Shown piece after piece: positions 1 to 64,000 of a DNA stretch of 64,000 nt; within the stretch, counting starts at the first letter, position 1; each line of letters begins with the position of its first letter. The translations under genes were made by a program, and so were the position numbers. Origin of the DNA: a gamma proteobacterium NOR5-3 (GTDB lineage Bacteria > Pseudomonadota > Gammaproteobacteria > Pseudomonadales > Halieaceae); contig DS999405.1 in NCBI GenBank assembly GCA_000158155.1, positions 257,811 through 321,810 on the forward strand, given 5' to 3'. The notes under the pieces were generated by a model. That model did not search any database. It was not told the origin of the DNA and worked only from the letters and a program-made list of their open reading frames with translations.

Positions 1-90
1 CCCGATGAACTATCCGACACTGGTATGATCCAAATCTCACAGACAGTTAATAAGCCGCCTCGGGCGGAGCACTCAACAGGAAGGTTTTCT

Positions 91-867
91 ATGTATTTAA
101 GCCGTGCCCTCATCAGCCGCTCGGGACTTCGATCGCTGGCTGCAGTCGCCATGAGCCTGCTCGTCCTGACGCAGCCAGGGTACGCAGATGAAAGCGTTGA
201 TCCTGAGATTGTGAAGCAGCTGCGCTTACGATTGGGGGCTCCGCAGATTGGTTTAGAGGTGCAAAGCGTGGAAGCGAGCCAGTTACCCGGTCTCTACCGC
301 GTGAACATCGTGTCAGGGCCCACTATTTATTCGACAGCGGAGGGGGACTACTTCATCGTTGGTGATCTTTATAACGTCGGTGTCACGGGGCTGGTGAACC
401 TGGGTGAACAGCAGCGCTCCAACGATCGAAAAGAAGCGATTGCGGCGGTTTCTGAGGAAAATACCATTATCTTTCCGGCTGAGGGCCCCACCTTGAGCCA
501 TATCACGGTATTTACCGATGTTTCCTGCTTCTATTGTCAGAAGCTCCATAAAGAGGTGCCGGAGTTGAACCGCCGGGGCATCGAAGTGCGATATCTCGCC
601 TATCCCCGGCAGGGCATCGGGTCGCCGGGTTTTCGGCAGCTTGCGAGCGCCTGGTGCGCTGATGATCGTCAGGCGACGCTGACAGCCTTTAAGAACCGCG
701 AAGAGCTGAAGGAAAATGTTTGTCCGGGCAATCCTATCGCCGAACAGTTCGCGCTGGGACAGCAACTGGGGGTCCGAGGGACGCCGGCAATTATTACCCC
801 GGACGGCGAGATGATTCCCGGCTATCGTAGCGCTGATGATCTGGCGGCGCTTTTGGGCGTCCAGTAA
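91..867 (+). CDS. dsbC: Thiol:disulfide interchange protein DsbC
   Basis: Periplasmic disulfide isomerase (258 aa). An N-terminal signal peptide (basic residues, then a hydrophobic stretch ending near PGYADE) precedes the dimerisation domain and a C-terminal thioredoxin fold. The active site reads CFYC at residues 146-149, where the family more often has CGYC; the cis-Pro loop is RGTPA near residue 229. A second cysteine pair (WCADD and ENVCPG) matches the structural disulfide of DsbC. The ATG at 91 follows AGGAAGG and gives a clean signal peptide; an in-frame ATG at 25 would add 22 polar residues before it and is less likely. The following alaC-hom-thrC-recJ order resembles Pseudomonas. Confidence 0.93.
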   Translation: MYLSRALISRSGLRSLAAVAMSLLVLTQPGYADESVDPEIVKQLRLRLGAPQIGLEVQSVEASQLPGLYRVNIVSGPTIYSTAEGDYFIVGDLYNVGVTGLVNLGEQQRSNDRKEAIAAVSEENTIIFPAEGPTLSHITVFTDVSCFYCQKLHKEVPELNRRGIEVRYLAYPRQGIGSPGFRQLASAWCADDRQATLTAFKNREELKENVCPGNPIAEQFALGQQLGVRGTPAIITPDGEMIPGYRSADDLAALLGVQ

Positions 868-1019
868 CGCACTTTTTGTCATCATCCTTCGGTGTTTGCG
901 TGGCCTTGCTTTTACGCAGGCAACGCCCCGTTTGACAGTGTCCGGCGTGGGCTTTAGTGTCCCCGCTCGATCGTTGTCGTCGCTATCGTGGCGGCCTTAC
1001 TTCAGTACAGTGAGTCCTT

Positions 1020-2216
1020 GTGGAAGAGCAATTTCAGCGCATTCAGCGCCTCCCTCCCTATGTTTTCAGCATCGTTGGCGATTTGAAGCAGGCCGCGCGT
1101 GCAGCAGGGGAGGACATTATAGATTTTGGTATGGGGAATCCGGATCAGCCCACACCCGCGCATATTGTGGACAAAATGGTGGAAGCGGCCCGGCGCCCCG
1201 ACACGCATCGCTACTCCCAATCCAAAGGCATTCCACGCTTACGTAAAGCTATTTGTGACTGGTATCGCAAGCGCTATGCGGTAGAGCTTGATCCGGAAAC
1301 GGAGGCCATTGTTACCTTGGGCTCCAAAGAGGGGCTCGCGCATTTGGCGCTGGCGACTACGGGGCCCGGGGACGCGATTCTTGTGCCCAACCCGTCTTAT
1401 CCCATTCATCCCTACGGATTTGTTATTTCCGGTGCGGATATTCGTCACGTGCCCATGGGTGATGAGAAAGAGTTTTTCGAAGAACTGGAAAACGCTATCC
1501 GCAACAGCTGGCCCAAACCCAAAATGCTGGTGCTTAACTTCCCCTCGAACCCAACAACCCATTGTGTAGAGCTGCCCTTCTTTGAAAAGGTCGTAGAGAT
1601 TGCCCGGGAGCACCAGATTTGGGTGGTGCAGGATCTAGCCTATGCAGATCTGTGTTTTGACGGCTATGTGGCGCCATCGATATTGCAGGTGGAGGGCGCG
1701 CGGGAGGTTGCTGTGGAGTTCTTCAGCATGTCCAAGAGTTATAATATGCCCGGTTGGCGCATTGGGTTTTGCTGTGGAAACGCTACCCTTGTGGGGGCTT
1801 TGGCGCGCATGAAGTCCTATCTTGATTACGGCATGTTTACGCCTATTCAGGTTGCCGCGATTGCCGCTTTGGAGGGTGATCAGAGCTGCGTGTCGCAGAT
1901 TAATACCATGTACCGGTCCCGTCGCGATGTGTTGTGCGACGGCCTGACTGCCTGCGGCTGGCCCGTTGCACCCCCGAAGGCGACCATGTTTGTGTGGGCT
2001 CAGATTCCCGAAGCCTATCGGGCGATGGGTTCTTTGGAGTTTAGTAAGAAACTGATCGCAGATGCGAAGGTCGCCGTATCGCCGGGCGTTGGCTTTGGGG
2101 AGTATGGAGAGGGCTACGTGCGCTTCGGTCTCATTGAGAACGAGCATAGAACGCGTCAGGCAGTGCGTAACATTAAACGCATGTTTCGTGATGATGGCTT
2201 GATTGTTACGGTCTGA
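1020..2216 (+). CDS. alaC: Alanine/valine-type aminotransferase, AlaC-like (class I PLP)
   Basis: PLP-dependent aminotransferase of fold type I (398 aa), closest in motif pattern to AlaC, which makes alanine from pyruvate and glutamate in the cytoplasm. The start of the protein ([10 protein letters not shown]) and [10 protein letters not shown] are typical of AlaC. The Schiff-base lysine lies in [15 protein letters not shown], and NFPSNPT is the substrate/cofactor loop. The start is a GTG at 1020 with a poor ribosome binding site; no better in-frame start precedes the conserved N-terminus. It stands just upstream of homoserine dehydrogenase, as in many gammaproteobacteria. The exact amino-acid substrate is inferred from family only. 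Confidence 0.85.
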
Positions 2217-2278
2217 AATTTACAGGGTGGCCGAATGGCCATGAGACACGACAAATCATTGTGGGGAAATACAGCAAC

Positions 2279-3571
2279 ATGAGCGTATTGCGCGTTGGGG
2301 TCTGCGGGAACGGCACAGTCGGAGGCGGCACTATAGAACTGCTTCGCAGCCAGGCCGGGTTATTGGAGAGCCGGGCAGGACGACCCCTGTGCTTAACCCG
2401 TATTGGCGCGCGTCGGGATCGGGATGATTGCCCGAGCGGCGACGTGCCGGTGCATCGCGACCTTTTGGACGTGGCCCGTGCAGACGATGTTGATGTTGTT
2501 GTAGAAAGCATTGGTGGTACCACGCTGGCAAAGGAGATTGTTGAGACGGCCCTGCGCTCGGGTAAGTCGGTGGTCACGGCCAACAAAGCACTCATCGCAG
2601 AGCACGGTAACGAACTTCTGGCGCTTGCCGAAGACTGCGGCCAAAGCCTGCTCTGCGAGGCGGCGGTGGCCGGGGGCGTGCCGATTCTCAAAGCTTTGCG
2701 TGATGGTATGGCGGCAAACCAGGTCACCGAGCTGTCAGGCATCATTAACGGCACGGGGAATTTCATCCTCACGGAAATGGGTGCGCATCAACGTTCCTTT
2801 GATGAGGTGTTAGCCGAGGCGCAGGCGTTGGGCTATGCCGAGGCGGATCCCACCTTTGATGTGGAGGGCGTGGACGCTGCGCATAAGCTGAGCATTCTCG
2901 CCGCTATGGCCTTTGCGACGCCGCTTAATTTTTCTGCTGTATTTTGTGAGGGCATCAGTGGCGTAACTCCGGCGGATATACAGTTTGCTGAGGAATTGGG
3001 CTATCGCATCAAGCATCTTGGAATTGCCCGGGAGCACGCTGATGGCGTGGAGCTGCGGGTGCACCCAACCTTGTTGCCCAAAGATTCGCTGCTGGCCAGC
3101 GTAGACGGCGTGCTGAATGCCGTGCGTCTTCAAGGCCATGCTGCGGGTGAGACCGTGTACTCGGGCGCCGGGGCCGGACGCTTGCCTACCGCCTCGGCGG
3201 TGGTGGCTGACCTCGTGGACATAGCCCGTGCCCAGGGTAATGTAGTCCACTGCCTGGGTGTTGGGCTCGCTGCGTTAAAAGTTAAACCGGTGCTGCCCAT
3301 GGACTCAGTGTGCAGTGCCTGGTACCTGCGGTTGCAGGCGGAAGACCGCCCGGGTGTTATGTCGCAGTTGGCGAGTTGCCTGGGCGCGGAGGGTATTAGC
3401 ATCGAGGCACTGATCCAAAAGCCGCCGAAGGGCGCGGCGGCCACCGTTCCCGTGGTTGTGCTGACTAACAGCGCCAGAGAAGATGCGCTGCGCCGCGCGG
3501 TGGCGGCCATCGCCGCTCTTCCCGCGGTGACACAAAGGCCACACTGTATTCGTATCGAATCGCCGAACTAG
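2279..3571 (+). CDS. hom: Homoserine dehydrogenase
   Basis: Reduces aspartate semialdehyde to homoserine in the threonine/methionine branch of the aspartate pathway (430 aa, monofunctional form). The N-terminal Rossmann motif VGVCGNGTVGGGT binds NAD(P)H; the catalytic domain has the NGTGNFIL and EGVDAAHKL segments; the C-terminus (about residue 345 on: AEDRPGVMSQLA) is an ACT domain, the usual site of threonine feedback. I chose ATG 2279, which places MSVLRVGVCGNG at the start with GGGGA upstream; a GTG at 2261 would add six residues. thrC follows 10 bp later, so the two are probably one transcript. Confidence 0.95.
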   Translation: MSVLRVGVCGNGTVGGGTIELLRSQAGLLESRAGRPLCLTRIGARRDRDDCPSGDVPVHRDLLDVARADDVDVVVESIGGTTLAKEIVETALRSGKSVVTANKALIAEHGNELLALAEDCGQSLLCEAAVAGGVPILKALRDGMAANQVTELSGIINGTGNFILTEMGAHQRSFDEVLAEAQALGYAEADPTFDVEGVDAAHKLSILAAMAFATPLNFSAVFCEGISGVTPADIQFAEELGYRIKHLGIAREHADGVELRVHPTLLPKDSLLASVDGVLNAVRLQGHAAGETVYSGAGAGRLPTASAVVADLVDIARAQGNVVHCLGVGLAALKVKPVLPMDSVCSAWYLRLQAEDRPGVMSQLASCLGAEGISIEALIQKPPKGAAATVPVVVLTNSAREDALRRAVAAIAALPAVTQRPHCIRIESPN

Positions 3572-3581
3572 AGGAAATCCC

Positions 3582-4979
3582 GTGCGCTACATCAGTACCC
3601 GCGGCACTGCGCCGGCACTTGGCTTTGAAGAGGTTTTACTCACCGGACTGGCCAGTGATGGCGGCCTGTATGTGCCCGAAAGCCTTCCAAGCTTTAGCGC
3701 GGAAGAACTTGAGCAGATGGCCTCTCTGGACTATCCGACCCTGGCGCACCGCATCCTGCTGCCGTTCGTGGCAGAGGCCTTTAGCAGTGAGGAATTGCGA
3801 GAGATCATCGACGATACCTACGCCGTGTTTCGCCACACGGCGGTGGCGCCGCTGGTGCAGCTGGAACACAACCAATGGGTCCTGGAGCTGTTCCACGGCC
3901 CCACGCTGGCGTTTAAAGACTTTGCGCTGCAGCTTTTGGGTCGACTGCTGGATGCAACCCTGAAACGCCGCGGCGAAAAAGTAGTGATCATGGGGGCGAC
4001 CTCGGGTGATACCGGTTCAGCGGCGATTGCGGGCTGTCAGCGCTGTGAAAACATCGATATTTTTATTCTGCATCCCCATAACCGTGTGTCCGAGGTGCAG
4101 CGTCGACAAATGACCACCTTGAGTGGCCCGACGATTCACAACCTGGCCATCGAGGGCAATTTTGATGATTGTCAGGCGATGGTAAAGGCGAGTTTTCGGG
4201 ACCAGAGCTTTCTCCCGGACGGGCGCAGTCTCGTGGCGGTTAACTCCATTAACTGGGCGCGCATCATGGCCCAGATCGTGTACTACTTTTATGCGGGGCT
4301 GGCGCTGGGAGCTCCGCACAGGGCGGCGGCGTATTCGGTGCCCACGGGGAATTTCGGAGATATCTTTGCCGGATATCTTGCGTCGAAAATGGGGCTGCCG
4401 ATCGCGCAGCTGATGATTGCCACTAACAGAAACGATGTACTGCACCGGTTGCTCAGTAGTGGTGACTATTCCCGCCAGGCCCTGGAGCACACGCTGTCAC
4501 CGAGTATGGATATTTCTGTGTCTAGTAACTTCGAACGGCTGATGTTCGATCTTTATGATCGCGACGCATCGGCTGTCGCCGGTCTCATGGCGGCTTTTGA
4601 CGACGGTGACATAGCGCTTTCTGACAAGGCGATGGCCAATGCCCGGACTATGTTCGCCAGTCATCGCGTTGACGACGCCGGGACTCTGGCCTGTATTTCA
4701 ACGGTGTGGGAACAGACCGGGTACCTGCTGGATCCGCACAGCGCCATTGGCTACGCTGCTGCCAAGGCGGCGGATTCAGCGTCTGCTGTGCCCTGGGTCA
4801 CTTTGGCGACAGCCCATCCTGCCAAGTTCCCTGACGCCATTGATCGCGCGGGGGTGGGCTCGTCGGCGGCGTTGCCCGCCCATTTATCGGACCTTTTTGA
4901 TCTGGATGAGCACTTTGATGTTCTGCCAGGGGATCTGGCGGACGTTCAGCGCTTCATGTCAGCGCATCTGGGCGCCTGA
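3582..4979 (+). CDS. thrC: Threonine synthase
   Basis: PLP enzyme converting O-phosphohomoserine to threonine (465 aa, the longer proteobacterial/fungal class). It begins MRYISTRG, typical of the family, with the PLP lysine in FHGPTLAFKDFALQ and the phosphate/cofactor loop GATSGDTGSAA. The start is GTG at 3582, preceded by GAGGAA. It directly follows hom and its TGA abuts the recJ start codon, so hom-thrC-recJ is likely translated from one mRNA. Confidence 0.95.
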   Translation: MRYISTRGTAPALGFEEVLLTGLASDGGLYVPESLPSFSAEELEQMASLDYPTLAHRILLPFVAEAFSSEELREIIDDTYAVFRHTAVAPLVQLEHNQWVLELFHGPTLAFKDFALQLLGRLLDATLKRRGEKVVIMGATSGDTGSAAIAGCQRCENIDIFILHPHNRVSEVQRRQMTTLSGPTIHNLAIEGNFDDCQAMVKASFRDQSFLPDGRSLVAVNSINWARIMAQIVYYFYAGLALGAPHRAAAYSVPTGNFGDIFAGYLASKMGLPIAQLMIATNRNDVLHRLLSSGDYSRQALEHTLSPSMDISVSSNFERLMFDLYDRDASAVAGLMAAFDDGDIALSDKAMANARTMFASHRVDDAGTLACISTVWEQTGYLLDPHSAIGYAAAKAADSASAVPWVTLATAHPAKFPDAIDRAGVGSSAALPAHLSDLFDLDEHFDVLPGDLADVQRFMSAHLGA

Positions 4980-6710
4980 TTGTCGCGCCCGAGTCGCAAT
5001 ATTCGCCGACGGGAGTTTGACGGCGCACAGAGCCTGGGTGATCTATCGCCGATTCTTGCCAGAGTCTATGCCGCTCGGGGTGTGACGGACCCGGGGGAAC
5101 TGGACCTGAGTCTTGCCGCGCTGCACCCTCCGGAGCTGCTGGCAGGTCTGGATGCGGCCACAGAGCGCTTACAGCAGGCGCTGGAGCATAACGAGCGAAT
5201 TCTGATCGTCGGAGATTTTGATGCCGACGGCGCCACCAGTACGGCCCTGGCTATCGCAGCCCTACGCCAGTTTGGTGCCACGCAGCTTGATTACCTGGTG
5301 CCAAACCGTTTCGAGTTCGGCTACGGACTGACCCCGGGCATTGTTGCCCTGGCCGGGCAGCGAAAGCCCGATTTAATTATCACAGTGGACAACGGGATCT
5401 CCTCCATTGATGGCGTTGCTGCCGCGAACGCGGCCGGCATCGAGGTGCTAATCACCGACCACCACCTGCCGGGCCAGGAGCTCCCGGCCGCGAGGGTGAT
5501 TGTGGACCCCAATCAGGCCGGCTGCAGCTTCCCCAGTAAAGCGCTGGCCGGCGTAGGGGTGATGTTCTACCTGCTTCTGGCGTTGCGGACCCGGCTTCGG
5601 GATCAGGATTGGTTTGTAAAGCGGGGTTTGGAAGAGCCGCATCTGGGATCCTTTCTTGATTTAGTCGCATTGGGCACCGTGGCGGACGTGGTGCCGTTGG
5701 ACCACAACAATAGAATTCTTGTAGAAGGGGGGCTTGCACGTATGCGCAGCGGGCGTGCCCGTCCCGGCATTAACGCTTTGCTCAGCGTCGCTGGACGCGA
5801 TCCTTCTGCGGTTGTGGCCAGTGACCTGGGTTTTGCCGCAGGCCCGAGGCTTAATGCAGCGGGCCGACTGGATGACATGTCGCTGGGCATCGAGTGCCTG
5901 CTTTGTGAAGACTCTGCACAGGCACGCAACATTGCGCTACAGCTCGATAGCATGAACCGCGAACGCCAGCGTATTGAGCGCGGTATGGAGCAAGAGGCGC
6001 TTGCTGCGCTGGCTGGCCTCGATTTGCGTGACAGTGATTTACCTGCGGCGCTGGTGTTGCATGATCCCGGGTGGCATCAGGGTGTGGTGGGTATTTTGGC
6101 CTCGCGTATCAAAGACCGCTTTCATCGACCGGTGATCGCCTTTGCACGCAGTGATGAAGGCGAGCTTAAAGGGTCCGGCCGAGGTATTCCCGGGATGCAT
6201 CTTCGGGACCTTCTGGATTGGGTGGCGACGCAGCATCCGGGTCTCATCGACCGTTTTGGTGGCCACGCGATGGCGGCGGGGCTCTCCTTACCTGCGGCAC
6301 ATTACGATCAGTTTGCGGAAGCTTTCACCGCTGCGGTGGAGCAGTCCGGTGGTTTGAACCTCGAGCCGGTGATAGAAAGCGATGGAGAATTGGCGCCGCA
6401 GGACTTTGATCTTGCCACAGCCGAAATGCTTCGCCGCGCCGGCCCCTGGGGGCAGCTTTTCCCCGAGCCATTGTTTGACGGCGTTTTTGAGCTGCGCAGC
6501 CAGCGTATTGTGGGCGAGCGACATCTTAAAATGAGCCTGAGCAAACCTGGCGATGGCGCGCTCCTGGAGGCCATTGCGTTTGGTGTGGATACCGACCGCT
6601 GGCCGGATCTTTCTGTGACGCAGGTACGCCTGGCTTATCGCCTGGACGTGAACCAGTTTCGAGGCGAGAGAAGCCTGCAGCTGTTGGTGGAGCAAATCGA
6701 AGCTGCCTGA
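4980..6710 (+). CDS. recJ: Single-stranded-DNA-specific exonuclease RecJ
   Basis: 5'-3' exonuclease on single-stranded DNA used in RecF-pathway recombination and mismatch repair (576 aa). DHH-family metal motifs are visible: DFDADGATSTA near residue 80, TVDNGISS, the namesake ITDHHLP, and DLVALGTVADVVPL. DHHA1 follows with GRGIPGMHL and the GGHAMAAG motif near residue 425, then a C-terminal OB-fold region. The only available start is a TTG at 4980, immediately after the thrC stop, with no strong ribosome binding site, which suggests translational coupling to thrC. Confidence 0.95.
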   Translation: MSRPSRNIRRREFDGAQSLGDLSPILARVYAARGVTDPGELDLSLAALHPPELLAGLDAATERLQQALEHNERILIVGDFDADGATSTALAIAALRQFGATQLDYLVPNRFEFGYGLTPGIVALAGQRKPDLIITVDNGISSIDGVAAANAAGIEVLITDHHLPGQELPAARVIVDPNQAGCSFPSKALAGVGVMFYLLLALRTRLRDQDWFVKRGLEEPHLGSFLDLVALGTVADVVPLDHNNRILVEGGLARMRSGRARPGINALLSVAGRDPSAVVASDLGFAAGPRLNAAGRLDDMSLGIECLLCEDSAQARNIALQLDSMNRERQRIERGMEQEALAALAGLDLRDSDLPAALVLHDPGWHQGVVGILASRIKDRFHRPVIAFARSDEGELKGSGRGIPGMHLRDLLDWVATQHPGLIDRFGGHAMAAGLSLPAAHYDQFAEAFTAAVEQSGGLNLEPVIESDGELAPQDFDLATAEMLRRAGPWGQLFPEPLFDGVFELRSQRIVGERHLKMSLSKPGDGALLEAIAFGVDTDRWPDLSVTQVRLAYRLDVNQFRGERSLQLLVEQIEAA

Positions 6711-6770
6711 GGATGTCTCTTTGGGAGCTTGCTAGGTTAGAATAACGCCCTTTTTTGACGAGCTATTCCC

Positions 6771-7869
6771 ATGCTGGAGATCAACCCTCTCATTCAAAGT
6801 CTTAAAGATATCGAGGCGCGCACTGACGTGCTTAGGGGGTATCTTTGACGTTGATCAACGTCGAGAGCGCCTGTCTGAAGTAGAGCTGGAACTTGCGGAG
6901 CCCAGCGTCTGGGACGACCCCGAGCGGGCGCAGGAGCTTGGGCGGGAGCGCTCATCGCTGGAGGCGATTGTCAGTTCTATCGACGCGCTGGACACCGGCG
7001 CTTCCGACACGCTTGACCTGCTTGAGATGGCCTCCGAGGAAAACGACGAAGCCGCCGTTAGCGATCTGGAACTTGAAATTCAGGGGCTACTGAAAGTCCT
7101 GGAGCTACTTGAGTTTCGTCGCATGTTCAACGGCGAGATGGATGCCAATAACGCCTTTCTTGATATCCAGTCCGGCTCCGGAGGCACCGAGGCGCAGGAC
7201 TGGGCCGAAATGCTTTTGCGGATGTATCTGCGCTGGGGAGAGTCCCGGGGATTCACCACAGAGCTTATCGAGGCCTCGGGTGGCGACGTGGCGGGGATCA
7301 AGAGTGCGACCATCAAGTTTAGCGGCGAATATGCGTTTGGCTGGCTGCGCACTGAGACCGGCGTGCATCGTTTGGTCCGAAAATCCCCCTTTGACTCGGG
7401 TAATCGCCGGCATACTTCCTTTGCGTCGGTGTTTGTGGCGCCGGAGATTGACGACAATATTGAAATTGAGATCAATCCCGCCGATCTTCGCGTAGATACT
7501 TACCGAGCCAGCGGCGCAGGTGGCCAGCACGTCAACAAGACTGACTCTGCGGTGCGTTTGACGCACAACCCCTCAGGCATCGTGGTGCAGTGTCAGACCG
7601 AGCGCTCACAGCACCAGAATCGCGACAATGCCATGAAACTGCTCAGGGGCAAGCTGTATGAGATGGAAGTTCTCAAACGCAACGCTGAAAAGCAGGTGAT
7701 GGAAGACAATAAGGCGGACATCGGTTGGGGGAGTCAGATTCGCAGCTATGTTCTGGATGCTTCGCGCATCAAGGATTTGCGCACCAACGTGGAAACCAGC
7801 AACACCCAGGCGGTGCTTGACGGCGCCATCGACCAATTCATCGAAGCTTCGCTGAAAAGCGGTCTGTGA
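6771..7869 (+). CDS. prfB: Peptide chain release factor 2 (programmed +1 frameshift)
   Basis: RF2 recognises UGA and UAA and releases the nascent chain. The gene is in two frames: an ATG at 6771 opens 25 codons ending CTT-TGA (stop 6846-6848), and the main frame resumes at GAC 6847. Joined by a +1 shift the product is 365 aa, the usual RF2 length. The shift site AGGGGGTATCTTTGAC (6835-6850) is the classical one: an internal Shine-Dalgarno, then CUU UGA C. The body has the SPF anticodon-like motif ([10 protein letters not shown]) and the peptidyl-hydrolysis GGQ ([13 protein letters not shown]). lysS follows 13 bp later, the common bacterial pairing. Confidence 0.97.
6835..6850 (+). promoter_or_regulatory. 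prfB programmed +1 frameshift site
   Basis: AGGGGGTATCTTTGAC has the internal Shine-Dalgarno (AGGGGG) three bases before the slippery CTT and the in-frame TGA followed by C. In known RF2 genes low RF2 lets the ribosome slip forward, so synthesis is self-limiting. Confidence 0.95.
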
Positions 7870-7882
7870 CCGGAACGAGACT

Positions 7883-9382
7883 ATGAGTAATCAGGACAAC
7901 ACCGCGGCGCCTGCACCCGAGGACGAGAACAAACTGATCGCCGAACGTCGCGGTAAGCTTGACGACCTGCGGGCGCAGGGCAATCCCTTCCCCAACGATT
8001 TTCGACGCACTGCGACCGCTGGCCAGTTACAGCAGGACTTTGCCGAGGAAGAAAAAGCCGCGCTGGAAGAGCGCAACGAGGAGTTCGCTGTTGCCGGTCG
8101 TCTTATTCGCAACCGGGGCGCGTTTTTGTTGATTCAGGACGGCGAGGGGCAAATCCAGCTGTATGTGGATCGCAAAGGTCTTAGTGAAGAAACACTTGCC
8201 AGTATAAAAAGCTGGGATCTTGGGGACATCGTTGCCGCCAGAGGACCACTGCACCGCTCGGGCAAAGGCGACCTGTATATCAATATGCGCGAAGCACGTT
8301 TGCTCACCAAAGCCCTCAGGCCGCTTCCTGATAAGTACCATGGCCTTGCTGACCAGGAACTGCGCTATCGTCAACGCTACGTGGACCTTATTGTTAACGA
8401 GCGTTCCCGGGAGGTGTTTCGTATACGGTCCCGGGTCATTAGTTATATCCGCAAATTCATGGATGGGCGGGACTTCATGGAGGTGGAGACCCCGATGATG
8501 CAACCCATCCCGGGCGGGGCGGCGGCAAAGCCCTTTGTCACCCATCACAATGCGCTGGATTTAACCATGTATTTGCGCATCGCTCCGGAGTTGTATCTCA
8601 AGCGCCTCACCGTAGGCGGTTTTGAACGCGTTTACGAAATCAATCGCAACTTCCGTAACGAGGGCCTGTCCACGCGGCACAACCCCGAGTTCACCATGCT
8701 CGAATATTACTGGGCCTATGCTGACTACCAGGATGCTATGGACCTGACGGAGCACATGCTGCGGGGCCTCACCCAGGAGGTGCTGGGCTCTCAACAGGTG
8801 AATTATCAGGGGCAGGTATTCGATTTCTCCCAGCCGTTTGCACGCATGACGGTGACCGAAGCGATACTTGCTTACAACCCCTCATTAAGCATGGCGGATA
8901 TCGCTGAGCGCGAACTCGCCAGGCGTGTGGCCGAGGGATTGGGTATTGAGGTACACACCTCCTGGGGTCTTGGGAAAATCCAAATTGAAATTTTTGAGAA
9001 GACAGCAGAACACCGTCTGGAGCAGCCTACCTTCATCACAGCCTATCCCACGGAAGTATCGCCCCTGGCACGGCGGAATGATGACGACCCCTTTGTGACC
9101 GATCGCTTTGAGTTCTTTGTCGCCGGAAGGGAGCTTGCCAATGGCTTCAGTGAATTGAATGACGCCGAAGACCAGGCGCAGCGTTTTAAGGATCAGGTGG
9201 CGCAAAAGGATGCAGGTGATGAAGAAGCCATGCATTTTGATGCGGATTATGTGCGGGCGCTGGAATACGGCATGCCGCCAACGGCAGGCGAGGGCATTGG
9301 TATCGATCGGCTGGTCATGCTGCTGACGGACTCCCCCTCGATTCGTGACGTGCTGCTGTTTCCCCATATGCGACCTGAGTGA
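7883..9382 (+). CDS. lysS: Lysyl-tRNA synthetase, class II
   Basis: Charges tRNA-Lys in the cytoplasm (499 aa). An N-terminal OB-fold anticodon domain (roughly residues 60-160, with [10 protein letters not shown]) leads to the class II catalytic core: motif 1 in [20 protein letters not shown], motif 2 in [20 protein letters not shown], and motif 3 in [16 protein letters not shown] 7883 follows a GGAACGAGA purine run. It is 13 bp after prfB. Confidence 0.97.
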
Positions 9383-9439
9383 TCCTCTGTGGGATGTGGG
9401 TGATACACTCTGCCAACGACTTTTTGCGAAGTTCATACT

Positions 9440-10006
9440 ATGTCTAGAAAGCTCATCACCCTGGCATTGAGCGCGGTCCTGGCGGCCTGTGCAGGTGCTC
9501 CTCCAGAGCCGCCCCCTCCACAGCAGCGATCTCCACAGGATGTGAAGTTGACGCTCAATTTGCCGGAGGAATCGGATAACTGCGTTTGTCAGGCAGCGTC
9601 GGAAAATGACCGCACGTTTCTTGAGCGTGGTATGGAGACCCTCGCGGAGGGAGACTACATTGAGGCCGTTCAATACTTCCAGCGCTACCAGCGGTTGGAG
9701 CAGCAGCCCATGGCGCAGTGGGAGGGTGATCTGGCCATCGCCTACGTGAGCATGCTGCCCAGCAGTCCTTTTTATGACGTGGATGCCGCGTTACAGGCTT
9801 ACACCGATCTCCAGTCCCGGGAGCCCGATGGACACAAGCATCACAGCATCGTACTCATGCAACAAGCGCTGGAGTCCTTTGTGCTCATGGAGCGCCACAT
9901 CTGGGATCTGGAGAGTCGCGCAGGCATGTTGCAGGAAGATCTCGATAAGCGCGAACAGGCACTTAAGCGGCTTCGGGAGTTAACTCTGGGTCAACCGGAA
10001 GACTGA
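9440..10006 (+). CDS. Putative outer-membrane lipoprotein with TPR-like helices
   Basis: 188 aa with a lipoprotein signal: [17 protein letters not shown], lipobox LAAC with the lipidated cysteine at residue 17. A proline-rich linker follows (EPPPPQQ), then a helical region ([25 protein letters not shown]) that resembles one tetratricopeptide unit, and a charged C-terminal coiled segment. I do not recognise a named family. The ATG follows a weak site after lysS. The 3' end overlaps the convergent histidine kinase gene by 44 bp. Confidence 0.75.
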
Positions 10007-11489
10007 CGGTAAAGGTCGAGCCCTCTCCCGGCTCACTGGCAACGCTGATTTGACCGCCCATCAACTCGCAAAAGTCGCGACAAATCGCCAGCCCCAGGCC
10101 CGTTCCACCGTAGGTGTTGCTGGTGGCATCATCAGCCTGCACAAACGCTTCGAAAACAAGCGCCTGTTGCTCAGGCGTCATGCCGATGCCGGTGTCGCTG
10201 ACAGTGATTTCCAGGTGCTGGGTGGCTTGTGTAAAGGAGGCGCTGACCCTAATCATGCCTTCAGCGGTAAATTTAGCGGCATTACTCAAAAGATTGACGA
10301 TGATCTGACGAAACTTCACAGCGTCATTATTGATCATCGGCAAGGTGCTGAAGTCATCGCACTGCAACACATTCCCATTGCGTCGTAGCAGCGGGGCCAG
10401 CGCATCTACGGCCATGGTCAGTGCCTCGCCGGGATGAAACTGCTCCTTCACCAGCGTCATCTTTCCCGTTTCAATCTTCGACAGATCCAGAATGTCATCA
10501 ATCAGGGCCAGGAGCTGCCGTCCCGAGAGGACGATTTTATCGAGATCGTTTTGGTACTGTTTGCGATCGATGGGCGTTTCGTCATCCAGTTCATCGTGCA
10601 GCATCTCGCTGTAGCCGATGATGGCATTGAGGGGGGTTCGTAGTTCATGGCTCACGTTGGCGAGAAAACGCGATTTTGCTGCGTTGGCCTCATCGGCGCT
10701 GAGCTTGGCATCTTTTTCTTCATCGATAGCGCGCCGCAGTTTGTCCGACATGCTGTTAAATGCTGACGCCAGATCGCCCAGCTCTCCGTCATCGTCAATG
10801 TCTTCGATGCGATAGTCCAATTCGCCAGCACCTAGTTTCTGGGTGCCGCGCTTGAGGCGTTTGAGGTTGTCGTTGGTATAGCGAACCAGAAAGAAGCCCA
10901 GGGTCGCTGTGAGAAATATGGAAGCGATAAATCCCAATACGGTGATGCGGTCGGTGAGCGCGATAGTGCGGTCAATAACATTCGCTCGCTGTACCGCGAT
11001 AAACGCCTGACGTTGCTCAAGCTCCTTAAGGCGCTGACTGGCTTCGAGATAGGGGATGGGGTCATCCACATCGGATTGCCACTCGCCATCGTTGTAATTG
11101 TCGTAAAATGCCCGCCAACTGCCCAGTAGCCGCGCGCTGCTATCGCGCAGAAGATTAAATTGTGCGGCGGTAACATCGCTGCCCATGCCACCGAGGGCCT
11201 CCACGGTGCTCTGTGTGGCGGCGATGCTGCTCAAAGCGCTGCGTTGATCTTCGTCGGCCAGACGGTCGTCGGTGTTTTCCCGAAGTGTGGACAGCACCAG
11301 AATCTTCTGCCGCTGATCTTCCAGTTGCTTGGCCAGTTCCGTGGACAGCTGTCCCGCAGTGACTGCCTGACGGTAGGCCACCATACTTTCGCTTCGCGCG
11401 TAGCTGCCCCAGAAGTGGGTGCCGACGTTGATCGCAAACAAAATCAGAATCGTGAATAGCGAGAGTGTGAGGCGTCGACGCAGGCTCAT
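9963..11489 (-). CDS. Membrane sensor histidine kinase
   Basis: 508 aa. TM1 at about residues 8-25, a periplasmic helical sensor of about 155 residues with no family I can name, TM2 at about 183-203, a HAMP segment, then the HisKA dimerisation domain with phosphoacceptor His281 ([13 protein letters not shown]) and an HATPase domain with N box (NLLSNAAKF), G1 (DTGIGMTP), F and G2 (GGTGLGLAI) motifs. It has no receiver of its own. It is the last gene of a three-gene operon; its start overlaps the end of the response regulator gene by 4 bp, so it likely phosphorylates that regulator and/or the receiver of the upstream cyclase. Signal unknown. Confidence 0.9.
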
Positions 11490-11857
11490 CGTTCAAGCAA
11501 CCGCGCAATTTTTTCTAAAAGAGCGGGGAAATCGATAGGCTTGGTCGCGTAGTCATCGCAACCGGCCTCCAGGGCCCGGTCTCTATCTTCTGCCATGGCA
11601 TGGGCGGTGAGAGCGATGATAGGTGTGTGAGCCAGTTCAGGCTTGGCGCGCACCGCACGACAGACGCTCCAGCCGTCCATCACCGGTAGGTTCATGTCCA
11701 GAAGCACCAGAGCAGGACGTTCAGACTCGATACTTGCCAGGGCTTTGGCGCCGTCTTCGGCGATGAGCGCCTCAAAGCCCGCGCGCTTAAGCCGACGACT
11801 GAGCATATCGCGATTGAGTTCGTTGTCTTCTACCAGCAGCAGTTGCACGGCACTCAT
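11486..11857 (-). CDS. Single-domain response regulator (CheY-like)
   Basis: 123 aa, receiver domain only. The acidic pair is in [11 protein letters not shown], the phosphoacceptor aspartate in [11 protein letters not shown], the switch Thr in IALTAHAM and the conserved Lys in ATKPIDF. With no output domain it probably acts as a phosphate shuttle or by protein contact. It overlaps the cyclase stop and the kinase start by 4 bp each (ATGA-type), so all three are translationally coupled. Confidence 0.92.
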
Positions 11858-13344
11858 AACAATTCCTGCTCCAGCGGATGCACTGTGAGCGGTTCATCGA
11901 GGCCTGGAGCCTGTACCTCGCGACTGGGACCAAGGGCGTAGGCGGCGCCCAACGCCTGGCGGGTGGATTCTGCGATGAGAATTTCGCCCCCTCGGGCCAC
12001 GTCCTCAATGCGCGAGGTTACGTTCATAGCATGGCCGACAAAGCCGTATTTGCTGCGCCGCTCAGAGCCGATATTGCCTGCAATAACGTTGCCGGTATTC
12101 AAGGCGATGCCCATCTCCAGTTCGGGCAGGCCGTCGTTTCGATTTGCGGTGTTGATTTCTGCCATGGCGGCCTGCATGGCCAGCGCGCAGCGCGCAGCCC
12201 GGTCGGGGTCATCATCGTGACGCCTCGGTGCTCCGAATACCGCGAGAATGGCGTCGCCAAGGAACTCATCGATAGTCCCGCCATACTCCATGATGATGTC
12301 GGTCATGGCGCCGAGATAGCGATTGAGCATGCTCACTACCCGGTCTGGCGGTAGTTGCTCGCTGATGGTGGTAAAGCCCCGAATGTCCGACATCATGATG
12401 GTGACTTCGCGAAGGTCGCCGCCGAGCTCGAGGCCTTCGGGACGTTCGAGGATTTCGGTAACGATGTCATCGGAGAGATAGCGACCGAAGGTTGCGCGGA
12501 TAAAGCGCTCGTTGCGCTCTAACTGGTCCCGATACAGCTGCTCGCGATCGTGCCATTGCTTGCGCTCAATGCCGGCCTTGATCCGGGCCTGCAGCAGGAC
12601 GGGATTAAAGGGCTTAAACAGGTAGTCATCGGCTCCGGCCTCGATGCATTCGATAATGCCCTGCATGTCCTGCTCGCCGGAAATCATGATCACCGGGGTT
12701 GCGCGAAGTTTCGGTTCGGCTTTGATACGCCGGAGCACTTCTCGACCATCCATGCCCGGCATCATGCGATCGAGCAGCACGACGTCAACATCAGCATTGG
12801 CGAGCATTTCCAGTGCTTCCGCGCCGCCGGGAGCGGTGACGACAAAATGGCCGCTGCGGGTCAGATAGCGCGCAAGGAGCTCCCGGTTTTCTTCCCGGTC
12901 GTCCACCGCCAGGATAAATCCCGGCTCTCCGGTCAGACCGGGAATGGGCTCAATAGTCTCGCTGCTAGCGCTGGCGCCGGATAACACGGGTTCTCCCGTT
13001 CCCTCGAGCACGCGGGCGATCACGCTTGCCAGCGCTGCGCCGGGGTTTGATGCACTTTCACTCAGCATTTCTGCATAGCCCCGAAGTGCCCCTGCCAGAT
13101 TTCGCAGTTCATGGTTGTCTGCGATCTCTTCTTCCAGGAGCGGCGCTATGTTGGCAGCGCAGGCGACGAGGGCTGACCAGTCCTGCTGGGCATCGTCATC
13201 CAGCGCAGGCAGCTCTGAGGCAGACAGCGCTGTGATCTCCATCACCGCCAACTGCAGTCCAATTCGAATGTCAGGCGTCGCTAAGGCGGACTGCAGGTCC
13301 GTTTCTTGCGCTTCTGCGTCCCCTGACCGGGGTTTGTCATTCAT
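11854..13344 (-). CDS. Class III nucleotide cyclase with receiver domain
   Basis: 496 aa. Residues 70-100 hold an H-box-like segment with His78 (NHELRNLAGALRGYAEML) similar to a kinase dimerisation helix, but there is no ATPase domain. A CheY-like receiver spans about 144-260 with phosphoacceptor Asp192, and a class III cyclase catalytic domain about 312-445: metal aspartates Asp320 (MSDIRGFT) and Asp364 (FLGDAILAVFG), and transition-state Asn441/Arg445 (NVTSRIE). The two purine-specifying positions are Glu360 and Gly434, not the Lys/Asp pair of typical adenylate cyclases, so cGMP or mixed product is possible. First gene of a three-gene operon; a Crp-family gene is divergent 194 bp away. Confidence 0.9.
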   Translation of the reverse strand: MNDKPRSGDAEAQETDLQSALATPDIRIGLQLAVMEITALSASELPALDDDAQQDWSALVACAANIAPLLEEEIADNHELRNLAGALRGYAEMLSESASNPGAALASVIARVLEGTGEPVLSGASASSETIEPIPGLTGEPGFILAVDDREENRELLARYLTRSGHFVVTAPGGAEALEMLANADVDVVLLDRMMPGMDGREVLRRIKAEPKLRATPVIMISGEQDMQGIIECIEAGADDYLFKPFNPVLLQARIKAGIERKQWHDREQLYRDQLERNERFIRATFGRYLSDDIVTEILERPEGLELGGDLREVTIMMSDIRGFTTISEQLPPDRVVSMLNRYLGAMTDIIMEYGGTIDEFLGDAILAVFGAPRRHDDDPDRAARCALAMQAAMAEINTANRNDGLPELEMGIALNTGNVIAGNIGSERRSKYGFVGHAMNVTSRIEDVARGGEILIAESTRQALGAAYALGPSREVQAPGLDEPLTVHPLEQELL

Positions 13345-13538
13345 GCGGGCGACCTGCGATAGGGCCGAGTCTGTACGGCATGCATATCAATACCTTGCGT
13401 TCTCATTCTGTCGAGTATAGCGACCGCGGCAATCTCCGGGAAAGAGAGTTCAACGTAGTAGATGCGCGCGGTCGAAAATTTGAGGTAACATGCACGCATC
13501 GCGAAAGCAGACAAGCAAAGGTGGCCGAAGCGTAGTCC

Positions 13539-14186
13539 ATGTTGCAGCAGGTAGAAATATTTCAGGGTCTTTCAGACGACGAGCTCTCTGCACTTGCAGA
13601 GAGCAGTACCAGTCGGTCGTTCCCCAAGAATACCGTGGTCATCCATGAGAATGACCCGGCGGATTCTCTGTTCGTCATCGAAGCCGGAAAGGTGAAGGTG
13701 TATTGCAGCGACAAGAACGGCAAGGAGTTCATCATGAACACCCAGGGCGAGGGTGACTACTTTGGTGAACTTGCTCTGCTGGACGATTCCACGCGATCAG
13801 CGTCCGTGCGAACCGTGGAAAAGTGCAATTTCTGTATTATTTATAAAGAAGACTTTAATCGAGTGCTCGAAGCGCACCCGAGCATCTCCCGTAAATTGAT
13901 TGCCAACCTTGCGACCCGAGTGCGCAAACTCACCGCAGACGTGAAAAGCCTGGCGCTGCAGGATGTGTATGGGCGCGTTGCGAATGTGCTTATGGACTTA
14001 TCCGAGGAGCGGGGCGACGGCACCCTGTATATCGGTGAGAAGCTCACTCAGCAGGATATCGCTGACCGCGTGGGCGCATCTCGGGAGATGGTGGCTCGTA
14101 TTCTGAAAGACCTCACTATTGGTGAGTACATCCGCTTTGAGGGCCGCCACATCATCATCAATACGCGTTTGCCGGCGAAATACTGA
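13539..14186 (+). CDS. Crp/Fnr-family transcriptional regulator
   Basis: 215 aa with an N-terminal cyclic-nucleotide-binding beta barrel (about 6-120), a long C-helix and a C-terminal winged helix. The phosphate-binding cassette GDYFGELALLDDSTRSASV keeps Glu77, Arg86 and Ser87, the residues that bind cNMP in E. coli CRP, and a Thr lies at the expected C-helix position (KLTADVKSLAL). The recognition helix is TQQDIADRVGASREMVARIL. There is no Fnr-type N-terminal cysteine cluster. It is divergent from the cyclase operon, so it is a plausible receptor for that cyclase's product; its target genes are not evident here. Confidence 0.88.
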   Translation: MLQQVEIFQGLSDDELSALAESSTSRSFPKNTVVIHENDPADSLFVIEAGKVKVYCSDKNGKEFIMNTQGEGDYFGELALLDDSTRSASVRTVEKCNFCIIYKEDFNRVLEAHPSISRKLIANLATRVRKLTADVKSLALQDVYGRVANVLMDLSEERGDGTLYIGEKLTQQDIADRVGASREMVARILKDLTIGEYIRFEGRHIIINTRLPAKY

Positions 14187-14255
14187 ATGCGTGACCGCGG
14201 GGCGTCCCGGCGTCCTGCAGAGTTTTTATAGGCCTGCTGTCCCCAGTGGCGTCTC

Positions 14256-15638
14256 CTACACTTTCACTTTGCTGTTCTTGTCGTCTTCCCTTTGCTGCGC
14301 TTCAACACGCAGTTCCAAGCTGCCTTGTGCCAACCGTGCGTACAGCTTTTGTTTTGCGGCGACCTCTGTGCTTGCACGTATCACGGTGCCTTGGCCGTCG
14401 CTGAGTATGGAGTAGCCCCGGTCCAGAATTGCCAGAGGGTTAAGGCTTGCCAGAACTTGCTCCCGGCGCTGTAAAGCCTGTCGTTGCCAGGCCAGTTTCT
14501 GGCCCATGGCGACCCTCAGGGCGACCCGCTGCCGCTGCAGATGCTCTTGATGCTGTTCGATGCGGCGTCCAGGCGAATGCGTTCGAAGACGATCGCTGCG
14601 AACATTCAGATCCCGACGTAGCTGATCCAGGCGAAGGTTCATGGCCCGGCGAAGTCGGCCTTCAAGCTCGTCCAGGCGCTGGGACTGTTCACGAAGCCGG
14701 TCACCGGGGTGCCTCAGGCGTGCGCGGAGCTGGCTGAGCTGCAAGTTGGCGCGCTCAAGATGGTGGTGCATGGCCCGGCTCAGGCGTTTGCGTGACTGCT
14801 CCAGCTGTGCAAGCAGTTCTTCCCGGTCATCACTGAGCAGCTCTGCTGCAGCGCTGGGCGTTGGTGCACGGGCATCTGCCGCAAAGTCGGCGATGGTGAC
14901 ATCCACTTCATGACCCACCCCGCAGACTACGGGGAGCTCGCTGGCGACGATGGCCCTGGCCAGGGCTTCGTCATTAAACGCCCAGAGGTCCTCCAGAGAG
15001 CCGCCGCCGCGGGCCAAAATTACCGCATCAAAATCACAGTCATCTCGGGTTTTGGCGGAGTAGTTGGCATCGCGCAGTGCTTGACGAATTTCTGCGGCCG
15101 CGCTGGTGCCCTGAACGGATACCGGTAAAACCGTCACACGTATGGATGGGTTTCGTCGTGCAAGCACGTGAAGTATGTCCTGCAGCGCCGCTCCCGTGGG
15201 CGAGGTGATCACAGCCAGATGCGCGACGGAGCGGGGTAGGGCCTGCTTGATCCCTGCGTCGAAGAGCCCTTCCTGTCGAAGTTGGTCCCGCAGCGCCTCA
15301 AAACGTGCCTGGAGAGCGCCGGCGCCGGCCGGCTCCATAAACTCGCCGATGAGCTGAAATTCTCCACGACCTTCGTAGAGTGAGACCCGCGCGCGCAAGC
15401 GGACCTGATCGCCGTTTTGGGGGTTGAATCGCAGCCGCTGGTTGTAGTTCTTGAACATGGCGCAGCGAACCTGCGCCTTGTCGTCCTTAAGTGTGAAGTA
15501 CCAGTGTCCGGACGAGGGGCGCGCGAGATTTGAGATCTCCCCTTCGACCCACACAAAGCTAAAGTGACTCTCGAGAAGGCTGCGTACCTGCCTGTTCAGC
15601 TGGCTTGGGGTGAGCGTTTCCGCCTGAGTCTGATTCAT
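14256..15638 (-). CDS. xseA: Exodeoxyribonuclease VII large subunit
   Basis: Large subunit of the bidirectional single-strand exonuclease (460 aa). The N-terminal OB fold (SHFSFVWVEGEISNL, SSGHWYFTLKD) is followed by the catalytic region with ITSPTGAALQDIL, ILARGGGSLEDLWAFN and GVGHEVDVTIADFAAD, then a long coiled coil (about residues 270-400) rich in Arg, Gln and Leu that binds the small subunit. xseB is not in the window. It is convergent with the Crp-family gene and divergent from guaB. Confidence 0.95.
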   Translation of the reverse strand: MNQTQAETLTPSQLNRQVRSLLESHFSFVWVEGEISNLARPSSGHWYFTLKDDKAQVRCAMFKNYNQRLRFNPQNGDQVRLRARVSLYEGRGEFQLIGEFMEPAGAGALQARFEALRDQLRQEGLFDAGIKQALPRSVAHLAVITSPTGAALQDILHVLARRNPSIRVTVLPVSVQGTSAAAEIRQALRDANYSAKTRDDCDFDAVILARGGGSLEDLWAFNDEALARAIVASELPVVCGVGHEVDVTIADFAADARAPTPSAAAELLSDDREELLAQLEQSRKRLSRAMHHHLERANLQLSQLRARLRHPGDRLREQSQRLDELEGRLRRAMNLRLDQLRRDLNVRSDRLRTHSPGRRIEQHQEHLQRQRVALRVAMGQKLAWQRQALQRREQVLASLNPLAILDRGYSILSDGQGTVIRASTEVAAKQKLYARLAQGSLELRVEAQQREDDKNSKVKV

Positions 15639-15711
15639 GGGCTGCTGCAGCCTGCCACAACTATTTGCACTGGCTTGCGTCTCCGGTATTACGTCGAGGG
15701 CTCTAAGGTTT

Positions 15712-15717
15712 TATAAT
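15712..15717 (+). promoter_or_regulatory. Putative -10 element of guaB
   Basis: A perfect TATAAT 40 bp before the guaB start. No good -35 is visible at 16-18 bp. Just downstream, CGAGT-TT-ACTCG (15720-15731) is a perfect inverted repeat across the likely start of transcription and may be an operator. Confidence 0.5.
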
Positions 15718-15757
15718 AGCGAGTTTACTCGACCAAACTGCCTCTGGAGGACACATT

Positions 15758-17230
15758 ATGTTGCGTATCGATCAGGAAGCGCTGACTTTTGACGATGTAC
15801 TCCTGCTGCCTGGGTATTCGGAGGTGGTCGCGACCGATGTTTCTCTTCAGACCCGGCTGACCAAAGAGATCGCTTTGAACCTGCCCCTGGTGTCCGCGGC
15901 CATGGATACGGTCACCGAGGCCCGCCTTGCCATCGCCATGGCCCAGGAGGGCGGCATCGGCATTATTCATAAAAGCATGAGCATTGCCGATCAGGCTGCG
16001 GAAGTGCTGCGCGTTAAAAAATATGAAAGCGGCGTGGTTAAGGATCCGATCACCATCCAGCAGGATGCAACGCTTGCACAGCTTATCGAATTGACCACTG
16101 CAAATGGTATTTCGGGCGTGCCTGTGCTGGCTGGCGAGGACCTTGTGGGGATCGTGACGCGCAGAGACATGCGCTTCGAGACGGAAATGGATAAGCCCGT
16201 GGCATCCCTGATGACGCCTCGCGACAAACTCGTGACGGTGAACGAAGGTGCTGATTCGGCAGAAGTTCAGCGGCTGCTGCATCAGCACCGTATCGAGAAG
16301 ATACTGGTAGTCGGTGACGATTTTGATCTTCGCGGCATGATTACCGTCAAGGACTTTGACAAGGCGGAGAATTATCCCCGGGCCTGCAAAGACAGCTTTG
16401 GTCGACTTCGGGTCGGTGCCTCGGTGGGCACCAGCGCCGATACGGACGAGCGCGTTGCCGCCCTCATCGAAGCTGGCGTCGATGTGCTGGTCGTGGATAC
16501 GGCACATGGCCACTCCCGGAACGTGCTTCAGCGAATACGCAAGATAAAAGCCGATTATCCGGGCGTTCAGATCATCGGCGGTAATATCGCGACGGGAGAG
16601 GCCGCCCTGGCGCTCGCCGAAGCTGGCGCCGATGCGGTTAAAGTGGGTATTGGTCCCGGGTCCATTTGTACCACGCGAATCGTTACCGGCATCGGTGTGC
16701 CTCAGGTCACGGCAATTGCTGACGCGGTGGAGGCATTAAAAGGCGCCTACGACATTCCGGTGATCGCAGATGGCGGTATTCGTTTTTCCGGCGATATTGC
16801 CAAGGCGATTGCAGCAGGTGCGCATGCGGTGATGATGGGCAGCATGCTTGCCGGCACCGAAGAAGCTCCCGGCGAGGTCGAGCTCTATCAGGGGCGCACC
16901 TATAAGTCTTATCGCGGCATGGGGTCTTTAGGTGCTATGGCGGGTAACCAGGGGTCTTCGGATCGGTATTTTCAGGACGCCAGTAAGGGTGCGGAAAAGC
17001 TGGTGCCCGAGGGCATTGAAGGCCGCGTGCCCTATAAAGGTTCCGCTACAGCGATCATTCATCAACTCATGGGGGGCGTGCGCTCGTCCATGGGGTATAC
17101 GGGTAGTCCGGATATCGAGACCATGCGCAGCCGACCGCGCTTTGTCCGCGTGACGGCGGCGGGGATGTCTGAGTCCCATGTTCATGACGTATCGATTACC
17201 AAAGAAGCGCCTAACTATCCCGTTAGTTAA
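15758..17230 (+). CDS. guaB: Inosine-5'-monophosphate dehydrogenase
   Basis: Oxidises IMP to XMP with NAD+, the committed step to GMP (490 aa). TIM barrel interrupted by two CBS domains (about residues 93-200: [23 protein letters not shown]). The catalytic cysteine is in [13 protein letters not shown], the IMP-binding region in [11 protein letters not shown], and the flap near [13 protein letters not shown] 15758 lies after a CTGGAGGACACATT leader with a strong GGAGG. guaA follows, the usual guaBA operon. Confidence 0.97.
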
Positions 17231-17300
17231 CTTCGTGCCTGAGGTCGCAGCTATTGCCGCGACTGATCAGCGCGAGATCTTTTAAACAGTGAAGCGACCT

Positions 17301-18875
17301 ATGACTGACATCCACGCCAGCCGGATCCTGATTCTCGATTTCGGCTCTCAATACACGCAGCTGATTGCGCGGCGTGTCCGCGAAGTCGGGGTGTACTCGG
17401 AAATTCGGGCCTGGGATATCAGCGAAGCGGAGCTTAGGGACTTTGCACCCAGTGGAGTCATTCTCTCGGGTGGGCCCGAGTCGGTCCACGCCGAAGGGTC
17501 GCCGCGGGCGCCGCAGTGCCTGTTCGACGGAGAATGGCCACTGCTGGGTATTTGCTACGGTATGCAAACCATGGCCGCGCAGCTCGGTGGCGAAGTAGAG
17601 GGCTCCGACACCAGCGAGTTTGGCTATGCGCAGATTCGCAGCGCCGGGGATAACGCGCTCCTGCACGACATCCGCGATCACATGACTGATCACGGCGATG
17701 GACTCCTCGATGTGTGGATGAGCCATGGAGACAAAGTTACCGCGCTGCCTGATGATTTTCGCTGTGTGGCATCCACCGACTCCTGCCCCATTGCGGCCAT
17801 GGCCCATAAGGAGCGCCCCTGGTTTGGTATTCAGTTTCATCCAGAGGTCACGCACACCCTGCAGGGCACGCGAATTCTGCGGCGCTTTGTTATCGATATC
17901 TGTGGCTGCGAAGCGCTGTGGACGCCGGCGCGTATCGTTGAGGATGCCATTGCTCGCGTCAAAGATACCGTAGGTGACGATCATGTCCTCCTGGGTCTGT
18001 CCGGCGGTGTGGATTCATCGGTAGTTGCCGCGCTTTTGCATCGCGCTATCGGCGATCAGCTCACCTGTGTCTTTGTGGATAACGGTCTGCTGCGTTTGCA
18101 CGAAGGCGATCAGGTCATGGAGATGTTCGCGCAGAATATGGGTGTAAAGGTGATTCGCAGTGACTCTGAGAAGCTGTTTCTTGATCGTCTGGCCGGGGAG
18201 AGCGACCCCGAGAAAAAGCGCAAGATTATCGGTAACACATTCATAGAGGTGTTTGATCAGGAAGCATCACGAATAGAAGGGGTTCGCTGGTTGGCGCAAG
18301 GCACCATCTATCCGGACGTGATTGAGTCTGCGGGTGCCAAAACCGGCAAAGCCCATGTCATCAAGTCGCACCATAACGTGGGTGGCTTGCCCGAGGATAT
18401 GGCTTTGGAGCTGGTGGAGCCGCTGCGCGAGCTCTTTAAGGATGAAGTGCGCAAGATCGGTCTGGAGCTTGGGCTGCCCCACGACATGGTGTTTCGGCAC
18501 CCGTTCCCAGGCCCGGGTTTGGGCGTCCGTATTCTGGGAGAGGTTCGTCATGTTTATGCCGAGATTCTCCGGCGTGCAGACGCTATCTATATCGAAGAGC
18601 TGCGTGCCGCCGGTTGGTACGAAAAAACCAGTCAGGCTTTTGCCGTGTTCCTTCCGGTAAAGTCCGTGGGTGTGGTGGGCGATGCCCGGCGTTATGAATA
18701 CGTGATTGCACTGCGTGCCGTGGAGACCGTGGATTTTATGACTGCTCGCTGGGCGCACCTGCCTTATGAGCTACTGGAGAAAGTCTCAAACCGCATTATC
18801 AATGAGATTAGCGGCGTGTCGCGGGTGACCTACGATATCAGCTCCAAGCCACCGGCGACTATTGAGTGGGAGTAG
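17301..18875 (+). CDS. guaA: GMP synthase (glutamine-hydrolysing)
   Basis: Aminates XMP to GMP using glutamine and ATP (524 aa). N-terminal class I amidotransferase: [17 protein letters not shown], nucleophile in [12 protein letters not shown], and catalytic His in [15 protein letters not shown] pyrophosphatase P-loop LSGGVDSSV and the C-terminal dimerisation domain ending KPPATIEWE, the family's invariant C-terminus. ATG 17301 puts the conserved DFGSQYTQ at the expected place; a GTG at 17289 would add four residues. It converges on bchM with a 30-bp gap. Confidence 0.97.
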
Positions 18876-18905
18876 TTGGCGTTGCTGTTCTGCGCAGGGG
18901 AGAGC

Positions 18906-19634
18906 TTAGGTGCCTGATGTCACTTCCATTAACTGGGAAATATAAAAACTCACTGACACGCGATGTGTTCGGCCCTCGCCAGCCCCAGGATTGCCCAGAG
19001 CTGTAGCCAATTCTCGACGCATCCGACCTTCGCCGATGGGCACGATCGCGGGCGAACGGTCCGAGCGTGGGAAGAGTTTTCCCGCTCCGTACAAAAGCGA
19101 CAGTAACGGCGTGTTGGGCGCGAAAGTGAACAACACGGATCGCTGCGCCAGGGTCGATAAGTGCTTCACGGCGCTGGCGATGTCCTCGGGTCGGTAATGG
19201 ATCAAACTGTCCATGGCCACGACATGGTCAAAGGAACCAAGGCTCGGGTCCGTCATATCGCCGACGCGATAGTCGATGCTTGAAGCCACGTCCGCCGGTG
19301 TGCGCTCAGAAGCTATCTCTACCAGGCTACCTGCAATATCTATAGCGACGACCTCGGCTCCGCGCCGTGCGGCCTCGATAGCCAGAGCACCGGTGCCGCA
19401 TCCTGCATCCAGTACCCGGCGCCCGGTCAGGTCTTCTCCCAACCAGTCGAGGAACTGGTTGCGCATCTCGTCACGGCCGGCCCGCACCCGAGCCCTAACG
19501 CCTGACACGGGGCTGTCTGAAGTCAGTCGCGCCCAGGTCTCTGAAGCGGTCTTGTCAAAGTAATCCTCCAGAATTTGACGCCGACGTCGATAGGTGGCCG
19601 TATCAACCGGCATTTCTGAGTTCTGGGTGGTCAT
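18906..19634 (-). CDS. bchM: Magnesium-protoporphyrin IX O-methyltransferase
   Basis: SAM-dependent methyltransferase (242 aa) that esterifies the C13 propionate of Mg-protoporphyrin IX, the step after Mg chelation in bacteriochlorophyll synthesis. The N-terminal helix YFDKTASETWARLTSD is typical of BchM. The SAM site is VLDAGCGTGALAIEAARRGAEVVA, then VGDMTDPSLGSFDHVVAMDSLIHY and GKLFPRSDRSP, all close to purple-bacterial BchM in my reading. ATG 19634 follows GGAGCTCAAGCA; an upstream in-frame start at 19667 lacks this site. It lies 109 bp after the bchH stop, probably one operon. bchL, which usually lies between H and M in purple bacteria, is absent. Confidence 0.92.
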   Translation of the reverse strand: MTTQNSEMPVDTATYRRRRQILEDYFDKTASETWARLTSDSPVSGVRARVRAGRDEMRNQFLDWLGEDLTGRRVLDAGCGTGALAIEAARRGAEVVAIDIAGSLVEIASERTPADVASSIDYRVGDMTDPSLGSFDHVVAMDSLIHYRPEDIASAVKHLSTLAQRSVLFTFAPNTPLLSLLYGAGKLFPRSDRSPAIVPIGEGRMRRELATALGNPGAGEGRTHRVSVSFYISQLMEVTSGT

Positions 19635-19697
19635 TGCTTGAGCTCCAGTTGCACAATCAGACGCCACAGTTGCAACGTCATGTTATCGCTGTTTTTT

Positions 19698-19718
19698 TGT
19701 ACTTGTCCCTAAAGTACA
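19698..19718 (-). repeat. Inverted repeat between bchH and bchM
   Basis: TGTACTT-GTCCCTA-AAGTACA, a perfect 7-bp stem with a 7-base loop in the intercistronic gap. On the bchHM message it would be a hairpin, but it is followed by A residues, not U, so it is not a typical terminator. It could stabilise or process the mRNA, or be a protein site. Confidence 0.5.
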
Positions 19719-19743
19719 GGGCTTAAGAATCTCGTGGCAGAAG

Positions 19744-22700
19744 TTAAACCGCCGCTACGATGCCTTCCAGGCGATCCTCGAGTTCATCTCCCGCGTTCAT
19801 CAGGGCGTCCAGAGTTTCGGGGTCCGGCGACCAGTAGTTGCGTTCGTAAGCTTCTACCAGGCGGTTGGCCAATCGCATAGAGGCTTTGGGGTTCAGCTCG
19901 GCCAGACGGTTGCGCATATCTTTGTCGAGGACAAAAGTCTCTGTCATTCGCTGATAAACCCAGGGGTCAACTTCACCGGTGGTCGCTGACCAGCCTACGG
20001 TGTTGGTCAGTTGAGCCTCGATCTGTCGCACGCCTTCGTGTCCGTGGCTCAGCATGCCCTCGAACCATTTGGGGTTGAGTGTGCGTGTTCGGGTCTCAAG
20101 AGCGACCTGGGCAGCAAGGGTTCGAACCTTGCCTTCCCCGCGGGTCTGGTCTCCGATGTAGGTGGGTGCAGATTCTCCCCGGGCTGATTTCACGGCGCGG
20201 CCGATCCCGCCCAGGGTATCGAAGTAGTGGTCAACGGTGGTGACGCCCAGTTCCACAGACTCAAGGTTCTGGTAAGCCAGATCAATTTTAGAGAGAACGC
20301 CTTTCAGTACTTCCGGCTGCGCATTTGCTACACCATCGCGACCGTAGGCAAAACACTTACGCTCGGTATAAGCATTGGCGAGTTCTTCTTCTTCGTTCCA
20401 GGCGCCGCTGTCGACCAGGAGGTTCACGTTGGCGCCATAGGCACCATCTGCATTGGAAAATACGCGTAGCGCCGCAGTCTCAAGGTCACAGCCGGTCTTT
20501 TCGGCGTGGGCCATTGCGTTGGCCCGGATAAAGTTTTGTTCGGCGGGCTCTTCCTCTGCGCTGGCCGCAAGCCAGGCTGCTTCGGCCAGTAATCGCGTCT
20601 GTAATGGCAGTAGATCACGGAAAATACCGGACAGCGTGGCCATGACATCGATGCGCGGACGACCGAGTTCTTCAAGTGAGATCAGCTCTGCGCCGCAAAT
20701 GCGGCCGTAGCCATCAACGCGCGGCCTGGCCCCCATAAGGGCGAGTGCCTGAGCGATGGGGCCACCTTCGGACTTGAGGTTGTCGGCGCCCCAGAGTACC
20801 AGAGCAATCGTTCTGGGCATCGCGGCGCCACTGGCTATGTGCGTTTCAATTAACAACTCAGCCTGTTTCTTTCCGTCGGCCATGGCAAAGGCTGACGGAA
20901 TACGGAAGGGGTCGAACCCATGCACGTTACGACCGGTGGGCAGAACGTCGGGTGTGCGGATGAGGTCGCCACCCGGCGCCGGGCGAATAAACTTTGCATC
21001 CAGTGCGTCAATGAGCCCGGTGAGTTCGCCGTCTACCTGCATCAGGCGGTCTGTTTCCGCCAGTTGCTCCAGGATCGTCGCTTCGATGCCACTTGCTCGC
21101 GCTACGGACTTGGGCTTCTCGCCATCCACCAGCGCCGCGAGAGCCTCATGCGATATGTCGACCCCATGGGCTGTCTCAGCGATGACTGACAGCATATCGA
21201 TGCGGCCATCACGACTGGGCGGTTGACCGACGATATGCAGACCCTGGGGGATCAGTTCGTATTCCAGCTCCAGAATTTTGGTCGTGAGGGCGCCAGCTTC
21301 GGCCTCGGGGTCCTCCCAGGGATGCTCCATATCGGCGAGGTCGACTTCTGCGGCCTGGGCATGAATGAGTTCCAGAAGATCCCGGCGCTCGCGCTCTGCA
21401 TCCGGCGGTGATGTTCTCCAGCGCTCCAGTGTAGCCTTGAGTTCCACCAGTCCCTTGTAAAGCCCCGCGGAGCTCAGCGGTGGGGTCATGTAGCTGACCA
21501 GTGTGGCATTGGAGCGTCGTTTTGCCAGGGAGCCTTCCGACGGATTGTTCGCCGCATAAAGATACAGATTCGGGAGATCACCGATCAATCTGTCGGGCCA
21601 ATCGGCGCCGCTAAGGCCCGATTGTTTACCGGGCATAAATTCCAGCGCGCCGTGGGTCCCAAAATGCAGCACCGCATGGGCATCGAAGTCTTCTCGAATC
21701 CAGCGATAAAATGCGCTGAATGCGTGAGTGGGCGAAAACCCCTTTGCGAACAGTAGCCGCATGGGGTCGCCTTCATAACCAAAGCTTGGCTGAATCCCTA
21801 CAAAGACGTTACCGAAGCGTTCGCCAAGCACCAGGATGTCACTGCCGAGGCTGAGTTGACGGCCCGGCGCCGGCCCCCACTGGCTTTCAATCTCTTCAAG
21901 ATAGGGCTCGCGGCGGACGTGGTCGTCGGCGCTGACCCGGGCATGCACATTGGCATCCTGTCCCAGCGTGGTGGCATTGCCTCCCAGAATTCGTTCCCGA
22001 AGCGCGTCAACGCTCTGTGGTACTTCGACCTCATAGCCCGACTCCTGCAATCTTTGCAGGGTGAAAAACAATGACTCGAAGACAGAAAGATACGCCGCCG
22101 TGCCGGTGGCGCCAGCGTTGGGGGGGAAGTTAAACAAGGTGATCGCGACGCGTCGCTCGGCGCGCTCTGAGCGTCGCAAGCGGACGACTTTTGCCACTCG
22201 CGCAGCCAGTGATTCAACGCGCTCGGTGCATGCGATCATATCTCGGGCAGAAGTGCCAGTGCCGAAGCCACACTCGCGGTAGCAGCCTTCGCAATGCCCG
22301 CTCGCGGAACTTGATCTGCCGCCGAATACCGTGGGCCCTGTCGCGCCATCTATCTCAGGGATAGCAACCATGATTGTGGCTTCGATGGGGGAGAGTCCCC
22401 GCCCATCGTGGTTCCACTCCTCCAGCGTCTGAAACTCAAGCGCGTGGGCGGCAATGAGCGGAACATCGACCCGTGCCATGATTTCCTCGGCTGCGGAAGC
22501 GATGTTGTAAGCAGGTCCGCCGACCAAAGAGAATCCCGTTAGCGATACAACCGCATCGACGGTAGCCTGGCCATCCTTCAAAAAGTATTTTTCGATCGCA
22601 GGCCTTTGATCAAGACCACCGGAAAATGCCGGGATAACACGCAGACCCTGCGCCTCAAAAGCGGCAATGGCGCCATCGTAGTGACGAGCATCATTAGCGA

Positions 22701-23469
22701 GCACGTAAGAGCGGATCAAAAGCAAACCGATAGTGCCTTTTGTTCCTTTTGCGGGCAGGTCGTCAGCAGACTCCGATACGCGGTCGCGGAGCTTCGGGTG
22801 GTACACCCCAACCTCGGGATAATCGATGGGTGCGGGCACCGCCGATATGTCGCCACCGGCAAGATATTTGCTCACCATTAACTTGAGCATGTTGGCCACG
22901 TTTTCGTCGGAGCCGGATAGCCAATACTGCATCATCAGGAAGTAGATGCGCAGGTCCTGAGCGGTGCCAGGGATGAATCGAAGTATTTTGGGCAGACGGC
23001 GGAGCATCGCCATTTGGCCGGCGCCGGCATTTGCGGCTGATTCTTTCTTGTTGGGTTTGCCGCGGAGCTTTTTCAGCAGCGCCATGGGGCCTTTCTGCTC
23101 TGCGGTCATATCGAGCTTGCCCATGCGAGTCAGCGCAACGATTTCGGCGCAGGACACACAGCAGAGCATGGCGGTACAGGTATCGCGGCGGGCCTTGAGC
23201 GTGGGAAGTATGGCCTGTACCTGATCATCAATGAACATCATGCAGCAAACGATAATGTCAGATTCGTTGACCGCTGCGATGGCCTCTTGAAGCGCCTCCG
23301 GGTTCGCTGCCCACTCTGTTGCCGCGTGCAGGGAGATAGAGAGTCCTGGAACATCAGTGGCGAGCGTTTTTTGCGCACGCGCTACCGATGCCGCGAGATG
23401 CCGGTCGAGAGTGATAATCGTCACCCTGGGGCCGGATCGCTCTCCTGCCTTTTGTCGTGATTCCTGCAT
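19744..23469 (-). CDS. bchH: Magnesium chelatase subunit H
   Basis: Porphyrin-binding catalytic subunit (1241 aa) that, with BchI and BchD, inserts Mg2+ into protoporphyrin IX. The N-terminal segment has MLCCVSCAEIVALTRMGKLDM; the central region has LFNFPPNAGATGTAAYL and LHFGTHGALEFMPGKQ; the C-terminal region has GAYGANVNLLVDSG, ERKCFAYGRDG and VDHYFDTLGG. These, and the bchM neighbour, favour BchH over the related cobaltochelatase CobN. A CX2CX3CX13C cluster begins at Cys393 (CEGCYREC), a possible Fe-S site like that reported for Rhodobacter BchH. ATG 23469 follows AAGG at 8 bp; a TTG two codons earlier is possible. BchI and BchD are not in the window. Confidence 0.93.
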   Translation of the reverse strand: MQESRQKAGERSGPRVTIITLDRHLAASVARAQKTLATDVPGLSISLHAATEWAANPEALQEAIAAVNESDIIVCCMMFIDDQVQAILPTLKARRDTCTAMLCCVSCAEIVALTRMGKLDMTAEQKGPMALLKKLRGKPNKKESAANAGAGQMAMLRRLPKILRFIPGTAQDLRIYFLMMQYWLSGSDENVANMLKLMVSKYLAGGDISAVPAPIDYPEVGVYHPKLRDRVSESADDLPAKGTKGTIGLLLIRSYVLANDARHYDGAIAAFEAQGLRVIPAFSGGLDQRPAIEKYFLKDGQATVDAVVSLTGFSLVGGPAYNIASAAEEIMARVDVPLIAAHALEFQTLEEWNHDGRGLSPIEATIMVAIPEIDGATGPTVFGGRSSSASGHCEGCYRECGFGTGTSARDMIACTERVESLAARVAKVVRLRRSERAERRVAITLFNFPPNAGATGTAAYLSVFESLFFTLQRLQESGYEVEVPQSVDALRERILGGNATTLGQDANVHARVSADDHVRREPYLEEIESQWGPAPGRQLSLGSDILVLGERFGNVFVGIQPSFGYEGDPMRLLFAKGFSPTHAFSAFYRWIREDFDAHAVLHFGTHGALEFMPGKQSGLSGADWPDRLIGDLPNLYLYAANNPSEGSLAKRRSNATLVSYMTPPLSSAGLYKGLVELKATLERWRTSPPDAERERRDLLELIHAQAAEVDLADMEHPWEDPEAEAGALTTKILELEYELIPQGLHIVGQPPSRDGRIDMLSVIAETAHGVDISHEALAALVDGEKPKSVARASGIEATILEQLAETDRLMQVDGELTGLIDALDAKFIRPAPGGDLIRTPDVLPTGRNVHGFDPFRIPSAFAMADGKKQAELLIETHIASGAAMPRTIALVLWGADNLKSEGGPIAQALALMGARPRVDGYGRICGAELISLEELGRPRIDVMATLSGIFRDLLPLQTRLLAEAAWLAASAEEEPAEQNFIRANAMAHAEKTGCDLETAALRVFSNADGAYGANVNLLVDSGAWNEEEELANAYTERKCFAYGRDGVANAQPEVLKGVLSKIDLAYQNLESVELGVTTVDHYFDTLGGIGRAVKSARGESAPTYIGDQTRGEGKVRTLAAQVALETRTRTLNPKWFEGMLSHGHEGVRQIEAQLTNTVGWSATTGEVDPWVYQRMTETFVLDKDMRNRLAELNPKASMRLANRLVEAYERNYWSPDPETLDALMNAGDELEDRLEGIVAAV

Positions 23470-23579
23470 ACCCAAAGCCTTTATGGAGGTTAATCGACAG
23501 CTATGCGGTCGATCTAACCGTTACGGGAGTTCAGGCGATGAAAAAATCGTTTTAGCCGCGTGTTCTCCCTGCAGGACTA

Positions 23580-23607
23580 AGGATACCCAACAATCGACGA
23601 GTGTCAA
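23580..23607 (-). promoter_or_regulatory. Putative sigma-70 promoter of bchH-bchM
   Basis: On the reverse strand TTGACA (23607-23602) and TATCCT (23585-23580) are 16 bp apart, about 110 bp before the bchH ATG. The -35 is a perfect hexamer and lies inside the PpsR-type palindrome. Confidence 0.6.
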
Positions 23608-23619
23608 TAAAAGCTGACA
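23602..23619. promoter_or_regulatory. PpsR/CrtJ-type operator (TGT-N12-ACA)
   Basis: TGTCAATAAAAGCTGACA is a perfect TGTCA-N8-TGACA palindrome, the known binding consensus of the photosynthesis repressor PpsR/CrtJ. It covers the -35 hexamer of the bchH promoter, as expected for repression by blocking RNA polymerase. A further TGTCA half-site on the reverse strand (23641-23645) lies upstream, with a degenerate partner, and could hold a second dimer. No ppsR gene is in the window. Confidence 0.75.
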
Positions 23620-23645
23620 CATAAATAAGTACAGTTTAATTGACA

Positions 23646-23855
23646 CTAGCTAGACATCGTGGGGAAACCCTCAACCCGCCGAAAGCCAGATTGCCGCCGG
23701 CCGAGGCGTTCGCGCAGATTCGCCATTTCCTGCTTGTATTTACTGTGCATATCACTCTTGGCGTTCTTTGACTTCTTGGCCAGTACGTCAAGCTGAGCGT
23801 TCATTTCGTCAAGCTGCGATTTCATTTTATCGACGTATTCGTTTCGTTTGTTCAT
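23646..23855 (-). CDS. Small coiled-coil protein, possibly truncated
   Basis: 69 aa, very rich in Lys, Asp, Glu and Met, with heptad-like helices (YVDKMKSQLDEMNAQLDVLAKK). The N-terminal 45 residues resemble small coiled-coil stress proteins of marine proteobacteria (sll1863-like), which continue as an amphipathic helix for a further 40 residues or more. Here the helix breaks at LGRRQSGFRRVEGFPTMSS and stops, next to the bchH operator. The start has GAGGACGAG upstream, so expression is plausible. Either a short functional protein or a gene cut at its 3' end by rearrangement. Function unknown. Confidence 0.55.
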   Translation of the reverse strand: MNKRNEYVDKMKSQLDEMNAQLDVLAKKSKNAKSDMHSKYKQEMANLRERLGRRQSGFRRVEGFPTMSS

Positions 23856-23974
23856 AAATACTCGTCCTCAGTTGCGGCAGTGGGTACAGGCTAGAGGTAA
23901 AGCATTCGTCCGTCTGTGCGCCAGGCAAAACTGCCGCCAAGTGGACAGCATGGAAGCGGCCAACTTAGCCGGCG

Positions 23975-24445
23975 CTATTCATCGGCGGGGGATAAAGATT
24001 CAGATTTGGGGAGAGGCTTGGAAGTGATGGGTGCGCCCCACTGGCAGTTGGCTCGAAACACATCGTTTACGATCTGGCCCAGATCTGCATAGGCGCGATT
24101 GCGTCGTGCCTCAATGAGCGCTTCGATGCGACTCACGTTGTCCCCGCTCTCCCAGGTGATATGGCCTGTGAGCAAAACAAAGGCCTTTTGGGTTAGCACT
24201 GCGCCCTCGACACCGATGTCCCGAGGCTCCACAGTGCGAAATCTCAGCAAATCGTGTTCAGCGAGCCACACCAGGGTTTCAAAGCAGGCCTGTGACCTCC
24301 GGTCGGGAAGCCCGGTCATATCCCACTTGATAGGCCCGGTAATGTCCTCGACCAGGAGCAGGTGGCGCATGGGAAATGCAAAATACAGTGCGCAAAAGAC
24401 TTCAGCGCAGCTGTAATGAAAGTCGTCTATGTGGGTGGTTCTCAC
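23975..24445 (-). CDS. Hypothetical protein, possible winged-helix fold
   Basis: 156 aa, no family recognised. The middle (SQACFETLVWLAEHDLLRFRTVEP...GAVLTQKAFVLLTG) has the pattern of a winged helix: a helix with W-L, a turn and strand, then an LTxKAxxLL helix. There is no signal peptide or membrane segment. The start is a GTG at 24445 with a poor ribosome binding site; Met27 in FPMRHLL is an alternative. It is transcribed in the same direction as the small coiled-coil gene and bchH, 119 bp upstream of the former. Confidence 0.6.
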   Translation of the reverse strand: MRTTHIDDFHYSCAEVFCALYFAFPMRHLLLVEDITGPIKWDMTGLPDRRSQACFETLVWLAEHDLLRFRTVEPRDIGVEGAVLTQKAFVLLTGHITWESGDNVSRIEALIEARRNRAYADLGQIVNDVFRANCQWGAPITSKPLPKSESLSPADE

Positions 24446-24498
24446 TAGGCTAACTTACTCTGGATTTGTTGAGGCATTCGGCCGCGTGGCACGGCTGC

Positions 24499-24513
24499 TA
24501 TGTTCTCAACATA
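24499..24513. repeat. Inverted repeat before the permease gene
   Basis: TATGTT-CTC-AACATA, a perfect 6-bp palindrome with a 3-bp spacer in the 244-bp divergent region between the 156-aa unknown gene and the permease. It could be an operator for either. I see nothing else definite in this gap. Confidence 0.35.
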
Positions 24514-24689
24514 CGCAAGCGCAAAGCACCGCCCCCGGTGAGTTTAAACGCCATCACGACTGATGTCAGGTTCGACCTGTGTGCCTTCTCTGGTCCCGGA
24601 CAGACGATAACCATTGGCCAGATTGCCATCGTGACAGTCCAACGCCCGACAAAACCCGTCGCTGGCTGACCTTCTGCTAACATCCGCGC

Positions 24690-25994
24690 ATGTCTAGCAA
24701 CTCACAAAGCCGTCTTCGACGCGACATCGGTTTTTATGGCGCAGCATTTCTGGTGCTCAACGCCATGATTGGAGCGGGCATATTTGCACTGCCGGGCAAA
24801 GTCGCTGTGAACGCAGGCCTGCTCAGTCCCTGGTTATTTCTTGTCGTTGGCGTCCTGTTCCTAAGTGTGGTTCTGACGTTTGCTGAGCTGGCCAGTTATT
24901 ACGACAAGACCGGTGGCCCGGTGTTGTATGCCACCGAGGCATTCGGTGCTTTTGCCGGCTTTAGTACCGGTTGGTTGTTGTTTCTTGCCCGAACGGCGTC
25001 GTTTGCGGCTAACGCTACCGTTATGGCTGCCTATCTAGGTTCCTTGTTTGATGTGCTTGACGGGGCGCTGCCCCGTGCCGTGATTATTAGCGTGGTGACC
25101 CTCGGACTGACCGGGGCCAATATTCTCGGCGTTCGCGACGGTGTGCGCGCCATGTCTTTATTCACCGTTCTTAAGGTCACGCCATTACTGATTCTCGTTT
25201 TGCTGGGTTTTCAGCATGTGTCCGGCAGCACCTTACTGCCCTCGGCCGGCATGTTGATTGATGATTTGGGCAGCACCAGCCTGCTGATGATTTACGCTTT
25301 TGTGGGTTTTGAGACCCTCGCGGTGACGGCCGGGGAGACGCACCAGCCTCGCCGGACCTTACCCAGGGTGCTTGTGGCTACGGTGATCACTACGGGGCTG
25401 CTGTATTTTCTGATTGTTCTGGTCTTTGTCTCGGTTATTGAGCCGGCTGATTATGCCGATGCCACGTTGGTAGACGTGGGCCGGTCTTTAGCGGGCACGG
25501 CCGGCGCCTTTGCGATTACGCTTGCGGCGGTGTTTTCTATAGGCGGTAATCTGGCGGGATCCATGTTGGCAGCACCGAGACTGGTTTTTTCTCTCGCCGA
25601 AAATCGACAGCTTCCGCGTTGGTTTGCGCACGTACATAAGCGTTACGCTACGCCGGATCGCTGCATTATGGTGATGGGAGCGCTGGCTCTGGCTCTGGCC
25701 TTGTCAGGATCCTTTGTAAAGTTAGCCATAGCCAGCTCTGTGGCGCGATTGCTTGGCTACGTTATTTGCATAGCGTCGTTACCCGTCATTCGCCGCAACG
25801 CCAGCGATGACGCTCGCAACAGTGCCTACCGACTCAGGGGCGGTTACTCCATACCGCTGCTGGGGCTGGGTATCTGTATCTGGCTACTGTTCCAGTCCAA
25901 GGCAGAGTCCTGGATAGCGGTAGCGATGCTGCTAGCCGTGGGCTGTCTGTTTTATGTCTTTGAAAAACGCTACGGACTGGCGGACCCGTCATGA
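24690..25994 (+). CDS. Amino acid permease (APC superfamily)
   Basis: 434 aa with about 12 hydrophobic segments. TM1 carries the APC helix-breaking motif (LNAMIGAGIFALPG), and TM6 has IYAFVGFETLAVTAGE, both marks of substrate-binding regions in this superfamily. It probably moves an amino acid with H+; the substrate cannot be read from sequence. ATG 24690 lacks a clear ribosome binding site but sits correctly before RDIGFYGAAFLVLNAMIGAG. tadA begins 27 bp later. Confidence 0.85.
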   Translation: MSSNSQSRLRRDIGFYGAAFLVLNAMIGAGIFALPGKVAVNAGLLSPWLFLVVGVLFLSVVLTFAELASYYDKTGGPVLYATEAFGAFAGFSTGWLLFLARTASFAANATVMAAYLGSLFDVLDGALPRAVIISVVTLGLTGANILGVRDGVRAMSLFTVLKVTPLLILVLLGFQHVSGSTLLPSAGMLIDDLGSTSLLMIYAFVGFETLAVTAGETHQPRRTLPRVLVATVITTGLLYFLIVLVFVSVIEPADYADATLVDVGRSLAGTAGAFAITLAAVFSIGGNLAGSMLAAPRLVFSLAENRQLPRWFAHVHKRYATPDRCIMVMGALALALALSGSFVKLAIASSVARLLGYVICIASLPVIRRNASDDARNSAYRLRGGYSIPLLGLGICIWLLFQSKAESWIAVAMLLAVGCLFYVFEKRYGLADPS

Positions 25995-26021
25995 GTTGCA
26001 CAATTTGGCGGCTATAGGACG

Positions 26022-26474
26022 ATGAGTGCTCACGACCTCTTTATGCTTCGAGCGCTGGATCTGGCGCAGGAGGCAGCTTCCCGGGGAGAGGTGCCAGTGG
26101 GTGCCGTGGTGGTCGAAGGGGATCGAATTCTGGGCGAAGGACGAAACGCACAGATTGCGTCCATGGACCCCACGGCGCATGCCGAGATTAATGCCCTGCG
26201 TGCGGCATCGGCATTAGTAAAGAACTATCGAATCCCCGGTGCGACGCTCTATGTGACGCTGGAGCCCTGCAGCATGTGCTGCGGAGCCCTGGTTCACGCG
26301 AGGATCAGTACGGTGGTTTTTGCCGCCAGAGAGCCTCGGGCGGGGGCTGTGGTGAGCACCCGAAGTTTGCTGGATGAGACGGCTTTTAATCATCGAGTGG
26401 CCTGGCTGGAAGCGGTGGAGCACGCCCCGGCCAGCGCGACGTTACTGCGTAGTTTCTTTCGGGAACGCCGTTAA
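26022..26474 (+). CDS. tadA: tRNA-specific adenosine deaminase
   Basis: Converts A34 of tRNA-Arg(ACG) to inosine (150 aa). Zn2+ site and catalytic Glu in HAEINAL, and the second zinc motif PCSMCCGALVHARI. The N-terminal helix (FMLRALDLAQEAASRGEVPVGAVVV) matches TadA closely. ATG 26022 follows AGGACG. It converges with mltF, 12 bp apart. Confidence 0.95.
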   Translation: MSAHDLFMLRALDLAQEAASRGEVPVGAVVVEGDRILGEGRNAQIASMDPTAHAEINALRAASALVKNYRIPGATLYVTLEPCSMCCGALVHARISTVVFAAREPRAGAVVSTRSLLDETAFNHRVAWLEAVEHAPASATLLRSFFRERR

Positions 26475-26486
26475 CGGGGTGGACTG

Positions 26487-27926
26487 CTAAAGAGCACGCA
26501 ACTTGAGATTACGCAGATACTGCGGGACCAGCGGGTCCGTGTCCCGCGGTGCTTCTGGTCGCTCGGCACGGGCTGTCTGCCAGCGCAGGATATTGTAGTA
26601 GTGGCGGATATTTTGAACGTAGCGCACGGCCTCCAGACCCCGGGCGTAACCGTAGCGCAGAGTTCGGTAGTGCTCGGGTTCTTCTAGCAGCGGCAGGGTA
26701 TCCATGATGTCACTCCACAGATGTGGATCGCCGCCACGTCGTTGCGTGAGTACGCGGGCGTCCTCCAGATGGCCCATACCTATGTTGTAGGCCGCCAGCG
26801 CGAGCCAGCTGCGGTCCGGTTCCAGAATGTCGTCGGGCAGACGCCGCCGCAGTTTCTTGAAGTATCGGGCCCCACCCCGAAGGCTTTGTGCAGGATCCGT
26901 GCGATCGTCTACGTCCATTTCTTCGGCGGTAGCGAGGGTCAGCATCATCATGCCGCGAACGCCGGTACGGGAGGTGGCGGTGGGATCCCAGTGGGATTCC
27001 TGATAGCTGATGGCAGCTAGCAGCTCCCAGGGTATTTTTTGCTCCTGTGCCACAATTTCGATGAGCTGCTGGTAGCTGGCGAGGTCCCGGCGCACTTTGC
27101 CTACAAAGGTCTGGGAGTCCACTCGGGAAATGTCTTCGTCGCGATCGAAGTAGCGTCGCTCAATTTGCGCAATGCTGTCGTCGGACTGGCGGCGCTGCAA
27201 AAACTCGTTAATGGCGTCCAGCAAAGCCGTGTCTTTCGCCGAGCGGGGCAGGTACCAGACGATGTCTTCTTCGCTGGCAAGATCAAACGCCACTTCCAGG
27301 CGCGGAACGAGGTTTTGTTGGATAAAAAAGTCGCGAGAGTTAACGATCGCCAGATCGCTGCGATCTGCATTCACGCGGGTCAGGAGCTCACCGGTGTCAC
27401 TGCCCTCAACTGTTTGCCATTCAAGCCAATCCAGCCCCTGGGCCCGAAGAGTCTCGAGTAACTCTTCGTGACTACTGTGGGCCAGTACCGTGACCGTCTG
27501 GTCTGCAAGGTCCTCAATTTTCCGGGGCTTTTTCCGGCCGACTTTGTAAATCAACTGAGGCGTCTGGCGGGCATAGCTGCGGGTGTTTGCAAAGCGCTGA
27601 CGCCGGGTCTCGGTAAGCGTCAGGCCTGCGCCTGCAATGTCTGCCTCGCCGCGTTCCAGGGCGTTAAACAACTCATCCAGGGAAAATGCCGTGGTGACGA
27701 CCAGGTCGACGCCAAGTTCTTCTGCCAGTAGCGATGCCAGGTCGTATTCGAAACCCCGAGGGCCAGAGCGGCCCAGATAATAGGTAGTGGGACTGTTTCG
27801 CGTGATAAATCGCAGCTCCCCGCGTTCCTTAATCGCTTCGGTTGTCTTGCTTTGCTCGCCGCAGCCGGGCAGCAGTGCCGACAGCAGGGCGAGGACAGGC
27901 AATAGAGCGAGCGAGCGGGTCATCAT
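26487..27926 (-). CDS. mltF: Membrane-bound lytic murein transglycosylase F
   Basis: 479 aa. Lipoprotein signal with lipobox LLPGC (Cys22), then a periplasmic binding-protein-like domain (about 30-265: [29 protein letters not shown]), then a soluble lytic transglycosylase domain with catalytic Glu in [15 protein letters not shown] and [24 protein letters not shown]. It cleaves peptidoglycan at the outer membrane inner face. It is divergent from purL, which in E. coli and Pseudomonas is also its neighbour. Confidence 0.95.
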
Positions 27927-28034
27927 GGGATTGTAACCATCTTCAAAGAGACCGAAAGACTTGCTTTTGGCTTAACGCCGCTGGACCGTAGCGGTACAAT
28001 TCGCGCCTTTGCTTCCATAACGAGACTTCCTTTC

Positions 28035-31000
28035 ATGCTTGTGATTCCCGGCGCATCGGCCCTGTCACCGTTTCGGCAGCAAGCGCTGGAGCAGCGTTTA
28101 CGGGAACGGTGGCCAAATGTCTCGGTGCTTCGCAGCGGTTTTCTGCATGTTGTGGACAGCGAACCGCTGTTGGCTGAGCAACATGCGCGCTTGTCCGGCC
28201 TTCTCGCTCAGGCAGCGACTGATGATTTTTGCAGCGTCGAGTCGCTGGAGCGCGGGCGTTGGCTGTTCGTGATGCCACGCCCGGGCACGATCTCTCCCTG
28301 GTCGAGTAAGGCGACAGACATCGTCCGTGGCTGTGGCTTTGATGCCGTGCAGCGTGTCGAGAGGATCTGTGCTTATGAGCTTGAGGGCGTGGAGCCCGGC
28401 ACCGCGCAGTGGCAGAAGCTGTCTTTGGTGCTCCACGATCGCATGGTCGAAGCGACCACGGACAGCCTTGATGGTTTACAGAGTTTGTTCTCACACCTGT
28501 CTCCCGCTCAAAGCCAGTCTATAGACGTGCTCGGTGAGGGGCGTGAGGCGCTGGAAAAAGCCAATAGCGAGCTCGGCCTGGCGCTTGCGCCCGACGAGAT
28601 CGAGTACCTTTGTGAGAGCTTTCGCGCTTTGGGCCGCAACCCCCGGGACGTCGAGCTCATGATGTTCGCACAGGCTAATTCTGAACATTGCCGTCACAAG
28701 ATTTTTAACGCCAGTTGGACCATTGATGGCGACGAGCAGGCCAAGAGCCTGTTTGCGATGATTCGCAACACCTATGCGCATGCACCCCAAGGGGTGCTGT
28801 CAGCCTACTCGGACAACGCTGCGGTCGTGGCGGGACACGAGGCGAGTCGTTTTGCACCTTTGGGTGACTCCCGGGAGTACAGCGCCCGACCGCAGCCGGT
28901 ACACCTGTTAATGAAAGTGGAAACGCATAACCATCCTACGGCTATCGCGCCCTTTCCCGGTGCCGGTACCGGCGTAGGTGGTGAGATCCGGGACGAAGGG
29001 GCGGTGGGTCGTGGGTCTAAGCCCAAGGCGGGACTGACGGGCTTTAGCGTGTCCAACCTGCGTATTCCCCAGCTCCCACAGCCTTGGGAGATCGACAATG
29101 GCAAGCCGGATCGCATCGCTTCTGCTCTGGATATCATGCTCGAGGCGCCCATTGGCGGAGCCGCGTTTAACAATGAATTCGGTCGTCCCAATATCTGCGG
29201 TTATTTTCGCAGCTATGAGCAGCATGTGCCGGATGCGCCCGAGGGTTTGTCACTGCGGGGCTATCACAAGCCGATCATGATTGCCGGCGGCTTTGGAAAC
29301 ATTGCGCCGGAGCATGTCGATAAACCCGAGTTTGCGCCCGGTGCCGCGTTAGTAGTGCTGGGTGGTCCTGCGATGCTTATCGGCCTGGGCGGCGGAGCGG
29401 CCTCCAGTATGGCGAGCGCCGACGGTCAGGAGTCTCTGGATTTTGCGTCCGTGCAGCGTCAAAACCCGGAGATGGAGCGCCGGTGTCAGGAGGTGATCGA
29501 CCGCTGCTGGCAGCTGGGTGATCAGAATCCTATTGCGTTTATCCATGATGTGGGCGCTGGCGGGCTCTCCAATGCCCTTCCGGAATTGGTGAAGGATGGC
29601 GGTTGCGGCGGACTTTTTTCGCTGCGCGACGTGCCCTGTGATGATCCGGGCATGTCCCCCCTGGAGATCTGGTGTAACGAGAGTCAGGAACGTTACGTAC
29701 TGGCAGTGGCCCCGGAGCAATTGCCGCAGTTTATGGCGATTTGCCAGCGTGAGCGCTGTCCCGTTGCCGTTGTGGGTGAGGCCATCGCAGACAGGCAAAT
29801 TGCCGTGAGCGATGCGCATTTTGGTGACAAGCCCGTGGACATGCCCATGTCGGTGCTGTTTGGTAAGCCGCCGAAGATGCACCGTGAGGATCGCCGCCTG
29901 GCGGCGCCTGCGCAACCTTTAGTCAGTGCGCCTGCGGTGGAAGAAGCGCTGCAGCGGGTTCTCGGTCTGCCGACGGTGGCGAGTAAGCGTTTCCTGATTA
30001 CTATCGGCGATCGAACGGTGACGGGACTGGTAGCCCGGGATCAGATGGTGGGTCCGTGGCAAGTGCCGGTGGCGGATTGCGCGGTTTCTCTGGTGAGCTA
30101 TGACTCTGATCAGGGCGAGGCTATGGCCATGGGTGAGCGTACGCCTATTGCCCTGCTCAATAGCGCGGCGTCGGCGAGAATGGCGGTGACCGAGGCGATT
30201 ACCAATATCTGCGCGGCGCCGGTAGCACGCATGTGCGATATCCGACTTTCGGCAAACTGGATGTGTGCTGCAGACACGCCGGGGGAGGGCGCCGCACTGT
30301 TTGACGCGGTGCAGGCCATTGGTGAAGAGCTTTGCCCGGCTCTGGGGATCGCAATTCCCGTGGGTAAGGACTCTATGTCCATGCAAACGCGCTGGGCAAA
30401 AGACGGTAAGACACAAACCGTGACGGCGCCCATGTCTCTGGTGGTATCAGCTTTCGCACCGGTCGGTGATACCGCGCAAACGCTCACGCCGATGCTCAGC
30501 ACCGAGCCTGATCTGACGTTGATGCTGATTGATCTCGGTCGCGGCAAGGACCGTCTTGGCGCGTCAGCTTTCGCGCAGGTGTATGGCGAACTGGGTGCTG
30601 AGCCGGCAGACCTGGACAGTCCGGCAGATTTGAAAGCGCTTTTTGACCTGTTGCTCTGGGGTAAGGAGCGTGGTGATGTATTTGCCTACCACGATCGCTC
30701 TGACGGTGGGCTTATCGTTAGCTTGCTGGAAATGGCTTTTGCGGGCCGTTGCGGTCTTGAGATTGTGTTGCCCGAGGACCGTGATGCATTAGCGATGTTG
30801 TTCACCGAAGAGCCGGGTGTCGTGCTGCAGCTGCCAAAATCGCAGTTGGCCGATTGGTCTGCGCAGGCGCAGCGACTGGGTATTGCCGCGTGTTTGCAGG
30901 TGCTCGGTCACGCCCGCGCTGATGAGCAGGTTCGGGTTTGGTCCGGCAGTGAGTTGCTCATCGATACCATGCGCGGGGCCCTGGAAGAACGTTGGAGTCA

Positions 31001-31925
31001 GTGCAGTCATGCGCTTGCGCGCCTGCGCGACAACCCTGAGTGCGCTGACGAGGAGTTTGCGCGAATCAGTGCCCCGGATCCGGGTCTGTCTACTCATCTG
31101 AGTTTTGATATTGATGAGGACATTGTCGGCCCCATGATTAATAGGGGCGCCCGGCCGCGGGTTGCGGTGCTTCGAGAGCAAGGTGTGAATGGCCAGGTGG
31201 AGATGGCTGCGGCCTTTGATCGCGCGGGATTTACTGCCGTTGATGTAACGATGAGTGATCTTGTTGCGGCTGATGTGGGTCTTGCGGATTTTCACGGCCT
31301 GGTAGCCTGCGGCGGCTTTTCTTTTGGCGACGTCCTTGGCGCGGGGGAGGGCTGGGCAAAATCCATCCTGTTCAACCCGCGCTTGCGGGACAGCTTTAGT
31401 GAATTCTTTATGCAACCCGACAGCTTCGCGCTGGGGGTCTGTAACGGTTGCCAGATGCTGTCTGTGCTTCGTGAGTTGATTCCCGGCAGCGAGCACTGGC
31501 CGTGGTTCCGTCGAAATCGCTCTGAACAGTTCGAAGCGAGACTCTCCATGGTCGAGATCGGACAGTCGCCCTCGGTTTTTCTTGATGGCATGGCCGGGTC
31601 TCGCCTGCCCATTGCCGTGGCGCACGGCGAAGGACGCGCCGTTTTTGCCGATGCCGCCGCCCAGCAGCGCTGCGAAGCCGCGCAACTGGTAGGCTTGCGC
31701 TACATTGAGAACAGTGGGGAGATTGCTCATAGATACCCGGCTAATCCTAATGGCTCCCCCGGTGGGATCACCGGCGTGTGTAGCGAAAGCGGCAGGGTCA
31801 CAATTATGATGCCCCACCCGGAGCGAGTGATTCGCCGGCGTCAGTTCTCCTGGGCGCCCGATGATATGGCCGATGATTCGCCCTGGTTACGCCTTTTTCA
31901 GAACGCACGGAAGCACATGGGCTGA
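28035..31925 (+). CDS. purL: Phosphoribosylformylglycinamidine synthase (large fused form)
   Basis: Fourth step of purine synthesis: FGAR + glutamine + ATP to FGAM (1296 aa, fused gammaproteobacterial type). Order: N-terminal domain, linker, two AIRS-like halves ([45 protein letters not shown]), then the C-terminal glutaminase ([21 protein letters not shown]; nucleophile in [10 protein letters not shown]; catalytic His in MMPHPERV). TACAAT at 27996-28001 is a likely -10. A 342-codon antisense reading frame near the 3' end is a codon-bias shadow. Confidence 0.97.
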
Positions 31926-31977
31926 ATCATACCCGTTGGGGTGCGGCCGGGGGTGGTGCCAGCTCGATGCGCAGCCC

Positions 31978-32005
31978 TTGAGCCTCAGCGGTCAGCGTCT
32001 ATAAT
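31978..32005 (+). promoter_or_regulatory. Putative promoter of secDF
   Basis: TTGAGC (31978-31983), 16-bp spacer and perfect TATAAT (32000-32005), about 80 bp before secD. Confidence 0.55.
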
Positions 32006-32084
32006 GCGCCACCTTCATTCTCGGGTGTTCTGCGCTCAAACGGCGTTCGTTTGATGCCGCTCCCCCATTACTGCAGACCATGGC

Positions 32085-33980
32085 ATGCTCAATCGTTATC
32101 CAATTTGGAAATATCTGATCGTTTTGATCGTTGTGCTCGGTGGCGCGCTCTATGCGGCACCGAATCTTTATGCGCCGGATCCTGCGCTGCAAGTGGCAGG
32201 CGAAAGCAGCGGAACGCTTATTGACGAGCGCCTTCTGACTCGGGCCACCAATGCCCTCTCAGAGGCGGGAATAGATCACTTTGGCGAAGAACTTGAGCCT
32301 TCCGGGCGCAGTGCACTCATTCGACTCAAAGACCAGGACGTGCAGCTGCGCGCTCAGGCCGTGGTGTCTCGAGCGCTCGGTGACGGTTACATCATTGCTC
32401 TGAATCTTGCTGAGACGACGCCTCCGTGGCTTACGGGCCTTGGCGGACAGCCCATGAAGCTCGGACTGGATCTTTCCGGTGGCGTGCACTTCAAACTGGA
32501 GGTGGATACGGTCGCGGCGGTTGAGCGTCGCATGGAATATTACCTGAACGCCACCAAGCGCGCCCTGCGCGAAGAGCGCGTTCGCGGCTTTGTCGGCCTT
32601 GATGGGGATCGCGCCGTGGTGGGCCGTTTTGCGACTGAGGACCTTCGTGAGCAGGCTCGCAGTCTCATAGGTGATGCTTTTCCCGAACTCTTGCTTGACC
32701 GCGTGGATGAAGAAGACGAATTCATGATCTACGCGCGCATGACTGATCAGACTGTCGATGAGATTATCGATTACTCGGTCAGTCAGAACCTCACGACCTT
32801 GCGCAATCGTGTGAACGAACTGGGCGTGTCGGAGCCTCTGGTTCAGCGCCAGGGGCGGAATCGCATTGTGGTGGAGCTCCCGGGCATTCAGGACACGGCA
32901 GAGGCCAAGCGAATTCTTGGCAAGGTCGCTAACCTGGAGTTTCGTTTGGTTGCCAACGCAGACGCCCCCGCGGCAGAGCGACAGCGTTTTGAATACCGCA
33001 GTGCGGATCGTCAGGGTATGACGGAGTATCTTGAGCGGGACATCATCATCACCGGTGAACGCGTATCCAATGCACAGGCCAGTTTTGATCAAAACGGCAT
33101 GCCTAACGTGCAAATCAGTCTGGACAGCGAGGGTGGCTCACTGATGTCCCGGGCCACGCGCAACAACGTGAAGCGGCGCATGGGTGTACTGTTTATCGAA
33201 CGCAAGTACCGCACCCGCTACGAGAAGGACGAGAGCGGTCAGGAAGTCGCGATCAAGGTTCCCTATGACGAAAAGACGCTCCTTACGGCACCGGTGATTC
33301 AAAGTGCCCTGGGTGCGCAGTTTCAGATTACCGGGCTGGACAATCCTCTTGAATCGTCGGAGCTGGCTTTGATGCTTCGCGCCGGCGCCCTTGCCGCGCC
33401 CATCACTTTTGTGGAAGAGCGCACCGTGGGACCGTCTCTGGGTGCTGAGAATATTCGTCTGGGGGTGAAGTCCGTGCAGTACGGTTTGGCACTGGTGGTG
33501 TTGTTCATGGTGATTTATTACCGTGTATTCGGGCTGTGCGCTGTTACAGCGCTGACGGCAAACCTCGTGCTGCTGGTAGCGATTATGTCGCTCCTGGGCG
33601 CAACGCTGACCCTGCCCGGTATCGCCGGTATCGTGCTCACCGTCGGTATGGCGGTGGACGCCAACGTACTGATTTTCTCGAGAATTCGAGAAGAGCTCGG
33701 TAATGGTTTGTCGCCGCAGATGGCGATTCACTCCGGATTCGAGCGAGCAGTAGCGACCATTCTTGATGCCAACATTACGACCCTCATCGTTGCTGTCATT
33801 CTTTACGCCGTGGGTACCGGCCCGGTGAAGGGTTTCGCTGTGACGCTGTCAGTCGGCATCATCACCTCCATGTTCACAGCCATCATGGGCACCCGTTCTC
33901 TGGTGAATTTGATCTACGGGGGGCGCCGGGTGAAAACACTGTCTATCGGCAGCATACCCAAGGCGGGAGAAGCAGCATGA
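32085..33980 (+). CDS. secD: Protein translocase subunit SecD
   Basis: 631 aa. With SecF it uses the proton gradient to pull proteins through SecYEG. TM1 near residues 8-26, a large periplasmic P1 domain (GLDLSGGVHFKLEVD), then five C-terminal TM helices with GIAGIVLTVGMAVDANVLIFSRIREEL, the RND-like proton-relay motif. The usual yajC, tgt and queA neighbours are not upstream; purL is. secF overlaps by 4 bp. Confidence 0.96.
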   Translation: MLNRYPIWKYLIVLIVVLGGALYAAPNLYAPDPALQVAGESSGTLIDERLLTRATNALSEAGIDHFGEELEPSGRSALIRLKDQDVQLRAQAVVSRALGDGYIIALNLAETTPPWLTGLGGQPMKLGLDLSGGVHFKLEVDTVAAVERRMEYYLNATKRALREERVRGFVGLDGDRAVVGRFATEDLREQARSLIGDAFPELLLDRVDEEDEFMIYARMTDQTVDEIIDYSVSQNLTTLRNRVNELGVSEPLVQRQGRNRIVVELPGIQDTAEAKRILGKVANLEFRLVANADAPAAERQRFEYRSADRQGMTEYLERDIIITGERVSNAQASFDQNGMPNVQISLDSEGGSLMSRATRNNVKRRMGVLFIERKYRTRYEKDESGQEVAIKVPYDEKTLLTAPVIQSALGAQFQITGLDNPLESSELALMLRAGALAAPITFVEERTVGPSLGAENIRLGVKSVQYGLALVVLFMVIYYRVFGLCAVTALTANLVLLVAIMSLLGATLTLPGIAGIVLTVGMAVDANVLIFSRIREELGNGLSPQMAIHSGFERAVATILDANITTLIVAVILYAVGTGPVKGFAVTLSVGIITSMFTAIMGTRSLVNLIYGGRRVKTLSIGSIPKAGEAA

Positions 33981-34891
33981 AAACTATCAACTTCATGGGA
34001 AAACGCCGCGTCGCCGCTGTGTTTTCGGCGCTTCTTATAGTGACGGCCCTCGGGTCTTTGGTATTTAAACAGCTTAACTGGGGGCTGGATTTTACCGGTG
34101 GCACGCTGGTTGAAGTTCACTATCAGGAGTCCGCTGATCTCAATGAGATCCGCAGCACGCTGGCCGACTCAGGCTATGCCGGCGCAATTGTGGTGAGCTT
34201 TGGAACGGACCGGGATGTACTGATTCGCCTGCCCGATGGCTATTCCGATGCCCAGGGCACCGAGATGCTACAAACCCTCCAGGCATCATCCGGAGTGGGT
34301 GTGGAATTGCGGCGTATCGAGTTTGTGGGCCCCCAGGTGGGGGACGAGCTGAGAGAGCAGGGCGGTTTGGCTATGCTCCTGGCGCTGGGACTGGTGATGC
34401 TCTACATCGCCTTTCGCTTCCAGTTCAAGTTTGCCGTGGGCGCGGTGGTTGCTTTGATCCACGACGTGATCGTCACCCTGGGCTTCTTTTCTATCAGCGG
34501 TTTGGAATTTGATCTTACCGTGCTTGCCGCCTTACTCGCGGTGATTGGCTACTCTTTGAATGACACGATTGTTGTGTCAGATCGTATTCGCGAGAACTTT
34601 CGCAAGCTGCGCCGGGCAGATCCGCTGGAAATCGTGAACATCTCCCTGAGCGAGACCCTGGGGCGAACGCTGGTGACGTCATTGACCACTTTGCTGGTGT
34701 TGTTGGCCCTGGCGCTGTATGGCGGAGAAATGATTTTTGGCTTTGCTGTGGCACTGCTCGTCGGTGTGGTAATAGGTACCTACTCGTCAATCTACGTGGC
34801 GTCCAACGTGCTGCTGAGCATGGGTGTCAGCAAAGAAGATCTTATGATTCCTATTAAAGAAGGCGCCGAACAGGACGACTTAATGCCCTGA
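33977..34891 (+). CDS. secF: Protein translocase subunit SecF
   Basis: 304 aa with six TM helices. N-terminal GLDFTGGTLVEV after TM1, and VIGYSLNDTIVVSDRIREN, the SecF signature in TM4. It overlaps secD by 4 bp (ATGA), so the two are made in fixed ratio as one complex. It converges with suhB. Confidence 0.96.
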   Translation: MKTINFMGKRRVAAVFSALLIVTALGSLVFKQLNWGLDFTGGTLVEVHYQESADLNEIRSTLADSGYAGAIVVSFGTDRDVLIRLPDGYSDAQGTEMLQTLQASSGVGVELRRIEFVGPQVGDELREQGGLAMLLALGLVMLYIAFRFQFKFAVGAVVALIHDVIVTLGFFSISGLEFDLTVLAALLAVIGYSLNDTIVVSDRIRENFRKLRRADPLEIVNISLSETLGRTLVTSLTTLLVLLALALYGGEMIFGFAVALLVGVVIGTYSSIYVASNVLLSMGVSKEDLMIPIKEGAEQDDLMP

Positions 34892-34966
34892 CCCGGCGTC
34901 GGGTTCCGGTACATCCAGCATCATAATCTGTGTGCCAGCAATGTACCTGTTTGCCGGCTGCGCTGT

Positions 34967-35761
34967 TTAGCCGCGCAGGGATTTGGTGGCTTGCAGCACG
35001 GCCTTAAAGCACTTGGGGTTGCCGCAGACGATATCCCCGCTGTCCAGGAAGTTCTCTGCGCCATCAAAGTCTGCGACGAGACCACCGGCTTCGCGAACCA
35101 ATAAAGCGCCTGCCGCCATATCCCATACAGACAGGCCTTTTTCCCAAAACGCATCCAGACGCCCTGCGGCTACATAGGCAAGGTCCAGCGATGCGGCTCC
35201 TGCGCGACGGATACCGGCGCATTGTCCGGCGAGTACCGCGAGGCTCTCGGCATAAGCTGGAAGCCGATCGTCGTGATGTCCCTTGAAAGGAATGCCCGTT
35301 CCCAGGAGCGCGCCGTCCAGCGACGCCAGCTTGCTGACGCGAATCCTGTGCCCATTCAGCTGTGCCCCGCGTCCCCGGGAGGCGGTGAATTCTTCGCGGC
35401 GCACGGGGTCGACAATAACGGCGTGTTCCAGGCGACCCTGATAAATGCAGCCGATAGAGACGGCGTAATGGGGGATGCCCCTGATGAAGTTGGTCGTCCC
35501 ATCCAGCGGGTCGATTACCCACACATAGTCGGCGTCTGCCGGGCCGGTTCTGCCGGACTCTTCGCCCAAAAAAGCGTGATCCGGGTAGGCGCGCTGGAGT
35601 TGGCGAATAATCTCCTGTTCTGCAAGTTCATCGACATCCGATACAAAATCATTGGCGCTTTTCTTGCGCACGCCAATGCGCTCGAGGTCATCAGATGCGC
35701 GCACTATGAGCTCCCCGGCTTTGCGCGCCGCGCGTAGTGCGATGTTCGTCATCGGTTCCAT
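34967..35761 (-). CDS. suhB: Inositol-1-monophosphatase family protein SuhB
   Basis: 264 aa, Mg2+-dependent phosphatase; in E. coli SuhB also joins the rRNA antitermination complex. Metal motifs: GEESG (Glu), DPLDGTTNFIRG, and the C-terminal WDMAAGALLVREAGG. I chose ATG 35761 (MEPMTNIALRAARKAG), which matches the family N-terminus and follows AGGT; the frame is open eight codons further. It is divergent from trmJ, the order seen in Pseudomonas. Confidence 0.93.
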   Translation of the reverse strand: MEPMTNIALRAARKAGELIVRASDDLERIGVRKKSANDFVSDVDELAEQEIIRQLQRAYPDHAFLGEESGRTGPADADYVWVIDPLDGTTNFIRGIPHYAVSIGCIYQGRLEHAVIVDPVRREEFTASRGRGAQLNGHRIRVSKLASLDGALLGTGIPFKGHHDDRLPAYAESLAVLAGQCAGIRRAGAASLDLAYVAAGRLDAFWEKGLSVWDMAAGALLVREAGGLVADFDGAENFLDSGDIVCGNPKCFKAVLQATKSLRG

Positions 35762-35877
35762 GAAATAAGACCTGCAGGCAGACATTAAAAAGGCGCGCGA
35801 GTATATCAGAGGACCGGGGTTTGCTGCGCACTGCTTTGTTACAATACGCCCCCTCTCTTCAGATTCCAGATTAGCTC

Positions 35878-36642
35878 ATGAATGCCGACCATATTCGGAT
35901 TGTACTTGTCGAGCCCAGTCACCCGGGCAATATCGGTGCCGTCGCGCGAGCGATGAAAACCATGGGTCTGAGTAGACTGGTGCTGGTTGCGCCGGAGCAG
36001 TTTCCCGATCAGCAGGCAACCTGGCGAGCTGTCTGGGCCAACGATGTGCTGGAGTCTGCAACGGTGGTGGCAACTTTGGATGAGGCGATTGCTGATTGTG
36101 GCTTTGTGGTGGGCACCTGTGCCCGGGACCGGCGTTTGCCCTGGCCGGTGCTGGACCCGCGCCGGGCGGCCTCAGAGATGGCCGCAAAGTCCCGGCAGGG
36201 GGAAGTGGCTATATTGTTTGGCCGGGAGGACAACGGCTTGTCCAACGACGAGCTCATGCGCTGTAACCTGCATTTAGCCATTCCTACCAGTGAAGCTTAC
36301 AACTCCCTGAATCTGGCCATGGCGGTACAAATCGTCTGCTACGAGCTGCATATGCTGGTAGTCGAAAGCAGTTTGCCAACGCAAAGCAACGCGCAATGGG
36401 ACGAGCCGCTGGCGACCCAGGAGAATATCGAGCGATTTTATGTGCATCTGGAGGAGACCATGAGTCAGATAGGGTTCCTCAACCCTGCGGCACCCCGGCA
36501 ACTCATGCCCCGTCTGCGGCGCCTGTATAACCGGCTCGGTATGGACGAGATGGAACTCAATATCTTGCGCGGCATCCTCACCGAGACCCAGAAACGCTGC
36601 GATCCCGTGGACTGGAGCGAGCAAAATGGAGGCAAGTCCTGA
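35878..36642 (+). CDS. trmJ: tRNA (cytidine/uridine-2'-O-)-methyltransferase TrmJ
   Basis: 254 aa SPOUT enzyme that methylates the ribose at position 32 of several tRNAs using SAM. Motifs: VEPSHPGNIGAVARAMKTMG at the start, GREDNGLSNDE and the knot segment IPTSEAYNSLNLAMAVQI. TACAAT at 35840-35845 is a likely -10. Its stop shares one base with the iscS start. Confidence 0.94.
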   Translation: MNADHIRIVLVEPSHPGNIGAVARAMKTMGLSRLVLVAPEQFPDQQATWRAVWANDVLESATVVATLDEAIADCGFVVGTCARDRRLPWPVLDPRRAASEMAAKSRQGEVAILFGREDNGLSNDELMRCNLHLAIPTSEAYNSLNLAMAVQIVCYELHMLVVESSLPTQSNAQWDEPLATQENIERFYVHLEETMSQIGFLNPAAPRQLMPRLRRLYNRLGMDEMELNILRGILTETQKRCDPVDWSEQNGGKS

Positions 36643-37808
36643 TGCCCATGCCCGTGTATTTCGATTACCTGTCCACTACCCCGGTGGACCCGGCGGTCGC
36701 TGAGGCGATGACCGGGTGTTTGACCATGCAGGGTACCTTTGGCAATCCTGCGTCTCGCTCTCACCGCTTTGGCTGGGAGGCGGAAATGGCCGTGGAGACC
36801 GCACGGCAGCAGGTCGCGTCCCTGATCAATGCGGATCTTCGGGAGATTGCCTGGACCTCCGGGGCTACCGAGTCAGACAACCTTGCGCTCAAAGGGGTGG
36901 TGGAGGCCGTGCGCACCGCAGGTAATACCGCACCACACATTGTGACCTCTGCCATCGAGCACAAGGCGGTGCTGGATACCTGCAAGCATCTTGAGACTCA
37001 GGGCGTTGCGGTGACGTATTTGCAGCCCGACGAACACGGCCTTATTCAGCCCGCCGCGGTAGGCGAGGCCCTGCAAAGCAACAGCTGCCTGGTGAGCGTC
37101 ATGCACGCCAACAACGAAATTGGCACGATTAACAACATTCGGGGGATTGCGGCGGTATGTCGCAGTGCCGGTGTGCCGCTGCACGTAGACGCTGCGCAGA
37201 CCGTGGGCAAGATCCCCCTGGATGTTCAGGCGTTGGATATTGACCTGTTGTCTATGTCGGCGCATAAGTTTTATGGTCCCAAGGGCATTGGGGCGCTTTA
37301 TCAGCGTCGCAGTCCCAAAGTCCCGGTGAGTGCGCAAATGCACGGAGGAGGGCATGAGCGTGGGCTGAGGGCTGGTACCCTGCCCACGCACCAGATCGTG
37401 GGCATGGGCGCCGCCGCTGCTATCGCTGAGGCGGCTCTCGAGCCTGAAGGAGCGCGTTTAATGGCCCTTCGGGAGCAGTTGTGGTCACTGGTGTCAGATA
37501 TCGACGGCCTGTCCATGAACGGCCATCTCGATCAGCGGCTGCCCGGGGCTTTGAACATCAGTGTGAGTGATGTTGAGGGCGAGGCCCTGCTGCTGTCACT
37601 GCCGGAGTTCGCCCTGTCTACCGGTTCAGCCTGCACGTCCGCAAGCATGGAGCCGTCTTACGTATTGCGGGCTCTGGGCCTGTCCGATGCTCTGGCTCAC
37701 AGTTCTTTGCGGGTCAGTCTCGGGCGTTTCACTGAGCAAAGTGACGTCTTGTTGTTCAGTGAGCGTCTCCACGAGGTGATTCCCCGTCTCAGACGGGATG
37801 CCGCCTGA
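36642..37808 (+). CDS. iscS: Cysteine desulfurase (IscS type)
   Basis: 388 aa, PLP enzyme that takes sulfur from cysteine for Fe-S clusters and tRNA thiolation. Begins MPVYFDYLSTTPVDPAV; PLP lysine in SMSAHKFYGPKG; the catalytic cysteine lies in STGSACTSASMEPSYVLRALG, the flexible-loop form of IscS, not SufS. GGAGG precedes the start, and ATG 36642 overlaps the trmJ stop (ATG 36648 is the alternative). In relatives iscR precedes and iscU-iscA-hscBA-fdx follow; here none is present and ndk comes next, so it probably serves tRNA modification or hands sulfur to partners coded elsewhere. Confidence 0.92.
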   Translation: MPMPVYFDYLSTTPVDPAVAEAMTGCLTMQGTFGNPASRSHRFGWEAEMAVETARQQVASLINADLREIAWTSGATESDNLALKGVVEAVRTAGNTAPHIVTSAIEHKAVLDTCKHLETQGVAVTYLQPDEHGLIQPAAVGEALQSNSCLVSVMHANNEIGTINNIRGIAAVCRSAGVPLHVDAAQTVGKIPLDVQALDIDLLSMSAHKFYGPKGIGALYQRRSPKVPVSAQMHGGGHERGLRAGTLPTHQIVGMGAAAAIAEAALEPEGARLMALREQLWSLVSDIDGLSMNGHLDQRLPGALNISVSDVEGEALLLSLPEFALSTGSACTSASMEPSYVLRALGLSDALAHSSLRVSLGRFTEQSDVLLFSERLHEVIPRLRRDAA

Positions 37809-37876
37809 GCAAATTTGCCCGATTCCTCAGTCACTTAAGGGCTGTGAAGTAGGGTGCTATAGCATCGTAAAGTCCG

Positions 37877-37882
37877 TATAAT
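37877..37882 (+). promoter_or_regulatory. Putative -10 element of ndk
   Basis: Perfect TATAAT about 90 bp before ndk, in the 164-bp gap after iscS. No convincing -35 is seen. Confidence 0.45.
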
Positions 37883-37972
37883 CCCGCGCACTTTTTCGCC
37901 GTTAGGAAATGTATTGCTTAATGCATCACCTAACGGTATCCGATAGATTTTTACTGGTTCTGGAGAACTCAC

Positions 37973-38401
37973 ATGGCGGTGGAACGCACCCTTTCTATTA
38001 TCAAGCCCGATGCAGTTGCTAAAAACCACATTGGCGAGATCTACGCGCGTTTTGAAGGCGCTGGTTTACGTATTGTCGCCGCAAAGATGCTGCGCCTGAG
38101 CGATGCGGTAGCCGGCGGTTTCTATGCTGAGCACCGGGAGCGTCCGTTTTTTCCGGCTCTCATCGAGTTTATGACCTCTGGCCCGGTAGTCGTTCAGGTG
38201 CTTGAAGGTGAAAACGCCGTTGCGACTAACCGTGACCTCATGGGCGCCACAAACCCTCAGGAAGCGGCTGCGGGCACTATTCGCGCGGACTTTGCCTCCT
38301 CGATCGACGCTAACGCCGTACACGGTTCCGACTCTACGACCTCAGCAGCGCGGGAAATCGCGTACTTCTTCGCGTCCAGCGAAGTCTGCGAGCGCGACTA
38401 G
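37973..38401 (+). CDS. ndk: Nucleoside diphosphate kinase
   Basis: 142 aa. Transfers the gamma-phosphate between nucleoside di- and triphosphates through a phosphohistidine. N-terminal [15 protein letters not shown], and active-site His in NAVHGSDS, the invariant NxxHGSD motif. CTGGAG lies before the ATG. First of the ndk-rlmN-pilF group. Confidence 0.97.
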
Positions 38402-38407
38402 GACACT

Positions 38408-39553
38408 GTGCCCGATCTTATTGCCAGTACTGAGCCCACCGAGCGTATTAACTTACTCGGTATGAGCCGCACGCAGCTCGAGGATTTTTTCCTCGGGCTG
38501 GGTGAGAAGCGTTTTCGCGCGCAACAGCTCATGAAGTGGATGCACCATCAGGGTGAGTGTGATTTTTCGGCAATGAGTAATTTGGGCAAGGCGCTGCGCG
38601 AGCGTCTCGCCGCTATCGCTGAGGTCCGTCCGCCGCCGGTGGAGTCACAGCACGATTCCAGCGACGGCACCCGCAAATGGTTGGTGCGGGTCGATGGCGG
38701 CGGTCTTGTTGAGACCGTGCTGATTCCCGATGGCAATCGCGCCACGCTCTGCGTGTCTTCCCAGGTCGGCTGCAGTCTTGATTGCAGCTTTTGCTCTACG
38801 GGAAAACAGGGTTTTCAGCGCGACCTGAGCGCCGCCGAAATTATTGGTCAGGTTTGGTTGGCCATTAATTCCTACGACGCCTTTAAGTCGGGCAACGGTC
38901 GTGTGGTGACCAACGTTGTGATGATGGGCATGGGTGAGCCACTGCTTAACTTCGATAATGTGGTTACGGCCATGGATCTCATGATGGACGATCTGGGCTA
39001 CGGTATTTCCAAGCGCCGGGTCACCCTGAGTACCTCAGGGGTCGTGCCGGCACTGGATAAGTTGGCCGAGGTGAGCGAGGCAAGCCTTGCGGTTTCGCTG
39101 CATGCGCCGAACGATGAGCTCCGCAATCAACTGGTACCGGTGAATCGTCGTTATCCCATTGCGCAGCTTCTTGATAGCGCTCGACGCTACATTGACGCGC
39201 AAAAGGACAAAAAGCGGGTCGTTACCATTGAATACACGCTTATGGCCGGAGTGAACGATCAGCCGGATCAGGCCCGGGAGCTTGCCACCTTGCTGGCTGA
39301 TTTTCCCTGCAAGATCAATTTGATTCCTTTTAACCCGTTCCCTAATTCGGGTTATGAGCGGCCCAGTGGCAATGCCGTGTCGCGTTTCTGGCAAGTGCTG
39401 GTGGATGCCGGATTTGTGGTGACCGTGCGCACTACTCGCGGAGATGATATAGATGCAGCCTGTGGACAGCTTGTCGGTGATGTCGTGGATAGAACACGGC
39501 GCAGCGCCAGGCATCGTCAAAATGCCGAAGCGGCTTTGGAGACAGGCGCATGA
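38408..39553 (+). CDS. rlmN: Dual-specificity rRNA/tRNA (adenine-C2) methyltransferase RlmN
   Basis: 381 aa radical-SAM enzyme that methylates A2503 of 23S rRNA and A37 of some tRNAs. The cluster motif is [14 protein letters not shown] (CX3CX2C); [12 protein letters not shown] and [12 protein letters not shown]-type segments and the C-terminal [15 protein letters not shown] with the second catalytic cysteine are present. The start is GTG 38408 after AGGAC. pilF overlaps by 4 bp. Confidence 0.97.
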
Positions 39554-40320
39554 TTCGCTCAATACCACTGTGGGTTGCCATGATCCTTGCCGGGTGCGTA
39601 ACCACAACGGAATCGGTCTTTACCGCACCCCCGTCCCCGCAAAAAGCCATGGAAACCCGGGTGTCGCTCGCCCGGCAGTATATTGGCCAGGGTAACTGGG
39701 AAGATGCCAAGCGCAATCTCAAGAAGGCGGCAGAGCTCGACAGCACCAACCCGGAGGTCTACGAAGCCTTTGCACTGGTTTATCAAAGCACCGGTGAATA
39801 TGAGTTGGCCGAAGAAAGTTTCCAGCTGGCTATCGATCTGGATAAAAAATTCTCTCGGGCGCGTAACAACTATGCGGCATTTCTTTACAGTCAGGAGCGC
39901 TACCGCGAAGCCGAGGTGCAGCTGCGAGAGGTGGTAAAAGACTCGCTTTATAGCGCCAGACCCCAGGCTTTTTTGAACCTGGGCCTGTGTCGACTGAAGC
40001 TGTTTGATGAAAGAGGGGCTGAAGAGGCGTTTCTGCGAACCCTGGCCATGCAACCGGACAATACCACCGCGTTACTGGAAATAGCCCAGTTGAGGGTTGA
40101 TGCTGATGATAGTCGCAACGCGACGCTTTACTATGATAAGTATCGACAGCTTGTGCGGCAGCAAAGCTCCCGGGGCCTGTGGTTGGGGATTCGCCTGGCG
40201 CGCTTAACCGGTGATACCGATGCCGAGAGCAGTTACGCTTTGGCACTGAGAAATATTTATCCGGATTCACCGGATTACGAGGCTTACCGACGCTCCAGCA
40301 GTGGCGACGAGCGCAGTTAG
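39550..40320 (+). CDS. pilF: Type IV pilus biogenesis lipoprotein PilF/PilW
   Basis: 256 aa TPR lipoprotein, the pilotin that brings the PilQ secretin to the outer membrane. Lipobox LAGC (Cys17) and then about six TPR units ([42 protein letters not shown]). Position after rlmN is typical. The usual next gene, rodZ, is missing; a 105-bp gap leads to ispG. Confidence 0.92.
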
Positions 40321-40425
40321 GTTGACGCAACCTTGGGTCGATGTGTAGGTCGGCTCAGATGAGACATGTAAGGGAGCCGTCTCTAAAGGGACGCCTCACA
40401 GCAGAGCAGCAGGAGAGTAGCAGTT

Positions 40426-41556
40426 ATGAACAAGCACTCACCGATTAAGCGACGAAAGAGTCGTCAGATTCATGTGGGTAACGTTGCCGTTGGTGGCGAC
40501 GCTCCTATCAGCGTGCAGAGTATGACCAACACCGAGACTTGCGATGTCGCGGCAACGGTGGGTCAGATCGCCGCTCTGGAAGCCGCCGGCGCCGATATTG
40601 TGCGGGTGTCTGTACCGAGCATGGAAGCCGCGGAAGCTTTTCGGGAGATTCGCGCCCAGGCCAATCTGCCTCTGGTGGCGGATATACACTTTGACCATCG
40701 TATCGCGCTCAAGGTGGCTGAGTACGGTGTGGACTGCCTGCGTATCAATCCGGGCAATATCGGTCGGGACGACAAAGTTCGCGAAGTCATCGCTGCCGCC
40801 CGGGATAAAGGCATCCCTATACGCATTGGCGTGAACGCAGGCTCTATTGGCAAGGATCTACAGCGCAAGTACGGCGAGCCCACCGCAGCGGCGCTGGTGG
40901 AGTCTGCCATGCACCATGTCGATATTCTGGATAAGCACAACTACCCGGACTTTAAGGTGAGCGTAAAGGCCTCCGAGATTTTTATGGCGGTGGATGCGTA
41001 TCGCTTGCTGGCCAAAGAAATCGATCAGCCTTTGCATCTGGGGATTACCGAGGCGGGCGGTCTGCGTGGCGGCACGGTGAAGTCGGCTATCGGTCTGGGC
41101 ATGCTGCTTTATGAGGGTATCGGGGACACTATTCGAATATCGCTGGCGGCGGACCCGGTGGAGGAAGTCAAAGTGGGTTTTGATATTCTCAAAAGCCTGA
41201 AACTGCGTAGCAACGGCATCAACTTTATTGCCTGCCCCAGTTGCTCGCGACAGAACTTTGACGTCATTGGCACTATGAATGCCCTGGAATCACGTTTGGA
41301 TGATATTCGCACGCCTATGGATGTGGCGGTAATCGGCTGTATCGTGAATGGTCCCGGAGAAGCGCGGGAAGCAGACGTGGGTCTCACCGGCGCCACGCCG
41401 AGCAACCTGATCTATGTGGACGGAGAGCCCGATCACAAGGTGAGTAACACGGATTTTGTGGATCACCTGGAAAGCGTCATTCGTGCCCGGGCGGCGAGGC
41501 TTGAAGACGAAAGGGCCGAAGCCGACGCCAAACTCATCGCGCGATCTGTGTCCTGA
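40426..41556 (+). CDS. ispG: 4-hydroxy-3-methylbut-2-en-1-yl diphosphate synthase
   Basis: 376 aa, penultimate enzyme of the MEP isoprenoid pathway, which also feeds the carotenoid and bacteriochlorophyll side chains. N-terminal TIM barrel ([26 protein letters not shown]) and C-terminal Fe-S domain with cysteines in [11 protein letters not shown] and [12 protein letters not shown] strong CAGGAG lies before the ATG. hisS follows, the common order. Confidence 0.97.
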
Positions 41557-41612
41557 CGCTGCCGCCAATCGCTTAGCCCCTTTTACCCTTTAAACAGGAT
41601 CAACAGACCAGC

Positions 41613-42893
41613 ATGGACGCACTGCGATCGATTCGCGGCATGAACGATATTCTGCCGACGGAAGCGAACCATTGGCAGTTTTTGGAAAATCGTGTTGCCG
41701 AGCTGCTGGAGCGCTATGGTTACGGTGAGCTGCGCCTGCCTCTTGTGGAGCCCACGGCTTTGTTCAGCCGTTCCATTGGTGAAGTCACGGATATCGTCGA
41801 AAAAGAGATGTACAGCTTTGAGGATCGCAACGGCGACAGCATGAGCCTGCGTCCCGAGGGCACGGCAGGTTGCGTGCGCGCTGCTATTCAGAACAATTTG
41901 ATCGCCAACCCCTGCAGGCTTTGGTACAGCGGCCCCATGTTTCGTTACGAGCGCCCGCAAAAAGGTCGGCAGCGACAGTTTCATCAAATCGGCGCAGAGA
42001 TCTTTGGCTACGCAACACCCGATGCCGATGCGGAGCTGATCATTCTGCTGGCGCGCCTGTGGCGCGTTTTGGGCATTGCCGATGCGGTGAGTCTCGAGAT
42101 CAACAGCATTGGGAGCTTGGAGGCTCGTGCAGCCTACCGTGCTGCACTGGTGAGCTACCTGGAGCAACATCGGGACGCGCTTGATGAGGACAGCCAGCGA
42201 CGTTTGCTCACCAACCCCCTGCGTATTCTTGATAGTAAAAACCCGGACACCCAGGCTTTGCTTAATGACGCGCCGGCGCTGGAGGATTACCTCGATGAGG
42301 AATCCATGGAGCATTTTGCGGCGCTGCGCAGTTATCTTGATACGGCGGGAGTGAGTTATACCGTCAATCCCCGGCTGGTCCGGGGTTTGGATTATTACAA
42401 TAAAACCGTCTTTGAATGGGTTACCGATAAGCTGGGTGCGCAGGGTACCGTGTGCGCCGGTGGACGCTATGATGGGCTGGTACAACAGCTGGGGGGGCGT
42501 GCAACTCCGGGCGTGGGCTTTGCCATGGGGCTGGAGCGCTTACTGTTGATGCTCGAAGTCTGTGGTCAACTGCCCGAAGCCAAAGCGCCGGATATCTTTG
42601 TTGTCACCAGTGGCCCGGAGGCGCAACAAGCCGCGATCGCTGCACTGGAACACTTGCGTGATGCGCAACCGGCACTTCGGATCGTGCAGCAACTCGGTGG
42701 TGGAAGTTTTCGTAGTCAGATGAAAAAGGCCGATCGCAGCGGCGCAACTCTCGCTCTTCTTTGGGGAGAAGATGAAGTGGCTGCCGGCGAGGTTACCGTT
42801 AAACCCTTACGTGATGGGCAGGAGCAAGTACGCCTGCCATTGGTTTCGCTTGCACAGACGATCCCATCGCTCTTACAACAACATTCGCATTAA
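41613..42893 (+). CDS. hisS: Histidyl-tRNA synthetase
   Basis: 426 aa class II synthetase. Motif 1 region [14 protein letters not shown], motif 2 in [20 protein letters not shown], HisA motif [14 protein letters not shown] and motif 3 [15 protein letters not shown]-terminal anticodon-binding domain from about residue 325. Confidence 0.97.
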
Positions 42894-42907
42894 GCAGGAA
42901 TTTGTAC

Positions 42908-43576
42908 GTGGAAAGTTATCGTAGTGAAGAAGAACAGGTCGAAGCTCTCAAACGCTGGTGGAAAGAGAACGGTCGTAGCACCCTGATCGGTATCGCACTG
43001 GCTCTGGGTCTGGGTTTCGGTTGGCAGGCCTGGCAGAAAACCCAGCAATTAGCCGCAGAAAATGCGTCAAACCTGTATCAGCAGATGCTTCAGGTTCTGT
43101 CGACACAAGATGAGCAGGCCGGCACCGTGGGCCGACAGCTGGCAACGCAGCTCAAAGAGCAGCATCGCGGTACGGTCTACGCACAGTTCGCTGCGATGCA
43201 TCTTGCCCGCCTGGCGGTTAACGATGGGCAGCTCCAGGCTGCGGAGCAGGAACTGCGCTGGACTTTGTCGATGGCGAGTGGGAACGACGACATCCAGCAA
43301 GTGGCCCAGCTACGACTGGCACGGGTTCTGGCGTCGCTGGAAAAGCCGGATGAGGCGCTGGATCTGTTGCAGGGCGCTAACCCTGACTATCAGGCTTCCT
43401 ACGCCATCGCTCGCGGCGACATTTTTCTGAGCCAGGGACTGGAGGCCGAGGCCTTCGCTGCTTATGAAAGCGCCCTTGCGACCATGGAAGAGGGGGCGCC
43501 GGTTCCCCAGACCTTGCAAGACAAGCTGGAGTTTCTGGGTGCACGCCTGCAATCAGCGGTCTTGGAGGCAAGCTGA
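42908..43576 (+). CDS. yfgM: YfgM-like ancillary translocon protein
   Basis: 222 aa inner-membrane protein with one N-terminal TM (about 22-38, STLIGIALALGLGFGWQAW) and a periplasmic TPR-like domain. In E. coli YfgM works with PpiD at SecYEG. The start MESYRSEEEQVEALKRWWKENG matches the family, so I chose GTG 42908, 7 bp after AGGAA, not the TTG at 42902. It sits between hisS and bamB as usual. Confidence 0.9.
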   Translation: MESYRSEEEQVEALKRWWKENGRSTLIGIALALGLGFGWQAWQKTQQLAAENASNLYQQMLQVLSTQDEQAGTVGRQLATQLKEQHRGTVYAQFAAMHLARLAVNDGQLQAAEQELRWTLSMASGNDDIQQVAQLRLARVLASLEKPDEALDLLQGANPDYQASYAIARGDIFLSQGLEAEAFAAYESALATMEEGAPVPQTLQDKLEFLGARLQSAVLEAS

Positions 43577-43577
43577 G

Positions 43578-44753
43578 GTGAGTTTCCTGCGACTCTCTGG
43601 CTTGCTTTTGGTTCTCGCTACGCTTGCGGGTTGCGAGACGGTATCGGGCTTTTTTGAAATGGGGGATGAGGATAATCCTCGACAGCCAGCGGAGCTTGTT
43701 GATATCGAAGAGCAGCTTGATGTCCGTAAGTTGTGGTCCACAGGTATTGGAGACGGTCAGGGCGATGGCCTTTACAAGTTGCAGCCGATTATCGACGGTG
43801 ATGTTATCTACGCCGCCGCAGCCGAGGGTGAGGTTCGGGCGATAGACCGAAAGAAGGGTTCTACCCTGTGGCGTCAGGAACTCGATATTCCTTTATCGGG
43901 GGGCGTTGGTCTCTATGAGGACTCTTTGTTTCTCGGCGGTAGTGACGGCCTGGTGATGCGGCTCGATGCAAAGACCGGTGAAACCCTGTGGACAAGCGAA
44001 GTGAGTGGCGAGGTTCTGGCAGCCCCCCAGGGTAACGGCCGCGTGGTCGTTGCCCAGACCTATGACGGCAGGCTCTATGGCTTTGATTACGAGTCGGGAG
44101 AGCGGATGTGGCGCTACAACAGCAGCTTGCCGGTGCTCACAATCCGAGGCACCAGCACCCCGATCATTGATGGCGGTGTTGTGTACGCTGGCTTTGCGAC
44201 CGGTCGGGTCCTGGCCTTTGATGTGATGGATGGCACGGTGCGCTGGGAAGCTCGTGTGGCGATACCCCAGGGCCGGTCCGAAATTGAGCGTATTGTCGAT
44301 GTGGACGGCACCATGGCTCTCATGGGTACTGAGCTCTATGTGGCCAGCTACCAGGGCCGTATTGCTGCGTTGGATACCCGGACAGGTCGCAAAATATGGC
44401 AGCGCAACGTGTCATCTTTTTATGGGGTCTCCCAGGGCTTCGGAAACGTTTACATCACCGAAGAGACGGGGACTATCACAGCATTTTTACGGAATGGTCA
44501 GGGCGTGCGCTGGGAGCAACCGGCGCTTGCCTGGCGTGGCTTGTCCAAGCCCGTGCCAGTAAGCAGCTATCTGGCGGTAGAAGACTTTGAGGGATATCTG
44601 CATTTACTGTCTCAGGTAGACGGCGAGTTTTTAGCGCGGATCCGCCCGGATAAAGAAGGTGCTCGAGCTGACATGCTGGCTGACGGCACGGTGCTGTATG
44701 TCTATACCAACGGCGGAAAGTTAATCGCCTATGACATCCGATCGAGGAACTGA
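43578..44753 (+). CDS. bamB: Outer membrane assembly lipoprotein BamB
   Basis: 391 aa beta-propeller lipoprotein of the BAM complex. Lipobox TLAGC after a short hydrophobic signal, then PQQ-type repeats such as [44 protein letters not shown] and [17 protein letters not shown] 43578 follows GGAGG; longer upstream starts run back through yfgM and are not credible. der begins 5 bp later. Confidence 0.95.
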
Positions 44754-44758
44754 ACTCC

Positions 44759-46183
44759 GTGTTGCCGTCCATTGCATTGGTAGGTCGTCCGAATGTCGGC
44801 AAGTCGACGCTGTTTAATCAGCTCACGCGCTCTCGAGATGCTCTGGTCGCCAACTTATCCGGCCTTACGCGGGACCGGAAGTACGGCGAGGGGCGCAGCG
44901 AGGATCGCGCCTTTATTGTGATCGACACCGGCGGTGTCAGCGGCGATGAAGAGGGCATCGATGCGGCCATGGCGGAGCAGTCATTGCTGGCGATTGACGA
45001 AGCCGACGTGGTGCTGCTGCTGGTGGACGCCAAGGACGGTCTGAACCCTGTAGACGTGCAACTGGTCCAGTATTTGCGGCAGAAGAGTCGCGACTTTCAC
45101 CTCGTGGTGAATAAAATCGACGGCCGCGATCCTGATGTGGCCATCAGTGACTTCCATTCACTGGGTATCGCTTCCATGCATGCGATTGCCGCCTCACACG
45201 GGCGTGGCGTGCGTCAGATGATCGAGACTGTGCTCGAATCCGTGCCGATCCCCGAAGCGGATGATGACGCCCAGGAAGAACAGGGCGGTACCCGGGTTGC
45301 CGTGGTAGGGCGTCCCAATGTGGGTAAGTCCACCCTGGTAAACCGTATTCTTGGAGAGGACCGGGTGGTGGTGTACGACCAGCCCGGTACTACCCGCGAC
45401 AGCGTGTACATTAACTTTTCCCGGGAAGGCCGGCCTTACACGCTTATCGACACGGCCGGCGTTCGTCGTCGTAAAAATGTTCGCGAGGCGGTAGAGAAGT
45501 TTTCCATTATCAAGACTCTCAGCGCTATCAGCGATGCTAACGTCGTAGTGCTGCTGGTTGATGGGCAGGAAGGTCTGGTGGACCAGGATCTGCATCTTCT
45601 GGGCAACTGCCTTGAGGCGGGGCGGGCCCTGGTGCTGGCAGTCAACAAATGGGATGGACTGGATCCGGATCAAAAGGACGCCATTCGATCGGAGCTGGAT
45701 CGACGGCTGCGGTTTGTGGATTTTGCCGACATGCACTTTATCTCGGCATTACATGGCTCTGGCGTGGGTACCTTATTTGGCTCCATTGATGCCGCCTACA
45801 CAGCTGCCATGCAGCCCATGGGGACAAGTCGTCTCACGCGTATTCTTGAGGATGCGGTGGCTGACCATCCTCCGCCCCTGGTCAATGGGCGGCGCATCAA
45901 GCTACGTTACGCGCACGCCGGGGGCCGTAATCCGCCGCGGGTGGTGGTGCACGGCAATCAGACCGACAAGGTACCCAGTAGCTATCAGCGGTACCTGGAG
46001 AAAACTTTCAGTCGCTGTCTTGAGCTGACCGGTACGCCATTGCGCATTGAGTTTCGTAGTAGTGATAACCCCTTTGCCGGCCAGCGCAACAAGCTGACCA
46101 ATCGGCAAATCAATCGCAAGCGTCGTTTAATGGCGCACGTGAAGCAGGCCAAGAAGAGCAAGCAGCAGAAAAAGCGTAAGTAA
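44759..46183 (+). CDS. der: Ribosome-assembly GTPase Der (EngA)
   Basis: 474 aa with two G domains in tandem. Both P loops read [10 protein letters not shown]; the first domain has DTGGVSGDE and NKIDG, the second DTAGVRRR and NKWDG. A KH-like domain and a basic tail ([12 protein letters not shown]) finish the protein. Needed for 50S assembly. GTG 44759 follows GAGGAA. Confidence 0.97.
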
Positions 46184-46188
46184 GCGCC

Positions 46189-46578
46189 ATGCAAGGCGCT
46201 GATCCCCGGACTCCCGAGCAAATCGATAGTTTCGTAGATGCCTTTTACGAACGCGTCCTGGTCGACCCGGTTCTCGCGCCCCTTTTTCTGGAAGTGGCGC
46301 AGGTCGATATTACCGAGCACTTACCGCGCATCAAGGCCTATTGGCGCAAGATGCTCTTGGGCGAGAGCGATTATCAACGACATATGATGCGCAAGCACCG
46401 GGAGGTGGATGCGCGGCAGCCCTTCGCTGACGAGCACTATGAGCGCTGGTTGTTCCTCTTTGAAGAAACCCTGACAAAACACCCTCTTGGTGCGCAGACA
46501 GAGCGTGCTTCTGAGCTGGCGCGACGAGTTGCAGGGAATATGCGGCAGAATCTGAAGCGATTTCGAGCCCTAACTTAA
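46189..46578 (+). CDS. Group III truncated haemoglobin
   Basis: 129 aa globin of the 2-on-2, group III type. N-terminal IDSFVDAFYERVLVDPVLAPLF, then HLPRIKAYWRKMLLG and the proximal histidine in MMRKHREVD, with the family's WLFLFEETL helix. Likely binds O2 or NO; the role of group III proteins is poorly known. It starts 5 bp after der and ends in an AT-rich region. Confidence 0.88.
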   Translation: MQGADPRTPEQIDSFVDAFYERVLVDPVLAPLFLEVAQVDITEHLPRIKAYWRKMLLGESDYQRHMMRKHREVDARQPFADEHYERWLFLFEETLTKHPLGAQTERASELARRVAGNMRQNLKRFRALT

Positions 46579-46718
46579 TGTACGATATTATATTTATGCT
46601 TTAAGTTTCTGTTATTTATGATTTTAGTGAAGTTATCTCCCCAAAATTCGTCGGCTTGCAGGGGCCGATTTGGGTGCTATAGTCCACCATAACACCCACG
46701 GAATTACGGAAGAGAATC

Positions 46719-46922
46719 ATGATCAGCCTCCGCAAGGGAATGACGGGCTCCACCTCAAGACGCATGCTGCTGCCAGCGTTGGTCTTCTTTGTCTGCGCAT
46801 CGCTCAGTGCTGCTGGTGGCGGTGCTTTCGCTGCACTTTGTCTGGTACCGGCAGGTCTGGCTATTGATGCAGCGCGTGGTGGTGATCGTAAGGATCCTGC
46901 CAAGGGGGTTCAGGATGCATAA
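46719..46922 (+). CDS. Small hydrophobic peptide coupled to the DUF2807 gene
   Basis: 67 aa: a basic N-terminus, one hydrophobic stretch (about 17-48, LLPALVFFVCASLSAAGGG), and a short charged tail. ATG 46719 follows GGAAGAG, and its stop overlaps the start of the next gene by 8 bp, which supports real translation and coupling. Could be a signal peptide or single-span membrane peptide. No family recognised. A likely extended -10 (TGCTATAGT) lies at 46675-46683. Confidence 0.55.
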   Translation: MISLRKGMTGSTSRRMLLPALVFFVCASLSAAGGGAFAALCLVPAGLAIDAARGGDRKDPAKGVQDA

Positions 46923-47760
46923 GTCACTTGCAGTGGCAGCCTTGTCAGGTTTCATCGGCCTGGCACTTGTATCCCCTCAATTGCGCGCTGACGAGGAAAC
47001 GCGCCGGGTCGAGGGTCTGGATTTCAATAAAGTCGTGGTTCTCGGCGCTGCCAGTGTAGAAATCAGTCAGGGTGATGACATGGAACTGCTGCTGCGGGGC
47101 GAGGCCAGCTATCTCGACTCGGAGCCGTTTTACGTTAAAAGCGGCACCCTGGTGTTGGGCTCGCGTAAAAGTCGTGACGGCTCAAAGCGCGGCTCGCACA
47201 GCGACCGGGTGGCCTTTCGCGTCATGATGCCTGAGCTTCGGGAGCTGAAAGTGAAAGGCTCCGGCGAGGTTTATGTCAAACCGTTTGAATTGTCTTCGTC
47301 ACTATTGGCCGTGGATGGTTCCGGCGCGATAAACGCCTTCGAACTGAGCGGTGGCGATCTTGAGGTACGTGTCGAAGGCACCGGAGATTTTCGAGCCGTG
47401 AACATCAATGTGCGGGATCTCGAAGCTGTGGTTGCCGGTAGCGGTAACTTATTCATCGAAACGCTCAAAGCCGACAGCGGCGAATTTGTTGTCACAGGGT
47501 CCGGTGACCTGCGTGTCACGGAGCAGGGGTTCGTGGAGAAGCTTGAGGCCAGTGTGGTCGGATCCGGTGATATCCGCATGACGTCGGTTAGCAGCGTACG
47601 GGCAGAGGCCAATATCGTCGGCTCGGGTTCGGCCTCTATTGGCGAGGTCGGCGAACAGCTGAACGCGTCGATTCTGGGTAGTGGAGATGTGGTGTACGGC
47701 GGATCGCCCGAGATTGAGCGGGTTGAGCTGGGCAGCGGGGAAGTTCGTCGCCGCGACTGA
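46915..47760 (+). CDS. Secreted DUF2807 (GIN domain) protein
   Basis: 281 aa. Signal peptide (MHKSLAVAALSGFIGLALVSPQLRA) followed by repeated beta-strand units centred on GSG (VKGSGEVYV, VDGSGAINA, VAGSGNLFI, VTGSGDLRV, VVGSGDIRM, ILGSGDVVY), the pattern of the auto-transporter-adhesin head GIN domain, which folds as a right-handed beta helix. Probably periplasmic or surface exposed; function unknown. ATG 46915 overlaps the preceding small ORF. A GntR-ABC operon follows 20 bp later. Confidence 0.85.
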   Translation: MHKSLAVAALSGFIGLALVSPQLRADEETRRVEGLDFNKVVVLGAASVEISQGDDMELLLRGEASYLDSEPFYVKSGTLVLGSRKSRDGSKRGSHSDRVAFRVMMPELRELKVKGSGEVYVKPFELSSSLLAVDGSGAINAFELSGGDLEVRVEGTGDFRAVNINVRDLEAVVAGSGNLFIETLKADSGEFVVTGSGDLRVTEQGFVEKLEASVVGSGDIRMTSVSSVRAEANIVGSGSASIGEVGEQLNASILGSGDVVYGGSPEIERVELGSGEVRRRD

Positions 47761-47780
47761 GTCGCGCGAGGGCAGTAAAT

Positions 47781-48161
47781 ATGGAATGGACTGAAGGACA
47801 ACCCATCTACCGCCAGCTACGCGATCTGGTTATCCAGCGTGTTATGGATGGTAGTTTCCCTGAAGGCGAGGCCATCCCGTCGGTTCGCCAGGTGGCAACG
47901 GATTATCGGATTAACCATCTGACAGTCGGTAAGGCCTACCAGGAACTGGTGGAAATGGGTTTGCTGGAAAAGCGTCGGGGACTCGGCATGTTCGTGGCGT
48001 CCGGGGCGCGAAACTCTCTTACCAATGATGAGCAGCAGCGGTTTCTGGACGATGAACTCCCGGCCTTTGTTGCCCGGGTCCGCATGCTGGGCCTGGCTAT
48101 GGATGAAGTGATTGAACAACTAATGACTATGCAGGGGAATGTAAATGCAGAGCATCATTGA
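47781..48161 (+). CDS. GntR-family regulator, YtrA type
   Basis: 126 aa. N-terminal winged helix (QPIYRQLRDLVIQRVMDGSFPEGEAIPSVRQVATDYRINHLTVGKAYQELVEMGLLEKRRGLGMFV) and a short helical C-terminus with no effector domain, as in the YtrA subfamily, which represses linked ABC transporter genes. It overlaps the ABC ATPase gene by 17 bp. The likely target is the promoter near 46.68 kb or one just upstream of it. Confidence 0.9.
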   Translation: MEWTEGQPIYRQLRDLVIQRVMDGSFPEGEAIPSVRQVATDYRINHLTVGKAYQELVEMGLLEKRRGLGMFVASGARNSLTNDEQQRFLDDELPAFVARVRMLGLAMDEVIEQLMTMQGNVNAEHH

Positions 48162-48993
48162 GGCGCAAAATCTGCGGCGCAGCTTCGGTGATCTTCGCGC
48201 AGTGGATGGCGTGGATTTGTCGATTTCGTCGGGCAATGTCATTGGTTTGATTGGACCTAACGGGGCGGGGAAGACGACGCTTTTGAAGGCTCTGCTGGGC
48301 CTGACCACCTGTGAGGGGGATCTCTCGGTATTGGGTTTCTCGCCGATTTCAGATCGCGGGCGCATGATGGAGGAGGTGTGCTTCATCGCCGATACCGCAG
48401 TGCTGCCCAGGTGGATGCGTGTCCGTGAACTACTCGACTACGTTACCGGCACACACCGTCGTTTTAAGCGAGATCAGGCAGAAGCGTTTCTTGCCACCAC
48501 GGATATTGAGCGCGACCGTCGGGTCGGCGATCTCTCCAAGGGTATGACGGTGCAGTTACATCTGGCTATTGTCATGGCTATTGATGCGCGACTACTGATT
48601 CTTGATGAGCCGACACTGGGATTGGATATTCTGTTTCGCAAGCGATTTTACGAGCAGCTCATCAATGACTACTTTGACGGCGAGCGCACGATTCTTGTGT
48701 CCACCCATCAGGTAGAAGAAATACAAAACATCCTGACGCATGTGATGTTCATGCATCATGGCAAGCTGATTCTTCACGAATCCATTATGGATATTGAGGA
48801 GCGTTTCCACGAGGTGCATGCCCTGGGCGAGGCGGTTGCCCGTGCTGAACAGCTGCCGTACATCGGTAAGCGCAATATTCTGGGTGGCAAGGCTTTCATT
48901 TTTGAGGGTCTGGGTTCCGGTGGGCTCGCCGGACTTGGCGAACTGCGGACACCGTCGGTGTCAGACCTGTTTGTTGCCAAGGTAGGGGGATAG
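48145..48993 (+). CDS. ABC transporter ATP-binding protein
   Basis: 282 aa. Walker A GPNGAGKTT, signature LSKGMTVQL, Walker B LLILDEPTLGLD, switch His in VSTHQVEE. This is the drug/Na+ exporter type, with a C-terminal extension of about 70 residues. Pairs with the downstream permease; substrate unknown. Confidence 0.92.
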   Translation: MQSIIEAQNLRRSFGDLRAVDGVDLSISSGNVIGLIGPNGAGKTTLLKALLGLTTCEGDLSVLGFSPISDRGRMMEEVCFIADTAVLPRWMRVRELLDYVTGTHRRFKRDQAEAFLATTDIERDRRVGDLSKGMTVQLHLAIVMAIDARLLILDEPTLGLDILFRKRFYEQLINDYFDGERTILVSTHQVEEIQNILTHVMFMHHGKLILHESIMDIEERFHEVHALGEAVARAEQLPYIGKRNILGGKAFIFEGLGSGGLAGLGELRTPSVSDLFVAKVGG

Positions 48994-48997
48994 GATT

Positions 48998-50113
48998 ATG
49001 GCGACTACCCAAACCTCGCAATTTATGACCTTGCTCCAGCGGGAGTTTCGCGAATACAAGACGTCGCTTTTCTGGACGCCGGTTATCACAGCCATCGTGC
49101 TAGGTGTTTTGATGCTCGGAAGTGTAGTGCTGGCGAACCGTATCAGCGTGGTGGGAGATACGGTTCTTGAAGCGCTGATGCGTAAGGGCAATGACAACGT
49201 GAACATCACCATCTCCATTGGGGAAGATGGAGAGGAGGAGGTCACTGTCGTGGAGACGTCGGACTCCCTGGACATACCTCCGCCGCTAGATCAGGCGGCA
49301 GCGCCCGGCTACGAGGTGTATGTAGAAGATGGGGATGTGGATGAGCGGTGGAACTTCTCCCGGGAGTGGAACTTTACTCCCGGCACGGACCAGCCCTCTG
49401 CAGGCGATGAGAGCGACGATCCGCTCGATGAGATGAGCGGGCGTGAACTCAATGTGATGCTCAGTATCGTGCATGGGATTTTGTTGCTCATCCTCTTGCT
49501 CACCACTACGAACTACCTGTTGAGCTCACTTTATGACGACCGTAAGGATCGCAGCGTGCTGTTCTGGCGTTCTATGCCGGTTACCGAGTGGCAGGTTGTG
49601 CTGTCAAAGTTTGTGGTTGGGTTGATCGTTGCGCCTCTCCTGTACATAGCCATCAGCCTGCTACTACAGCTGGCCTATGTACTGCTGATGATCCTGCTGG
49701 TTTGGCGCATGGACCAGGATCCCTTTGAGGTGGTGGTGGGCAATATTGATTTTATCGCCCTCATGCTTGATCCCATCAGTGGTTGGGTCATGACCGCTCT
49801 ATTGATCGCGCCGGTGTACGCCTGGTTGCTCTGCGCATCAGCGCTGGCCCGGCGCTCGCCATTCCTCATGGCTATTACGCCGGTGATCGGTCTGGTGATT
49901 GCCGAGGGGATCTTCTTTGGCACGGAAATCGTGGGTAATGCGGTGAGTCGGCATTTTCCCCATGTCTCTGACAGCTCTGCGGTAGGGTTTTATCTCTTTG
50001 GTCCCGATTGGATGGCGCTGGACCTGCTGAGCGTTGCAGCGGGGCTGGTGTTTACGGGTATCGCGCTGGCAGCGGCGGTGTGGCTCAGGGCGCACCGCTG
50101 GGAGCTCAACTGA
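48998..50113 (+). CDS. ABC transporter permease
   Basis: 371 aa. TM1 at about 25-45, a charged extracytoplasmic loop of about 110 residues (rich in Asp and Glu), and then five more TM helices, the ABC-2 type layout. SSLYDDRKDRSVLFWRSMPVTEWQVVLSK is a motif of this permease family. It begins 4 bp after the ATPase gene, and probably forms the membrane half of one exporter. Confidence 0.88.
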   Translation: MATTQTSQFMTLLQREFREYKTSLFWTPVITAIVLGVLMLGSVVLANRISVVGDTVLEALMRKGNDNVNITISIGEDGEEEVTVVETSDSLDIPPPLDQAAAPGYEVYVEDGDVDERWNFSREWNFTPGTDQPSAGDESDDPLDEMSGRELNVMLSIVHGILLLILLLTTTNYLLSSLYDDRKDRSVLFWRSMPVTEWQVVLSKFVVGLIVAPLLYIAISLLLQLAYVLLMILLVWRMDQDPFEVVVGNIDFIALMLDPISGWVMTALLIAPVYAWLLCASALARRSPFLMAITPVIGLVIAEGIFFGTEIVGNAVSRHFPHVSDSSAVGFYLFGPDWMALDLLSVAAGLVFTGIALAAAVWLRAHRWELN

Positions 50114-50268
50114 CGGTTAAATGGCCGCTACCTTCTAATTCACGAGATGAATATCACAAATAGAAAACATCGATTAGCTTGATAGTGGTCCGATGGCCTA
50201 GACTCCCCTCCGTCGTTGATGCCGCGCTTGCGGCTGAACTTTTGAACTTCATACAAGGGATGGGACTC

Positions 50269-51861
50269 ATGACCTACCAACAGGAAATCCAGGCCGCGGC
50301 CGACGTTGTTTCTGCCAACGGGGACAGCTGGAAAGACATCAACCCGGAGCATGCGGCGCGTATGCGTCTGCAGAACCGTTTTCAGACCGGACTTGATATC
50401 GCTCGTTATACGGCTGCAATCATGCGCAAGGACATGGCTGAATATGACGCCGACACTGCGCAGTACACGCAGTCCCTGGGCTGCTGGCACGGCTTTATCG
50501 GCCAACAGAAGCTCATCGCTATCAAGAAGCACTTTGGCGATACCAACAAGCGTTATCTCTATTTGTCGGGTTGGATGATCGCAGCCCTGCGTAGTGAATT
50601 CGGTCCCTTGCCTGATCAGTCCATGCACGAGAAGACGTCCGTGTCGGGATTGATTGAAGAGCTGTACACCTTCTTGCGTCAGGCAGATGCCCGCGAGTTG
50701 GGTGGCATTTTCCGAGAGCTCGATGCAGCCCGCAAAGCCGGTGACGAAGTGGCCGCCAAGGCCATTGAGCAAAAGGTCGATAACTATCAGACCCACGTTG
50801 TCCCCATTATTGCCGACATCGATGCCGGTTTTGGTAACGCAGAAGCGACTTACCTGCTGGCCAAGAAAATGATTGAGGCGGGCGCCTGTGCTATCCAGAT
50901 CGAGAATCAGGTATCTGACGAGAAGCAGTGTGGTCACCAGGACGGCAAAGTCACCGTGCCTCACGAGGACTTCCTCGCTAAGACCCGTGCAGTGCGTTAC
51001 GCGTTCCTTGAGCTGGGTGTAAACGATGGCATCATCGTTGCCCGTACCGACTCACTGGGCGCTGGCCTGACCAAGCAGATCGCCGTGACTCACACGCCGG
51101 GCGACCTGGGTGATCAATACAACAGCTTCCTTGACTGCGACGAAATCGAGCCCTCAGAGCTTTCCAGTGGCGATGTCGTGATTAATCGCGAAGGCAAGCT
51201 TCTGCGTCCCAAGCGTTTGCCGTCTAACCTGTACCAGTTCCGTAAGGATACCGGCGTACAGCGAGTGGTGCTGGATTGCATCACGTCTTTGCAAAACGGC
51301 GCTGACCTTCTTTGGATTGAGACCGAAAAGCCGCATGTGGGCCAGATTGCCGAAATGGTTAACGAGATTCGTGAGACCGTGCCCAGCGCCAAGCTTGTGT
51401 ACAACAACTCACCGTCTTTCAACTGGACCCTGAACTTCCGACAGCAGGTGTTTGACGCCTGGAGCGAGGCGGGTACTGACGTATCGGCTTACGATCGCGA
51501 TAAGCTCATGGATGTCAGCTACGATGACACCGATCTTGCGAGCGAGGCCGACGAGCGCATCCGCACGTTCCAGGCAGATGCCGCGCGCGAAGCCGGTATC
51601 TTCCATCACCTGATCACACTGCCGACTTATCACACGGCTGCGTTGTCCACCGACAACCTTGCCAAAGAGTACTTTGGTGAAGCGGGTATGCTCGGTTATG
51701 TGAAAGGTGTTCAGCGTCAGGAAATTCGTCAGGGCATTGCCTGTGTGAAGCATCAGAACATGGCGGGATCAGACATGGGTGATGATCACAAGGAATATTT
51801 TGCCGGTGATGCAGCGCTCAAGGCTGCTGGTGAAGACAACACGATGAATCAGTTCGGCTAG
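50269..51861 (+). CDS. aceA: Isocitrate lyase (long, Pseudomonas type)
   Basis: 530 aa. Cleaves isocitrate to glyoxylate and succinate so that C2 compounds can feed biosynthesis. The catalytic loop is KQCGHQDGKVTV, and the metal/substrate region is IIADIDAGFGN. Length and insertions match the Pseudomonas/Marinobacter class, not the shorter E. coli AceA. ATG 50269 follows AAGGGA at 8 bp; the longer frame from 50179 has no such site. No malate synthase gene is adjacent. Confidence 0.95.
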   Translation: MTYQQEIQAAADVVSANGDSWKDINPEHAARMRLQNRFQTGLDIARYTAAIMRKDMAEYDADTAQYTQSLGCWHGFIGQQKLIAIKKHFGDTNKRYLYLSGWMIAALRSEFGPLPDQSMHEKTSVSGLIEELYTFLRQADARELGGIFRELDAARKAGDEVAAKAIEQKVDNYQTHVVPIIADIDAGFGNAEATYLLAKKMIEAGACAIQIENQVSDEKQCGHQDGKVTVPHEDFLAKTRAVRYAFLELGVNDGIIVARTDSLGAGLTKQIAVTHTPGDLGDQYNSFLDCDEIEPSELSSGDVVINREGKLLRPKRLPSNLYQFRKDTGVQRVVLDCITSLQNGADLLWIETEKPHVGQIAEMVNEIRETVPSAKLVYNNSPSFNWTLNFRQQVFDAWSEAGTDVSAYDRDKLMDVSYDDTDLASEADERIRTFQADAAREAGIFHHLITLPTYHTAALSTDNLAKEYFGEAGMLGYVKGVQRQEIRQGIACVKHQNMAGSDMGDDHKEYFAGDAALKAAGEDNTMNQFG

Positions 51862-51882
51862 GACTGACAGCTTCGTGCGGCT

Positions 51883-51913
51883 AAAGCCCGGCTAGTAATA
51901 GCCGGGCTTTTTT
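51883..51913 (+). terminator. Rho-independent terminator of isocitrate lyase
   Basis: Perfect 12-bp stem AAAGCCCGGCTA / TAGCCGGGCTTT with loop GTAA, followed by further T residues, 22 bp after the stop codon. Confidence 0.93.
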
Positions 51914-51918
51914 GTGGC

Positions 51919-52134
51919 TCATCGCGGGTTAGCGGGTTCTGCAACCTTATGCTGCTTCTTGGCGCTGGGACGTTTTCTCTGATGAACGCAGCACGTAAAG
52001 CGGGTAGCCGGCCAGACAGTCGGCAGTCCTTTGAGCTGCTCGCGCATCTCCAGAAAAGCCATCACACTGTTAGAAGCACTCGACGGACGCTCAAAGGACC
52101 ACCGCGTGCCTGGCCTGATCAGTGCGATGTCCAT
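51919..52134 (-). CDS. Doubtful small ORF
   Basis: 71 aa, no recognised family, signal or membrane segment, and no clear ribosome binding site before ATG 52134. Together with the next ORF it fills the 480 bp between the isocitrate lyase terminator and the membrane protein gene; nothing else is evident there. May be noncoding or part of a broken gene. Confidence 0.25.
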   Translation of the reverse strand: MDIALIRPGTRWSFERPSSASNSVMAFLEMREQLKGLPTVWPATRFTCCVHQRKRPSAKKQHKVAEPANPR

Positions 52135-52145
52135 GCGCTGTTTCG

Positions 52146-52358
52146 TCAGTAAGCTGTCCTGAAGACTCGTACTGGCTCGGCGCCGCTTTGCTCGAGCGGC
52201 CGTCGAGTGCGCTGTTTACTGCGCCGACGCCCATGGAGATACGCGAGCAGCTCGAGTAAAGCGGGGCCGCCCACCGTAGCGCCTTTTGAGTGGTACTCGT
52301 AAAAGCAGTATCCCGCGAGTACGCGATGAGCCTTTTTTGTGCCCTGGATTTTTAGCAA
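52146..52358 (-). CDS. Doubtful small ORF
   Basis: 70 aa from a TTG with no ribosome binding site, ending 12 bp before the start of the previous ORF in another frame. The two could be fragments of one frameshifted gene. No family recognised. Confidence 0.25.
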   Translation of the reverse strand: MLKIQGTKKAHRVLAGYCFYEYHSKGATVGGPALLELLAYLHGRRRSKQRTRRPLEQSGAEPVRVFRTAY

Positions 52359-52396
52359 GGATAAGGGGGCGGTAACGTTGGACTGCCTTTATGGCT

Positions 52397-53155
52397 TCAA
52401 TGTAGCGCCATCACTATGGGAGGCGCCTGCGCGGCTGCTGAGGCATTGAAGGCGAGATCGGCACCGGGTGCCGTCGGTGCAGTCCAGAAATAGACCAGCG
52501 CAGACAGGCCTAGCCAGGCCGTGAACATGAGTAAGTAAGGCCAGCGGTGTAGCCAGAGTCTGGCCGCCAGCAGCGTCGTAGCCGCAGTGCCAGCCAGAGC
52601 GATCAAGACCGACATTGCCGCAGCTGTGCCTGTTCCGGTGAGCGCCGTCTGGATTGCAATGCTGGCCCACTGTGCAGGCAGGAGCGCTAGAAACCAATCC
52701 GGCAGCGCGCCCGGAAAAACGGAGGCCAGGAGCAAAACAGATGCCTCGCCCGCGACCACAAATAAGGCCATCAACCAGCCCCGGTGAGACAAGGTTTTCG
52801 CAAACAGAGCCCCCCGCGCGGCGAAACTGCCGCTGGCGATGACCATGGCCAGCGCTGTTGAAGCAGGGTGCGACAGTGCGGGCATGCCCAGTGAATGTGC
52901 CAACACTATCAAGCACGCTGCATTGACCAAGGCCAGAACGACGCCGATCCAGAAGTGTCCAGCAGTCGCTGCTGAAATTATACCGACGCCCATGAGGCCT
53001 AAGGTGAAGATTGGACCGCTCGCTAAAGCCAGAGGTGTGGACGTTGCCAAAAGCACCAGCATAAACAAAACCGGGACTGCAACGCCGGCCAGCGCCGCGG
53101 TGCACCAGGCTGCTGCGGTCCAGGCAAGAGGTGGGGTAGACGTCAATAGTCTCAT
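52397..53155 (-). CDS. Polytopic membrane protein of unknown function
   Basis: 252 aa, Ala/Leu rich, with about eight hydrophobic helices and few charged residues. I do not recognise the family. ATG 53155 follows AGGA at 9 bp; the frame is open 23 codons further but that extension is polar. A 238-codon ORF in another reverse frame over the same bases is a shadow: it is Arg/Gly/Cys-rich and lacks a pattern. Confidence 0.65.
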   Translation of the reverse strand: MRLLTSTPPLAWTAAAWCTAALAGVAVPVLFMLVLLATSTPLALASGPIFTLGLMGVGIISAATAGHFWIGVVLALVNAACLIVLAHSLGMPALSHPASTALAMVIASGSFAARGALFAKTLSHRGWLMALFVVAGEASVLLLASVFPGALPDWFLALLPAQWASIAIQTALTGTGTAAAMSVLIALAGTAATTLLAARLWLHRWPYLLMFTAWLGLSALVYFWTAPTAPGADLAFNASAAAQAPPIVMALH

Positions 53156-53243
53156 GCTGAAGATCCTGACTGAAGCGCCTGATAATGTCGATCGCTTCTG
53201 CGCGCTATGTAAAGGGCCTGACACTCAAAGTAAAGGCAGGCAG

Positions 53244-54455
53244 CTAGGCCTTGACCCGAATACCCCCCAGAGGAAATCCGCGGGTTTCGTCACCTGCCTG
53301 TGGTTTATCGGGAATCAGGCCACAGATGATCAGAGACGCCAGAGCAATTCCCGATCCCACCAGAAAAACTGCGGTCGGCGATGTCAGCCATAGAACCCCG
53401 AGCAGCGCCGGTATGACCACCGCGGCGATGTGATTGATCGTGAAGCTGACACTCGATGTTGCCGCGATATCTTTCGGATCTGCGATTTTCTGGAAATAAG
53501 TATTGATGGCGATGGATAGCGCAAAAAACAGGTGATCGATGATGTAGAGTCCGGCGGCCATGGTCGGATTTTCAACAAATGCATAGCTGGTAAATACCAT
53601 CACAAGGCCAATGTACTCGATGCGAAGTGCCTTCCGCTCGCCCGCCTTGCCCACCCAGGCGCCGATGCGCGCAGCGAAAAACAGGTTGAAGACATAGTTT
53701 GCGAGATAAAGCAGGCTGATATCTGCCGCCGAGTAGCCGAATTTTTCCACCATCATGAATCCGGCGAACACCATAAAAATCTGCCGACGCGCTCCGCTGA
53801 GAAAAGTCAGTGCATAGTAAAGCCAGTAACGACGACGAATGATCAGCTTTTTGTGCTGCGTCACACCATCAGGGTAATGCGGGAACACTGCCCACAGGGT
53901 CAGGGTGATAAAAACCCCTACACCTCCTGCCAGCAGATACATGCCCTGGAATCCTACACCGAACCATTCCATCAGCAGCCAGATGCTGCTGTAGGCCAAT
54001 AACGCGCCCGCCGCTTTGACGGCCATTGCCCGGCCCATAAAGTGCGGCGCTTCTTTTTTGTCTATCCACTGCAAAGTGAGGGACTTATTGATGGTCTCGA
54101 AATAGTGGAACCCCAGTGACATGACCACCGTGGTGGCATACAGGCCATAGGTCGTCGGGAAGTAGGGAGTTAAAGCGACCCCCATGGACATGACAAGAAG
54201 CGACGCCAGCGCAAAGCGCTGTTCGCGGACAATTAAAAGCACGAAAACGGCGCTGAAGGCGAGAAAACCCGGTACCTCCCGCAGGCTTTGAAGTATGCCG
54301 ATCTCGGCTCCACTGAAGGCGGCGCGTTCAACGACGAAATTGTTCAGCAGAGCCTGCCAGACCGAGAAAGTCAGCGGCATAATGAAGGCAGCGGCGAGCA
54401 AAAAATTTTGCTGGGACAGGGCGGATGCCGAAGAACGTGAGGCAGCTTGTGACAC
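53244..54455 (-). CDS. Major facilitator superfamily transporter
   Basis: 403 aa with about 12 TM helices in two halves, the central loop near residue 200 (HKKLIIRRRY). Features such as WIDKKEAPHFMGRAMAVKAAGA between TM4 and TM5 resemble an MFS gate region, but no substrate can be read. The start is GTG 54455 with a weak site; Met26 would cut into TM1. It is divergent from cspA. Confidence 0.82.
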   Translation of the reverse strand: MSQAASRSSASALSQQNFLLAAAFIMPLTFSVWQALLNNFVVERAAFSGAEIGILQSLREVPGFLAFSAVFVLLIVREQRFALASLLVMSMGVALTPYFPTTYGLYATTVVMSLGFHYFETINKSLTLQWIDKKEAPHFMGRAMAVKAAGALLAYSSIWLLMEWFGVGFQGMYLLAGGVGVFITLTLWAVFPHYPDGVTQHKKLIIRRRYWLYYALTFLSGARRQIFMVFAGFMMVEKFGYSAADISLLYLANYVFNLFFAARIGAWVGKAGERKALRIEYIGLVMVFTSYAFVENPTMAAGLYIIDHLFFALSIAINTYFQKIADPKDIAATSSVSFTINHIAAVVIPALLGVLWLTSPTAVFLVGSGIALASLIICGLIPDKPQAGDETRGFPLGGIRVKA

Positions 54456-54609
54456 GGGGACAGTCCGCAGGAACGAAGAAGAGTCATTTTAAGGGAATGG
54501 GCGCGCGGGGCCTAATGCGGAGTCCGCAAACCTCGTCTGGGCCGGGCTCATCTGTCCGTGAGCATGACAGGGACACAATCCCGGACTCTTCTATGGCTTC
54601 AGTTTTTCG

Positions 54610-54638
54610 TTGACTTAAGAGTAGCCCGCCTGTACTGT
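54610..54638 (+). promoter_or_regulatory. Putative promoter of the cold-shock gene
   Basis: TTGACT (54610-54615), 17-bp spacer, TACTGT (54633-54638). Transcription from about 54645 would give a leader of about 155 bases, close to that of E. coli cspA. Confidence 0.55.
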
Positions 54639-54644
54639 CCGCTC

Positions 54645-54799
54645 AGCTAAAAGTAAGTCTCGTGTTTAAGCTCTTCATTACGTGTTCTCTAAGTAGTTCG
54701 TCGTCCTGTAAGTTCTAAATTTCAGTCTTTTTTGCGGCTATATTTGTAGATGCCTCATAAGAGGCAGCTTTTATTATTTTTTTACAGGAATATGACGTT
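54645..54799 (+). promoter_or_regulatory. Long 5' leader of the cold-shock gene
   Basis: AT-rich leader with a small perfect hairpin TGCCTC-ATAA-GAGGCA (54751-54766) followed by a U-rich run, then AGGAA 9 bases before the ATG. In E. coli such leaders refold on cooling and stabilise or expose the message; here the role is inferred. The hairpin plus U run could also act as a weak terminator. The rest of the 343-bp gap from 54456 shows nothing definite. Confidence 0.45.
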
Positions 54800-55009
54800 A
54801 TGTCCGAAACAGTTACCGGTACCGTGAAGTGGTTTAATGAGTCTAAGGGCTTCGGCTTTATCGAGCAGAAGAGCGGCCCAGATGTATTCGCACACTTCAG
54901 CGCGATCACTGGCTCTGGATTCAAGACTCTGGCCGAAGGTCAGGCAGTTGAGTTCACAATTACCCAGGGCCAGAAAGGTCCTCAAGCCGAGAACATCGTC
55001 GCCGTATAA
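54800..55009 (+). CDS. cspA: Cold-shock protein, CspA family
   Basis: 69 aa single cold-shock domain that binds single-stranded [22 protein letters not shown] contains RNP1 (KGFGFI) and DVFAHFSAI contains RNP2 (VFAHF). Monocistronic, with its own leader and terminator. Which Csp paralogue it is cannot be decided. Confidence 0.95.
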
Positions 55010-55026
55010 AGCGCAGAGTTTTCGCT

Positions 55027-55059
55027 AAAAGGCAGGCCAGCAATGGCTTGCCTTTTTTT
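55027..55059 (+). terminator. Rho-independent terminator of the cold-shock gene
   Basis: Stem AAAAGGCAGGCC / GGCTTGCCTTTT (one G-U/G-T mispair) around AGCAAT, followed by a run of seven T residues, 17 bp after the stop. Confidence 0.9.
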
Positions 55060-55111
55060 GTGTCTGCGAGAAAATTTGAACCAAAGTGCTAAGCCTTTGT
55101 GGGAGTAAGCC

Positions 55112-55636
55112 ATGCGTTGGGATGACATCGATCTACAGGTCTGCTCCGTAGCAAGAGCGCTATCCGTGGTCGGGGAGCGTTGGACGCTGCTTATTTTGCG
55201 TGACGCGTTTTTTGGCACGCGGCGTTTCGATCAGTTTCAGTCGAATCTGGGTATAACGCGTCATCGTTTATCCGAGCGTCTGAACAAGCTTGTGGAGCAG
55301 GGCGTGTTGACGCGCGTGCAGTACAGCGAAAAGCCGCCGCGCCACGAGTACCGGCTTACCCGCAAGGGTTTGGGTTTGTACCCCGTGCTCATGATGTTGG
55401 GGCGCTGGGGTGATGAGTGGATGGATCGCGGCGACGGTGCCCCGGTGGAGTATTTTCATCAACGCTGCGGGAAAAAGACGTTGCCGGTCATGACCTGCAG
55501 CGAGTGCCATGAAGACCTGAGGCCTCAACATGTCACGCCCATGGTGGGACCTGCGCTTGCGACACATGTAAAAGGGGTGCGCGTTGGTGAGACCTCACTG
55601 CCGGCGTTTCCGCACCTGGAGCGTCAATCCGATTAG
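55112..55636 (+). CDS. HxlR-family transcriptional regulator
   Basis: 174 aa. Winged helix of the HxlR type: CSVARALSVVGERWTLLILRDAFFGTRRFDQFQSNLGITRHRLSERLNKLVEQGVL and EYRLTRKGLGLYPVLMMLGRWGDEW. A C-terminal extension has Cys residues spaced like a small zinc or redox site (RCGKKTLPVMTCSECHEDL). It may control the aldolase-like gene 68 bp downstream, which runs the same way. Confidence 0.9.
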   Translation: MRWDDIDLQVCSVARALSVVGERWTLLILRDAFFGTRRFDQFQSNLGITRHRLSERLNKLVEQGVLTRVQYSEKPPRHEYRLTRKGLGLYPVLMMLGRWGDEWMDRGDGAPVEYFHQRCGKKTLPVMTCSECHEDLRPQHVTPMVGPALATHVKGVRVGETSLPAFPHLERQSD

Positions 55637-55704
55637 AGAAATTTGCGCGCTCATGCGCTAGCATTGAGTACAGAACTACCTCTTAACATTGATGGAGAAT
55701 AACA

Positions 55705-56496
55705 ATGGGTGAAGCAGCCGCAGATCTGGTGATGAACCAGGGCGACACAGTCACAATGAATACCGTATTAGAGGACGTTGCTGCCGAGCGTTTAAAGCGC
55801 AAGCAACGACTGGCTGCGTCGTTGCGTATTTTCGGCAAGTTTGGTTTTGACGAGGGTGTCGCGGGCCACATCACCGTTCGTGACCCGGAGCATGCGGACC
55901 ACTTTTGGGTGAACCCCATGGGTCGCTCCTTTAAACAAATGCGTGTCAGCGATCTTCTGAAGGTCGACCACGCAGGCAACGTTGTGGAGGGCGAGGGCCT
56001 GTTAAACGGTGCGGCGTTTGCCATTCATTCGCGTATTCATATGAATCATCCTGAAATTACGGCTGCAGCGCATTCGCATTCAGTTTACGGTAAGTCCTGG
56101 TCAAGCCTTGGCCGCAAGCTGGACCCTCTGACTCAGGACTCCTGTGCTTTTTACGATAGCCATGCCGTGTTCGAAGACTTTACCGGCGTCGTATTGGATG
56201 TCTCTGAAGGTGATCGTATTGCAAAGGCGCTGGGCGATAACAAGGCTGTTATCTTGCAAAACCATGGCCTGCTGACCGTCGGTGAAAGTGTCGATGAGGC
56301 GTGCTGGTGGTTTGTTACTATGGAGCGCAGCTGCCAGGCGCAGCTTATGGCAGAGGCGGCAGGCACTCCCAAGCCGATTCCCCACGAGGTGGCGGCGAGT
56401 ACGGCAGAGCAGGTAGGTTCGCATCTGGCCGGCTGGTTTAGTTTTCAGCCGCTTTACGATGTGATCGTAGCGGAGCAGCCGGACTTACTCGACTAG
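55705..56496 (+). CDS. Class II aldolase/adducin family protein
   Basis: 263 aa. Metal ligands in AAAHSHSVYGKSW and the later histidine in LQNHGLLTVG, with an N-terminal EGVAGHITVRDPE-like segment (EGVAGHITV), the family's entry motif. Members include fuculose-phosphate and ribulose-phosphate enzymes, but this one belongs to a broad subgroup often annotated only as class II aldolase. GGAGAAT precedes the ATG. Confidence 0.85.
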   Translation: MGEAAADLVMNQGDTVTMNTVLEDVAAERLKRKQRLAASLRIFGKFGFDEGVAGHITVRDPEHADHFWVNPMGRSFKQMRVSDLLKVDHAGNVVEGEGLLNGAAFAIHSRIHMNHPEITAAAHSHSVYGKSWSSLGRKLDPLTQDSCAFYDSHAVFEDFTGVVLDVSEGDRIAKALGDNKAVILQNHGLLTVGESVDEACWWFVTMERSCQAQLMAEAAGTPKPIPHEVAASTAEQVGSHLAGWFSFQPLYDVIVAEQPDLLD

Positions 56497-56534
56497 AACA
56501 GGTCTGTATCCACTGACCGCGATAGATACCGAAG

Positions 56535-56556
56535 CCCGGCCTTGTGCCGGGTTTTT
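56535..56556 (+). terminator. Rho-independent terminator of the aldolase-like gene
   Basis: CCCGGC-CTTGT-GCCGGG followed by TTTTT, about 40 bp after the stop. Confidence 0.85.
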
Positions 56557-56626
56557 CATTTCGGGCGTGGCGTAAAATTCTTTTGCGCTCGCGTACACTA
56601 GGTTATTTGTAAACAGGAATCTCATT

Positions 56627-57823
56627 TTGGCGCTTTCAGATATCGGGCTTGTCCCGCGCATTGTGATAGGGGTTGTCGCTGGCGCTGTCCTGGGCATGTT
56701 TTGGCCGGGCCTCGCTGTAGATCTCGGTCTGCTGGGCCAGTTGTTTGTCGCTATGCTCAAGGCCGTCGCGCCGCTCCTTGTGATGCTACTGGTGATGTCG
56801 GCTATTGCGAATCGCCATGAAAAATCGGCTGATTCGCGGCGAATTTTGATTACGCTCGTACTCTATTTTGTCGGGACCATGACCGCGGCGCTGGTGGCTT
56901 TGCTGCTCTCTACCGCATTTCCACAGACCTTGGCCCTTACGGGGGCGGCAGATGGTGCACCGCCGGAAGCGGTAGGCAATGTGCTGCGGGATGTGCTGTT
57001 TAAATTGGTCGACAATCCCATTAACGCGCTCCTGACCGGTAATTTTCTGGGCTGTCTGAGCTGGGCGATTTTGCTCGGACTGAGTTTTCGCCGGGCCTCA
57101 GAAGCGTTTCGTCAGAATCTGCAGACGCTGGCCGATGGCGTGGCGGATATAGTGCGCTATGTGATTGCCCTGGCACCTGTCGGTATCTTCGGCCTGGTCT
57201 GCGTGACGGTTGCCACCACCGGTGTCGAAGTGCTGGCAGACTACGCGAGCGTCGCGGGTTTACTGGTGGCAGCGATGTTGATTGTGGCACTGTTTGTTAA
57301 TCCGCTGTATGTCTGGCTGTTGACCCGCAGGAACCCCTATCCCGTGGTTTTTCGCTGTCTCGAAGAGTCGGGCGTCACCGCGTTCTTCACCCGCAGCTCT
57401 GCGGCAAATATTCCCGTGAATCTCGCATTGGCCAAGCGCCTGGGAATTAGCGAAGAGCTTTACTCTGTCACGATTCCCGTGGGTGCAACGGTGAATATGG
57501 CGGGTGCGGCGATCACTATTACAACGCTATCGGTGGCCGCCGCACATACCCTGGGTGTTGAAGTGTCATTTGCGCAGGCCTTGATGCTTTGTATCGTTGC
57601 CTCCTTGGCGGCCTGCGGCGCATCGGGAGTGCCTTCCGGGAGTTTACTGTTGATTCCGCTGGCCTGCGGTCTGTTCGGTATCCCGGTAGATATTGCCATG
57701 CAGGTGGTGGCCGTCGGGTTCATTATCAGCGTCATTCAGGATTCCGCCGAGACGGCGCTGAATTCCAGCACGGATGTGGTTTACACCTATGCCGCTGAGC
57801 ATGCACGCATCAGCGAGCGCTGA
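56627..57823 (+). CDS. sstT: Serine/threonine:Na+ symporter, SstT type
   Basis: 398 aa, dicarboxylate/amino acid:cation symporter family. About eight TM helices and two re-entrant loops: FFTRSSAANIPVNLALAKRLG, then PVGATVNMAGAAITITTLSVAAA and a C-terminal SVIQDSAETALNSSTDVVYT, all like SstT. TTG 56627 follows AGGAA at 8 bp. Its stop abuts the stop of the convergent btuF with no base between (TGATCA). Confidence 0.9.
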   Translation: MALSDIGLVPRIVIGVVAGAVLGMFWPGLAVDLGLLGQLFVAMLKAVAPLLVMLLVMSAIANRHEKSADSRRILITLVLYFVGTMTAALVALLLSTAFPQTLALTGAADGAPPEAVGNVLRDVLFKLVDNPINALLTGNFLGCLSWAILLGLSFRRASEAFRQNLQTLADGVADIVRYVIALAPVGIFGLVCVTVATTGVEVLADYASVAGLLVAAMLIVALFVNPLYVWLLTRRNPYPVVFRCLEESGVTAFFTRSSAANIPVNLALAKRLGISEELYSVTIPVGATVNMAGAAITITTLSVAAAHTLGVEVSFAQALMLCIVASLAACGASGVPSGSLLLIPLACGLFGIPVDIAMQVVAVGFIISVIQDSAETALNSSTDVVYTYAAEHARISER

Positions 57824-58723
57824 TCAGTTGGCGGTCGCTGCGCGGCGACTGGCGTCAATGCGTGCGCAGATAATTTCCATGCCTTGCAGCAAACGAAGGG
57901 TGGGGCGGTGCAGTAGGTCGGGGTTGATGATCGCGACATTGTTGCTTTGCATTGCCTGCAGCTCGGGGTAGTTATCCCAGTGTTGTGCCTGTTGCTGATT
58001 TTCCACAATGATCAGTTCCGGGTTGTCCGCCAGGACCTGCTCCATGCTCACCAGGGGTGCAAGACCGGCTAGGTCCGAGGTGATACTCCGTCCCCCACAG
58101 CGCTCAATGACTTCGTTGAGCAGATGGTCTTTTCCGATGCTTTGCAAAGGTTGATCCCAGAGCTGTAAAAAAACCGCTGGCGATGCATTGAGGTGTGGGG
58201 ATGCCTTGTCGAAGCTCGCGGGGTCAACGAATGACTGCAGTTGGGTCATCACCCGTGTCGCTTCGGTCGAGTACCCGGTCAGTGTGCCCAATGCGTCAAA
58301 GCTGTCTTTGAGATCATTCAGTGAGCGAATTTCATCAACAAAGTAGGGGAGCCCCAGTCGGTCAATAGCCGAGCGTAATCCGGGAGGCGTTCCCGATCCC
58401 CAGAGAATAATCAGATCAGGCTGCAAAATTACGATGTGCTCCAGACTCATAGACCCGACTCCGCCGACGCGGGGAATCAGTGTGGCTGATTCCGGGTAGT
58501 CGCTGTATTGCACTGCGCCTGCGATGCTGTCCTGGGCACCGATGCTGTAGAGGTTTTCTACGATGTGGGGTGCCAAAGCAATGATTCGCTGGGCGGGAGT
58601 CTCCAGCGTTACCAGGCGACCCTCTGCATCCTGCGCCTCTACGGCGCCCAGAGCCGAGCTGCACGTGATGAGCAGCCACAAAAGCCCAAGGACGGGCTGC
58701 CAATGCTTAAGATTCAGGCGCAT
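57824..58723 (-). CDS. btuF: Cobalamin ABC transporter substrate-binding protein
   Basis: 299 aa periplasmic binding protein with a signal peptide and the two-lobed helical-hinge fold: RIIALAPHIVENLYSIGAQDSIAGAV and SLEHIVILQPDLIILWGSG. The fold is shared with haem and siderophore binders; the riboswitch and the cobO and btuB partners favour cobalamin. Last gene of the B12 operon; its start overlaps the end of btuD by 10 bp. Confidence 0.85.
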   Translation of the reverse strand: MRLNLKHWQPVLGLLWLLITCSSALGAVEAQDAEGRLVTLETPAQRIIALAPHIVENLYSIGAQDSIAGAVQYSDYPESATLIPRVGGVGSMSLEHIVILQPDLIILWGSGTPPGLRSAIDRLGLPYFVDEIRSLNDLKDSFDALGTLTGYSTEATRVMTQLQSFVDPASFDKASPHLNASPAVFLQLWDQPLQSIGKDHLLNEVIERCGGRSITSDLAGLAPLVSMEQVLADNPELIIVENQQQAQHWDNYPELQAMQSNNVAIINPDLLHRPTLRLLQGMEIICARIDASRRAATAN

Positions 58724-59520
58724 GGGGGGGCAGGGTAAACAAAGGACGGTGCATGAGCGTCCACGGCTCGTATTTTCAACGGGTAATCGAAAAGCTCACT
58801 GAGTGCTTTTTCATTGAGCTGTTCGGCGGTGGGACCCAGAGACAGCATCCGGCCGTGCTTGAGGAAAAGCAGTCGGTTCGCGCAGCGGCTCAGAAGGTTG
58901 ATGTCATGCAGGACCAGTAACACGGCGCAACCACGATCCCGCAGCTTTGCGACAAGCTGCAGAAACCGCTCCTGATGTCGAACATCCATTGCGGATGTGG
59001 GCTCATCCAGAATCAACACCTGGCCACCTAGGTCCACACCAGTACTATCGGGTAAGAGTTGCGCCAGTACCCTGGCAAGCTGTGTTCGCTGCTTTTCTCC
59101 ACCGCTCAATGATGGGTAGCTACGATGCGCCAGGGCGGTAAGCTCGCCGCTGTCTATAACGTGGTCAATCACCTTGTCATCGATGCCGCTCATGTCAGGG
59201 TGGGGTGAGCGTCCCAGTGCGATGACTTGCCGCACGGTGAAATCAAATTGCAGTCCCATGGTTTGCGGCAACACCGCCATGCGTCTGGCGCGATCGCCTG
59301 GATCCATGAGCGTCAGGTCTTCACTCTCAAAGCGTATGCTACCCGTACTGGGAGCGCGCTCGCCACAGGCAAGCTGCAGAAGGCTGCTTTTGCCGGCTCC
59401 GTTACTGCCTGCGATGCCGATGATCTCGCCGGGATTTAGCGCAAAGCTAATGTCGCTCAGGAGGGTGCTGGTGCCAAGTCGCAGCCCCGCACTGCGCATT
59501 TCCAAAAGTGCGTCGCTCAC
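58714..59520 (-). CDS. btuD: Cobalamin ABC transporter ATP-binding protein
   Basis: 268 aa. Walker A GSNGAGKSS, signature LSGGEKQRTQLARVL, Walker B VLILDEPTSAMD, and switch His in VLHDINLL. FecE/BtuD type. Start GTG 59520 overlaps the btuC stop by 4 bp. Function in B12 uptake is inferred from operon and riboswitch. Confidence 0.88.
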   Translation of the reverse strand: MSDALLEMRSAGLRLGTSTLLSDISFALNPGEIIGIAGSNGAGKSSLLQLACGERAPSTGSIRFESEDLTLMDPGDRARRMAVLPQTMGLQFDFTVRQVIALGRSPHPDMSGIDDKVIDHVIDSGELTALAHRSYPSLSGGEKQRTQLARVLAQLLPDSTGVDLGGQVLILDEPTSAMDVRHQERFLQLVAKLRDRGCAVLLVLHDINLLSRCANRLLFLKHGRMLSLGPTAEQLNEKALSELFDYPLKIRAVDAHAPSFVYPAPPCA

Positions 59521-60527
59521 GAAAACACCAGCCTGGCTTGATAGCGCCGCAACAGCACTAAAAAGTAGGGCACGCCCAGTAACGCGGTGACAATGCCCAG
59601 AGGAATTTCACTGGGCGCCAGTAAAACGCGGGATAGCAGGTCTGCCAACACCAGTACCAGGGCGCCAAGTAAGGCACAGCGCGGCAGCAAGGCGCGATGC
59701 TCGGGGCCACAATAGAGTCGCACCATATGTGGCACCACAAGACCCACAAATGCGATAGCGCCGGCCAGGGCAACACTCACGCCCATGCCCGCGGCGATGA
59801 GCGTTGTGAGCAATGCTTTGCTGCGACCACTGCGGTAACCCAAATGTCCGGCTTCAGCTTCGCCCAGTAAAAAGGCATTGAGCACATCTCGAAGCGGTAG
59901 GGACAACGCTACCAGAAGCGCCAGAGCGGCGGTTGCGATCGTGACAGTCTGGTAGCTCGCGCCGGCCAGGGATCCCAGTCGCCACAGCGCCACACGCCGT
60001 AAAGCACTATTGTCGATGGTCATTTCCAGAACACTGACCAGGGCGCCGGCTAAGGCGGTGATGGCAACTCCGGCCAGCAAGAGGGTGGATACGGAGGTTC
60101 CTTCGGCGGTGCGCGCGATCCGATAGACGACCCAGGTGGCCACGAGTCCACCGGTAAAAGCGCCTAAAGAGACATACAGGTCGCCGCTCAGGCCAACGCC
60201 AATCCCCAGAGTCAACACCAGCGCCCCCCCTAAGGATGCTCCGCCGGTGACGCCTATCAGGGACGGGTCGGCGAGGGGGTTACGAAACATTCCCTGCGAC
60301 AGCGCGCCCGTGAGTGCCAGTAACGCTCCGATACTTGCTGCCTGCAGCACCCTTGGCAACCTAAGCTGCAGGAGCAAAGTGCTGTGCAGGGCGTCTCCCT
60401 CGCCTTTCAGCACGGCAAAGAGTTCGGACGGGGTCAGGGATACCGCGCCCAGGGAAAGTGCAGTGCAGATCGCCAGCAGCAAAAGTAGCGTTAGCGACGG
60501 AGGAGCGCCCAGACCTTTAAGTGACAC
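59517..60527 (-). CDS. btuC: Cobalamin ABC transporter permease
   Basis: 336 aa of the FecCD/BtuC family, about ten TM helices, with FRNPLADPSLIGVTGGASLGGALVL and GAIAFVGLVVPHMVRLYCGPEHR, the coupling-loop motif. The start is GTG 60527, three bases after the cobO stop. Confidence 0.9.
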   Translation of the reverse strand: MSLKGLGAPPSLTLLLLLAICTALSLGAVSLTPSELFAVLKGEGDALHSTLLLQLRLPRVLQAASIGALLALTGALSQGMFRNPLADPSLIGVTGGASLGGALVLTLGIGVGLSGDLYVSLGAFTGGLVATWVVYRIARTAEGTSVSTLLLAGVAITALAGALVSVLEMTIDNSALRRVALWRLGSLAGASYQTVTIATAALALLVALSLPLRDVLNAFLLGEAEAGHLGYRSGRSKALLTTLIAAGMGVSVALAGAIAFVGLVVPHMVRLYCGPEHRALLPRCALLGALVLVLADLLSRVLLAPSEIPLGIVTALLGVPYFLVLLRRYQARLVFS

Positions 60528-60530
60528 AAC

Positions 60531-61142
60531 TCAGTAGTCAACGCCGCGACGTGCTTTGATGCCCGCGTTGTAGGCATGCTTTACGTCCTTGACTTCAGAA
60601 ACGGTGTCCAAGATGTCCCTGAGACGGGTGCCGCCGCCGCGACCGGTGACCACCACGCTTTGCTGTGGCGGACGGTTCTGGATGGCCTCCACCACCTCGT
60701 CTTCGCTGAGATAGTCAAAGGACAGCATATAGGTCAGTTCGTCCAGCACCACGAGATCAAATTCGGGATCACTGAGCATGGGCAGGGCCTGCGCCCAGGT
60801 CGCCCGCGCCGCCGCCATGTCTGCGCTTCGATCCTGGGTGTCCCAGGTAAAACCCGTGCCCATCTGATAAAACGCGACATCGGGGCAACGATCGCGCACA
60901 TAGATCTCTTCGCCGGAGAGTTGTTGACCTTTAATAAATTGCACCACGCCCACTTTCTGGTTGTAACCCAGGGCTCGCATGACCATTCCGAAAGCCGAGC
61001 TGGTTTTTCCCTTACCGTTGCCAGTGAGCAAAATCCCTACGCCACGTTCTATGTCGGCGGCGGCGATAGAGGCGTCAACGGACGCCTTTTGCTTTTCCAT
61101 CGCTGCTTTGTGGCGGGCTTCTTTTTTAGTGTCAGAACTCAT
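60531..61142 (-). CDS. cobO: Corrinoid adenosyltransferase
   Basis: 203 aa CobA/CobO (BtuR) type enzyme that adds the 5'-deoxyadenosyl group to cob(I)alamin. P-loop LTGNGKGKTSSAFGM, and TWDTQDRSADMAAARATW and VVLDELTYML are family motifs. ATG 61142 follows AGGAG at 6 bp and overlaps the btuB stop by 11 bp. Confidence 0.95.
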   Translation of the reverse strand: MSSDTKKEARHKAAMEKQKASVDASIAAADIERGVGILLTGNGKGKTSSAFGMVMRALGYNQKVGVVQFIKGQQLSGEEIYVRDRCPDVAFYQMGTGFTWDTQDRSADMAAARATWAQALPMLSDPEFDLVVLDELTYMLSFDYLSEDEVVEAIQNRPPQQSVVVTGRGGGTRLRDILDTVSEVKDVKHAYNAGIKARRGVDY

Positions 61143-63021
61143 AGCGCACTCCTGCAAAGGCCGCTTGACCGGCGGTGTTGTACGTTGGAATTTCCGTATA
61201 GTCCTCGTCCAAAGCGTTCTCCAGACGTCCGTAGACGGTCAATCCTTCGATGACTGCAAAGCTCGCGTTGATATCCATGAGCACATAATCATCCAGTTCG
61301 GTACTGAAGGTGTCCACAGCGTCGGCCGAGGAGCGAAGATTCACGCCCACTCGAAGTCTGGCCTGTGCATCCTCAAAGGTAAGACCCAGGTTGGCCAGAT
61401 GCTCAGGTCGAAAGGCGCGTTTATCCCCTTCGGGTGTGGTCGTTTCGTTCCACGTGTAGTTGCCGGTGAGTCTGAAACCCCTGGCCAGGGGGAGGTCCGC
61501 GATGAGTTCCATGCCTCGGGAGTCAGAGCGCCCCGTTTGCTGCACATAGCCCGAGAAGCCGACGACGTCGAAGGTAATGAGGTCGTCAATTTCCTGATCG
61601 AACCAGGTGACTTCTATATAGGTTCCTTTTTGTGATGCCCAGGCGACGCCCAGGTCGTATCCGCCGCTGGTTTCTTCACGCAGCACCAGGTCTGATGCGG
61701 GTGGCATGGCGAAGGGGCCGTTGTTGTAGCTGATCTCAAAGAGGCTGGGCGCGCGAAAACCTGTGCCGTAGGCGCCTTTGAATTTGAGTTCTCCGCCTGC
61801 CAACGCGGTAAGCCATGCGCCGCTCAGGCGATAACTGAGGTAATTACCAAAATCGTCGTTGTCATCGCGCCGGGCGCCGGCGGTGACGGTGAACGAATCG
61901 CTGAGCCGTCCCTGGTATTCGCCATAGATACCGGTTTGCCGGCGGGAGCGATCAAAGCTACCGTCGTCGATGGACTCTTTTTCGTGGTCCACGCCGTACA
62001 CGAGTGATAGCTTGTCTGATGGACGCCACTGGCCAATGTAACTTGTGCGCTGCAGCCCACCCTCGGCGCTAAAAAATGGTGAGCGTTCGGCAAAAAACTC
62101 CCGCTCGGTTGTGCTGTCGCTGTGGGCGAGCTCGTGGGAAAAGTGTTCTTGGCTCAGCGCCGCCGATACACGCCAGCTGTCTTGTGCAAAGCTGTCTTCG
62201 CAGTCATTACTGGGCAAAAAAGCGGCGTTGAAACATCCGTCGTAAGCATTGTCGCCTTCCACCTGCCTGGCGACGGCCTCGAGTCGCAGGCTGTCATTCA
62301 CGTTCCAGCCAGCGCGGGCGTGGACGGTACGGTTGCTGTAGCCGTCGTCATCCAGGAGGTCGGAGTCGGTGTCCCGGGCGTTAAAGCCGTCGGTGGAAAA
62401 TTCGGCGCCGCTGATTAAAAAGTCAACGCTGTCAAAGCTGCCGCCCACCCGTCCGCTGAGCTGCTGGGTGTCATAGCGGCCTTGTTCCGCGGATACGCCG
62501 CCGCCCAGGCCTTCCTCCGGTGTGGCGGTGCGAAGATTGATGACTCCTCCGGCGTCTGCACCATAGCTTAAGCCCTGGGGCCCTCGGAGTATTTCTACGC
62601 GGGAAATGCCCGCGGTAAGCATTTGCTCCAGGCGGGGACTGACCTGCGGGCTTGAGCTGTCGCTGATATCGATACCGTCGATCACGACCATGGTTCGATA
62701 ACTTTCTTCTCCGCGAACGCGAAGGCTGGTTGCCTTACCGGCTCCGCCATTGTTGGTTGCCGCAATAGAAACCTGGGTACGCAGAAGCTCCGGAAGGCTC
62801 AGAAACCCTCGCTGTACAATTTCATCCTGAGTTAGCACCGTGACCGACGTGCCCACGTCGCGCAGCGGCATCTCCACGCGGGATGAGCCGACGATGACTT
62901 CCTCAAGAACACTCTGCGCGGCTAACTGGGCGCCGGGGATGAGTAGACCACAGGCGAGCAGTGGTCGAATGGGTATGAATCGGCAGCGATGCCGGACCAT
63001 GAATCTTCTGGTCTTGAACAT
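61132..63021 (-). CDS. btuB: TonB-dependent vitamin B12 receptor
   Basis: 629 aa outer-membrane receptor. After a signal peptide, SVLEEVIVGSSR is the TonB box region, then the plug (LPELLRTQVSIAATNNGG, SYRTMVVIDGIDI, ILRGPQGLSYGADAGGVIN) and a 22-strand barrel ending YEF, a usual C-terminus for insertion by BAM. ATG 63021 follows GAGG at 8-9 bp; starts further upstream lie in the leader. First gene of the riboswitch-controlled operon. Confidence 0.92.
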   Translation of the reverse strand: MFKTRRFMVRHRCRFIPIRPLLACGLLIPGAQLAAQSVLEEVIVGSSRVEMPLRDVGTSVTVLTQDEIVQRGFLSLPELLRTQVSIAATNNGGAGKATSLRVRGEESYRTMVVIDGIDISDSSSPQVSPRLEQMLTAGISRVEILRGPQGLSYGADAGGVINLRTATPEEGLGGGVSAEQGRYDTQQLSGRVGGSFDSVDFLISGAEFSTDGFNARDTDSDLLDDDGYSNRTVHARAGWNVNDSLRLEAVARQVEGDNAYDGCFNAAFLPSNDCEDSFAQDSWRVSAALSQEHFSHELAHSDSTTEREFFAERSPFFSAEGGLQRTSYIGQWRPSDKLSLVYGVDHEKESIDDGSFDRSRRQTGIYGEYQGRLSDSFTVTAGARRDDNDDFGNYLSYRLSGAWLTALAGGELKFKGAYGTGFRAPSLFEISYNNGPFAMPPASDLVLREETSGGYDLGVAWASQKGTYIEVTWFDQEIDDLITFDVVGFSGYVQQTGRSDSRGMELIADLPLARGFRLTGNYTWNETTTPEGDKRAFRPEHLANLGLTFEDAQARLRVGVNLRSSADAVDTFSTELDDYVLMDINASFAVIEGLTVYGRLENALDEDYTEIPTYNTAGQAAFAGVRYEF

Positions 63022-63147
63022 GTGTTTGTCCTCAATTGCCATAGGGCGATTGAGGGAGGGGATCAAGGAAACAAAATACTGCCTGCGCTGTGCACACTCA
63101 TGCGAGGACTGCATTTAGCGACCTTTAATGAAGCCCTCCGCTCCATC

Positions 63148-63309
63148 GGGTGCTGTCGCCAGGGCAGGTATCGGGCTTGTAGTGCTCTCACACTACCTAC
63201 CGTTGCGGGGGCAGCGCAGGAATGGGTCGTTTGCGAACCGGGGCTCGTCACGACTATGAACCTGCTTCCCTTTTAACCTGACCCAGCGCTTTCGCGACGG
63301 CAGGCACCC
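63148..63309 (-). promoter_or_regulatory. Cobalamin riboswitch upstream of btuB
   Basis: Read on the reverse strand it has the class hallmarks in order: GGTGCCTGCC at the 5' end, AAAAGGGAAGCAGGT, the B12-box core GCTGCCCCCGCAACGGTA, and AGCCCGATACCTGCC at the 3' end. The ends pair (GGGTGC with GCACCC, GTCGC with GCGAC). Adenosylcobalamin or a relative would turn down the btuB-cobO-btuCDF mRNA. About 125 bases separate it from the ATG; I see no clear terminator, so control may be at translation. Confidence 0.93.
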
Positions 63310-63321
63310 AAGGCGGAGAGG

Positions 63322-63350
63322 AGAGTAGGTCCCTGTCCTGTTATTGTCAA
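63322..63350 (-). promoter_or_regulatory. Promoter of the B12 operon
   Basis: On the reverse strand TTGACA, a 17-bp spacer and TACTCT place the start of transcription just before the riboswitch. It lies in the gap before the divergent DUF501 gene. Confidence 0.75.
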
Positions 63351-63379
63351 ACATTGGCTTAGTTCTGCCGGGAGTATTG

Positions 63380-63961
63380 ATGAGCCTGCCGGACGCTTGT
63401 GTCATGACAGACAGCGCCGATAACGGGTATTGTTGCGGTATGAATAGTGCAGCAGAAAACCCCTCCATCGACCAGTCCATGCTCGAGGTTATTGAATCCC
63501 GCCTTGGCCGTTCTCCGAGAGGATTGCGCGCGGTGGCGGTGATCGGTAGCGACAGTCTGCCCTGCGTGATTCGCGTCGCATCACTGGTCGAGGGTAAACC
63601 GTTCCCGACCTTGTTTTGGTTGATAGACCCGGTGCTCAATCTGCGTATCGACCGGGAAGAGGCTGGAGGGCTTATCAACAGGTTTCAGCGCCTTGTAGAC
63701 GAGTCCAGGGAGCTGCAGGGCGCCATGAAAAGCGATCATCAGCGGCACATTCAGCTGCGGGAGTCCTACCTGGCGGGTGGGGAGCGGGAGTTGCTCGAAA
63801 GCCGCGGGCAGTGGGATGCTTTGTCTCGCCGGGGTATCGGAGGTATCGCGGATTTTTCGCGTATCCGCTGTCTGCACACCTGGTATGCAGCGCATCTGGT
63901 AGAGCCCAATACGGTAGGTCGCCTGCTGGACGCTCATTGGGCCGAGTCCGAATTGCAGTGA
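63380..63961 (+). CDS. DUF501 family protein
   Basis: 193 aa. The pattern LGRSPRGLRAVAVI, FPTLFWLIDPVLNLRIDREEAGG, HIQLRESYLAG and RIRCLHTWYAAHL with a following NTVG is that of DUF501, whose function is unknown. I chose ATG 63380, which has GGAG at 6 bp; ATG 63440 is possible, and the open frame from 63344 begins inside the btuB promoter. Divergent from the B12 operon. Confidence 0.8.
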   Translation: MSLPDACVMTDSADNGYCCGMNSAAENPSIDQSMLEVIESRLGRSPRGLRAVAVIGSDSLPCVIRVASLVEGKPFPTLFWLIDPVLNLRIDREEAGGLINRFQRLVDESRELQGAMKSDHQRHIQLRESYLAGGERELLESRGQWDALSRRGIGGIADFSRIRCLHTWYAAHLVEPNTVGRLLDAHWAESELQ

Positions 63962-64000
63962 CGCAAAGATCCCGTGTGTAAGGATTGAGGTTTATAGAAC

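Follow-up and report, generated by a model that had tools for sequence, protein, structure and literature searches.

The 64-kb stretch of DNA analysed here (the window), which is part of a 4.2-Mb genome in 6 contigs, carries two bacteriochlorophyll synthesis genes on its minus strand, namely bchH, encoding Mg-chelatase subunit H (19744..23469; 2088 bits with NF009942 and 1517 bits with TIGR02025), and bchM, encoding Mg-protoporphyrin IX methyltransferase (18906..19667; 238 bits with TIGR02021 against a cut-off of 159). The bchH start codon is the ATG at 23469, with a TTG at 23475 also possible, and the window copy was the only BchH found in the genome. Upstream of bchH on the same strand lies a small ORF of 69 aa (23646..23855), recognised as an ORF only, whose predicted product is charged and coiled-coil-like and was found to be without a Pfam family match; its stop codon directly abuts the more distal of two palindromes that precede bchH.

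The proximal palindrome, TGTCAATAAAAGCTGACA (23602..23619, minus strand), is an exact TGTCA-N8-TGACA match, as the sequence-only reading had stated, and the only perfect one in the window. In the bchH sense it reads TGTCAGCTTTTATTGACA, and its right arm is the -35 box of the bchH promoter (TTGACA, 23602..23607), which is followed after a 16-nt spacer by the -10 box TATCCT (23580..23585); together the two boxes give 10/12 promoter matches. The same boxes were returned by an independent promoter scan of the minus strand, which bears out the earlier claim that the TTGACA of a promoter with 16-bp spacing is embedded in the palindrome. The start of the bchH mRNA is predicted near 23573. The distal palindrome, TGTCAATTAAACTGTACT in the bchH sense (23628..23645, minus strand), lies 8 bp upstream of the proximal one relative to bchH and is degenerate, with 3 mismatches to TGTCA-N8-TGACA; within the core TGT-N12-ACA, which is exact at the proximal site, it carries 1 mismatch. 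The upstream TGTCA that had been read as a half-site is present, but it forms the left arm of this full, degenerate palindrome. Known tandem operators have a second palindrome 7-9 nt away, and known PpsR/CrtJ operators overlap a sigma70-type promoter of a photosynthesis gene; both arrangements were found at bchH.

A single strong ppsR homologue was identified genome-wide (C6:42915-44231; 447 bits with TIGR02040 against a cut-off of 275), so that the absence of a ppsR gene, which had been named as grounds for abandoning the reading, does not apply. This gene is located inside the photosynthesis gene cluster (PGC; C6 about 9.5-50 kb), 237 kb from bchH, and its product shows the domains of the repressor protein, with two PAS stretches and a C-terminal Fis-type HTH (HTH_8), as well as similarity to the solved PpsR structure 4hh2 (E 9.6e-31). 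Two cysteines were found in the ORF, at 354 and 416, near the positions given for Congregibacter litoralis. Tandem sites 7-8 nt apart were found in the PGC before bchE/alpha-beta hydrolase (abh), crtI, crtE, bchC, bchF and acsF/BLUF, and at bchG a strong site is accompanied by a weaker one; the N8 pair at bchH has the N7/N8 spacing of these PGC pairs. As the PGC carries the same tandem sites, the isolated bchH-bchM pair can be tied to the photosynthesis regulon on sequence grounds, in agreement with what had been proposed from the window. A single-domain BLUF gene (G000:C6:49428-50049; L011:9428-10049) is divergent from acsF and has a common tandem PpsR-type operator with it; by analogy with what has been proposed for C. 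litoralis, the BLUF protein is a candidate blue-light partner of PpsR.

The layout of the PGC and the PpsR/BLUF arrangement are similar to those of C. litoralis, and the host was tentatively placed in Halieaceae. In C. litoralis KT71, TGTca-N8-tgACA palindromes, most of which form tandem pairs separated by 7-8 nt, lie over sigma70-type photosynthesis promoters, with ppsR within the cluster and a BLUF gene nearby (PMC2654016); of the 15 PpsR sites in that photosynthesis cluster, 12 are in tandem, 7-8 nt apart (PMC2654016). The sites of KT71 were reported within the photosynthesis cluster (PMC2654016), whereas the operator described here serves a bchH-bchM pair 237 kb outside the PGC. A similar architecture is known from pucB and crtI of Rubrivivax gelatinosus, where TGT-N12-ACA palindromes stand in pairs spaced 8 or 9 bp apart and binding was tested in vitro, although other genes are concerned there (PMC4452267). 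Since R. gelatinosus PpsR showed redox-dependent binding only at the 9-bp spacing, and no redox dependence at the 8-bp spacing (PMC4452267), a redox response at the N8 operator of bchH should not be assumed. Among the 17 family relatives whose bchF promoters were scanned, all have the same element, many as a strong tandem pair and the rest as one strong site plus a weak partner. The proximal palindrome closes with TTGACA in nearly all of these promoters, mostly with TAnnnT about 17 nt further on.

A perfect consensus by itself is little proof, because about four perfect TGTCA-N8-TGACA sites are expected by chance in a genome of this size (4.2e6/4^10) and 4 were found in the 4.2 Mb. Besides the bchH site, one of the four is at bchC. 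The remaining two, one inside a TonB-receptor-like ORF (7.2 bits) and one about 580 bp ahead of a LexA-like ORF (9.9 bits), have no partner and are evidently due to chance. Furthermore, TGT-N12-ACA is not enriched in the 64-kb window (6 seen against 9.7 expected), and consensus counts alone were therefore rejected as evidence. The bare tandem core pattern with 1 mismatch was likewise rejected as a definition of the regulon, as it occurs at 9 places genome-wide against 6 in the reversed control, which indicates that the AT-rich inner bases are needed. These counts would favor an explanation in which the palindrome arose by chance and bchH depends on a different promoter, e.g. through read-through from the small ORF at 23646-23855, and a transcript from upstream through this ORF could also reach bchH. 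With a weight matrix built from 14 sites of this genome's PGC only, the window being excluded, the proximal palindrome, at 22.0 bits, is the top site of the 64 kb and the distal one, at 19.1 bits, the next, ahead of a third site at 12.2 bits. Leave-one-out scoring of the PGC sites gave 10.5 to 26.7 bits, an interval that includes both values. Across 8 Mb of sequence simulated with a first-order Markov model, a score of 22.0 bits was never reached, 19.1 bits was reached at about 1 position, and there were zero pairs at 25/26-bp spacing with both sites at 19.1 bits or more. The bchH promoter carries two sites of high score, spaced as elsewhere in the regulon, and the simulated sequence has no equal of this arrangement, which makes a chance origin very improbable; what lifts the bchH site above chance is its position, its AT-rich inner bases and the presence of a partner site.

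A different possibility, that the tandem operator is real and yet serves mainly another regulator than PpsR, is just as hard to credit, since the element recurs at PGC promoters across the family and the relatives have a conserved ppsR next to bchF. The 3 mismatches of the distal site and a promoter with only 10/12 matches and a 16-nt spacer count against a PpsR-repressed promoter. We consider it very probable that the region is a PpsR-repressed operator-promoter of the bchH-bchM transcription unit, and a putative promoter of this kind is by far the best explanation of the arrangement. According to the mechanism proposed here, the PpsR/CrtJ-type repressor, whose gene lies 237 kb away in the PGC, would bind both palindromes 8 bp apart, possibly in a cooperative manner. 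Since the proximal palindrome covers the -35 box, bound PpsR would block RNA polymerase; repression would occur under repressing redox or light conditions, and would be released otherwise. In this way the operator may coordinate the first committed steps of bacteriochlorophyll synthesis with the remainder of the pathway.

Comparison with relatives suggests how the two genes came to lie outside the PGC. In all 18 examined relatives with a full-length bchH, this gene is flanked by bchB and bchL, with bchM coming after bchL wherever the contig extends to that point (bchFNBHLM operon). In the PGC of the present genome, bchB and bchL are 180 bp apart, bchH is gone from between them and bchM is absent after bchL. 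About 105-106 bp of the bchB-bchL gap (G000:C6:39075-39254; L010:19075-19254) could be aligned to the 3' end of bchH in the congener G002, and by this alignment the gap sequence is the 3' scar of a deleted native bchH. A native bchM remnant was also sought, and only the flanks were found to match.

The window pair itself stands apart from the rest of the pathway. Identity to G002 is 82-96% for the other PGC proteins that were compared (PpsR 85, BchL 96), but 57% for BchH and 52% for BchM. In a BchH tree of 106 sequences, made by a quick method, the window BchH falls outside the family clade and groups with copies from G146 (L015) and G147 (L170) with an SH-aLRT of 100%. These are its closest BchH relatives (75-77%), and the alphaproteobacterial label of L015 is as given by its record. 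In the BchM tree, the window protein is on a long branch with weak placement, its identity to any relative found being at most 61-64%. From the loss of the native copies and the grouping of BchH, bchH-bchM is most probably a non-native pair that replaced the host's own copies. An alternative account of the origin, which is compatible with the operator reading, holds that the pair is native and was merely relocated, with fast divergence instead of transfer; the GC and GC3 of both genes, which match the host, and the lack of a firm place for BchM in the tree would fit it. Against it stand the contrast between the two proteins and the other compared PGC proteins of G002, the grouping of BchH with the two alphaproteobacterial copies outside the family clade, and the native bchH scar, which is still in place, so that we regard a native origin as unlikely. 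Taking into consideration that the GC content of bchH is host-like (58.6%, with 66.6% for L015), the transfer was not recent, or occurred via an unsampled intermediate.

The two extra bchH genes of the window type (L015 5001-8699 and L170 1248-3176) are each found in a genome with a second bchH and have a PpsR-type operator upstream, with a palindrome that ends in TTGACA, as at the window bchH; in L170 this site overlaps the promoter TTGACA-18-TAGAAT. The copy in L015 stands alone, isolated from other bch genes as is the window pair, but it is without an adjacent bchM. Both also differ from the window operator in that their spacing is 7 rather than 8 and their distal site is weaker. Unlike the window genome, G146 and G147 each carry a second bchH, that of G146 on the ppsR-bearing contig, and a PpsR over the cut-off was found in both MAGs. 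An isolated bchH was also observed in Ectothiorhodospira shaposhnikovii (L030), where other recognised bch genes are absent within 5 kb.

Alignment of G002 to the window ends at 18871, at the end of guaA, and resumes at 24000, with orf156 followed by the amino-acid transporter gene aat, tadA, mltF and purL. Between guaA and orf156, the window carries an inserted segment of about 5.1 kb (18876..23975), which holds bchM, bchH, the operator and the small ORF. Between the same flanks, G002 has about 91 kb, at the start of which, next to guaA, is a tyrosine integrase. The guaA end (GAGTGGGAATGA) recurs in G002 about 83 kb on, and such a repeat is present in G003 8.2 kb on (L146 2206-3712, L213 near 4059, and L148 3153 and 11349, covering the ~83-91 kb island of G002 and the 8.2 kb of G003). 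In the window, the right side of the segment was searched for a repeat of the guaA 3' end (attachment site), and none was found. The integrase and island of G002, together with the guaA-end repeats of G002 and G003, make the guaA 3' end look like an integration slot in the genus, which here appears to be filled by the bchM-bchH segment. In G006, bchE-bchJ directly adjoin tadA (L217 3174-6069), indicating that photosynthesis genes are split there, with some near the same guaA-tadA slot.

The new bchH-bchM pair would thus have taken the place of host copies that were formerly part of the PpsR-controlled bchFNBHLM operon; until then the bchF operator of the PGC would have controlled bchH, which would now have an operator of its own. 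With regard to the origin of this operator, its 44 bp are identical at 36/44 positions to the bchF operator of G016, including 7/8 spacer bases and the same N8 spacing, and it is closer to the bchF operators of the family than to the N7 operator of the closest BchH relatives. Against a column-shuffled null, the similarity to G016 has a P of about 0.04, which is weak evidence. We tentatively raise the possibility, itself rather doubtful, that the foreign bchH-bchM pair gained a resident-type operator and that the native copies were lost thereafter; the operator similarity could also be accounted for by a donor within the same family that has not been sampled.

The operator itself is of an ordinary, familiar kind; less expected is a gene displacement in which membership of the regulon is retained. 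A pigment-synthesis pair has moved out of the PGC and, judged by its sequence, would still be a member of the regulon. G146 and G147, with two bchH copies each, look like an intermediate state of such gene replacement. With the native bchH scar also taken into account, the present genome would represent a clear case of an original pathway gene being superseded by a new copy under the control of the same repressor.
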